Of a stretch of 40,016 nucleotides of DNA, positions 1 to 40,016 are shown in pieces. This stretch comes from Nevskia sp. (GTDB lineage: Bacteria > Pseudomonadota > Gammaproteobacteria > Nevskiales > Nevskiaceae): contig JAUXYM010000039.1 in assembly GCA_030694365.1 (NCBI GenBank), forward strand, positions 1 to 40,016, in the 5' to 3' direction. Below the pieces are notes generated by a model. The model did not search any database. It had not been told where the DNA came from and was given only the letters and a program-made list of their open reading frames with translations. A program made the translations under genes and the position numbers. Each line of letters begins with the position of its first letter. Position 1 is the first letter of the stretch.

Positions 1-1
1 C

Positions 2-109
2 CGCGACGAGGTCATGGACGGCATCGCCGAAATGATTCCGGACGTCCAGGTCGAAGCGACGTTTCCGGACGGCACCAAGCTGGTCACCGTCCACAATCCC
101 ATTCCTTGA
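2..109 (+). CDS. ureA: Urease subunit gamma, C-terminal end (partial)
   Basis: The window opens inside this gene; only the last 35 codons and a TGA stop are present. The translation contains [18 protein letters not shown] followed by TVHNPI, the strongly conserved C-terminus of the urease gamma subunit. Gamma, beta and alpha subunits form the (alpha-beta-gamma)3 apoenzyme that hydrolyses urea to ammonia and carbamate in the cytoplasm. The stop lies 8 nt before the ureB ATG, so the two are almost certainly co-transcribed and perhaps translationally coupled. The start and any upstream ureD lie outside the window. Confidence 0.93.
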
Positions 110-117
110 GCGCCGCC

Positions 118-426
118 ATGATCCCAGGTGAACTGCTGCCGCTCGATGGGCCCGACATCGAACTCAACGCCGGCCGCGAGACCTTAAGCCTGCGCGTCGC
201 CAACCTCGGCGACCGGCCGATCCAGGTTGGCTCGCACTATCACTTCTTCGAGACCAACGACTCGCTGCACTTCGATCGAACCAAAGCGCGCGGCTTCCGG
301 CTGAACATTCCGGCCGGCACCGCAGTGCGCTTCGAGCCGGGCCAGGAACGCAACATCGAACTGGTCGCCTATGCCGGCGATCGCATCGTTCATGGCTTTC
401 AGGGCAAGGTCGAGGGTCCGCTATGA
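118..426 (+). CDS. ureB: Urease subunit beta
   Basis: A 102-aa structural subunit of urease. It starts MIPGEL and has the family signature [17 protein letters not shown] near residues 32-48 and [18 protein letters not shown] after that. The length is normal for separate bacterial beta subunits. A TTG lies 12 nt further upstream in frame, but the ATG at 118 gives the MIPGE start typical of the family. It sits between ureA (8-nt gap) and ureC, from which it is separated by about 150 bp of repeat sequence. Beta has no catalytic residues but stabilises the alpha-subunit flap. Identification is secure. Confidence 0.96.
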
Positions 427-448
427 GCGATCTTCACGTGCTGCAGAA

Positions 449-556
449 CCCCTCTCCCCCCGGGAGAGGGGCAGGGGTGAGGGACGATGCCCGATCGAAC
501 TCGAGCACTCCACGAAGAGCGCGCCCCTCACCCAACCCTCTCCCGGGGGGAGAGGG
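449..556. repeat. Paired inverted REP-like element between ureB and ureC
   Basis: The left arm (about 449-483) reads as a ctctcccccgggagagg hairpin followed by caggggtgaggg. The right arm (about 523-556) is its inverted counterpart, cccctcacccaaccctctc with ggggggagagg. Each arm is a palindrome, and the two arms are inverted relative to each other around about 40 bp of unique DNA. This is the layout of bacterial interspersed mosaic elements. It fills nearly the whole spacer inside the urease operon, so the mRNA must carry the structure. Confidence 0.8.
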
Positions 557-574
557 CTTTAGCGGGAGCGCTTC

Positions 575-2308
575 ATGAAGATCAGCAGAGCCGACTACGC
601 CAGCCTCTACGGCCCGACCACCGGCGACCGGCTGCGCCTGGCCGATACCGCGCTGATCATCGAGATCGAGCGCGATCACACCATCTACGGCGACGAAGTC
701 AGCTTCGGCGGCGGCAAGGTGATTCGTGACGGCATGGGCCAGAGCCAGCGGCTCAGCGCGTTCACCGCCGACACGGTGATCACCAATGTCGTGATCGTCG
801 ATCACTGGGGCATCGTCAAGGCCGACATCGGCATCAAGGCCGGACGGATCAGCGGCATCGGCAAGGCCGGCAATCCAGACGTGCAGCCGGGGGTCGACAT
901 CGTCATCGGCCCGGGCACCGAGATCATCGCTGGCGAAGGCCAGATCATCACCGCCGGGGCGATCGATTCGCACATCCACTTCATCTGCCCGCAGCAGGTC
1001 GAGGACGCGATGATGTCCGGCACCACGACCATGATCGGCGGCGGCACCGGCCCTGCGACCGGCACCAATGCGACCACCTGCACGCCAGGCCCCTGGCATC
1101 TCGCGCGGATGCTACAGGCGGTGGAAGGCTTGCCGATCAATTTCGGGTTCCTGGGCAAGGGCAATGCTTCGCTGCCCGGCGCGCTCGAGGAACAACTCGA
1201 AGCCGGTGCCATGGGCCTGAAGCTGCACGAGGACTGGGGCACCACACCCAAGGCGATCGACAACTGCCTCGACGTTGCCGAGCGCTACGACGTGCAGGTG
1301 GCGATCCACACCGACACCCTGAACGAGTCGGGTTTTGTCGAAGCCACGCTCGCCGCGTTCAAGGGCCGCGCGATCCACACCTATCACACCGAAGGTGCCG
1401 GCGGCGGTCACGCACCGGACATCATCCGCGCCTGCGGAGAAGCCAATGTGCTGCCCTCGTCGACCAACCCGACGAGGCCGTACACGGTGAACACGGTCGA
1501 CGAACACCTCGACATGCTGATGGTCTGCCACCACCTCGATCCAGGCATTCCGGAAGACGTGGCGTTCGCCGAATCGCGGATCCGCCGCGAGACCATCGCC
1601 GCCGAAGACATCCTGCACGACCTCGGCGCGTTCTCGATGATCTCGTCCGACAGCCAAGCGATGGGCCGCATCGGCGAAGTCATCACCCGCACCTGGCAGA
1701 CCGCGCACAAGATGAAGACCCAGCGCGGCCCGCTGCTCCCTTCCCCCGCGAGCGGGGGAAGGGCTGGGGATGGGGGCGTTTCACGTCACGACAATTTCCG
1801 CGTCCGCCGCTATGTCGCCAAGTACACGATCAATCCGGCGATCACCCATGGCGTCGCCCATGAAGTCGGCTCGATCGAAGTCGGCAAGCTCGCTGATCTG
1901 GTGCTGTGGCGGCCGGCCTTCTTCGGTGCCAAGCCGTCGATGATCATCAAGGGCGGCATGATCGTCGCAGCACCGATGGGCGATCCGAATGCGTCCATTC
2001 CAACGCCGCAGCCGGTGCACTACCGGCCGATGTTCGGTGCCTTCGGCCGCGCCATCGCCGAGACTTCGGTGAGCTTCGTGTCGCAGGCCGGGCTCGATGC
2101 TGGGCTGCGCGACAAGCTGGGCTTGAGCAAGCGGCTGGTCGCCTGCAAGAACACGCGGGCGATCCGCAAGCGCGATCTGATCCTCAACGACTACCAGCCG
2201 AAGATCGAAGTCGATGCCCAGACTTACGAGGTGCGCGCCGATGGCGTGCGACTGCATTGCGAGCCGGCGGCGGTGTTGCCGCTGGCGCAGCGGTATTTCC
2301 TGTTTTGA
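575..2308 (+). CDS. ureC: Urease subunit alpha (catalytic), with in-frame repeat insertion
   Basis: A 577-aa nickel amidohydrolase and the catalytic urease subunit. The metal ligands are visible: SHIHF (His133/His135), the carbamylated lysine in GLKLHED (Lys216, with His218), [21 protein letters not shown], the flap region MVCHHLDP, and SSDSQAMGR. It ends in AQRYFLF as expected. The protein is about 10 residues longer than the usual 567. The excess lies at residues 386-403, where conserved sequence (ending MKTQRG) is interrupted by a Pro/Gly-rich stretch, [16 protein letters not shown], before [10 protein letters not shown] resumes. That stretch is encoded by one arm of a palindromic repeat (see repeat at 1736-1786). 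The frame stays open and all active-site residues are intact, so a functional enzyme is likely. The SD-like gggag ahead of ATG 575 lies just past the intergenic repeat. Confidence 0.97.
1736..1786 (+). repeat. REP-like palindromic arm inserted in frame within ureC
   Basis: The bases from about 1736 form the stem ttcccccgcgagcgggggaa and then gggctggggatgggggcg, followed by tttcacg. The intergenic copy at 2328-2374 has the same order: cctcccccgcttgcggggga, then gggttggggtgggggcg and tttgacg. The copy at 8176-8224 also matches. Here only one arm is present, not the inverted pair. It replaces a short variable loop of UreC and adds about 10 codons net without disturbing the frame. Confidence 0.85.
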
Positions 2309-2327
2309 ACGCGCCTCTTCTTCATAG

Positions 2328-2432
2328 CTCCCTCCCCCGCTTGCGGGGGAGGGTTGGGGTGGGGGCGTTTGACGTTGGCGCGGAACCTGACCGCCCCCAT
2401 CCCAGCCTTCCCCCGTTCGCGGGGAAAGGAGC
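2328..2432. repeat. Paired inverted REP-like element between ureC and ureE
   Basis: The left arm (2328-2374) is a cccccgcttgcggggg hairpin followed by a G-rich tail and gcgtttgacg. The right arm (about 2391-2432) is the inverted counterpart ccgcccccatcccagcc plus the hairpin ttcccccgttcgcgggga. The two arms are about 16 bp apart. It is the closest relative of the arm inside ureC (1736-1786) and of the pair at 8176-8280. Confidence 0.82.
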
Positions 2433-2453
2433 AGTTCGCACCCGGCGATAAAG

Positions 2454-2915
2454 ATGCTCACCATCACCAAACGCCTCGGCGACGGCACCCACGCCGCGAC
2501 CATCAAGATCGAACTGCCGTTCGATCTGCGCAGCCGCAGCCGCCAGCTCGCCAAACTGTCGACCGGCGAGGAAGTCGGCCTGCGTCTCGAACGCGGCCTG
2601 GTGCTGCGTGGCGGCGATCGCCTGCAAGCGGACGATGGCCGCATCGTCGAGATCGTCGCGGCGAACGAAGTGGTTTCGACGGTGACTTGCGATGACCCCT
2701 GGCGGCTGGCGCGCGCCACCTATCACCTCGGCAACCGCCATGTGCCGGTGCAGATCGGCACCGGCTGGCTGCGCTTCCGCCATGATCATGTGCTCGATGA
2801 AATGCTGCGCGGCCAGGGTTTCACGGTCACTGTCGAGGAAGCGCCGTTCGAGCCGGAAGGCGGTGCCTACGGTGGTTCGGGGGGCGGTCACGGCCACTCC
2901 CACGGGCACGGCTGA
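2454..2915 (+). CDS. ureE: Urease accessory protein UreE (nickel metallochaperone)
   Basis: A 153-aa protein that delivers Ni2+ to the UreDFG-apourease complex in the cytoplasm. The N-terminal domain (about 1-75) is the beta-rich UreE fold. The C-terminal metal-binding domain contains ATYHLGNRHVPVQI and RFRHDHVLDEMLR, the conserved family region. The C-terminus ends in a Gly/His tail, GGGHGHSHGHG, which in relatives binds extra nickel. It follows ureC after a 145-bp spacer filled by a repeat and is followed 5 bp later by ureF, so it belongs to the urease operon. Confidence 0.95.
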   Translation: MLTITKRLGDGTHAATIKIELPFDLRSRSRQLAKLSTGEEVGLRLERGLVLRGGDRLQADDGRIVEIVAANEVVSTVTCDDPWRLARATYHLGNRHVPVQIGTGWLRFRHDHVLDEMLRGQGFTVTVEEAPFEPEGGAYGGSGGGHGHSHGHG

Positions 2916-2920
2916 ACGGC

Positions 2921-3610
2921 ATGTACGGTCACGGTGCGGCCGGCGGCACGGCGCTGCTGCGGCTGCTGAATCTGACCAGCCCGGCGCTGCCGATCGGCAG
3001 CTTCCATTTCTCCCAGGGGCTGGAAGATGCGGTCGAGCGGCGGCTGGTCGTCGATGAAGCAAGCGCTGGCGACTGGATCACCGGCCTCGCTGCGCAGTCG
3101 GTCGGCACGCTCGATCTGCCGATGCTGCTGCGCCTGCATGCGGCCTGGATCGACAAGCGCCCGCCGTGGGCGCTGCGGCTCAGCGCGCGGCTGATCGCCT
3201 GCCGCGAAACCGCCGAGCTGCGCGCCGAAGACCGGCATCTCGGTTCGGCACTCGCCCGGGTGCTGATCGAGCACGGCATCGAGGAAGCCAAGCCCTGGGT
3301 CGGCAATGTCGACGCCAGCCATGCCGCGCTGTTCGCGCTGGCCGCGGTGCGCTGGGACATCTGCGCGCCGGACGCCGCCACCGGCTATCTGTGGAGCTGG
3401 TGCGAGAACCAGGTGCTGGCGGCGATCAAACTGGTGCCGCTCGGTCAGAGCGCCGGCCAGCGCCTGCTCGGCCAATTGATCGAGCAGATTCCGGAGATCG
3501 TCGAAACCGCGGCGACCATCGACGACGACGACATCGGCATCGCCAGCCCGATGCAGGGCATCGCCAGCGCCCGCCACGAATCCCAGTATTCGCGGCTGTT
3601 CAGGTCGTGA
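2921..3610 (+). CDS. ureF: Urease accessory protein UreF
   Basis: A 229-aa helical accessory protein. UreF bridges UreD and UreG in the activation complex and acts in gating nickel and GTPase activity. Family sequence is clear: LTSPALPIGSFHFSQGLE near residues 18-35, then DLPMLLRLHAAW, and a C-terminal ASARHESQYSRLFRS. The length is typical. It lies 5 bp after ureE, and its stop is touched directly by an inverted repeat. ureG does not follow as usual but lies 1.6 kb away on the other strand. Confidence 0.95.
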   Translation: MYGHGAAGGTALLRLLNLTSPALPIGSFHFSQGLEDAVERRLVVDEASAGDWITGLAAQSVGTLDLPMLLRLHAAWIDKRPPWALRLSARLIACRETAELRAEDRHLGSALARVLIEHGIEEAKPWVGNVDASHAALFALAAVRWDICAPDAATGYLWSWCENQVLAAIKLVPLGQSAGQRLLGQLIEQIPEIVETAATIDDDDIGIASPMQGIASARHESQYSRLFRS

Positions 3611-3717
3611 AGCAGTTTCCAGTTTCTAGTTGTTGGTTTCCAGAGAAGCAACAGCAGCCCTGAAAAATCGCTTGTGCTTCTCTGGAAACTGGCAACCAAC
3701 AACTGGAAACTGCTTCT
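3611..3717. repeat. Long imperfect inverted repeat after ureF
   Basis: The left arm begins right after the ureF stop (gaagcagtttccag, then gttgttggtttccagagaagc). The right arm (about 3675-3717) reads gcttctctggaaactgg, then caaccaacaactgg and aaactgcttc. The arms are about 40 bp with small gaps, around an unpaired centre of roughly 16 bp. Arms are built from cagtttccag units. It could form a long hairpin at the end of the urease transcript. Confidence 0.75.
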
Positions 3718-3765
3718 ACTGGCACCCGTTTTGCTCAGCCGTGGAACGAACGAGGAGAGCCACCC

Positions 3766-3807
3766 ATGAGCACAACAACACCGGGACGCAGCAGGCACCC
3801 AGCATGA
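3766..3807 (+). other. Possible 13-codon leader ORF overlapping the patatin start
   Basis: An ATG at 3766 is preceded by a good Shine-Dalgarno-like gaggag at about 3752-3757. The reading frame ends at a TGA (3805-3807) that overlaps the ATG (3804) of the patatin-like gene as ATGA. The patatin ATG itself has no clear ribosome site. The small ORF may couple translation of the lipase gene. Alternatively it marks a start region disturbed by a frameshift or by the neighbouring repeat. Confidence 0.35.
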
Positions 3808-5066
3808 CCGGCCACGTCGACGCCGCCTGGCGCTTTGGCCGCAAGACCGGTCTGGTGCTGACCGCCGGCGGTTCGCGCGGTGCCTATCAGGCCGGCGTGC
3901 TGAAACGGATCGGCGAGATTCCGGCTTTGCGCGGCGGGCCGTCGCCGTTCCCGATCGTCACCGGTGCTTCGGCCGGTGCGATCAACGGCACCCTGATCGC
4001 CGGCGGCAGCGAAGACTTCCACGACGCCACCCGCCGCCTGGCCAGGCTGTGGTCGCAACTGCGCACCGAGCAGGTCTACCGCACCGATGTTCGCGCGCTG
4101 CTGCGCAATGGCTGGAAGCTCGGACTCGATGTGGTGACCGGTGCGACTTTCGGCGCTGGCCGGGTCGCATCCTTGCTCGATACCTCGCCGCTGCCGGCAT
4201 TCCTGAAGGAACACCTGCCGTTCGGCGGTGTCGGCCGCGCCATCGATGCCGGCCGGCTGTATGCCCTGGCGGTCACCGCCACCGGCTATCACTCCGGCAA
4301 GTCCTACACCTTCATCGAAGGCCGCAAGGGCCATCCGCTGTGGCTGAAAAGCCGCCGTGTGGCGCTGGCGACGAAGATCGGCGTCGAGCATGTCTGTGCC
4401 TCGGCGGCGATTCCAATCGTGTTTCCGCCTGCTCCGGTGACCATCGACGGCGTCACCGCCTGGTTCGGTGACGGCGCACTGCGCCTGACCACGCCGATGA
4501 GCCCGGCGATCCGCCTCGGTGCCAACCGGCTGCTGGCGATCGGCATCCGCTGCGCGGACGCTGCCGATAACCTGACTCGCGCCGAACTGGCACCGGCCAC
4601 CGACGACCAAGCGACGACCCTGCGCCGGCCACCGCTGTCGCAGATCTGTGGCGTGTTCATGAACGCGGTGTTCCTCGATCATCTCGACGCCGATCTCGAT
4701 CATCTGTGCCGGATGAACGAGCTGATCGCCGCGATGCCCGAGGCCAGCCGCGAGTTCGTCAACGGCAAGATGCGCGAGCCGATCAAGGTCGTCGAACCGC
4801 TGGCGATCTCGCCGTCGGAAGACCTGGCGGTGATCGCCAACGCGCTCAAGCACCGGATTCCGGCCACCGTGCGCTACCTGCTCGAAGCGCTCGGCACACC
4901 CGATGCCCGCAGCGCCGATCTGACCAGCTACCTGCTGTTCGATGCCGAGTACACCCGCGAACTGATCCGCATCGGCTACGCGGATGCGTCGACGCGGATC
5001 GACGAGATCGAAGCCTTCCTGCGTCAGCCGGCGACTGCGGCGAGCAGGGAAAGTGCGGACGATTGA
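3804..5066 (+). CDS. Patatin-like phospholipase family protein
   Basis: About 420 aa from ATG 3804. It has the patatin Ser-Asp dyad architecture: an oxyanion-loop LTAGGSRGAYQAGVL (residues 19-34), the nucleophile elbow GASAG (54-58, Ser56), and the DGA box WFGDGAL with Asp223. Patatin-like proteins are acyl hydrolases acting on phospholipids or related esters. There is no clear signal peptide, so it is probably cytosolic or membrane-associated. The open frame extends upstream to 3630, but that part is translated repeat DNA; a GTG at 3741 is also in frame. The protein has no known link to urease and sits between ureF and the convergent ureG. Confidence 0.85.
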   Translation: MTGHVDAAWRFGRKTGLVLTAGGSRGAYQAGVLKRIGEIPALRGGPSPFPIVTGASAGAINGTLIAGGSEDFHDATRRLARLWSQLRTEQVYRTDVRALLRNGWKLGLDVVTGATFGAGRVASLLDTSPLPAFLKEHLPFGGVGRAIDAGRLYALAVTATGYHSGKSYTFIEGRKGHPLWLKSRRVALATKIGVEHVCASAAIPIVFPPAPVTIDGVTAWFGDGALRLTTPMSPAIRLGANRLLAIGIRCADAADNLTRAELAPATDDQATTLRRPPLSQICGVFMNAVFLDHLDADLDHLCRMNELIAAMPEASREFVNGKMREPIKVVEPLAISPSEDLAVIANALKHRIPATVRYLLEALGTPDARSADLTSYLLFDAEYTRELIRIGYADASTRIDEIEAFLRQPATAASRESADD

Positions 5067-5077
5067 GAGGCCGGTTC

Positions 5078-5164
5078 GTCATTCCCGCGCAGGCGGGAAT
5101 CCAGTTTTCTGTTGCCAGCGGTGCGTGAAAACTGGAACTGGATTCCCGCCTGCGCGGGAATGAC
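5078..5164. repeat. 27-bp perfect inverted repeat (GTCATTCCCGC type)
   Basis: The left arm 5078-5104 begins gtcattcccgcgcaggcggg and ends aatccag. The right arm 5138-5164 is its exact reverse complement over 27 bp. The 33-bp centre is not paired. It lies between the convergent patatin-like gene and ureG, with no T-tract, so it is better called a palindromic repeat than a classic terminator. It could still stop or stabilise transcripts from both sides. Elements of this sequence type are widespread in proteobacterial genomes. Confidence 0.85.
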
Positions 5165-5192
5165 AGAAGGGGTTTGGCGATGAACCGAACAG

Positions 5193-5813
<621 letters not shown>

Positions 5814-5904
5814 GTCGCTTGATTCCTTGGGTTCAGATGCTGGATTGGGATGTGAAACATGCAGCAATCGGCATACCACGATGGGGCAAAAGCAAAAAAT
5901 CCCT

Positions 5905-5996
5905 GAGCACGAAGGCACAAAGGTGAAAAGCAAGGACACGAAGAAAAGCCTTTCCTTTGTGTCCTTGCCGTTGCTGTTCTCTGTGCCTTTGTGCCC
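5905..5996. repeat. Imperfect inverted repeat (GGCACAAAGGCAC type) between ogt and ureG
   Basis: The left arm (about 5905-5946) contains gcacgaaggcacaaagg and caaggacacgaag. The right arm (about 5952-5996) contains the reverse complements: ctttgtgtccttg, then ctctgtgcctttgtgcc. The arms are about 40 bp with a centre of only a few bases, giving a long cruciform-like hairpin. It lies just past the ogt stop and upstream of ureG on the minus strand, where it could insulate the two. Confidence 0.75.
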
Positions 5997-6009
5997 CGGA
6001 TCTTGTCTT

Positions 6010-6519
6010 CTAAAGCAGCAGCGCGCCCTCGTGGCGCAGCAGCCATTCCTTGCGATCGAGGCCACCGCCGTAGCCGGTGAGATTGCCGTTGGCACCGATC
6101 ACCCGATGGCAGGGCACGATGATCGAGATCGGATTGCGGCCGTTGGCGAGGCCGACGGCGCGCGAAGCCTTGGCATCGCCGAGCCTTGCTGCCACCTCGC
6201 CGTAGCGGGTGGTGACACCGAACGGAATCTGCAGCAACGCCGCCCAGACGCTTTGCTGGAACGCAGTGCCAACCGGCGCCAGCGGCAGATCGAACACCCT
6301 GCGCTTGCGCTCGAAATATTCGTGCAGTTGCTCGATCACCGCCTTGAACGGTACTTCGTCCCGACGCCAGTCCGGCTGCTTGCCGAGCCAGCGATCGTGC
6401 GGCGCCATGTACAGCGCCTGCAGCGCCCTGCCATTGCCGATCAGCAGCAGTTCGCCGATCGGGCTCGGCATCAGGCAGTAGCAGGTTGCCGGCTTCAGTT
6501 GCTGCTCGTTCAAGTTCAT
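6010..6519 (-). CDS. ogt: Methylated-DNA--protein-cysteine methyltransferase
   Basis: A 169-aa suicide DNA-repair protein that transfers the methyl group from O6-methylguanine (or O4-methylthymine) to its own cysteine. The active-site box [10 protein letters not shown] is present with Cys137. Before it come PIGELLLIG near the N-terminus and the helix-turn-helix region [13 protein letters not shown]. It has no AdaA domain, so it is the Ogt/MGMT type rather than full Ada. Its ATG overlaps the alkA stop as ATGA, so translation is coupled to the preceding alkA reading frame. The frameshift in alkA may therefore affect ogt expression. Confidence 0.94.
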
Positions 6520-7422
6520 CCGCCGGCCTCGGTATTGGTGCCCATCCGCAGCAAGCGCCAGAGATACAGCGCGGCATAGGCGCGATACGGCCGCCAGGCT
6601 TCGGCGGCGGCATCGGCGGCTTTCGGCTTGATGCCGCCGAGGGCCTTGCACAGCGCCAGATCGCCAGTCGGGAAGGCATCGGCATCGCGGAGTGCGCGCA
6701 TCGCGACGTAGTTCGACGTCCAGTGGCCGATGCCGGGAATCGCCCGGAAGCGTTCCAACTCGACGACGTGATCGCAGCCCGGCTCGAGCACCAGTTCGCC
6801 GGCGACATAGGCCTTGGCAACGGCGTGAATACTGGTCGCGCGGCGCTGGGTCAGGCCGAGGTTGATCAAGGTCTGCAGCTCGGCGGCGGCGATCAGCGCG
6901 GCGCGCGGGCTGAAGAATTTCAGTTCGGCGAACGGCGTCACCACCGGCTCGCCGAACGCCGAACGCCGCAGCGAAGCGGCTGAACAAGGTAGTCGCCGCC
7001 TTGACCGTGACCTGCTGGCCAACGATCGCGCGCAGCACCAGCTCGAAGCCATCGAAGCCGCCGGGCACCCGCAGGCCGGGTGTTGCCTTGATCACCGGCA
7101 CCAGCCGCGCATCCTTGGCCAGCACGGCAGCAATGGCGATCGGATCGGCTTCGAGGTCGAGCAGCTGCCGCAGCTTCGCGGTCAGCAGCGGCAGCACCGG
7201 CTCCAGCGATGGCGATAGCTCGACCGCCAGCTGATCGGCCCTTTTTGTTGCCGACACTGCGAGCCAGCCGCGCGCGCGCGCCAGATTGACGGTGCGCAGA
7301 TAACGGCCGTCGACCACCGCTTCGACACCGGCGGCACCACGACCGCCGAGAAAACCGAGCAACGCGTCCCAGGCCAGCGGCGGCTGGTAGGCCAGCGTCA
7401 GCCGCAGCGTGTCGCCGCTCAC
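6516..7422 (-). pseudogene. alkA: DNA-3-methyladenine glycosylase II, frameshifted by a 7-bp duplication
   Basis: Two adjacent frames together give an AlkA-type base-excision glycosylase of about 299 aa. The first frame, from GTG 7422, has the AlkA N-terminal domain and the start of the HhH-GPD domain (GFELVLRAIVGQQVTVKAA). After AAAFG the frame is lost. The rest lies in another frame: EPVVTPFAELKFF, the hairpin FRAIPGIGHWTSNY, and the catalytic-Asp region FPTGDLAL. The break coincides with a 7-bp tandem repeat, gccgaac twice at 6951-6964; removing one copy restores AAFGEPVVTPF. The gene overlaps ygfX upstream (GTGA) and ogt downstream (ATGA). As written it is a broken gene. A sequencing error or a reversible slippage allele cannot be excluded. 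Confidence 0.88.
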
Positions 7423-7898
7423 TCTCCGGTCTTCGGCTTGGCCAGTGCTTCGCCGGACAGCAGGCGCGCGCGCAGACGGCGCAGCAGTTCCGGATCGGCC
7501 TCGTCACCGAACAGTGCGCGGCTGCGGCGCACCCCGTCGGCAAGCTGGAAGTTCAGCAGCATCAGCTGGCTCTTGACGATCGTCGACGGCAGCAAGGTCG
7601 CCTCGAAGGACGCGCCGTTACCGTTCTCGACGGTCCACTTCGCGCTGCCTGACTGATCCGCCGCATGCCAGGTCAGCCGGGTCAAAGCCTTCGGCCCGAA
7701 GCCGAGCAAGCTGTGCCGACGCAGACTGAACCAGGACAGCATCAGCAGGCCGGACAACAACAGACCAGAGCTGTCCGGCGGCTGCGCGGCGAACACCAGC
7801 GCCGCCGCGACAACATGGACGATCACCAGCCCCTGCAAGCCGCGCAGGCTGGCGCGCGGGCGCAGATCAATCGTTGCGCTGAAGCTGTTCGATGACAT
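7419..7898 (-). CDS. ygfX: YgfX/CptA-like small membrane protein
   Basis: About 159 aa from ATG 7898. A basic N-terminus (DLRPRASLRGL) precedes two closely spaced membrane segments (about residues 20-55: VIVHVVAAALVFAA, then LLLSGLLMLSWFSL). A soluble C-terminal part follows. This architecture, with the 32-bp overlap of sdhE upstream, matches YgfX, the partner of SdhE (also described as toxin CptA of the SdhE/CptB pair; its toxin role is debated). No strong ribosome site precedes the ATG, consistent with coupling to sdhE. Its stop overlaps the GTG of alkA. The call rests on context and topology more than on conserved residues. Confidence 0.75.
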   Translation of the reverse strand: MSSNSFSATIDLRPRASLRGLQGLVIVHVVAAALVFAAQPPDSSGLLLSGLLMLSWFSLRRHSLLGFGPKALTRLTWHAADQSGSAKWTVENGNGASFEATLLPSTIVKSQLMLLNFQLADGVRRSRALFGDEADPELLRRLRARLLSGEALAKPKTGE

Positions 7899-8100
7899 GG
7901 GCGTATTGGGCAGGAGGCGGGGTCTGGCCGATGATCCAGGCCCAGAGATCCGGGTCTTCACATTCCAGCAGGCGCAGGAACACCCACTGATCGTCGGGGC
8001 TGGCGGTCTCGTAATGGCGGGCGAGATAACCGCCGAACAGCACATCGAGTTCCTTCATGCCGCGGCGGCAGAGGAAGCGGAGTCGGGCGAGATCGCTCAT
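7867..8100 (-). CDS. sdhE: FAD assembly factor SdhE
   Basis: A 77-aa protein of the SdhE/YgfY/SDHAF2 family, which promotes covalent attachment of FAD to SdhA (and FrdA). The diagnostic box is RRGMKELD at residues 12-19, in the context RLRFLCRRGMKELDVLFGGYL, here quoted in two parts: RLRFLC and the box itself. Further conserved residues are FLRLLECEDPDLWAWI near 42-57. It lies in the same minus-strand region as sdhCDAB, separated by a terminator and the YkgJ-type gene. A repeat pair at 8176-8280 lies upstream and may carry or bound its promoter. It overlaps ygfX by 32 bp. Confidence 0.95.
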   Translation of the reverse strand: MSDLARLRFLCRRGMKELDVLFGGYLARHYETASPDDQWVFLRLLECEDPDLWAWIIGQTPPPAQYAHVIEQLQRND

Positions 8101-8175
8101 CGATGGGAGGGGTGGAAAGGGGGTGCGGGGATTATCGCTGATGGGGGCGATTCGTTGGTCCGCGTTGCCGTTGGT

Positions 8176-8280
8176 CTCCTTCCCCCGTTCACGGGGTAAG
8201 GTCGGGAGGGGGGCGTTTGACGGTGGCGCTCACTTCAACCGCCCCCTCCCCAGCCCTCCCCCGTAAACGGGGGAGGGAGC
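8176..8280. repeat. Paired inverted REP-like element upstream of sdhE
   Basis: The left arm (8176-8224) is ctccttcccccgttcacggg followed by a G-rich tail and gcgtttgacgg. The right arm (about 8240-8280) is the inverted ccgccccctccccagccc plus the hairpin tcccccgtaaacggggga. It has the same organisation and sequence class as 2328-2432, and its arms match the single arm in ureC. It lies between the stop of the YkgJ-type gene and sdhE. Confidence 0.82.
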
Positions 8281-8284
8281 AAAG

Positions 8285-8644
8285 CTACACCAGCACCTGC
8301 CGCGTGCGCCGCGCAAACCAGTGAATCTGCTGCTCGACCTTCGGATCAATCATCACTTCAGGCCGCGCACCGTTCGGACAGGCCAGCCGCGGCGTGGTGC
8401 CGAACAGGCGGCAGATCAGCGGCCGCTCGTCGTAGACCGTGCAGCCCTGCTCGCCGAGATGCGGGCAACTCAGTTCGGCGAGCGCTGCATCGCGCACCGC
8501 CGTGCTCTTGCGCGGCAACCGTGCCATCTCGGTCGACGACGCAGTGACCGGGCCGCAGCAGTCGTGGCAGCCGGACACGCAGGCGAACGACGGAATCTGC
8601 TTGCGCAGTGCGTCGATGATCTGGTCGTCGTCGCTGAGGCTCAT
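8285..8644 (-). CDS. YkgJ family cysteine cluster protein
   Basis: A 119-aa protein with a dense Cys pattern. It starts C-x3-C-x2-C-C (CVSGCHDCC, Cys22, 26, 29 and 30), followed by CPHLGEQGC and YDERPLICRLFG, then a further Cys in LACPNG. This is the layout of the UPF0153/YkgJ family, presumed to bind zinc or an Fe-S cluster; its biochemical role is not established. ATG 8644 gives MSLSDDDQI; the frame remains open for 16 more codons upstream but these look non-coding. It lies downstream of the sdhB terminator, between the sdh operon and sdhE, on the same strand. Confidence 0.85.
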   Translation of the reverse strand: MSLSDDDQIIDALRKQIPSFACVSGCHDCCGPVTASSTEMARLPRKSTAVRDAALAELSCPHLGEQGCTVYDERPLICRLFGTTPRLACPNGARPEVMIDPKVEQQIHWFARRTRQVLV

Positions 8645-8689
8645 GCTGGTTTCCCCTGCTTCCGAATCAGCTTGTGCCCCAACAAACCA

Positions 8690-8720
8690 CAAATAAACAA
8701 AGGCGGCCCGAAGGCCGCCT
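8690..8720 (-). terminator. Rho-independent terminator of the sdh operon
   Basis: Read on the minus strand, the stem aggcggcc, the tetraloop ttcg and the stem ggccgcct are followed by ttgtttattt. The 8-bp perfect GC-rich stem (8701-8720) with a T-rich tail lies 23 bp past the sdhB stop. It closes the sdhCDA-sdhB transcript before the YkgJ-type gene. Confidence 0.88.
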
Positions 8721-8742
8721 CAGAGCGCAACGCCAACGGCTT

Positions 8743-9528
8743 TTAGCCGCGACGCTCAACCAGCATCTTCTTGGTCTCGGCAATCGCCAGCGCCGGGTTC
8801 AGACCCTTGGGGCAGGTCTTCGCGCAGTTCATGATCGTGTGGCAGCGGTACAGCTTGAACGGATCTTCGAGCTGGTCCAGACGTTCGCCGGTGGCTTCGT
8901 CGCGGGAATCGACCAGCCAACGGTAGGCGGCCATCAGCACGGCTGGGCCGAGGTAGCGATCGCCATTCCACCAGTAGCTCGGGCAGCTGGTCGAGCAGCA
9001 GGCGCAGAGGATGCACTCGTACAGGCCGTCGAGCTTGGCGCGGTCTTCTTCGCTCTGCAGGCGCTCGCGCGTCGGCGCTGGCGTGTCGGTCTTCAGCCAC
9101 GGCTCGATGGAGGCGTATTGGGCGTAGAAGTGGGTCAGGTCGGGAATCAGATCCTTGATCACCGGCATGTGCGGCAGCGGGTAGATCTTGACCTCGCCCT
9201 TCACCTCGTCGCAGGCCTTGGTGCAGGCCAGGGTGTTGGTGCCGTCGATGTTCATCGCGCAGGAACCGCAGATGCCTTCGCGGCAGCTGCGACGGAAGGT
9301 CAGGCTGGCATCGATCTCGCTCTTGATCTTGATCAGCGCGTCCAGAACCATCGGGCCGCACTTGTCCATGTCGATCTCGTAGGTATCGACACGCGGATTC
9401 GCCTGGGTGTCCGGATCGTAGCGATAGATCTTGAACGCACGAACGTTCTTGGTGCCGGCCGGTGCCTTGAAAACCTTGCCGGCGCTGCGGTCGATCGTCG
9501 AGTTCTTCGGAAGGGTGAGCTGTGCCAT
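8743..9528 (-). CDS. sdhB: Succinate dehydrogenase iron-sulfur subunit
   Basis: A 261-aa subunit of respiratory complex II that carries electrons from the SdhA flavin to ubiquinone. The 2Fe-2S ligands are in [10 protein letters not shown] (Cys82, 87 and 90) with Cys102 after it. The 4Fe-4S cluster motif is [12 protein letters not shown] and the 3Fe-4S region is [17 protein letters not shown]. The N-terminal extension of about 25 residues is a little long for the family but starts at a single clear ATG. It is the last gene before the terminator. A DUF2939 gene separates it from sdhA, which is unusual. Confidence 0.97.
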
Positions 9529-9577
9529 GAGGTTGCTCCTAAGTTGAATCTGAAATTATTGAATCTGAAAAGAAGTG

Positions 9578-10081
9578 CTAGTTCAGGACAGCATCTTTGA
9601 GCTGGTCATAAGCGGCGGCCGGCAAAACGATGTCCACCAGCCGCCAGCGCAGGCCGGCGCGATCCATGACGATGGTGGCCGCAACCGAGCCGCTGCGGCT
9701 CAGCGCCGCGCTGAAACGATTGGCGGATTCGAAGCGGACATCGCCCAGACCGCCGTGAATGTCGCAGTTGGTCGGCACCGTGCCCTGCACCGTCAGCGCG
9801 CCGCCATCGCAAATTGCAGCGACCAGGCCACCCGGTGTCAGCAGGCGTTCGACCAGAGGCTCGATCGGCAGCTTGACGCCGGTCAGCGCGTAGCGCGTAC
9901 GGATACGCGCGCCGACGTTGCTGCGCAGCCGCTCGACATCGACATGCTCGGCCAGCGCTACACCGTTGCGAGAGGCCAGCGCATCCCGCAAGCCCTGCAG
10001 GCCGAGCAGCGGCGAGACCAGGACCGCCATCACGGCGATCAACAGCACCACGACCACGCCGATGATCAGGCCGCGATTCAT
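9578..10081 (-). CDS. DUF2939 domain membrane-anchored protein
   Basis: A 167-aa protein with one N-terminal membrane segment (residues about 5-25, IIGVVVVLLIAVMAVLV) and a predicted periplasmic domain. The part LRDALASRNGVALAEHVDVERLR matches the DUF2939 pattern, in which residues describing a short helical hairpin follow the anchor; it is quoted here only as LRDALASRNG and HVDVERLRSN. Function is unknown. It lies between sdhA (32 bp away) and sdhB (49 bp away) in the same orientation, so it is expressed as part of the sdh operon. A role in complex II assembly or membrane anchoring would be a guess from position alone. The 49-bp spacer to sdhB contains a short direct repeat (ttgaatctgaaa twice). 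Confidence 0.8.
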   Translation of the reverse strand: MNRGLIIGVVVVLLIAVMAVLVSPLLGLQGLRDALASRNGVALAEHVDVERLRSNVGARIRTRYALTGVKLPIEPLVERLLTPGGLVAAICDGGALTVQGTVPTNCDIHGGLGDVRFESANRFSAALSRSGSVAATIVMDRAGLRWRLVDIVLPAAAYDQLKDAVLN

Positions 10082-10113
10082 GAGTGCTTTCCGGTCATGC
10101 TCGTTCGCAGACC

Positions 10114-11913
10114 TTAGTAGGTGCGCTTCTGCGGCGGGATGACCTTGGCTTCGTCATCGAGCACGGTCATGTGCACCGGGCGATAACCGAAGGCAACGCT
10201 CGTCGCCTCAGGCCGCCAGGCCAGCGTGTGCTTGGTCCACTCGCTGTCGCTGCGATCCGGGAAATCCTCGTGGGCGTGGGCGCCGCGCGATTCATGACGG
10301 TTCTCGGCGGAAGCCACCGTGACCAGCGCCTGGCCGAGCAGGTTGTCGAGTTCCAGGGTTTCCATCAGGTCCGAATTCCAGACCAGCGAGCTGTCGCTGA
10401 CCTTCACGTCGGCGAACGATTCGATGGTCTTCTTCATTTTCGCGACACCTTCGGTCAGCGAAGTCGAAGTGCGGAACACGGCGGCGTGGCTCTGCATCGT
10501 CTTCTGCATTTCCAGACGAATTTCCGCCGTGCCGCGCGCGCCCTTGTTGGAGTGACGCAGCTTGTCGAAGCGGGCAATCGCCTGCTCTTCCGACGCGGCC
10601 GAAATCTTGCCGTGCTTGGCACCCGGCTTGACGATGGTCGCCGCATGCAGCGCAGCCGCACGGCCGAAGACGACGAGATCAAGCAGCGAATTCGAGCCGA
10701 GACGATTGGCACCGTGCACCGACACGCAAGCCGCTTCACCAACGGCCATCAGGCCCGGGATGATCGTGTCGGTCTGACCGTCGAGGCTGGTGACCACTTC
10801 GCCGTAGAAGTTGGTCGGGATGCCGCCCATGTTGTAGTGGACGGTCGGCAGCACCGGGATCGGCTCCTTGGTGACGTCGACATTGGCGAAGATCTTCGCC
10901 GTCTCGGAAATGCCCGGCAGACGCTTGTGCAGCACGTCCGGACCGAGATGTTCGAGATGCAGATGGATGTGATCCGATTCCGGACCGACGCCACGGCCTT
11001 CGCGGATTTCGATGGTCATCGAGCGCGATACCACGTCACGCGAAGCGAGATCCTTGCGATTCGGCGCGTAACGCTCCATGAAGCGCTCGCCCTTCGAGTT
11101 GGTCAGGTAACCACCCTCGCCGCGTGCGCCTTCGGTGATCAGGCAGCCCGAGCCGTAGATGCCAGTCGGGTGGAACTGCACGAACTCCATGTCCTGCAAC
11201 GGAATGCCGGCGCGCTGCGCCATGGCATTGCCGTCGCCGGTGCACGTATGAGCAGACGTGGCAGAAAAATAGGCGCGGCCGTAGCCGCCAGTCGCAAGAA
11301 TCACTTGTTTTGCGCGGAAGCGATGCAGGCTGCCGGTGGCCAGATCCCAGGCCAGCACGCCGTGCACCGAGCCGTCGGCATCGGTCAGCAGATCAAGGGC
11401 GAAGTATTCGATGAAGAACTCGGCCTTGTTCTTGAGCGACTGCTGATACAGCGAGTGCAGCATCGCGTGGCCGGTACGGTCGGCGGCAGCACAGGTGCGC
11501 TGCGCGGTGCCTTCGCCGTAGTTGGTGGTCATGCCACCGAACGGACGCTGGTAGATCTTGCCTTCCGGGGTGCGCGAGAACGGCACGCCCCAGTGTTCGA
11601 GTTCGATGATCGCCGGGATCGCTTCGCGGCACATGTACTGGATCGCATCCTGGTCGCCGAGCCAGTCGGAGCCCTTGATGGTGTCGTACATGTGCCAGCG
11701 CCAGTCGTCCTCGCCCATGTTGGCGAGTGCGGCGGAGATGCCGCCCTGGGCCGCAACGGTGTGCGAACGGGTCGGGAACACTTTGGTCAGGTTGGCGGTG
11801 CGCAGGCCAGCCTGGGACAGGCCGACGGTAGCGCGCAGGCCAGCGCCGCCGGCGCCGACGACAACGACGTCGTATTCGTGATGAACGATTGGATAGCTTG
11901 TATTGGAAGTCAT
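10114..11913 (-). CDS. sdhA: Succinate dehydrogenase flavoprotein subunit
   Basis: A 599-aa catalytic subunit of complex II that oxidises succinate to fumarate in the TCA cycle on the cytoplasmic face of the membrane. It has the dinucleotide-binding [14 protein letters not shown] (residues 16-29), the covalent FAD histidine in [10 protein letters not shown] (His51), the substrate region [11 protein letters not shown], and the catalytic-Arg region [27 protein letters not shown] is also conserved. The length is normal. It lies 7 bp downstream of sdhD. The covalent flavinylation expected at His51 fits the presence of sdhE nearby. Confidence 0.98.
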
Positions 11914-11920
11914 TTTTTGA

Positions 11921-12301
11921 TCAGGCTCCGAAGGCGATCTTGAGCACGGCGAAGATGGCCGCCGCGCCGAATGCGAACAGCGCGAACTTGGTCACCACGA
12001 TGCTGACCAGCTTCACGCCTTCGTTGCCAACGTAGTCCTCGATCACCACCTGAACACCGAGGGCTGCGTGATAGAACATCGCGAGGAAGAACAGCACCAG
12101 CGCCACGGCAACCAGCGGCGCGTGGATCCAGGCGACCATGGTCGCGTGGTCGAGCAGCGGGAAGCGGACCAGGCTGAACACGAACCACAGCGACAGCGGG
12201 ATCAGGGCGATGGCGGTCATCCGCTGCATCCACCAGTGGCCGACACCATCCTTGGCCGAACCCAGGCCGCGGGCCTGTGACAGCGGCGATCTAAGACTCA
12301 T
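11921..12301 (-). CDS. sdhD: Succinate dehydrogenase membrane anchor subunit
   Basis: A 126-aa protein with three membrane segments (about residues 30-48, 55-80 and 98-122). It anchors SdhAB and shares heme b and the ubiquinone site with SdhC. Recognisable family features are the N-terminal [20 protein letters not shown] and the second-helix heme region [19 protein letters not shown] 12301 is preceded by a good Shine-Dalgarno (gggaga about 6 nt upstream), so an earlier in-frame ATG at 12334 is rejected. It follows sdhC after about 107 bp holding a hairpin and a 20-bp tandem repeat. Confidence 0.93.
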
Positions 12302-12338
12302 AGCAATCTCCCAATAAAGTGATTTTTTTATCAACAGT

Positions 12339-12403
12339 CCGCGCCATGGATGGCGCGGTCTTGAACAGGACGTTCACGCTCGGGTCTTGAACAGGATGTT
12401 CAC
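12339..12403. repeat. Palindrome and 20-bp direct repeat in the sdhC-sdhD spacer
   Basis: A hairpin (12339-12358) has arms ccgcgccat and atggcgcgg around gg. It is followed by two near-identical copies of gtcttgaacaggacgttcac (12358-12377 and 12384-12403, one mismatch). The hairpin core ccatggatgg is the same as in the element inside cysA (21981-22000) and is nearly the same in the cysT-cysW spacer. It lies inside the sdh operon, so it is transcribed. Confidence 0.7.
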
Positions 12404-12408
12404 ACTGC

Positions 12409-12810
12409 TCAGCAAAGGTAGGCAGCGGCCCAGACGCCGGCGGTGAGCGCCACCGAAGCGACGATCACCAGGTAGCCGCTGGCATAGGCGGTCTTCAGAT
12501 CGAGGCCACGGCCGGTATCCCAGAACAAGTGGCGAATGCCGTTGCACAGGTGATAGAGCATCGCCCAGGTGTAGGCCAGCAGCAGCAGCTTGCCGACGAT
12601 GGTATTGGCAGCCCAGGCGAACTGACCGTAGGCCTCGGCACTGGTCGCGGCGGCGGTGACCCAGGCAGCGATGAAGATGGTGCCGAAGGCGAGTGCCAGG
12701 CCGGTCAGGCGGTGGGTGATCGACAGCATCGAGGTCAGTTGCGGCTTGTAATACGGGCCGATCATGAACGGCGACAGCGGACGGTTGGACGACGCGGGCT
12801 TCACGGACAT
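12409..12810 (-). CDS. sdhC: Succinate dehydrogenase cytochrome b556 subunit
   Basis: A 133-aa membrane subunit of complex II. It has the family start RPLSPFMIGPYYKPQ then MLSITHRLTGLAL (quinone-site Ser and Arg), three membrane helices, and the heme-ligand helix MLYHLCNGIRHLFWD with its conserved His. It is the first structural gene of the sdhCDA-DUF2939-sdhB set and starts 58 bp after the end of the SDHAF4-like gene. No obvious strong promoter lies in that short gap, so transcription may begin in the divergent region near 13100-13150. Confidence 0.95.
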   Translation of the reverse strand: MSVKPASSNRPLSPFMIGPYYKPQLTSMLSITHRLTGLALAFGTIFIAAWVTAAATSAEAYGQFAWAANTIVGKLLLLAYTWAMLYHLCNGIRHLFWDTGRGLDLKTAYASGYLVIVASVALTAGVWAAAYLC

Positions 12811-12867
12811 GGCATCAAGGTTCCTGTGGGGGATTGGCGTGCGGACGCTCGTATCTATGGTCCGCGG

Positions 12868-13146
12868 CTAGAAGTCGATGCAACGACCACCCTTTTCCCA
12901 ATCACCGAAGCGCGTCGGATCGGTGCCGTCGCGGCGCCCCCCGAGTTCGGGAACCACGGCCGGGGGAACGCTAGTCGCGCCCTGGGTAGTGGCAGATGCC
13001 GATCCCGATACGCTGGACACGTCCTGCGGTACAACGACTGACGCGTCGTCGGTCACGGCAGGGGCAGCGAGTGGGATAGTGGAGGTCACGATCAATGAGG
13101 TCTGCTTAACCCCGCTAGTGTGACAAAATTCACCCATTGATGGCAA
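12868..13146 (-). CDS. SDHAF4-like (DUF1674) complex II assembly factor
   Basis: Up to 92 aa. The last 20 residues carry the DUF1674 signature GTDPTRFGDWEKGGRCIDF, which ends the protein exactly as in the family (P-T-R-[YF]-G-D-W-E-x-x-G-R-x-x-D-F). SDHAF4 proteins shield flavinylated SdhA and help it join SdhB. The N-terminal part is low-complexity (Ala, Val, Ser, Thr) and not conserved. The start is uncertain: ATG 13146 lies only 4 bp from the divergent ygfZ frame, so a GTG at 13089 is also plausible. Its position directly upstream of sdhC supports the assignment. Confidence 0.8.
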   Translation of the reverse strand: MPSMGEFCHTSGVKQTSLIVTSTIPLAAPAVTDDASVVVPQDVSSVSGSASATTQGATSVPPAVVPELGGRRDGTDPTRFGDWEKGGRCIDF

Positions 13147-13150
13147 CGAA

Positions 13151-14242
13151 ATGTGTCACTTGAACGCTCTAATGCCCCATGAGACGCCGCCTGTCGCCGC
13201 TCCCCTACCCCCGGGTTTACCCTCGGGGCCGGCCCCCGGTTTCGACTGGCTGACCCCGTTCGGCGCCAGCATCGGCAGCGATGGCCTGCCCGATTTCGGC
13301 GATCGCCGGGCTGAAGCAGCAGCCGCGCTGAGCGCCGATGTGATCGCCCCGCTCGCCGATCGCGGCACCATCCGGGTGCGCGGTACCGATCGCGACAGCT
13401 TCCTGCAGGGCCAGCTCAGCAGCGATATCCGCGAACTGACGCCGAGCCGAGGCCAGCTGGCCAGCTACTCGACGCCGAAAGGCCGGGTGCTGGCGATCTT
13501 CGTGGCGCTGCGCCATGGCGACGACATCTGGCTGGAAACCAGCCGCAGCGTGTTGGCCGAAACCCTGAAGCGCCTGCGGATGTTCGTGATGCGCTCGAAA
13601 GTCACGCTCGATGATGCCGGTGCCGAAGCGATCTCGATCGGCGTCGCCGGCCCTAACGCCGATCAGGTGCTCGAAGCCGCCGGCCTGCTGGTGCCGAGCG
13701 TGCTGTGCCTGTGTGCGGAGGTCGACGGCATCGTCATCATGCGTCGGCGCGGGCCGCAGAACCGCTATTCGCTGCACGGATCGTCGGCGCGTCTGGCCGC
13801 CCTGTGGCCGAAGCTGGCCGCCCATGCGCGACCGGTCGGCACCGAAGCCTGGCGGCTGACCGACATCCTCGCCGGCTTTCCGGCGCTGCACCCGGAAACG
13901 GCGGAGCAGCACGTCGCGCAGATGATCAACATCGATCAGCTCGACGGCATCAGCTTCACCAAGGGCTGCTATCCAGGCCAGGAAATCGTTGCCCGCCTGC
14001 ACTACCTCGGCAATCTCAAGCGACGGATGTTCATCGGCCGCAGCCGGCCCGCCGTAATCGCGCGCGGCACACCGGTAGTGCTCGCCGGCAGCGAAGGCCA
14101 GAGCGTCGGCGATGTCCTCGACACCGCCCTGCACCCGGACGGCGGCCAGGCCTTGCTGGTGGTGCTGCAGACCAGCCAGCAGGATTCGACCGCCCTGCGT
14201 ATCGGCAGCCTCAGCGGCCCGGAACTGACGCTGCTGCGCTGA
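13151..14242 (+). CDS. ygfZ: Folate-binding protein YgfZ (Fe-S cluster maintenance)
   Basis: About 363 aa from ATG 13151, or 356 from ATG 13172 (MPHETPP). It is related to the glycine-cleavage T-protein and needed for a subset of Fe-S enzymes, including MiaB-type radical-SAM proteins. The hallmark KGCYPGQEIVAR is present with Cys273. Other family parts are FLQGQLSSDIRELTP and GQLASYSTPKGRVLA. The first 30 residues are Pro-rich and variable, so the start is uncertain. It is divergent from the complex II block; in E. coli ygfZ is likewise divergent from sdhE-ygfX. Here the whole sdh operon lies between them. Confidence 0.93.
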   Translation: MCHLNALMPHETPPVAAPLPPGLPSGPAPGFDWLTPFGASIGSDGLPDFGDRRAEAAAALSADVIAPLADRGTIRVRGTDRDSFLQGQLSSDIRELTPSRGQLASYSTPKGRVLAIFVALRHGDDIWLETSRSVLAETLKRLRMFVMRSKVTLDDAGAEAISIGVAGPNADQVLEAAGLLVPSVLCLCAEVDGIVIMRRRGPQNRYSLHGSSARLAALWPKLAAHARPVGTEAWRLTDILAGFPALHPETAEQHVAQMINIDQLDGISFTKGCYPGQEIVARLHYLGNLKRRMFIGRSRPAVIARGTPVVLAGSEGQSVGDVLDTALHPDGGQALLVVLQTSQQDSTALRIGSLSGPELTLLR

Positions 14243-14267
14243 TTCTGGATATTGGCGCTGCAGACGC

Positions 14268-15782
14268 TCAGAACGCGCTGAACGTGAACTGCACGAAGAA
14301 CAGATTGGACGTGCCGCCACGTCCGGCGTTCTCGGCGAAGGTGCCGGATTTGAAGTAGGCGTACAGCAGCTCGGTCTGGAAATAACGCGACTGCGTCCAG
14401 ACCAGGCGGGTGTCGAACTCGTGGCCGACATAGCTGCCGCTCTGGCCGCTGCTATCGCGCAGGCCGGCATTGTTCCAGCGGTCGGTCGCCGAGTTCAGCG
14501 AATACCAGTTGAAGCCGGCATCCCACTGCAGTTGCTTGGTCGGCGTCAGCTCGAAACGGACCCGGCTGGCTTCAAGGTTTTCGTACTGGAAGTAATCGTT
14601 CTGCGAGAACGGCCGGGCGAAACCGAACAGGCGATCGAAGCGGCCGCTCTGCTGGTCGTTGGGATTGTCGTCGCCGGAGCCGTAGTTCCAGGCGGCGCTC
14701 AGGCGCGGTTTCCATGGCTGCGCGAAGGTGTAGCCGAGTTCGCCGGTATAGCCGAGCGCATCGTGCTTGCGCGGGCCGTCGTTGCCGACCTGCTTGTTGT
14801 ACGAAAAGTCGTAGTCGAAGCCGGTCTTGCCAACGATGCCGTAGGCGCGCAGGCCGATGGTGTGGATCTCGCGCTCGATGCCGGTGGAGATCTTCTTGCC
14901 GTCCTGCTTCAGCAGCAGGTACAGCGGCTGCAGGGTGATGTACTGCGAAATGCCGCGGTAGTCGCCGATCAGGCCGATCAGGGTATTGGCCTTGTCGCGC
15001 TTGTCGAAGCCGTTGTCGTCGCGAAGGATCGGCTGCAACAGCAGGGCGTCGAGCTGCCAGGCATCCGACTGCTTGCCGAGGATCGCCCGGATGCCGTCGA
15101 AGTTGTTGGTGGTGTTGCGGAACTCGTTGCGGGCCAGCAGGCGGCGATCGGTGTACTCGAAAGCCTGGCGGCCGAACTTGAGGCTGAGCTGCTTGTCCGC
15201 CACCCAGGACTGTTTGAAGAACAGCTCGCCGTAGAGCTGGATCGGTTCCTGGAAGTTGGAATCGCGAACGTCGCGGGGGAAATCGCCGTTGTAGCGGCGG
15301 GCGTCGCTGATCTCGACCGTGAAGCGCAGCGGATCGAACTTGTTCTTGACCGCCAGATAAGCGCGCGTACGCAGCAGGAACGGCTGGTCGACCGTGTTGA
15401 TGTTGCGGCGGAAATCGTTGTCGCGAATCTCGAAACGGGTGCGGTGATCGAGGCCGATGTCGAGCCAGTCGATGTCCTCGAAACCCTCGACCTTGCCGAG
15501 CCAGGTCTGGTTCAACTGTTTGACGTAAGGCGGCGGCTCGCTGACCCGCTTGGTGCCGTAGCTGCGCCGCTCGACGTAATAATTCTGTGACTCTGGGCTC
15601 TGCGACTTCGGCGGTTCCACTTTCGCTTGCCCTGCAGGCGCGGCCTCGGCCGGCGTCGCCACGACTTCGGCATCTGCCGCCGACACCGACAGCGGCGTCC
15701 AAGCGAGCGCCCAGAAGGCAAGGACCGACACCGTCAGACGCAGCACTGGTGAGATTTTCGTGAAATTTGCAGATCTATTCAT
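14268..15782 (-). CDS. Alginate-export-family outer membrane protein (porin-like)
   Basis: About 504 aa from ATG 15782. A signal peptide (LRLTVSVLAFWALAW then VSAADA) is followed by a low-complexity linker and a beta-barrel rich in alternating aromatic residues that ends in FVQFTFSAF, a typical outer-membrane C-terminus with final Phe. The segment WLDIGLDHRTRFEIRDND starts a domain resembling the alginate-export (AlgE-like) family. Many such proteins are uncharacterised porins unrelated to alginate, and no alginate genes lie here. A TTG 27 nt upstream also keeps the frame open. It is the next gene after the TonB receptor, but the receptor has its own terminator in between, so it probably has its own promoter in 15783-15866. 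Confidence 0.8.
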   Translation of the reverse strand: MNRSANFTKISPVLRLTVSVLAFWALAWTPLSVSAADAEVVATPAEAAPAGQAKVEPPKSQSPESQNYYVERRSYGTKRVSEPPPYVKQLNQTWLGKVEGFEDIDWLDIGLDHRTRFEIRDNDFRRNINTVDQPFLLRTRAYLAVKNKFDPLRFTVEISDARRYNGDFPRDVRDSNFQEPIQLYGELFFKQSWVADKQLSLKFGRQAFEYTDRRLLARNEFRNTTNNFDGIRAILGKQSDAWQLDALLLQPILRDDNGFDKRDKANTLIGLIGDYRGISQYITLQPLYLLLKQDGKKISTGIEREIHTIGLRAYGIVGKTGFDYDFSYNKQVGNDGPRKHDALGYTGELGYTFAQPWKPRLSAAWNYGSGDDNPNDQQSGRFDRLFGFARPFSQNDYFQYENLEASRVRFELTPTKQLQWDAGFNWYSLNSATDRWNNAGLRDSSGQSGSYVGHEFDTRLVWTQSRYFQTELLYAYFKSGTFAENAGRGGTSNLFFVQFTFSAF

Positions 15783-15866
15783 CGTTTTCGGAATTAAAGA
15801 CAGTTTCAATATTCATATTTTGCATTTTTCTCGATCCGATACGCCATCCCTCGAACCTGCACTTAG

Positions 15867-15904
15867 ATAAAAAAAGCCCGCTTCAGGCAGTTCCGGAAGC
15901 GGGC
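15867..15904 (-). terminator. Rho-independent terminator of the TonB receptor gene
   Basis: On the minus strand the stem gcccgcttc, a loop of about 11 nt and gaagcgggc are followed by an uninterrupted ttttttt run. It begins about 22 bp after the receptor stop. It separates the receptor transcript from the downstream porin gene. Confidence 0.9.
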
Positions 15905-15926
15905 CCCTTGAGCCGCTGGGACTTGT

Positions 15927-18419
15927 TTAGAACTCGGCGCGGAAGGTCACCCCGAAAGTGCGCGGATCGCCCGGCTGGCCGACATACAGACCGGTGCCGC
16001 CAAAGCCCGGCGACAGCAGTTCGTAGTAGTTCTTGTCGAACAGGTTGCGCGACCAGAAGTACAGATCCCAGCCGTTCGCGCTGCGGAAGCCGATGCGGCC
16101 GTTGAGCAGTTCGTAGCCTTCCACGTTCAGGTAATCCGAAGGCGTGGACGACGACGAGAACCCGGAGCGGTAGCTGGCATCGAGGCCGAGGAAGAAATTG
16201 CCGTCGCGGCCGAGAAGATTGCCCGGCGTGAACAGCTCACCGCCGAAGCTGGTCGCGAACTTCGAGACGCCCGGCAGGCGGCTGCCCGAGATGTCGACCG
16301 CTGCCGGACCGCCAACACCTTCCAGCGGTGCCGGGGCGTCGACGAAGCGACGGTACTTGGCGTCGGTATAGGCCACCGACGCATACAGGCTGAGGTGCTC
16401 GCCGAAGCGGCCGTTGCTGTCGAACTCGACGCCGCGAACGCGGACCTTGTCGGCATTGGCGAGATAGCCACGCGCCACCCCGGCCGCGTTGTTGTTGACC
16501 TGGGCCTGGAAGTCCTTGATGTCGGTGTTGAACGCCGACAGGTTGACGGTGACGCGACGGAACGGCCGGGTCTTGATGCCGACCTCGTAATGGTTGACGT
16601 CTTCCGGCTTCACCGTCGCCAGCGACAGCACGGCATTGCCATTGGCGTCGGTCGGCAGACCGGCGGCGTTCAGGCCGACGGTCTTGAAGCTGCGCGAGTA
16701 GGTGGCGTAGGTGTCGACGTTCTCGATCGGGTTGTAAGCCAGCGTGATCTGGCCGGAGACGTTGGTGTCGTCGATGTCGGCGGCATAGGTCTGCTGTGGC
16801 AACTGGCCGAGCTGCACGTTCCGCAGCGTCGGGTTTGCGGAAGTGTCCTGGCCGCCCGAGACCTGCGCGTCGTAGTCGACCTTCTTGCGGTCGTAGTTCA
16901 GGCGAATGCCGGGCAGCACGCGGATCTGATCGGTCACCGCCCACTCAAGCTGGCCGAACAGGGCGGCGCTGTCGAACAGCGATTCGACCGACAACCGCTG
17001 GGTCAGGCCATCGAGCAGCGCGGCATTTTCGGCATTGGCAGTACCAGCCAGCAGCCAGCGCGACGCGGCCGAGCCGAGCGCGGTGGTCTGGATCGGGTTC
17101 GACTTGATGGTCTGGTGGAAGCCGAACAGGCCGACGACATAGTTCAGGTCCTGGGTGATGTCACCGGCGAAACGGAATTCCTGCGACCACTGCTTCTGGT
17201 ACGAGGTGGCCGCCGACACGGTGTTGACCGGCAGGCCGACGAAATCGCGGTCGTTCGACGGATCCCAGTCCCAGACCCGGTAAGCGGTGATCGAGGTGAA
17301 CTTGCCGTAGCCGGTGTTCCAGTCGGCGGTCAGCGAGCCGCCGCCGAGGTCCTGATAGGAACGCACCGGCGAGTCGATATCGGTCAGGCGATCGAAGGCG
17401 TTGAAGCTCGGCGGCGTGTAGTTCAGCGAGGCCGCGATGGCGGCGTACTGGCGATTCGCCGGACGCAGGGTCGGCGCAACGCCGGCCACCAGCTGCGTGT
17501 AGCCCTCGGGGCGCTGGCGGGTCCAGTCACCAGCGAGGGTGAAACTAAGCTCGTCGAGAACGTTGTAGAGAATCTGCCCGCGAATGCCGAGATTGCTGAG
17601 ATCGTTGACGTCATCCTGGGTGGCGACGTTGTAGAGGAAGCCGTCGCGCTGGGTGCCGGCGAACGAGATGCGGGCGGCGATGTCGTCGGTCAGCGGGCCG
17701 GTCAGCGAGGCCTTGCCCTGCACGTAGCCGTAATTGCCATACGACAGTTCCACCGCCGAGCCCGGCGTGAAGCTGGGCTTCTTGGTGGTGACGTTGACCG
17801 CACCGGCCGTGGTGTTCTTGCCGTAGAGCGTGCCCTGCGGGCCGCGCAGCACTTCGATCTGCTCGACATCGATGAAGTCCAGGGTGGCGGCAGCCGGGCG
17901 GGCGAAATAGACGCCGTCGATGTACAGGCCCACACCCTGCTCGATGCCGTCGTTGGTCAGGCCATACGGCGCGCCGAGACCGCGGATATTCAGCGAGGAG
18001 TTGCGTGGATTGGTCGAGTAGAACTGCACGCTCGGCAGCACCTCCTTCAGGCGGTTGACGTTGAAAGCACCCGTCTGGTTGAGGAAGTCGCCGTTCACCA
18101 CCGACACCGCGATCGGCACCTTCTGCAAGCTTTCGGTCTTGCGGCGCGCGGTGACCTGCACTTCCTCAAGCACGGCAGCGCCATTGTTGACCGCGACCTC
18201 GGTCTGCGCCACTTCGACCGGAGCCGACACTGCATCGGTCGGCGTGGCGACTGCCGCAACGGCTTCCTGGGCGCGGCCGGTGGCACCGAACAGGAACAGC
18301 ATGCCGACCGATGCGGCCGTACCGATCTGCAAACGCCGGCGCAACGGCTGCGCAGCGGTGGACGCGGGAAGCGGTGATACCGAGGCGTGGCGGGAAAGGC
18401 TGCGGTTGTGGTTTTTCAT
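15927..18419 (-). CDS. TonB-dependent outer-membrane receptor
   Basis: An 830-aa receptor. It has a long signal region (about 1-50, with hydrophobic IGTAASVGMLFLFGATG), a probable TonB box VLEEVQVTA (83-91), and a plug domain (about 95-215: VPIAVSVVN, IDGVYFARPA, VEVLRGPQGTLYGKN-like IEVLRGPQGTLYGKNT, GAVNVTTKKP). A 22-strand-type barrel ends in GVTFRAEF. Such receptors import scarce substrates across the outer membrane using TonB-ExbBD energy. The substrate cannot be read from sequence. Divergence from a sulfate transporter across an AT-rich control region suggests a sulfur compound such as a sulfate ester or sulfonate, which is inference. It resembles the FecA/FyuA-type receptors common in hydrocarbon- and steroid-degrading bacteria. 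Confidence 0.92.
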   Translation of the reverse strand: MKNHNRSLSRHASVSPLPASTAAQPLRRRLQIGTAASVGMLFLFGATGRAQEAVAAVATPTDAVSAPVEVAQTEVAVNNGAAVLEEVQVTARRKTESLQKVPIAVSVVNGDFLNQTGAFNVNRLKEVLPSVQFYSTNPRNSSLNIRGLGAPYGLTNDGIEQGVGLYIDGVYFARPAAATLDFIDVEQIEVLRGPQGTLYGKNTTAGAVNVTTKKPSFTPGSAVELSYGNYGYVQGKASLTGPLTDDIAARISFAGTQRDGFLYNVATQDDVNDLSNLGIRGQILYNVLDELSFTLAGDWTRQRPEGYTQLVAGVAPTLRPANRQYAAIAASLNYTPPSFNAFDRLTDIDSPVRSYQDLGGGSLTADWNTGYGKFTSITAYRVWDWDPSNDRDFVGLPVNTVSAATSYQKQWSQEFRFAGDITQDLNYVVGLFGFHQTIKSNPIQTTALGSAASRWLLAGTANAENAALLDGLTQRLSVESLFDSAALFGQLEWAVTDQIRVLPGIRLNYDRKKVDYDAQVSGGQDTSANPTLRNVQLGQLPQQTYAADIDDTNVSGQITLAYNPIENVDTYATYSRSFKTVGLNAAGLPTDANGNAVLSLATVKPEDVNHYEVGIKTRPFRRVTVNLSAFNTDIKDFQAQVNNNAAGVARGYLANADKVRVRGVEFDSNGRFGEHLSLYASVAYTDAKYRRFVDAPAPLEGVGGPAAVDISGSRLPGVSKFATSFGGELFTPGNLLGRDGNFFLGLDASYRSGFSSSSTPSDYLNVEGYELLNGRIGFRSANGWDLYFWSRNLFDKNYYELLSPGFGGTGLYVGQPGDPRTFGVTFRAEF

Positions 18420-18722
18420 CGTCGTGCGTGGTCGAAATGTCGATCGGAGAGTCCTGCTCGATCTAACAATAACGATCTAAAAACATTTATTTAAATACCT
18501 TATCAAGCTAAATAAATAAGAAGATGACGATAAGAACAGTCTTTATTATTCTCTAATCACAGGCTGATCGGCCGCGCAAGCATCTCTGCTTTATATGCAA
18601 ATAAATAATTTCAAACATATTTTTAAGTCTTTTACGATCCATAAGACCTTGCGAATAATCACCGTTGTCCCGAAAGCCGCCTGCGCGGCAGCTATTCCTT
18701 AACCCGAACCCAACGATCCCGC
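18420..18722. promoter_or_regulatory. AT-rich divergent control region, TonB receptor / sbp
   Basis: About 300 bp with a much higher AT content than the rest of the window. For sbp (+), TTTACG (18631-18636) and AATAAT (18654-18659) are 17 bp apart and form a good sigma70-type promoter about 60 bp before the ATG. For the receptor (-), TTGATA on the minus strand (18506-18501) is a possible -35. AAATAAAT-type motifs recur near 18487-18497, 18510-18520 and 18600-18608. AT-rich sites of this kind suit a LysR regulator such as CysB, but no consensus site can be assigned with confidence. Confidence 0.5.
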
Positions 18723-19751
18723 ATGAACGCCCGCCTCTTGCTGTCACGCCTCGCCCGCACCGCCCTCGCGGCCGCAATTGCCGCCGCCTTGGCCGGCACC
18801 GCCGCAGTCAGCCACGCCGATCTGCTCAACGTCAGCTACGACCCGACCCGCGAGTTCTACAAGGACATCAACAGCCAGTTCGTGGCGGACTGGAAAGCCA
18901 AGACCGGCAAGTCGACCGCCGTGCAGGCTTCGCATGGCGGCTCCGGCAAGCAGGCGCGTGCGGTGATCGATGGCCTCGAAGCCGATGTCGTCACCCTGGC
19001 GCTGGCCTACGACATCGATTCGATCGCCGAAAAGGGCGGCCTGCTGCCGGCCGACTGGCAGAAGCGCCTGCCGAACAATTCCTCGCCGTACACCTCGACC
19101 ATTGTGTTCCTGGTCCGCAAGGGCAATCCGAAGGGCATCAAGGACTGGTCCGATCTGGTCAAGCCGGGCATCTCGGTGATCACCCCGAATCCGAAGACCA
19201 GCGGCGGTGCGCGCTGGAACTACCTCGCCGCCTGGGGCTACGCGCTGAAGGCCAATGGTGGCGATCAGGCCAAGGCTCAGGCCTTCGTCGCCGCGCTGTT
19301 CAAGAACGTGCCGGTGCTCGATACCGGCGCCCGTGGCTCGACCACCACCTTCGTCCAGCGCGGCCTCGGCGACGTGCTGATTTCCTGGGAGAACGAGGCC
19401 CTGCTGTCGATCGAGGAACTGGGCCCGGACAAGTTCGACATCATCGCCCCCAGCTATTCGATCCTCGCCGAACCGCCGGTGGCGCTGGTCGACAAGAACG
19501 TCGACAAGCACGGCAGCCGCGCCGAAGCCGAGGCCTACCTGAACTTCCTGTACACCCCGGTCGGCCAGAAGCTGGCGGCGAAACACTACCTCCGTCCGTC
19601 GAAGCCGGAGAACGCCGATCCGGCCGATCTCGCCCGCTTCCAGAAGACCACGCTGTTCAAGCTCGACGACGTGTTCGGTTCCTGGGCCAAGGCACAGAAG
19701 ACCCATTTCGCCGATGGCGGCGTGTTCGACCAGATTTACGCCGCGAAGTAA
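18723..19751 (+). CDS. sbp: Sulfate ABC transporter periplasmic substrate-binding protein
   Basis: A 342-aa secreted binding protein that delivers sulfate (often also thiosulfate) to CysTWA. The signal peptide runs to about residue 32 (SHA, then [14 protein letters not shown], the family's mature N-terminus). Further signatures are [48 protein letters not shown] and [15 protein letters not shown]. The length is normal. It is the first gene of the sbp-cysT-cysW-cysA operon, 18 bp ahead of cysT, and is driven from the AT-rich divergent region. CysP is the close alternative name, and the two cannot be separated firmly by eye. Confidence 0.94.
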
Positions 19752-19769
19752 GCAAGGGCTGGCTCGGCA

Positions 19770-20612
19770 ATGACCCCGCTCGCAGTCACCCGGCCACGCC
19801 GGACCCGGCGCACCATGCCCGGCCTGACGCCGACGCTCGGCTTCACGCTGTTCTACCTCGGCCTGATCGTGCTGATCCCGCTGGCCGGCGTGTTCTTCAA
19901 AGCCTCGGGTCTGGGCTTCGCCGGGCTGTGGAAAGTCATCACCTCCGAGCGCGTGCTCGCAGCGCTGTCCTTGAGCTTCGGTGCTGCCGCGATTGCCGCC
20001 GTGCTGAACGCGGTGTTCGGCAGCGTCGTCGCCTGGGTGTTCGTGCGCTATGAATTCCCGGGCAAGCGTCTGTTCGATGCTTTCATCGATCTGCCGTTCG
20101 CGCTGCCGACCGCCGTTGCCGGCATCGCGCTGACCGCGCTGTACTCGGAGAACGGCTGGATCGGCTCGGTGCTGGCCCACGCCGGCATCAAGATCGCGTA
20201 CACACCGCTCGGCATCATCGTGGCGATGACCTTCATCGGTCTGCCGTTCGTGGTGCGCACCGTCGAACCGGTCTTGCGGGAAGTGGAACGCGATCTCGAA
20301 GAAGCCGCCGCGACGCTTGGCGCGCGGCGCTGGCAGACGGTGCTGCGGGTGATCGCGCCGGCCGTGTTCCCGTCGCTGGTCACCGGTTTCGCGCTGTCGT
20401 TCGCCCGTGCGGTCGGTGAGTACGGCTCGGTGATCTTCATCGCCGGCAACTTCCCGATGGTCTCGGAAATCGCGCCGCTCTTGATCATCATCAAGCTCGA
20501 GGAATTCGACTACAAGGGCGCGACCGCCGTCGCCGCGACGATGCTGGTGCTGTCGTTTCTGCTGCTGCTCACCATCAATCTGCTGCAGGCCTGGGTGAGA
20601 CGACGTGTTTAG
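19770..20612 (+). CDS. cysT: Sulfate ABC transporter permease CysT (CysU)
   Basis: A 280-aa inner-membrane permease with about six helices. The first is LGFTLFYLGLIVLIPLAGVFF. The EAA loop that contacts the ATPase is visible as EEAAATLGARRWQTVLRVI, and ARAVGEYGSVIFIAGN is a CysT signature. It works with CysW and CysA to import sulfate. Its stop codon TAG (20610-20612) is touched by a repeat element beginning at 20612. The last residues, VRRRV, may have been affected by that element. Confidence 0.95.
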   Translation: MTPLAVTRPRRTRRTMPGLTPTLGFTLFYLGLIVLIPLAGVFFKASGLGFAGLWKVITSERVLAALSLSFGAAAIAAVLNAVFGSVVAWVFVRYEFPGKRLFDAFIDLPFALPTAVAGIALTALYSENGWIGSVLAHAGIKIAYTPLGIIVAMTFIGLPFVVRTVEPVLREVERDLEEAAATLGARRWQTVLRVIAPAVFPSLVTGFALSFARAVGEYGSVIFIAGNFPMVSEIAPLLIIIKLEEFDYKGATAVAATMLVLSFLLLLTINLLQAWVRRRV

Positions 20613-20700
20613 CGAGCACGGCTCGCTACGGCGTCGAACGCCCAGCCACGGATGGCTGGGCCGGCGGTCGTCGATCGCGCGCGGTTGCGGCAGGGATGCC
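20612..20700 (+). repeat. Palindromic element in the cysT-cysW spacer
   Basis: About 89 bp with three landmarks: the palindrome gcgagcacggctcgc (20612-20626), then cgaacg (20635-20640) with the hairpin cccagccacggatggctggg (20641-20660), and cagggatgcc (20691-20700). The same landmarks occur in the same order and at the same offsets (23 bp, then 29-30 bp) in the insert within cysA at 21952-22040. The element begins at the last base of the cysT stop. Confidence 0.8.
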
Positions 20701-20744
20701 AGGCGGCAGTTCACCAAACCAGGGCTGGTCTCGGGAAGCAGGTC

Positions 20745-21644
20745 ATGAATCACGCAGTCAAAGACGCCGCTTTTCTTCCGTTCGAACCGCTCAAGCAAAC
20801 CAACTCGGTCATCAACGAACCGCGCCTGGTGCGCTGGCTGCTGATCGCTGCGGCGCTCGGGTTCCTGTCGCTGTTCCTGCTGCTGCCGCTGCTGTCGGTA
20901 TTCGTCGAAGCACTGCGCAAGGGCGCGGGTGCCTACTTCGCCGCGTTCAGCGATCCCGAAACACTCGCCTCGATCAAGCTGACCTTCATCGCCGCCGCGA
21001 TCGCCGTGCCGCTGAATCTGATCTTCGGCCTCTGCGCGGCCTGGGCGATCACCAAGTTCGAGTTCCGTGGCAAGCAGCTGCTGATCACCATGATCGATCT
21101 GCCGTTCTCGGTGTCGCCGGTGGTTGCCGGCCTGATCTTCGTGCTGATCTTCGGCGCGCAGGGCTGGGCCCAGCCCTGGTTCGGCGATCACCTCGGCAAG
21201 GTGCTGTTCGCCACACCCGGCATCGTGCTGGCCACCATCTTCGTGACCTTCCCGTTCATTGCCCGCGAGCTGATTCCGCTGATGCAGGAACAGGGCACCG
21301 AGGACGAACAGGCCGCGCTCAGCCTGGGCGCCACCGGCTGGCAGACCTTCACCAGGGTCACCCTGCCGAACATCAAGTGGGCGCTGCTCTACGGCGTGCT
21401 GCTGTGCAATGCCCGCGCGACGGGCGAGTTCGGCGCAGTCAGCGTGGTGTCCGGCCACATTCGCGGCCTGACCAACACGATGCCGCTGCACATCGAGATC
21501 CTCTACAACGAGTACCAGTTCGTTTCCGCGTTCGCGGTCGCCTCCCTGCTCGCGCTGCTGGCGATGGTGACCCTGGCGGTGAAGTCCTTACTCGAATGGC
21601 GCTACGCCGACCAGCTCGCGGCAACGCATAGAAGCGGTGGCTAG
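20745..21644 (+). CDS. cysW: Sulfate ABC transporter permease CysW
   Basis: About 299 aa from ATG 20745. It has six membrane segments starting [20 protein letters not shown], then the conserved [20 protein letters not shown] and [20 protein letters not shown]. The EAA loop reads [20 protein letters not shown] and is followed by [17 protein letters not shown]. The frame continues upstream to 20652 through repeat sequence; the ATG at 20745 is supported by [12 protein letters not shown], similar to other CysW starts. Its stop (TAG, 21642-21644) lies inside the left arm of the next inverted repeat. Confidence 0.95.
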
Positions 21645-21723
21645 TGGTCAGTGGCTGCTGGCCAGTAACGACACCAGCCACAACCAGTACCCACGCTTTT
21701 ACTGACCACTAACCACTAGCCAC
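21637..21723. repeat. Inverted repeat in the cysW-cysA spacer
   Basis: The left arm (21637-21667) starts gtggctagtggtcagtgg. The right arm (21699-21723) is ttactgaccactaaccactagccac, written in two parts: ttactgaccac and taaccactagccac. They pair over about 25 bp with an internal gap. The left arm supplies the cysW stop codon and the right arm ends about 15 bp before the cysA ATG. Confidence 0.75.
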
Positions 21724-21738
21724 TGAACACTGCTTCCC

Positions 21739-22998
21739 ATGGATATCCAGATTCGCGGCGTGCAGAAACACTACGGCAGCTTCCACGCGCTGCGCGGCAT
21801 CGATCTCGACATCGCTTCCGGCGAACTGCTGGCGCTACTCGGCCCCAGCGGCTCGGGCAAGACCACCTTGCTGCGCGCGATCGCCGGCCTGGAGCCGCTC
21901 GACGGTGGCCAGGTGAAGTTCGGCGATATCGAAGGTGAGCGATCGCGCTTTGCGAGCACTGCTCGCAGCGATCGCGAACGCCCGGCCATGGATGGCCGGG
22001 CAGGGCCAGCAACGGAGGATTATTCGCGCCAGGGACGGCCTGACTACCGGTGGGTGGACGCGACTCACTTATCCGTGCAGGAGCGCAAGGTCGGCTTCGT
22101 GTTCCAGCAGTACGCGCTGTTCAAGCACATGACCGTACTCGACAACATCGCTTTCGGCCTCACTGTGCGGCCGAAGAAGGAACGCCCGGACACCGCAACG
22201 ATCAACAAGCGCGTCCGTGAGCTGCTGGAACTGGTACAGCTCGGCGGGCTTGAAAAGCGCTATCCGGCGCAGTTGTCCGGCGGCCAGAAACAGCGTGTGG
22301 CCCTGGCCCGCGCGCTGGCCATCGAACCGCGGGTGCTGCTGCTCGACGAACCGTTCGGCGCGCTCGACGCCAAGGTCCGCAAGGACCTGCGCCGCTGGCT
22401 GCGCAGCCTGCATCGCGAAACCGGCTACACGACGATCTTCGTCACCCACGACCAGGAAGAAGCGCTGGAACTCGCTGACCGCGTGGTAGTGATGAACCGC
22501 GGCGTCATCGAACAGGTTGGCACCACCGACGAAGTCTGGGAGGTGCCGAGCACGCCGTTCGTCTACGACTTCCTCGGCACGCCGAACGTGCTGCCGGCGC
22601 GAGTCGAACGCGGTGCCTTGCTGCTCAATGGCGCGACTGCCACCTTGGCCACGGCGGGTGCCGAGCCGGAAGGCCCGGTCAACGTTTACACCCGGCCCAA
22701 CGAGCTGCGCGTGGTCGGTGACGACGACGCAGCAGCGCTCGCCGGCAAGGTCATCGAAACCCAGCGCACCGGCCTGCTGCTGCGCCTCGGCGTGAAGCTG
22801 CTGAGCAGCGGCGACGTCATCGAGATCGAACTGCCGCACCCCGACCCCGCCGTGCAGCGCTGGCAGATCGGCGATGGCATCCGCGTCCGGCCGTCACGCT
22901 ACAGCCTGTTCCCGCGCGCAGTGGCCACTGCGGCCGAGGAATCCGGCTACGACCCGACCTTGACCGTCACCGAGCACCGCGCGCGCAGCCGCGTCTGA
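21739..22998 (+). CDS. cysA: Sulfate ABC transporter ATPase CysA, with an in-frame insert
   Basis: A 419-aa ATPase that powers sulfate import. Motifs are in order: Walker [10 protein letters not shown] (35-43), Q-loop FVFQQYALF, signature [15 protein letters not shown], Walker [17 protein letters not shown]-loop [11 protein letters not shown], then a TOBE-like C-terminal region. Between GGQVKFGD and [15 protein letters not shown], which are nearly adjacent in normal CysA, lie about 42 extra residues (about 65-106) rich in Arg, Ser and Asp. They are encoded by a palindromic element like that in the cysT-cysW spacer. The insert falls between Walker A and the Q-loop, where the beta-rich subdomain sits, and could form a surface loop. 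All catalytic motifs are intact and the frame is open, so function is plausible but unproven. Confidence 0.95.
21931..22056 (+). repeat. Palindromic element inserted in frame in cysA
   Basis: The 126 nt (42 codons) absent from ordinary cysA contain the 89-bp core 21952-22040. Its landmarks are gcgagcactgctcgc (21952-21966), cgaacg (21975-21980), the hairpin cccggccatggatggccggg (21981-22000), and cagggacggcc (22030-22040). They match the cysT-cysW spacer element in order and spacing. Two gcgatcgc octamers flank the first palindrome. Because the insert is a multiple of three and free of stops, the gene remains open. Confidence 0.85.
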
Positions 22999-23036
22999 AA
23001 CGTCGGGGACGACGGCGACGGACGATCCGCGTCAAG

Positions 23037-23068
23037 GTTTGATAATAGTTATCAAACGATGTTATTCT
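23037..23068 (+). promoter_or_regulatory. parD promoter with palindromic operator
   Basis: A perfect palindrome (23037-23057) has arms gtttgataa and ttatcaaac around tag. It overlaps a sigma70-type promoter: TTGATA (23039-23044) and TTATTC/TATTCT (23062-23068) at 17-18 bp. Operator-over-promoter layout is what an autorepressed toxin-antitoxin operon needs. Its position shows that translation should start at ATG 23098, not at the in-frame ATG 23059 within the -10 region. Confidence 0.7.
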
Positions 23069-23097
23069 CCCTCGTGGCCACATCGGACTTCACAGAC

Positions 23098-23355
23098 ATG
23101 ATCAGCGCGGATTTGGGACAGCAGTTGGAACGTCTCGTCACCCAACTCGTCGAGTCGGGACGCTACGGCTCCAAGAGCGAGGTGCTGCGGGAAGGCGTGC
23201 GGCTGGTTCAGGAACGCGAAGCGCGGCTGGCCGCGTTGGATGCTTCGATAGCGCGTGGCCTCGCAGATGCAGAAGCGGGGCAAACCAAGCCGGCCGCAAA
23301 AGTGTTCGACCGGCTGGAGGCCAAGTACGTCGCGATGGCCGGCAAGAAGGTGTGA
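23098..23355 (+). CDS. parD: Type II antitoxin, ParD/CC2985 family
   Basis: An 85-aa protein. The N-terminus, MISADLGQQLERLVTQLVE then SGRYGSKSEVLREGVRLV, is a ribbon-helix-helix DNA-binding domain of the ParD type (about residues 1-45). The C-terminal region, REARLAALDASIARGLADAE, would wrap the toxin. It should repress its own promoter through the palindrome at 23037-23057. The stop overlaps a GTG that begins a parE-like frame (GTGA), the usual coupled layout. Because the toxin is truncated, this antitoxin is now an orphan unless it acts on other ParE toxins. Confidence 0.87.
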   Translation: MISADLGQQLERLVTQLVESGRYGSKSEVLREGVRLVQEREARLAALDASIARGLADAEAGQTKPAAKVFDRLEAKYVAMAGKKV

Positions 23356-23540
23356 CGGTTCACCTCACCGCAGAGGCCGAATCGGGCCTCGAAGCAATCG
23401 GCGATTACATCACCCAGGACAATCCGGTGCGGGCGGTGCCCACGACCAAGAGTCGGCTGCCGCTTACGTCAATCTCACAGCCTGCCCTGGCACCCCCTGT
23501 GGCCGCACGGATTGCCCTCTGGAACCGGCTTGCGTGTTGA
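23352..23540 (+). pseudogene. parE: ParE/RelE-type toxin, truncated
   Basis: A GTG overlapping the parD stop opens a frame that starts VHLTAEAESGLEAIGDYI then TQDNPVRAV. This is the N-terminal helix hairpin of ParE toxins, which normally run to about 95-100 aa. After NPVRAV the family sequence stops. The next residues (PTTKSRLPLTS and so on to a stop at 23540) do not resemble ParE, and no other frame restores the expected core with its Arg- and Tyr-containing strands. The toxin lost about two thirds of its length through a deletion or fusion near 23440. No toxic activity is expected. Confidence 0.8.
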
Positions 23541-23835
23541 AGGTGGGCGAAGCCTCGCTGTTGCGTCACCGAGCGATCGCCACCGAGGAACTGGTCGCCA
23601 ACAGCAAGGCTTATGCACTGGCGCGGCAGTTCGATACCCGCCTCGCGGAACTACAAGAGGCGGCCGACAGCGCGCGCCAGGAAGGTGCGGTCAGCAGCGA
23701 TCTGGGCGAGCCGGACATCGTGTTCTCCCGCGAAACCTCCCTGCGCACCCCCATCACCGCAGCACCTACAAGAATGCCGGGGTCTGGGGCGTGATCTCGG
23801 CGAAGTTGCTGATCAAGGACGAACTGGTCCAGTAA
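23440..23835 (+). pseudogene. Unidentified gene debris fused to the parE break
   Basis: Directly after the parE break another frame gives about 110 codons of protein-like sequence: AAAYVNLTACPGTPC, then GRTDCPLEPACVLKVGEASLL, here split as GRTDCPLEPAC and VLKVGEASLL, and an amphipathic helical part with LARQFDTRLAELQEAADSAR. The frame has no start codon of its own. Near 23720-23770 the coding signal switches to a third frame ending NAGVWGVISAKLLIKDELVQ at a TAA (23833-23835). I do not recognise the family. It looks like the 3' part of an unrelated gene carrying a frameshift, joined to truncated parE. No other gene occupies the 320 bp before the next CDS. Confidence 0.5.
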
Positions 23836-23860
23836 CACCGAACAGACCCTGGCCGATCCG

Positions 23861-25096
23861 GTGAAACTGCTCACCTTGGCTGCCCTGCTGTTTCCCGTGC
23901 TGGCGACCGCTGCACCGGCTGAGCCACCCAACAACCTGCTCGCGCTCGGCGCGGGCGCGCTGGTGGTGGAATCACCCCCGGCCTACGAGGGCTGGGATGC
24001 CTTCTGGTTGCTGGATGAAACCCCGAGCAGCGGCTGGGCGCAGCGGCAGCCTCGTGCGCTGAGCCAGCCCTTCCAATTCGTTTTCGAGTTGGCCGGCAAG
24101 GCGGAAATCAGCGCGCTGAGCTTCAGCAATGCTCGGGTGGACGAAGACGGCAGCGAGGCCCGCGAGGTGCTGGTGGAGATTGGCGACAGCGCCAAAAGCT
24201 CGTTTGCGCCGCTCTACAAAGGCAGCCTGAAACGGCGCGCGGACGATCAGCAGGTTGCGCTTGCCAAGCCCGGCAGCGGTCGCTACCTGCGACTGACGCT
24301 GGTCAACAATCACGGCTCCACCGAGTTCATCGAACTGATGGACTTTGCCGCCTTCGGCCGCTACACGGCACCGATTCCGGTGCCCCAGATAGCAGGCACG
24401 TTCATCGCCGATGGCGACGATGCTGGCGGCTACGCGGTACGGCTGGAGCAGGACGGCGCGAGCGCAAGCGGCTGCTACGAGCAGCGCGACGGGCTGATCG
24501 AAAACGGCGGTTTCGAGGGCCGGGTGCTGCGCCTCAACTGGCGGCAGGACTTTGACGACAGCACCCACGGCCCGGCGATCCTGATCTTCCCCGACGATGG
24601 CCAGTGGTTCATCGGCTATCGATGGAAGGAAGGCGCCGTGGACGGCGTGGCGCCCTATCAATGGGCCGGCCTGCGCAAGAACACCGTGGCCGGCAACTGT
24701 CCGCACTTCAAATTCAAGGGCAAAGCGGTTGCCGGCAATGAACTCGCCAGCCAGCTCAAGAATGAAGGCCGCGTGCGGCTTTACGGCATCCTCTTCGATA
24801 CCGATACGCTCAAGGCGGAATCCAAGCCGACGATCGACGCGCTGATCGCCGCCGCCAAAAGCGATGGCACCATGAAGCTGCTGATCGAAGGTCACACCGA
24901 CGACAGCGGCGGCGAAGCCCATAACCAGACGCTATCGGCCAAGCGCGCCGCAGCGGTCAAAGCGGCGCTGGTGGCCGGCGGCGCGACTGCCGGCTCGCTG
25001 ACCACGCAAGGCTTCGGCGCGCAGCAACCGGTGGCCAGCAATGCCACCAGCCTGGGCCGGTCGCAGAACCGTCGCGTCGAGGCGGTGAAACAGTAG
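23861..25096 (+). CDS. OmpA-domain protein with an N-terminal discoidin-like domain
   Basis: A 411-aa secreted protein beginning at GTG 23861 with a signal peptide (LLTLAALLFPVLATAAPA). Residues about 30-165 resemble a beta-sandwich of the F5/8-type-C (discoidin) kind (WDAFWLLDETPSSGW, then GRYLRLTLVNNHGS with FIELMDFAAFG). The middle part (170-290) is not recognised. The C-terminal OmpA/MotB domain (about 300-410) has LFDTDTLKAESKPTIDAL, the peptidoglycan-binding EGHTDDSGG, and LGRSQNRRVEAVKQ. It likely sits in the periplasm attached to peptidoglycan and binds another ligand by its N-terminal domain. No ribosome site is obvious upstream. The region before it is gene debris, so its promoter is unclear. 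Confidence 0.8.
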   Translation: MKLLTLAALLFPVLATAAPAEPPNNLLALGAGALVVESPPAYEGWDAFWLLDETPSSGWAQRQPRALSQPFQFVFELAGKAEISALSFSNARVDEDGSEAREVLVEIGDSAKSSFAPLYKGSLKRRADDQQVALAKPGSGRYLRLTLVNNHGSTEFIELMDFAAFGRYTAPIPVPQIAGTFIADGDDAGGYAVRLEQDGASASGCYEQRDGLIENGGFEGRVLRLNWRQDFDDSTHGPAILIFPDDGQWFIGYRWKEGAVDGVAPYQWAGLRKNTVAGNCPHFKFKGKAVAGNELASQLKNEGRVRLYGILFDTDTLKAESKPTIDALIAAAKSDGTMKLLIEGHTDDSGGEAHNQTLSAKRAAAVKAALVAGGATAGSLTTQGFGAQQPVASNATSLGRSQNRRVEAVKQ

Positions 25097-25219
25097 TCGC
25101 GCCCGCCATGCCCATGGATTTGCGAGGCATCGGTGGCCGTGGGGCCGCCTGCGAGTTCTTCACGCGGCTGCAATGCCGGGCACTTAAATTTCACAAAGGT
25201 TAACGGCATCTGTCCTGAC

Positions 25220-25240
25220 GACAGGGTCATTGACCCTGTC
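25220..25240. promoter_or_regulatory. Perfect 21-bp palindrome upstream of the metallophosphoesterase
   Basis: gacagggtca, a central t, and tgaccctgtc form a perfect palindrome 91 bp ahead of the gene start, in the 235-bp spacer after the OmpA-domain gene. It could be a dimeric regulator site or a transcript hairpin; there is no T-tract. Nothing else was recognised in this spacer. Confidence 0.4.
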
Positions 25241-25331
25241 TGCCGTGGCCTGTCGCCATGGCGGGTTCGCCCTCTCAGGACTGCATCAGGCACAGCGCCG
25301 ATGCAGGCGTTCGGAAACTCCAGCCACTACC

Positions 25332-26456
25332 ATGAAGAAAATCCTGCTCGGTGCCGCGATGCTCGCCGCCACCCTTGCTGCCGCTGCACCCGCTTCCGCC
25401 GACCTCCGTGATGTCCGTGACCTCATCGACGCGGCTCGCCCGCTCAAGCCGCTGACGCTGGCGGTGATCGGCGACTGGCCCTACGGCTCGCTGCTGTTCG
25501 ACAACGCGGCCCTGCTGATCGACTCGGTCAACGCCGATGCCAAGGTCAGCCGCGTGATCCATGTCGGCGACATCCACTCCGGCAGCCAGCCCTGCACCAG
25601 CGCCGGCATCCTGCCGCCGCTCGCCACCTCGATCCCGACCTACAACCAGAGCGTCTTCGGCCTGTTCCAGCGCTTCGAGGTGCCTTTGGTTTACACGCCG
25701 GGCGACAACGAGTGGACCGACTGCCACAAAGCCAAGGAAAAGTCGGCTGGCGCGCCACTCAAGGAGCTGGCCAGTGTTCGCGGCCTGTTCTTCGCGAAGC
25801 CGGGCCGCACCTTGGGCCTCGACGAAGACGTGGTCGAATCGCAGGCCCAGTCCTTTGACCCGGCCTATCCGACCGATGCCCAGTTCGTCGAAAACGTGCT
25901 CTGGGATGAGTCGAAGGTGGTGTTCGTCACCCTGAACATTCCCGGCTCGAACGACGACACGGTGCCGTGGAGCGGCACTTTCGCCGACCCGACCGCCCAG
26001 GCCGCCGAGCGTGCTGCGCGTGACGGTGCCAACCAGCGCTGGCTGGCAGCAGCGTTCGCCCGCGCCCAGCACATCCAAGCCAAGGCGATCGTGGTCGCGC
26101 AGCAGGCTGACATGTTCGATCCGGCAGCAGTCGTGCCGGGTGGCGATGGCCTGTCGGCCTACACCGCTTACGTCCAGCAACTGGCGCAGCTGTCATTGGC
26201 CTTTGGCAAGCCGGTCCTGCTGATCAACGGCGACTCGCATGTCTACGGCGTCGATCGTCCGCTCGCCGACCCGGCCAGCGCCACCGGCCTGATTCACGGC
26301 ACCCCGGCAGTGCCGAACCTGCAGCGCATCACCGTCGAAGGCTCGACGACCGCACCGGCGGAATGGCTGCGCCTGACCATCGATCCGCGCAAGAAGGACG
26401 TGTTCAGCTTCAGCAACGTCGCTTACTGCAAGGATCCGCTGACCAGCTGCCAGTAA
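25332..26456 (+). CDS. Secreted calcineurin-like metallophosphoesterase
   Basis: About 374 aa from ATG 25332. The signal peptide is KKILLGAAMLAATLAAAAPASA. The metallophosphoesterase metal sites appear in altered form: VIGDWPYG (Asp48) where D-x-H is usual, HVGDIHSG (Asp80, His82), PGDNEW (124-127) for GNH[DE], and INGDSHVYGVDRP (300-309) for GHxH. The altered motifs are consistent with a divergent subfamily, and metal binding remains plausible. The substrate is unknown. It may act in the periplasm on phosphate esters. The frame is open upstream to 25230, but the ATG at 25332 gives a clean signal peptide. A strong terminator follows. Confidence 0.82.
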   Translation: MKKILLGAAMLAATLAAAAPASADLRDVRDLIDAARPLKPLTLAVIGDWPYGSLLFDNAALLIDSVNADAKVSRVIHVGDIHSGSQPCTSAGILPPLATSIPTYNQSVFGLFQRFEVPLVYTPGDNEWTDCHKAKEKSAGAPLKELASVRGLFFAKPGRTLGLDEDVVESQAQSFDPAYPTDAQFVENVLWDESKVVFVTLNIPGSNDDTVPWSGTFADPTAQAAERAARDGANQRWLAAAFARAQHIQAKAIVVAQQADMFDPAAVVPGGDGLSAYTAYVQQLAQLSLAFGKPVLLINGDSHVYGVDRPLADPASATGLIHGTPAVPNLQRITVEGSTTAPAEWLRLTIDPRKKDVFSFSNVAYCKDPLTSCQ

Positions 26457-26472
26457 ACCAGCACCGGAAACG

Positions 26473-26505
26473 AAAAAGCCCGGTCAGCAATGACCGGGCT
26501 TTTTT
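26473..26505 (+). terminator. Rho-independent terminator after the metallophosphoesterase gene
   Basis: The stem agcccggtca, loop gcaa and stem tgaccgggct are followed by ttttt, with an A-run on the other side. It lies 17 bp after the stop. The symmetry allows it to work on the convergent lysS transcript as well. Confidence 0.92.
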
Positions 26506-26531
26506 CATGTCGCCGACTTCGATCTCAGCAC

Positions 26532-26619
26532 CGTAGGGTGGGCAGGCTGCATCTGCCCACCATGCGCCCACTTCTGACCGCCGCGAATCGGTGGGCGGAT
26601 GAAACTCGCCCACCCTACG
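26532..26619. repeat. Inverted repeat (CGTAGGGTGGGC type) between convergent genes
   Basis: The left end is cgtagggtgggcaggctgca and the right end is gaaactcgcccaccctacg. Outer arms of 12 bp pair exactly, and an inner set (tctgcccacc with cggtgggcgga) pairs imperfectly. It lies between the terminator at 26505 and the lysS stop at 26622, a typical place for such elements. This sequence class is common in proteobacterial genomes. Confidence 0.78.
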
Positions 26620-26621
26620 CA

Positions 26622-28130
<1,509 letters not shown>

Positions 28131-28146
28131 GATTTTTCTTGAGGTT

Positions 28147-29242
28147 TTACAAACCCGACTTCAGGCTCGCTTCGATGTACGGATCGAGATAGCCATCGAG
28201 CACCTTCTGGGTGTCGGCGATTTCGACACCGGTGCGCAGATCCTTGATCCGCGACTGGTCGAGCACGTAGGAGCGAATCTGGTGACCCCATTCGATGTCG
28301 CTCTTCGAGTCTTCGATCTTCTGCTTCGCGACGTTGCGCTTCTGAAGCTCCTGCTCGTACATCCGCGAGCGCAGCATCTTCATCGCGGCATCGCGGTTCT
28401 TGTGCTGGCTGCGCTGGGTCTGGCAGGCGACGACGATGCCGGTCGGCACGTGAGTGATGCGGATCGCCGATTCGGTCTTGTTGACGTGCTGGCCACCAGC
28501 GCCCGAAGAACGGAAGGTGTCGACCTTCAAGTCCGCCGGATTGATGTCGATCTCGATCTTGTCGTCGATCTCGGGAGACACATAGACGCCGGCGAAGCTG
28601 GTGTGGCGGCGGTTGCCGGAATCGAACGGCGACTTGCGCACCAGGCGATGGACGCCGGTCTCGGTGCGCAACCAGCCGTAGGCGTAATCACCCTCGATCT
28701 GCAGCGCGGCAGACTTGATGCCGGCGACATCGCCGTCGCTGAGTTCGAGCAGTTCGACCTTGAAGCCCTTGCCTTCGGCCCAGCGCGTGTACATGCGCAG
28801 CAGCATCGAAGCCCAGTCCTGCGCCTCGGTGCCGCCGGCGCCAGCCTGAATATCGAGGAAGCAGTTGTTGGCGTCGGCTTCGCCGGCGAACATGCGCTTG
28901 AATTCCATGTCCTCGGCGGTCGCGCGGTAACCGTCGACTTCACGGGCAATCGCGGCAACCGAAGCCTCGTCGCCTTCCTCGGCCGCCATCTCCAGCAACT
29001 CGGCGGCATCGATGAGCGCGGTGCGGACCTTGGTCAGCGGCTGGACGATGTTCTCGAGCATCGCCCGTTCGCGGCCCAGGGTCTGCGCGCGCTCGGGCTT
29101 GTCCCAGACGTCATTCTGTTCGAGTTCCTTGACGACTTCGTCGAGGCGCTCGCATTTGACATCGTAGTCAAAGATAGCCCCGGAGCGCGTCGAAACGCGC
29201 TCGCAGGGCCGTAATCTCACTCTTGATCGGGTTGATTTCCAC
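28147..29242 (-). CDS. prfB: Peptide chain release factor 2 (programmed +1 frameshift)
   Basis: RF2 of 364 aa recognises UAA and UGA. Translation probably starts at GTG 29242 ([17 protein letters not shown]). After 24 codons the zero frame meets CTT TGA C, and a +1 shift joins RGYL to [12 protein letters not shown]. The remaining 340 residues are in the second frame to 28147. The stop-codon tripeptide SPF occurs in [14 protein letters not shown] and the peptidyl-hydrolysis motif in [15 protein letters not shown]. The length equals that of E. coli RF2. The second frame is also open upstream of the shift (to 29313), but that part does not match RF2. Product identity is certain. The exact start is less so, since it is a GTG with no strong ribosome site. 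Confidence 0.96.
29166..29185 (-). promoter_or_regulatory. prfB programmed frameshift site
   Basis: On the minus strand the sequence is ctccggggctatctttgac. The slippery CTT-TGA-C (UGA at 29170-29168) is preceded by a G-rich, internal-SD-like cggggc, close to the E. coli site AGGGGGTATCTTTGAC. When RF2 is scarce the ribosome pauses at UGA and shifts to read GAC. This is autoregulation of RF2 synthesis. Confidence 0.93.
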
Positions 29243-29427
29243 AATTCTGGGGATTCGCGATGGGCGCGCAGTATAGTCGCCGCCGCCAGCGGGTTGAACC
29301 CGTCGACATGCACCGGCGCGAAGCAAAGTTGTCGCTGCCATCGGGCACGTGATAAAAACCGTTGGTACGGCTACTTTCTCAACTAGCCGTGGCTCGCACC
29401 ACCACTAATAAAGCGCAGGGGAGAACG

Positions 29428-30741
29428 ATGATCAATTTTCGCATCCGTCCGAACGGCTTGCTCGTGCTTGCCCTCTGGTCGGGGGTAACAGCGGCAGTCC
29501 ACGCAGATGAAACGGACCGCCGTTTCTATGTGTCGCCGATGGGCAACTACACGATCGGCGATAGCGACCGGAGCAAGGATGATGGCGTCGGCGGCAGCAT
29601 TTCCGTCGGCAAGCGGTTGACCAGCAACCTTGACCTCGAAGTCTTCGGTCATTTCACCAACTATCCGAACGGCTCTTCCGGCAAGGACACGAAGCTGTTC
29701 GGTGCCGGTGCTGGTGCCAACATCTTCCCGTTCCCGACCCATCCGCTGCTCGATGGTGCCTATGTCCGCCTCGCCGCTTCGCGTGGCCAGGGCAAGGACG
29801 TTCCGGGTCTGGTCAAGGACTACACGTCGACGATCTTCGACGCCGGCCTCGGCTACCTGTTCACGCTGAGCAAGGCCCCGCTGGGCCCGTTCGCGCCGGG
29901 TATCGCACTGCGCGTCGAAGCGCTGTATCGCCATGACGCCCATGGCCGCAGCCAGCTCGGCATCAGCCCGTCGAACGATCAGTACTTCCAGGACATCGCG
30001 ATCAACGTCGGCCTGCGCATTCCGCTTGGCGGCCGCGGCTGGGCTCCGGCCGTCGAAGCGCCGAAGGAAGAAGTGGCGATCGTGCCGGTCGAGGAAGCTG
30101 CAGCTCCGCCTCCGCCACCACCGCCGCCGCCGTGCGAACCGCCGGTCCCTGGCCAGCCGATCAATCTCGATGGCTGCAAGGAAGGCGACACCCTGGTGCT
30201 GCGCGGCGTCAACTTCGAGTTCGACAAGGCGAAGCTGACCGTCAATGCCAAGGCATTGCTTGATCCGGTGGCCGATGCGCTGATCGCGCGTCCGGACATC
30301 AAGGTCGAGATCAACGGTCATACCGACTCGAAGGGCAGCGACGCCTACAACCTCAAGTTGTCCGATGCGCGTGCCGCTTCGGTTGTCGCCTATCTGGTCG
30401 GCCGTGGCGTCGCTGCGGACCGGATGACCAGCAAGGGCTTCGGCGAATCGATGCCGGTGGCCGACAACGCCACCGACGAAGGTCGCGAGTTCAACCGTCG
30501 CGTCGAGCTGAAGATCACCGAAGCCAATGCTGGCGGCATCACCGCGGCTCCGGCGAACGACGTCCCGGCTGCCGAAGCGGTGCCGGCGGAAGCCGCGCCA
30601 GCCGAAGAAGCGCCTGCTGCTGAAGCAGCGCCTGCGGAAGCCGCTCCGGCTGAGGAAGCCCCGGTTGAAGCAGCACCTGCTGAAGCTGCTCCGGTCGAGG
30701 AAGCGCCTGCTGAAGTTCCGGCCGACGCCCCTCCGGGCTGA
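29428..30741 (+). CDS. OmpA-family porin with a long Ala/Pro/Glu C-terminal tail
   Basis: A 437-aa outer-membrane protein. ATG 29428 has an excellent ribosome site (ggggaga 6 nt upstream) and is followed by a signal peptide ending AVHADE. Residues about 25-215 form an OmpA-like eight-stranded barrel (RRFYVSPMGNYTIGDSD). A linker with nine prolines (about 226-236) leads to the OmpA peptidoglycan-binding domain (about 255-365: NFEFDKAKLTVNAK, NGHTDSKGSDAYN, EFNRRVELKI). The last 68 residues (370-437) are repeats of PAEAAPAEEAP type, unusual after the OmpA domain. It is probably a single transcription unit bounded by the terminator at 30801-30837. A weak promoter (TTGTCG at 29329, GATAAA at 29351) may drive it. 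Confidence 0.9.
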   Translation: MINFRIRPNGLLVLALWSGVTAAVHADETDRRFYVSPMGNYTIGDSDRSKDDGVGGSISVGKRLTSNLDLEVFGHFTNYPNGSSGKDTKLFGAGAGANIFPFPTHPLLDGAYVRLAASRGQGKDVPGLVKDYTSTIFDAGLGYLFTLSKAPLGPFAPGIALRVEALYRHDAHGRSQLGISPSNDQYFQDIAINVGLRIPLGGRGWAPAVEAPKEEVAIVPVEEAAAPPPPPPPPPCEPPVPGQPINLDGCKEGDTLVLRGVNFEFDKAKLTVNAKALLDPVADALIARPDIKVEINGHTDSKGSDAYNLKLSDARAASVVAYLVGRGVAADRMTSKGFGESMPVADNATDEGREFNRRVELKITEANAGGITAAPANDVPAAEAVPAEAAPAEEAPAAEAAPAEAAPAEEAPVEAAPAEAAPVEEAPAEVPADAPPG

Positions 30742-30751
30742 TGCGGAACTG

Positions 30752-30781
30752 GATCAGCCGGCCTGCACAGGCCGGCTGATC
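30752..30781. repeat. Perfect 13-bp stem hairpin after the OmpA gene
   Basis: The arm gatcagccggcct, loop gcac and arm aggccggctgatc are perfectly paired. It lies 11 bp after the OmpA-like stop and has no T-run, so it is not a standard terminator. A true terminator follows 20 bp later. It may protect the 3' end of the porin mRNA. Confidence 0.7.
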
Positions 30782-30800
30782 GGATTCCCCCCAAGGCATA

Positions 30801-30837
30801 AAAAGCCCCGCATCGGGAAACCGATGCGGGGCTTTTT
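30801..30837 (+). terminator. Strong rho-independent terminator, bidirectional
   Basis: The 16-bp perfect stem aaaagccccgcatcgg pairs with ccgatgcggggctttt around a gaaa loop. A-runs and T-runs on the two sides allow termination in both directions: the OmpA-like gene on + and the small membrane-protein gene on -. Confidence 0.95.
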
Positions 30838-30871
30838 CATGGTTGGCCGTTCCTGAGAATCGACGCCGGCG

Positions 30872-31132
30872 TCAGCCCGCGCGACGGCCGACTACGCGGA
30901 TCGCCGGCAAAGTGCCGAGATCGGCCACCGCGCGCGCTTGCACGACACTCCGCTGAGCGTAGATGCGCTCCGCATCGGTGCCGCTGCGAATCAGGGCCAC
31001 GGCGAAGCTCATATGCAGCGCCAGCGCAGCCATGATCGCCGCCGTCATCTGCAGGCCGCGATTTTCGCTATCAGACTCCGCGCGACGGGTGGTGGATGGG
31101 CCAAGCCCGGCATCGGTGGTGATCAGATTCAT
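30872..31132 (-). CDS. Hypothetical 86-aa protein with one membrane segment
   Basis: ATG 31132 has a good ribosome site (ggggaa about 5 nt upstream) and gives 86 aa. It has a polar N-terminus (MNLITTDAGLGPSTTRR), one hydrophobic stretch (about residues 29-48, LQMTAAIMAALALHMSFAVAL) and a basic C-terminus ending IRVVGRRAG. The frame is open further upstream but without a comparable start. I do not recognise the family. It is flanked by a terminator at its 3' end and is divergent from miaB. The ribosome site and topology make it a plausible real gene. Confidence 0.55.
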   Translation of the reverse strand: MNLITTDAGLGPSTTRRAESDSENRGLQMTAAIMAALALHMSFAVALIRSGTDAERIYAQRSVVQARAVADLGTLPAIRVVGRRAG

Positions 31133-31291
31133 GGCGTTCCCCGCATTCGTTTTTGAGTGGTGTCGGGTCGGTGTGCATGACGCCGTCCTTGTTCCGACAC
31201 CCCTGAGATGCAGCGCGATCGCCATCCGGATTGAAGCGCTTGCAAAAATTTGTCGAAAAAACCGCCATCCGGGCACTCGGAAAGCGTCCGT

Positions 31292-31297
31292 TATACT
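31292..31297 (+). promoter_or_regulatory. Possible -10 element for the miaB operon
   Basis: TATACT, in the context ccgttatacttcg, lies about 39 bp before the miaB ATG. No good -35 is seen 17 bp upstream, so this is a weak call based on the -10 match and position only. Confidence 0.3.
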
Positions 31298-31335
31298 TCG
31301 CACCTTCCCAGACCCGCCCCCGCCTTCGCCCCGGA

Positions 31336-32715
31336 ATGACTCAGTCCCCGCCCGTCAAGCCCCTGCCGTCCAAGGTCTTCATCAAGACCTTCGGCTGCCA
31401 GATGAACGAGTACGACTCGTCGAAGATGGTGGATGTGCTGAAGGCCGCGCGTGGCTACGAGCGGACCCTGGATATCGACGACGCCGATCTGGTGCTGCTC
31501 AACACCTGCTCGGTGCGCGAGAAGGCCTCCGAAAAAGTGTTCTCCGATCTCGGCCGCCTGAAAGCCTGGAAGGCCGCGAAGCCAGGTCGTTTGGTCGGCG
31601 TTGGTGGCTGTGTCGCCAGCCAGGAAGGCGAAGCGATCGCCAAGCGGGCGACGGCTGTTGATCTGGTGTTCGGCCCGCAGACTCTGCATCGCCTGCCGGA
31701 GCTGATCGACCAGACCCGTGCGACCCAGCGTCCGGCGGTCGACGTGCGCTTCCCGGAAATCGAGAAATTCGATCGCCTGCCGGAACCGCGTGCCGAAGGC
31801 CCGACCGCGTTCGTGTCGATCATGGAAGGCTGCTCGAAGTACTGCACCTTCTGCATCGTGCCGTACACGCGCGGCGAAGAAATCTCCCGGCCGCTCGATG
31901 ACGTGCTCGCCGAAGTCGATTCCCTGCTCGGCCAGGGCGTGCGCGAGATCACCCTGCTCGGCCAGAACGTCAACGCCTACCACGGCGTCATGGCCGACGG
32001 CTCGCACTGCGATCTGGCGCTATTGCTGCACATCCTGGCCCGCTTCGAGGGCCTGGGACGAGTGCGCTACACCACCTCGCATCCGGCCCATTTCAATGAC
32101 GCGCTGATCGATGCCTTTGCCTCGATCGCCAAGCTCGACAACCAGTTGCACCTGCCGGTGCAGAGCGGTTCCGATCGCATCCTGGCGATGATGAAGCGCG
32201 GCTACACCCAGGCCGACTACCTGCGCAAGATCTTCAGGCTGCGTAAGCTGCGACCGGGCATCAGCCTGTCGACCGATCTGATCGTCGGCTTCCCCTCCGA
32301 GACCGACGAGGACTTCGAGCAGACCATGGCGCTGATCGAAGCCGCACGCTTCGATGCCGCGTACTCGTTCATCTACTCGCCTCGCCCCGGCACGCCGGCC
32401 GCCAACCTGCGCGATGGCGTGCCGCTGGAGGTCAAGCAGGCGCGCCTCGAACGGGTGCAGGCGCGGATCCGCGAGTTCGGCGAACAGTTTGCTGCGCGTC
32501 TGGTCGGAACCGTGCAGTCGGTGCTGGTCACCGGGCCGTCACGCAAGGGTGGTAGCCAGTTGACCGGCAAGACGCCGTGCAACCGTTCGATCAATTTCGA
32601 TGGCCCGGCGCACGATGCCGCCCGTCTCGTCGGCCAGTTCGTCGACGTGCAGGTGACTGCCAGCATGGCCAATTCCCTGCGCGGCGAAATCGTCACCGCC
32701 GACGCCGTCTCCTGA
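31336..32715 (+). CDS. miaB: tRNA-2-methylthio-N6-dimethylallyladenosine synthase MiaB
   Basis: A 459-aa radical-SAM methylthiotransferase that modifies i6A37 to ms2i6A37 in tRNAs reading UNN codons. The UPF0004 domain is at the N-terminus ([18 protein letters not shown], Cys21, and [11 protein letters not shown]). The radical-SAM cluster motif is CSKYCTFC in [18 protein letters not shown], quoted as MEGCSKYC and [15 protein letters not shown] domain is at the C-terminus. ATG 31336 is chosen because [16 protein letters not shown] leads straight into the conserved start. Its stop is 16 bp before phoH. Its Fe-S clusters are of the type whose maintenance depends on YgfZ in E. coli. Confidence 0.97.
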
Positions 32716-32731
32716 ATGAGACTCGCCTGAC

Positions 32732-33742
32732 TTGAAAACTACGGACCCCGTCGCGATCTCCCGGCGCGATTTTTCGCTGGACCCGGACGATGCGCCGCGC
32801 ATCGCCAATCTGAATGGCAGTTTCGATGCCCATCTGCGTTCGCTGGAAATCGGCTTCGGCATCGAGATTCGCAACCGCGGCAACCGCTATGTGGTGATCG
32901 GCCCGGCCGATGAGGCCGAGGCCGGAGAAAGCGCGATTCGCTCGCTGTTCGATCAGACCGAGTACGGCGCGATCGATGGCGAGAACGTGCACATGGCGCT
33001 GCACGAGTTCGCACCGCGCTCGAAGCTGAGCGCGATCCCTGGTGCCCGCAATGGTGACGACGTGGTGATCCGCACGCGGCGCGGTGTCGTCCGTGGCCGC
33101 TCGCCGCTGCAGAAGGCCTATCTCGACGATATCGCCAGCAAGGTGCTGAGCTTCGGCATCGGCCCGGCCGGCACCGGCAAGACTTATCTCGCCGTCGCCA
33201 GCGCCGTCGAAGCGCTGGAACGCGATCGCGTCCGTAAGCTGGTGCTGGTCCGGCCGGCAGTCGAGGCCGGCGAAAAGCTCGGCTTCCTGCCGGGCGACAT
33301 GGCCCAGAAGATCGATCCCTATCTGCGGCCGCTGTATGACGCGCTGTACGAAATGCTCGGCTTCGAGAAAGTTGCCCGGCTGATCGAGCGCAATGTCATC
33401 GAGGTAGCACCGCTGGCCTTCATGCGCGGCCGCACGCTCAACGAAGCCTTCGTGATTCTCGACGAAGCGCAGAACACCACGGTCGAGCAGATGAAGATGT
33501 TCCTGACTCGCTTGGGCTTCGGCTCGGTCGCCGTGGTCACGGGCGACGTCACCCAGATCGATCTGCCGAAGCATGTGGCCAGCGGCCTCAACCATGCGAT
33601 GAGCGTGCTTCGAGGGATTCCCGAAATCGGCTTCACCCAGTTCGGCTCCAACGATGTCGTCCGTCATCCGCTGGTGCAGACCATCGTCCGTGCTTATGAA
33701 GCCTACGAGGCCAGCGAGCGGGCCGCGAAGGACTTGCGTTGA
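32732..33742 (+). CDS. ybeZ: PhoH-like ATPase (YbeZ/PhoL)
   Basis: A 336-aa PhoH-family ATPase, probably an RNA-linked NTPase working with YbeY. Walker A is GPAGTGKT (144-151) and Walker B is [11 protein letters not shown]. The conserved [17 protein letters not shown] and GDVTQIDLP are present. The N-terminal part contains a KH-like segment ([18 protein letters not shown]). The start appears to be TTG 32732 ([13 protein letters not shown]), since no ATG or GTG fits. Gene order miaB-ybeZ-ybeY-corC is conserved from E. coli. Confidence 0.95.
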
Positions 33743-33752
33743 GATTCAAGCG

Positions 33753-34208
33753 ATGAGCGTCAGCCACAACATCACCATCCAGCGCCGGGTACCGCCGGCC
33801 GGCGTGCCGGCACCGGCCGCGCTGCGCCAATGGGCGCTGGCAGCACTCGGCCACACCCATGGCGAGTTGACCATCCGCATCGTCGACGAAGCCGAAAGTG
33901 CAGCGCTGAACAGCCGCTATCGCGGCAAGGATTATCCGACCAACGTGCTGTCCTTCCCCTACGATTCGGAAGGCTTCGAGGAAACCGACGACGGCCCGCC
34001 GCTGGGCGATCTGGCGATCTGCGCACCGGTGGTGCTGCGCGAGGCCGACGAGCAGGGCAAGGAAACGCGTGCCCACTGGGCGCACATGGTGGTGCACGGC
34101 GTGCTGCATCTGCTCGGCCGTGATCACCTCGAGGACGCCGAAGCCGAAGTCATGGAGGCCGAGGAACGGGCAATTCTGGCCGGACTTGGCTTTCCCGATC
34201 CTTATTGA
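33753..34208 (+). CDS. ybeY: Endoribonuclease / rRNA maturation factor YbeY
   Basis: A 151-aa zinc-dependent factor for 16S rRNA 3'-end processing and ribosome quality control. The zinc motif [11 protein letters not shown] has His115, His119 and His125. Upstream is the conserved [19 protein letters not shown] then LGDLAIC. The ATG at 33753 lies 10 bp after the phoH stop; the longer frame starting in phoH is not used. Length is typical. Confidence 0.96.
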
Positions 34209-34366
34209 CGCCTCGTACACAAGCCACAGAAGCGCAAAGCGATTGCGCTAGACTGGTCAAAACATGATCGAAGGCTTGCAGTTATCCCGAGGAGGGAACT
34301 AGCAGGTCAAGGCTGCGCGCATCAGTTGCAGGCTGCGCGGCATGGTTCTTGGTACTTTTCCTGGTT

Positions 34367-35227
34367 ATGAACGACGGCCCCAGTAACTCCTATTCCGAAC
34401 GCGAATCCGAAGCCAGCCCTTCAAGCTGGTGGCGGCGCCTGACCCAGCGCCTCGCGGGCGGCCCGCGCACTCGCGAAGACCTCAACGATCTGCTCGACGG
34501 CGCCCACGAATCCGGCCTCGTCGATTCCGATGCCGCCTCGATGATCCGCGGCGTGTTCGAGACCAGCCAGTTGCAGGTGCGCGACATCATGGTGCCGCGC
34601 GCCCAGATGGCGATCGTCGAACGCGACTGGCCGCTCGAACAACTGCTGCGCGAAGTCGTCGAGGCGGGCCACTCGCGCTATCCGGTGATCGGCGATTCCC
34701 GCGACGAGATCGTCGGCATCCTGCTGGCCAAGGATCTGCTGCGTTTCACCTCCACCGACAGCGAACGCTTCGACCTCGCCCGCTGGCTGCGACCGGCGGT
34801 GTTCGTGCCGGAATCGAAGCGCGTCAACGTGCTGCTCAAGGACTTCCGCAAGAGCCGCAACCACATGGCGCTAGTGGCCGACGAATACGGCGGCGTGGCC
34901 GGCCTGGTCACCATCGAAGACGTGCTCGAACAGATCGTCGGCGAGATCGACGACGAGCACGATGAATCGGAAAGCTCGCAGATTCTCAAGCAGGACGATC
35001 GCCGCTTCCTGGTTCAGGGCCTTACGCCGATCGCCGAGTTCAACGAATACTTCGGTGCCAATTTCTCCGACGAGGATTTCGACACCGTCGCCGGCCTGGT
35101 GATGCACGAGATCGGCCACATGCCGCGCCGTGGCGAAAGCGTGCAGATCGACCGCTTCCAGTTCATCGTCCAGCGCGCCGACAGCCGCAGAGTTCACCTG
35201 CTGCAGGTGACGCTGTCGCAGACCTGA
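34367..35227 (+). CDS. corC: CorC/HlyC-family CBS-domain protein
   Basis: A 286-aa cytoplasmic protein of the CorC (YbeX) type. It has an N-terminal region with TREDLNDLLDGAHESGLVD, two CBS domains (about 65-190: VRDIMVPRAQM, HSRYPVIGDSRDEIVGILLAKDLL and ALVADEYGGVAGLVTIEDVLEQIVGEI, given here as landmarks in pieces), and a CorC/HlyC transporter-associated C-terminal domain (about 205-285). It is implicated in Mg2+/Co2+ homeostasis and in ribosome-related functions because of its linkage to ybeY. ATG 34367 is chosen over the ATG at 34349 since it gives MNDGPSNS, like the family. The 158-bp spacer after ybeY holds nothing recognised beyond a cgaggaggg stretch. Confidence 0.93.
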   Translation: MNDGPSNSYSERESEASPSSWWRRLTQRLAGGPRTREDLNDLLDGAHESGLVDSDAASMIRGVFETSQLQVRDIMVPRAQMAIVERDWPLEQLLREVVEAGHSRYPVIGDSRDEIVGILLAKDLLRFTSTDSERFDLARWLRPAVFVPESKRVNVLLKDFRKSRNHMALVADEYGGVAGLVTIEDVLEQIVGEIDDEHDESESSQILKQDDRRFLVQGLTPIAEFNEYFGANFSDEDFDTVAGLVMHEIGHMPRRGESVQIDRFQFIVQRADSRRVHLLQVTLSQT

Positions 35228-35244
35228 GCAACGCCGAGTCCACG

Positions 35245-36516
35245 ATGCCCAGGCTGAGCGCGACGGTGATCCACTGGTTTGCGGCCACCTGGCTGGTGCT
35301 GCTGACGCTCCTCGCGCCGCGCTTGGCCGCCGCGCCATTCGTGCCCAGCGGCCAGCCGGCGGACAACCTGAGCGCCAGCATCGTCACCTTCCAGCCGGGC
35401 TCGCTGTACTGGCAGCGCTTCGGCCACAACGCGCTGCTGATCCGCGATGTCGCGCGCGGCCGGGCGATCAGCTTCAACTACGGCATCTTCGATTTCGCGG
35501 CACCGAACTTCTTCCTGAACTTCGCGCGCGGCCACATGACCTACCGCGTGGTGCCGAATCATCTCGAACGCGATCTGCTGAACTACCAGGCCGAAGGCCG
35601 CTGGGCGCTGGAACAGCGCCTGAACCTCGATGCCCGCCAGATCGGCCTGCTGCGCGATTACCTCGAATGGAACGTGCAGCCGGAGAACGCCGAATACGGC
35701 TACGACTACTTCATCTCGAACTGCTCGACGCGGGTCCGTGACGCGCTCGACTACGCGATGGCCGGCGGCCTGAAGCCGCAACTCGTCGGTCACCCCACCG
35801 CCGCGACCTGGCGCAGCGAAGCGACCAAGCTGATCTCGCCCGATGCGCTGCTGATGGTGGTCATGGATCTGGCGATGGGGCCGACTGCCGATCAGCCGAT
35901 CGATCTCTGGCAGCAGAGCTTCGCGCCGCTGGCGCTGATGCAGGCGCTGCGCGGCACCACCGTCACCGATAGCGCAGGCCGGGTGCGGCCGCTGGTCAGC
36001 TATGAAGCCCGGCTGCTGCCCGGCGGCCGCGCCAACGACCCGCCGGCCCGCGCGCCGGATCTGCGCCTGCAGTTCCTGCTCGCCGGCCTGGCGCTGGCCG
36101 CGATCCTGATCGGCCTCGCGAAGTTTCGCGGCGCCGCCACCGCGCGCTGGCTGCTGATGCCGATCGCAGTCGGCTTCTCGCTGCTCTGCGGCTTCGGCGG
36201 CGTGTTGCTGATGCTGCTCTGGCTTGCCACCGAACACTGGGCTGCCTGGCGCAACGAAAGCCTGCTGCTGGTCAATCCGCTGAGCCTGTGGCTGGCAGCG
36301 TCGCTGCTGCTCTATCCACGGCCGCGCTGGCGTCCGGCACTGTGGACCCGGCGCATCGCCCTGCTGCTGGTCGCGACCAGTGTCATCGCCGTGTTGCTGC
36401 GCTATCTGCCCGGCGCCACGCAGGAGAACCTGCACTGGGCCTTGCTGCTGCTGCCGGTGCATGCCGCGCTGGCCTGGCTGTTCTGGCATGCCAAGAAGCC
36501 GGCCGATGAACTCTGA
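35245..36516 (+). CDS. DUF4105 / Lnb-type periplasmic and membrane protein
   Basis: A 423-aa protein. A signal peptide or anchor (WFAATWLVLLTLLAPRLAAA) leads to a periplasmic DUF4105 domain (about 40-265) with the conserved FGHNALLIRD (His61), ISFNYGIFDF, and YDYFISNCSTRVRDAL (Cys160). About five membrane helices fill 273-420. DUF4105 is the N-terminal periplasmic domain of Lnb, a lipoprotein intramolecular transacylase of some Gram-positive bacteria; the candidate Cys-His pair is present. It occupies the slot just after corC where many gammaproteobacteria have lnt, the apolipoprotein N-acyltransferase. A role in lipoprotein acylation is inference. The stop overlaps the cdd start by 11 bp. 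Confidence 0.82.
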   Translation: MPRLSATVIHWFAATWLVLLTLLAPRLAAAPFVPSGQPADNLSASIVTFQPGSLYWQRFGHNALLIRDVARGRAISFNYGIFDFAAPNFFLNFARGHMTYRVVPNHLERDLLNYQAEGRWALEQRLNLDARQIGLLRDYLEWNVQPENAEYGYDYFISNCSTRVRDALDYAMAGGLKPQLVGHPTAATWRSEATKLISPDALLMVVMDLAMGPTADQPIDLWQQSFAPLALMQALRGTTVTDSAGRVRPLVSYEARLLPGGRANDPPARAPDLRLQFLLAGLALAAILIGLAKFRGAATARWLLMPIAVGFSLLCGFGGVLLMLLWLATEHWAAWRNESLLLVNPLSLWLAASLLLYPRPRWRPALWTRRIALLLVATSVIAVLLRYLPGATQENLHWALLLLPVHAALAWLFWHAKKPADEL

Positions 36517-36994
36517 GCCAGGCACGACGACCAGCACGACGGCGGTCACCGTGACACCGATCGATGAGCTGAAGCCGAACCAGCGCGCGCTGGTCGGTGC
36601 CGCACTCGCGGCCACCGCCACCGCCTATGCGCCGTACTCGCGCTTTCACGTTGGCGCGACCCTGTTGTTCGCCGATGGCAGCCGGCACAGCGGTGCGAAT
36701 TTCGAGAACGTCTCCTACGGCCTGAGCCTGTGCGCGGAAACGGTCGCCATCGCCAGCGCCAGCAGCGCCGGCCGTCTGCACGAAATCGTCGCCATCGCGA
36801 TCGCCGCCGTCGGCGACCTGGAAGCGGCGGTGACCGGCGAATTCATCGCGCCCTGCGGCCGTTGCCGCCAGGTGCTCGCCGAAGCAGTGACCATTTGCGG
36901 TCACGACATCGAGGTGCTGATGCTCAGCCGCGATGGCCAGCGCGTGCGCAAGACCACGGCGCGGGCGCTGTTGCCGCTGGCTTTCGGGCTATAG
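36506..36994 (+). CDS. cdd: Cytidine deaminase
   Basis: A 162-aa zinc hydrolase that converts cytidine or deoxycytidine to uridine in pyrimidine salvage. The zinc and proton-shuttle motif is LCAETVAIASA (Cys76, Glu78), and the second is PCGRCRQVLAE (Cys117, Cys120). This is the three-Cys, small homotetrameric type. GANFENVSYGLS is the conserved substrate loop. ATG 36506 overlaps the end of the DUF4105 gene. There is an N-terminal extension of about 25 residues before NQRALVGAAL. Confidence 0.94.
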   Translation: MNSEPGTTTSTTAVTVTPIDELKPNQRALVGAALAATATAYAPYSRFHVGATLLFADGSRHSGANFENVSYGLSLCAETVAIASASSAGRLHEIVAIAIAAVGDLEAAVTGEFIAPCGRCRQVLAEAVTICGHDIEVLMLSRDGQRVRKTTARALLPLAFGL

Positions 36995-37073
36995 CGCAGG
37001 GTAGGCACGAACCTCAGCGCCGCAGGGCGGTCTGAAGCTTCAATCCTTTCCCGCCTTGACTGAGCCCGAGCCC

Positions 37074-37622
37074 ATGTCCCGACTGCTGCGTCTCGCCACA
37101 TCGCTGTTCGCCGCTACCTTGGCCGGGGCTTTGACTGCCTGCGCCTCGACCTCGCATCTGCCGCCGATCGAGCGCGCCGCCAAGGTCGATCTGCCGCGCT
37201 TCATGGGCGACTGGTACGTGATCGCCTATGTGCCGACCTTCATCGACAAGGACGGTTACAACCAGATCGAGAACTACAAGCTCAACGACGACGGCAGCAT
37301 CGCCACCACCTTCACCTTCCGCGACGGCGGCTTCGACGGCAAGCCGAAGAAGTACACGCCGAAGGGCTACGTCGTTGAGGGAACCAACAACGCCGAATGG
37401 GGCATGCAGTTCGTCTGGCCGATCAAGGGCGAGTACCTGATCACCGAGCTGGCGGACGACTATTCGAGCGTCATCGTCGCCCGCAGCAAGCGCGATCTGG
37501 TCTGGCTGCTGGCCCGCAAGCCGGCGATGAGCCAGACCGACTACGACCGCCAACTCGCCAGGATCGCGGCGATGGGCTACGACCTGAAAGAGGTCAAGCG
37601 GGTGCCGCAGCGCTGGCCGTAG
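37074..37622 (+). CDS. blc: Blc-type outer-membrane lipocalin (lipoprotein)
   Basis: A 182-aa lipoprotein. The signal ends in the lipobox LTAC with Cys23. Lipocalin motifs are FMGDWYVIAYVPTFIDK (the GxW region) and DYSSVIVARSKRDLVWLLARKP. Blc binds lipids, with a preference for lysophospholipids, on the inner face of the outer membrane in stress. ATG 37074 is chosen over an in-frame TTG at 37056. Cys-containing maturation of this protein would require Lgt, Lsp and an N-acylating step. It is the nearest lipoprotein to the Lnb-like gene. Confidence 0.92.
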   Translation: MSRLLRLATSLFAATLAGALTACASTSHLPPIERAAKVDLPRFMGDWYVIAYVPTFIDKDGYNQIENYKLNDDGSIATTFTFRDGGFDGKPKKYTPKGYVVEGTNNAEWGMQFVWPIKGEYLITELADDYSSVIVARSKRDLVWLLARKPAMSQTDYDRQLARIAAMGYDLKEVKRVPQRWP

Positions 37623-37628
37623 GAACGA

Positions 37629-38234
37629 TCAACGACGCGTGTCGAGAATCTCGGCACGGGTATTCGGCGGCACTCGTGGAGGAGGCCGCGTAGGCCGCGA
37701 ACCCTCGCCAGGCAGCGGTGCCACCACAGGCGGGCGCGGACTGGTGACTGGTGGCCGTGGCCGGATCGGCCCCCTGAACGGCACATAGACCGGATAGATG
37801 ACCTCGGACGACCAGCCCTGATCGCGGCAGCGCTGATCGGCTTCGACGACATAGGGATCGTCGCAAAACCCATCGCGCTGCTCGGGCTGCGGATTGGTCG
37901 CCGCCTCGGCCCGCAGACGCTCGGCAGCCGCAGTATCGGCAGCCGCCTGCTCGCGGCGATCGTGGCCGACCTGGTCCAGATAGCGACGATAACGTTCGGC
38001 GACAACCGCCGCGTCCTCGGCTGGCGGTGGTGCCGAAGGCAGGCGGGTGCCTTCGCCGCCATCGCGTGCTTCACGGGTGCCGGCCGACTGGTTGCAGGGC
38101 TGGTCCTGGAAGGTCGGCGTGCCGTTCAGTGCCTGGCAACGGTAGATGTCATCGTCAGCCGCGACCGGCCGCAGCACGCCGACCAGCGCCAGCAACAGCA
38201 GCGTCGAAACGGAAATGATCGGCGGGACGTTCAT
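37629..38234 (-). CDS. DUF4124 domain-containing secreted protein
   Basis: A 201-aa protein with signal peptide (STLLLLALVGVLRPVAA) followed by a DUF4124 domain (about 28-50): DIYRCQ, G-T-P-T-F, then DQPC. The central helix carries many charged residues (AERYRRYLDQVGHDRREQAA). A Cys-containing segment follows (GFCDDPYVVEADQRCRDQG), and the C-terminus is a Pro/Arg-rich tail. DUF4124 proteins are common in gammaproteobacteria and have no defined function. It is convergent with blc (6 bp between stops) and divergent from the acyl-CoA dehydrogenase. Confidence 0.85.
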   Translation of the reverse strand: MNVPPIISVSTLLLLALVGVLRPVAADDDIYRCQALNGTPTFQDQPCNQSAGTREARDGGEGTRLPSAPPPAEDAAVVAERYRRYLDQVGHDRREQAAADTAAAERLRAEAATNPQPEQRDGFCDDPYVVEADQRCRDQGWSSEVIYPVYVPFRGPIRPRPPVTSPRPPVVAPLPGEGSRPTRPPPRVPPNTRAEILDTRR

Positions 38235-38333
38235 GGCTGTTTCGACCCACGCCCGGTGCCAACGTTCAGGCGCCGCAATGGCGCGGCTGGGGGCGCATCG
38301 CTATCGTGTCGGCCACCGATAAGGAGAACGACC

Positions 38334-39587
38334 ATGGATTTCGCCCCCAGCCCGCGCACCCAGGATTACCTGCGCCGCATCCGCGCCTTCATCCAGGACC
38401 GCGTGTTGCCGGTCGAGGCACAGCATCTGCGCGAGATCGCCGAGCGCAAGGTCGGTGGCGACTGGACGCAGTGGACGGTCAGCCCGGCGTTCGAAGCGCT
38501 CAAGGCCGATGCCAAGGCACAAGGACTGTGGAATCTGTTCCTGCCGGACCCGGACCTCGGCGGCGGCTTAAGCCATGTCGAGTACGCAAGCCTTGCCGAA
38601 GAGATGGGCCGCAGTCTGCTGGCACCGGAGGTGTTCAATTGCTCGGCACCCGACACCGGCAACATGGAAGTACTCTACAAATATGGCAGCGACGAGCAGA
38701 AGGAGACTTGGCTCAAGCCGCTGCTGGCCGGTGAAATCCGCTCGGCGTTCTGCATGACCGAGCCCGATGTCGCATCGAGCGACGCCACCAACATGCAGGC
38801 GACGGCGATCGTCGACGGTAACGAGGTGGTGCTCAACGGCAAGAAATGGTGGTCGTCCGGCATCGGCCATCCGAACTGCAAGGTGGTCATTTTCATGGGC
38901 CTGTCGCAGCCGGATTCGGCGCGCCACGGCCAGCATTCGATGGTGCTGGTGCCGATGGACACGCCGGGCATCACCATCAAGCGGATGCTCCCCGTGTTCG
39001 GCGAGTACGATCCGCCGGCCGGCCATGGCGAGGTCTGGTTCGACAATGTGCGACTGCCTGCTTCGGCAATCATCAAGGGCGTCGGCAAGGGCTTCGAGAT
39101 CGCCCAGGGTCGGCTCGGCCCGGGCCGCATCCATCACTGCATGCGTTGCCTCGGTGCTGCCGAACGTGCGCTGCAGTTGATGATCGAACGCGGGCTCGAT
39201 CGCGTCGCCTTCGGCAAGCCGCTGATCAAGCTCGGCGGCAACCGCGAGCGGATCGCCGATCTGCGCATCGCCATCGATCAGGCGCGCCTGCTGACGCTCT
39301 ACGCCGCGTGGAAGATCGACAAGGTCGGCGCGCTCGCGGCACTCACCGAAATCTCGGCGATCAAGGTGGTCGCACCCAATGTGCTGCAGACGGTCGTCGA
39401 CGCCGCGATCCAGATCCACGGCGGCGCGGGTGTTTCCTACGACACGGTGCTGCCGATGCTCTACGCCCAGGCTCGCGTGCTGCGCTTGGCGGACGGCCCG
39501 GACGAAGTCCATCGCGGCATGATCGCCAAGGTCGAACTGGCGAAGTACGGCAGCCGTCTGGCCAAGCTCAAGGAATCGCAGTCTTGA
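38334..39587 (+). CDS. Acyl-CoA dehydrogenase, ACAD10/11-like
   Basis: A 417-aa flavoprotein that oxidises an acyl-CoA to the enoyl-CoA. ATG 38334 has an ideal ribosome site (aaggag 8 nt upstream). The N-terminal helical domain starts MDFAPSPRTQDYLRRI. The middle beta domain has FCMTEPDVASSDATN, and the C-terminal domain has LGAAERALQLMIERG, AIQIHGGAGVS and LADGPDEVHRGMIAK, the signature of ACAD10/11-type dehydrogenases. The substrate is unknown. The SDR behind it overlaps by 4 bp, so the pair probably acts in one fatty-acid or alcohol-degradation pathway. Confidence 0.93.
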   Translation: MDFAPSPRTQDYLRRIRAFIQDRVLPVEAQHLREIAERKVGGDWTQWTVSPAFEALKADAKAQGLWNLFLPDPDLGGGLSHVEYASLAEEMGRSLLAPEVFNCSAPDTGNMEVLYKYGSDEQKETWLKPLLAGEIRSAFCMTEPDVASSDATNMQATAIVDGNEVVLNGKKWWSSGIGHPNCKVVIFMGLSQPDSARHGQHSMVLVPMDTPGITIKRMLPVFGEYDPPAGHGEVWFDNVRLPASAIIKGVGKGFEIAQGRLGPGRIHHCMRCLGAAERALQLMIERGLDRVAFGKPLIKLGGNRERIADLRIAIDQARLLTLYAAWKIDKVGALAALTEISAIKVVAPNVLQTVVDAAIQIHGGAGVSYDTVLPMLYAQARVLRLADGPDEVHRGMIAKVELAKYGSRLAKLKESQS

Positions 39588-40016
39588 CCCGCGTATTCAT
39601 CACCGGCGGTGCTTCCGGCCTGGGCCGCGCGCTGGCCGAAGCCTATGCGGGTGATGGCGCGAAGGTCTGCATCGGCGACATCAATGCCGCGCGCTGTGCC
39701 GAGACGCTGGCGGCTCTGACGGCACTTGGCGCCACCGCGCATGCCCTGCCCTGCAACGTCACCGACGAGGCCAGCCTGCAGGCTGCCGCCGATTGGCTGC
39801 AGACCAACTGGGGCGGCGTCGATCTGGTGTTCAACAATGCCGGCGTCGCCGATGCCGGTGGCATCGATGAAATGCCGATCGCCGACTGGCAGTGGATGAT
39901 CGACATCAACCTGCTCGGCGTGGTGCGCGGCTGCAAGGTGTTCACGCCGATGCTGAAAGCGCAGAAATCCGGGCACCTGATCAACACCGCGTCGATGGCC
40001 GGACTGATCCATCCGC
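39584..40016 (+). CDS. Short-chain dehydrogenase/reductase (SDR), partial
   Basis: The window ends inside this gene; 144 codons are present. The N-terminus is MTRVFITGGASGLGRALAEAY with the Rossmann TGGASGLG, the acidic GD at the end of beta-2 and NNAG at the cofactor region, then an inner-helix Asn (INLLGVVRG) and a serine in NTASMAG. All this is the classical SDR layout; the Tyr-x3-Lys lies past the end. The start is TTG 39584, overlapping the acyl-CoA dehydrogenase stop (TTGA), since the conserved beta-1 strand begins immediately after it. Confidence 0.9.
   Translation, partial: MTRVFITGGASGLGRALAEAYAGDGAKVCIGDINAARCAETLAALTALGATAHALPCNVTDEASLQAAADWLQTNWGGVDLVFNNAGVADAGGIDEMPIADWQWMIDINLLGVVRGCKVFTPMLKAQKSGHLINTASMAGLIHP

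Follow-up and report, generated by a model that had tools for sequence, protein, structure and literature searches.

A predicted Lnb-type lipoprotein N-acyltransferase in the lnt position of a Nevskia genome and its relatives

Introduction

Lnt is treated as a near-universal Gram-negative enzyme; it is essential in E. coli and has been discussed as a drug target. In a stretch of 40,016 nucleotides from Nevskia sp. (GenBank assembly GCA_030694365.1, contig JAUXYM010000039.1; hereafter, the window), the slot after corC where lnt is expected holds another gene, raising the question of which protein performs the last step of lipoprotein maturation, for which E. coli uses Lnt. Judged by sequence comparison, a protein of the Lnb type very probably does so in this bacterium and its relatives. 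Lnb is unrelated to Lnt, and work on it has so far been confined to Bacteroides.

The gene after corC encodes a full-length Lnb homologue

The gene (hereafter, lnb; 35245..36516, forward strand; 423 aa) is the fifth in the order miaB-phoH-ybeY-corC-lnb, all on the forward strand. Conserved order was used to assign miaB (31231..32715), phoH/ybeZ (32732..33742) and ybeY (33654..34208), and Pfam CorC_HlyC and CBS matches to assign corC (ybeX; 34349..35227), which lies directly upstream, ends 17 nt before lnb and served as the synteny anchor. On the same strand, cdd (cytidine deaminase, 36506..36994; Pfam dCMP_cyt_deam and sequence) has its start codon inside the end of lnb, an operon-like overlap of 11 nt. 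A possible substrate of the pathway is encoded two genes past lnb (37056-37622), a Blc-type lipocalin whose signal (LTAC) resembles that of a lipoprotein.

The protein begins with a signal-peptide-like segment (35245..35340), recognized from hydropathy and a model helix at aa 3-23, with LAAA at aa 27-30. This is followed by an Lnb_N domain (formerly DUF4105, PF13387; aa 39-177, 35359..35775) with 75.3 bits against a Pfam cut-off of 22.2, permuted NlpC/P60-like and predicted to be periplasmic. The C-terminal part is an Lnb-type membrane domain (aa 274-414, 36064..36486) of about five helices according to hydropathy, the model and DSSP. Its Pfam family, 5TMH_Lnb (PF25221), matched aa 286-381 of the window protein with 25.1 bits against a cut-off of 25.2; the homologues of Pseudoxanthomonas (41.3) and Tahibacter (37.7) passed this cut-off, and 26 of 28 aligned members matched the family. 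Four residues showed no variation in 64 of 64 aligned homologues, i.e., His61 (35425..35427), the proposed catalytic base, Cys160 (35722..35724), the proposed nucleophile, and His331 and Asn337 (codons spanning 36235..36255), in a loop after membrane helix 2 on the predicted periplasmic face.

The NCBIfam Lnb model NF051878 gave a match of 160.6 bits (E 5e-47) over aa 35-358. Its equivalog cut-off of 550 bits was passed neither by this protein nor by any other gammaproteobacterial match, and we therefore name the protein Lnb-type, in a clade separate from the Bacteroidota enzymes. Profile-profile comparison of ten gammaproteobacterial sequences with fifteen Bacteroidota Lnbs gave a probability of 100% and an E-value of 2.6e-68 over 373 columns, covering both domains, the membrane domain included, and the Bacteroidota Lnbs fell on one side of a branch with support of 100/99. 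By these comparisons the 423-aa protein is a full-length Lnb homologue, and it is well supported that the gammaproteobacterial Lnbs are a new, divergent branch of a known kind of enzyme. Among Pfam and NCBIfam models, the window protein matched Lnb families alone and did not match Lnt (TIGR00546, CN-hydrolase); sequence search returned no convincing solved structure.

These results agree with most of what an earlier note had read from the DNA alone. The open reading frame is present exactly as claimed there, the order miaB-ybeZ-ybeY-corC-ORF was right, and the slot is confirmed as that of lnt by relatives in which lnt follows corC. The note's description of a DUF4105-domain, multi-helix membrane protein holds, the proposed signal peptide corresponding to a signal-like hydrophobic helix, as does its choice of His61 and Cys160 as a candidate pair.

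The predicted fold is that of permuted NlpC/P60 enzymes

An AlphaFold2 model of the protein (pLDDT 91.3, pTM 0.85) has an alpha/beta domain, in which a strand begins at His61 and a helix (160-171) has Cys160 as its first residue, followed by the membrane helices. The order of His before Cys is that of permuted NlpC/P60 enzymes, and the loops between membrane helices carry positive charge on the inferred inner (cytoplasmic) side. Foldseek returned TseH (probability 1.00, E 0.0035) and CLN5 (probability 0.94, E 0.017); since no more than one domain can be aligned, these E-values are modest and the TM-scores low. In PMC12994826, TseH is grouped with LRAT and DUF4105 in permuted NlpC/P60, and phospholipases are named among the relatives; CLN5 is a BMP synthase (PMC13015511).

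Lnb and Lnt exclude each other in the family

A search for lnt with TIGR00546 found nothing above the cut-off in the window's genome, which is 89% complete, so that its absence there rests partly on relatives, and nothing in 17 congeners, one of them 100% complete. We profiled 58 genomes of the window's family (12 genera), calling Lnb at NF051878 scores of at least 150 bits and Lnt at the TIGR00546 cut-off. Lnb alone was detected in 44 genomes and Lnt alone in 8; none had both and 6 had neither (Fisher p 1.6e-6 for mutual exclusion, uncorrected for relatedness). Among the six, the contig of one (G010) ends 87 bases past corC and two (G015, G035) are without a corC orthologue, and the locus is therefore missing from these assemblies; the others are G080, G095 and G096. 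A match in G007 was rejected as Lnt, being a divergent CN-hydrolase beside a TetR-like gene and below the cut-off (84.9 bits, 26% identity).

Lnb and Lnt are exchanged in place

All 29 Lnb loci inspected in relatives had lnb directly after corC, and those relatives with Lnt had lnt after corC in the same gene order. A single genus (g11) contains both types, with Lnt in two species and Lnb in nine, and a class II aldolase gene, maf and rng lie downstream in most of them, behind Lnb and Lnt alike. The swap of one gene for the other is strikingly clean. A tree of miaB, phoH and corC required 6 changes of state, and well-supported branches forced 5 of these. The Lnt proteins from the four Lnt lineages of the family grouped in one clade (96/95), as would be expected had they been inherited from the ancestor of the family. 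With Lnt forming one clade, Lnb would be the gene that entered, and several lines would have kept or regained Lnt; each single change may have gone either way.

Lnb looks like a trait of two gammaproteobacterial groups

To place the family in a wider context, 200 genomes were sampled from the order of Pseudoxanthomonas helianthi, none of them named Xanthomonas. Lnb was found in 188, and after corC in 13 of 15 sampled Lnb genomes. Canonical Lnt (about 300 bits) was present in three of the 200, all belonging to the 12 that lack Lnb, and in these it lies after corC. In a class-wide draw of 274 genomes, Lnb was limited to the window's genome and two genomes of one family, the match coordinates of which are identical to those of two in the Pseudoxanthomonas-order sample. 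Lnb thus seems to characterize two groups within the Gammaproteobacteria. Outside the Proteobacteria, Treponema sp. (L037) and Ancylomarina euxinus (L043) apparently combine an Lnb-like protein with an Lnt that scores over the cut-off.

Other DUF4105 and Lnt-like proteins were also detected. A second DUF4105 protein of about 630 aa (Lnb_N + DUF7840 + DUF7843) has a copy in the window's genome (C114:29457-29963) and occurs elsewhere (e.g., L016:514-2391). It has the Lnb_N domain in common with the window protein but is without the Lnb membrane domain and is widespread across the order irrespective of Lnt, and was rejected as an Lnt replacement. Genomes of another family, f6, that carry Lnt (G041, G044, G047, G050, G051, G053, G055, G056 and others) encode a third DUF4105 type, which is short (about 340-385 aa); in many of these genomes Lnt is present in two or three copies. 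Tahibacter aquaticus (G067, L175:5021-7513) and about 20 further genomes encode, besides Lnb, a divergent Lnt-like CN-hydrolase membrane protein. Most of these proteins have 800+ aa, including a C-terminal extension, and those examined are only about 25-28% identical to Lnt and do not lie next to corC; the Tahibacter protein, of 830 aa, 28% identical and likewise not beside corC, was set aside as too divergent to be taken as a real Lnt.

Lnb as the probable lipoprotein N-acyltransferase

Very probably this gene supplies the cell with its lipoprotein N-acyltransferase, Lnb having replaced Lnt in place. The protein would be exported and anchored by its membrane helices, and in the periplasmic permuted NlpC/P60 (LRAT-like) domain Cys160, activated by His61, would take an acyl chain from a membrane phospholipid as a thioester. 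The acceptor of the chain would be the diacylglyceryl-cysteine freed by LspA, at its alpha-amino group, giving a triacylated lipoprotein, and the His331/Asn337 loop of the membrane domain would probably shape the donor or the lipoprotein site. Identity to the Bacteroidota Lnbs is about 26-34%, and the NF051878 score is well short of its cut-off, so that donor or product could differ.

The replacement may have been tolerated because the family has a single, LolF-like homologue of LolC/E. Nearly every genome of the family had one LolC/E-type gene, whether its lineage carries Lnb or Lnt; the window's own assembly had no match, probably owing to a gap. Species with LolDF tolerate the loss of lnt (PMC11784454). 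With moderate confidence we extend the proposal to a wider scheme, in which Lnb serves as lipoprotein N-acyltransferase across the Xanthomonadales and most of the window's family, Lnb and Lnt are interchangeable cassettes that displace each other, in both directions, at a single locus, probably through recombination within the conserved flanks and permitted by a LolF-type transporter, and the lipoproteins of Xanthomonas and its relatives would be N-acylated.

Three other explanations were weighed. It is unlikely that the N-acylated lipoprotein is instead made in a Lit-like manner: the acyl donor is unreadable from sequence, an N-acylated product would satisfy Lol too, and lit complements an E. 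coli lnt deletion (PMC11784454), but the homology is to Lnb, described in PMC13103446 as adding a third acyl chain, and not to Lit, for which no model was among the reported Pfam and NCBIfam matches of the window protein. Slightly less probable still is that lipoproteins are simply diacylated and that the substrates of the Lnb-like protein are other lipids or other parts of the envelope. Diacyl anchors were assumed and modelled for Xanthomonas campestris B100 (Xcc) because no Lnt was found there (PMC10368991), LolF-type systems can live without N-acylation, and a role on other lipids would suit the phospholipase relatives and the Foldseek neighbours TseH and CLN5. This explanation leaves unaccounted for the position of the gene in the lnt slot, the absence of co-occurrence with Lnt in the 58 genomes and at least five switches between the two. 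That an lnt lies elsewhere in the genome, with the Lnb-like protein as an accessory, is highly improbable, since the incompleteness of the window genome, the additional Lnt-like proteins of some Xanthomonadales such as Tahibacter and the distant Lnb carriers with both genes are set against the lack of Lnt in 18 genomes of the genus and in every Lnb genome of the family, and against the divergence, mostly far greater length and location away from corC of the Lnt-like proteins.

The earlier note had proposed that the protein replaces or supplements Lnt, and had suggested a search of the genome for lnt as the check. With that search finding none, and with the family survey, the part that stands is replacement; supplementation does not, given that no family genome has both genes.

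If Lnb is the N-acyltransferase, an enzyme unrelated to Lnt serves nearly a whole order, including Xanthomonas, as well as the larger part of a family from a different order. This would explain the missing Lnt and offers Lnb as the likely missing enzyme of Xanthomonas campestris, although the order sample contained no genome named Xanthomonas. The lipoproteins would then be N-acylated and not diacylated, contradicting the published assumption for Xanthomonas, and Lnt inhibitors would not act on these bacteria. The exchange within one genus is also a natural experiment that bears on which properties of an N-acylating enzyme the Lol system requires.

Comparison with known systems

The earlier note had described Lnb as an intramolecular enzyme of Gram-positive bacteria. 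That description belongs to Lit, the Gram-positive intramolecular lipoprotein transacylase (PMC12345273); Lnb is the lipoprotein N-acyltransferase of Gram-negative Bacteroides, as cited in PMC12994826, PMC13103446 and PMC12345273. An N-acyltransferase other than Lnt in a Gram-negative was therefore already known, and the novelty that the note saw in such a replacement does not extend to the principle. The principle of DUF4105/Lnt exchange is likewise published, since PMC12994826 (2026) reports repeated displacement of DUF4105 proteins by Lnt in three genomic contexts. What appears to be novel is the host group and the repeated in-place swap of Lnb and Lnt over one family and one order of Gammaproteobacteria.

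Bacteroides Lnb resembles the window protein in its two-domain architecture, the full-length profile match, the His/Cys pair, the His and Asn of the membrane domain and a genome without lnt. It differs in sequence and in clade, and the window protein is gammaproteobacterial and sits in the corC-lnt slot. With Lnt the window protein has this chromosomal slot in common and, as we infer, the reaction step, whereas the two are unrelated in structure, Lnt having a CN-hydrolase fold with N-terminal helices and the window protein an NlpC/P60 domain with C-terminal helices. Lit would N-acylate the lipoprotein as well but belongs to a different family. LRAT/PLAAT, TseH, Tox-Act1 and CLN5 have the predicted catalytic fold in common with the window protein, but they are without the Lnb membrane domain and have other substrates.
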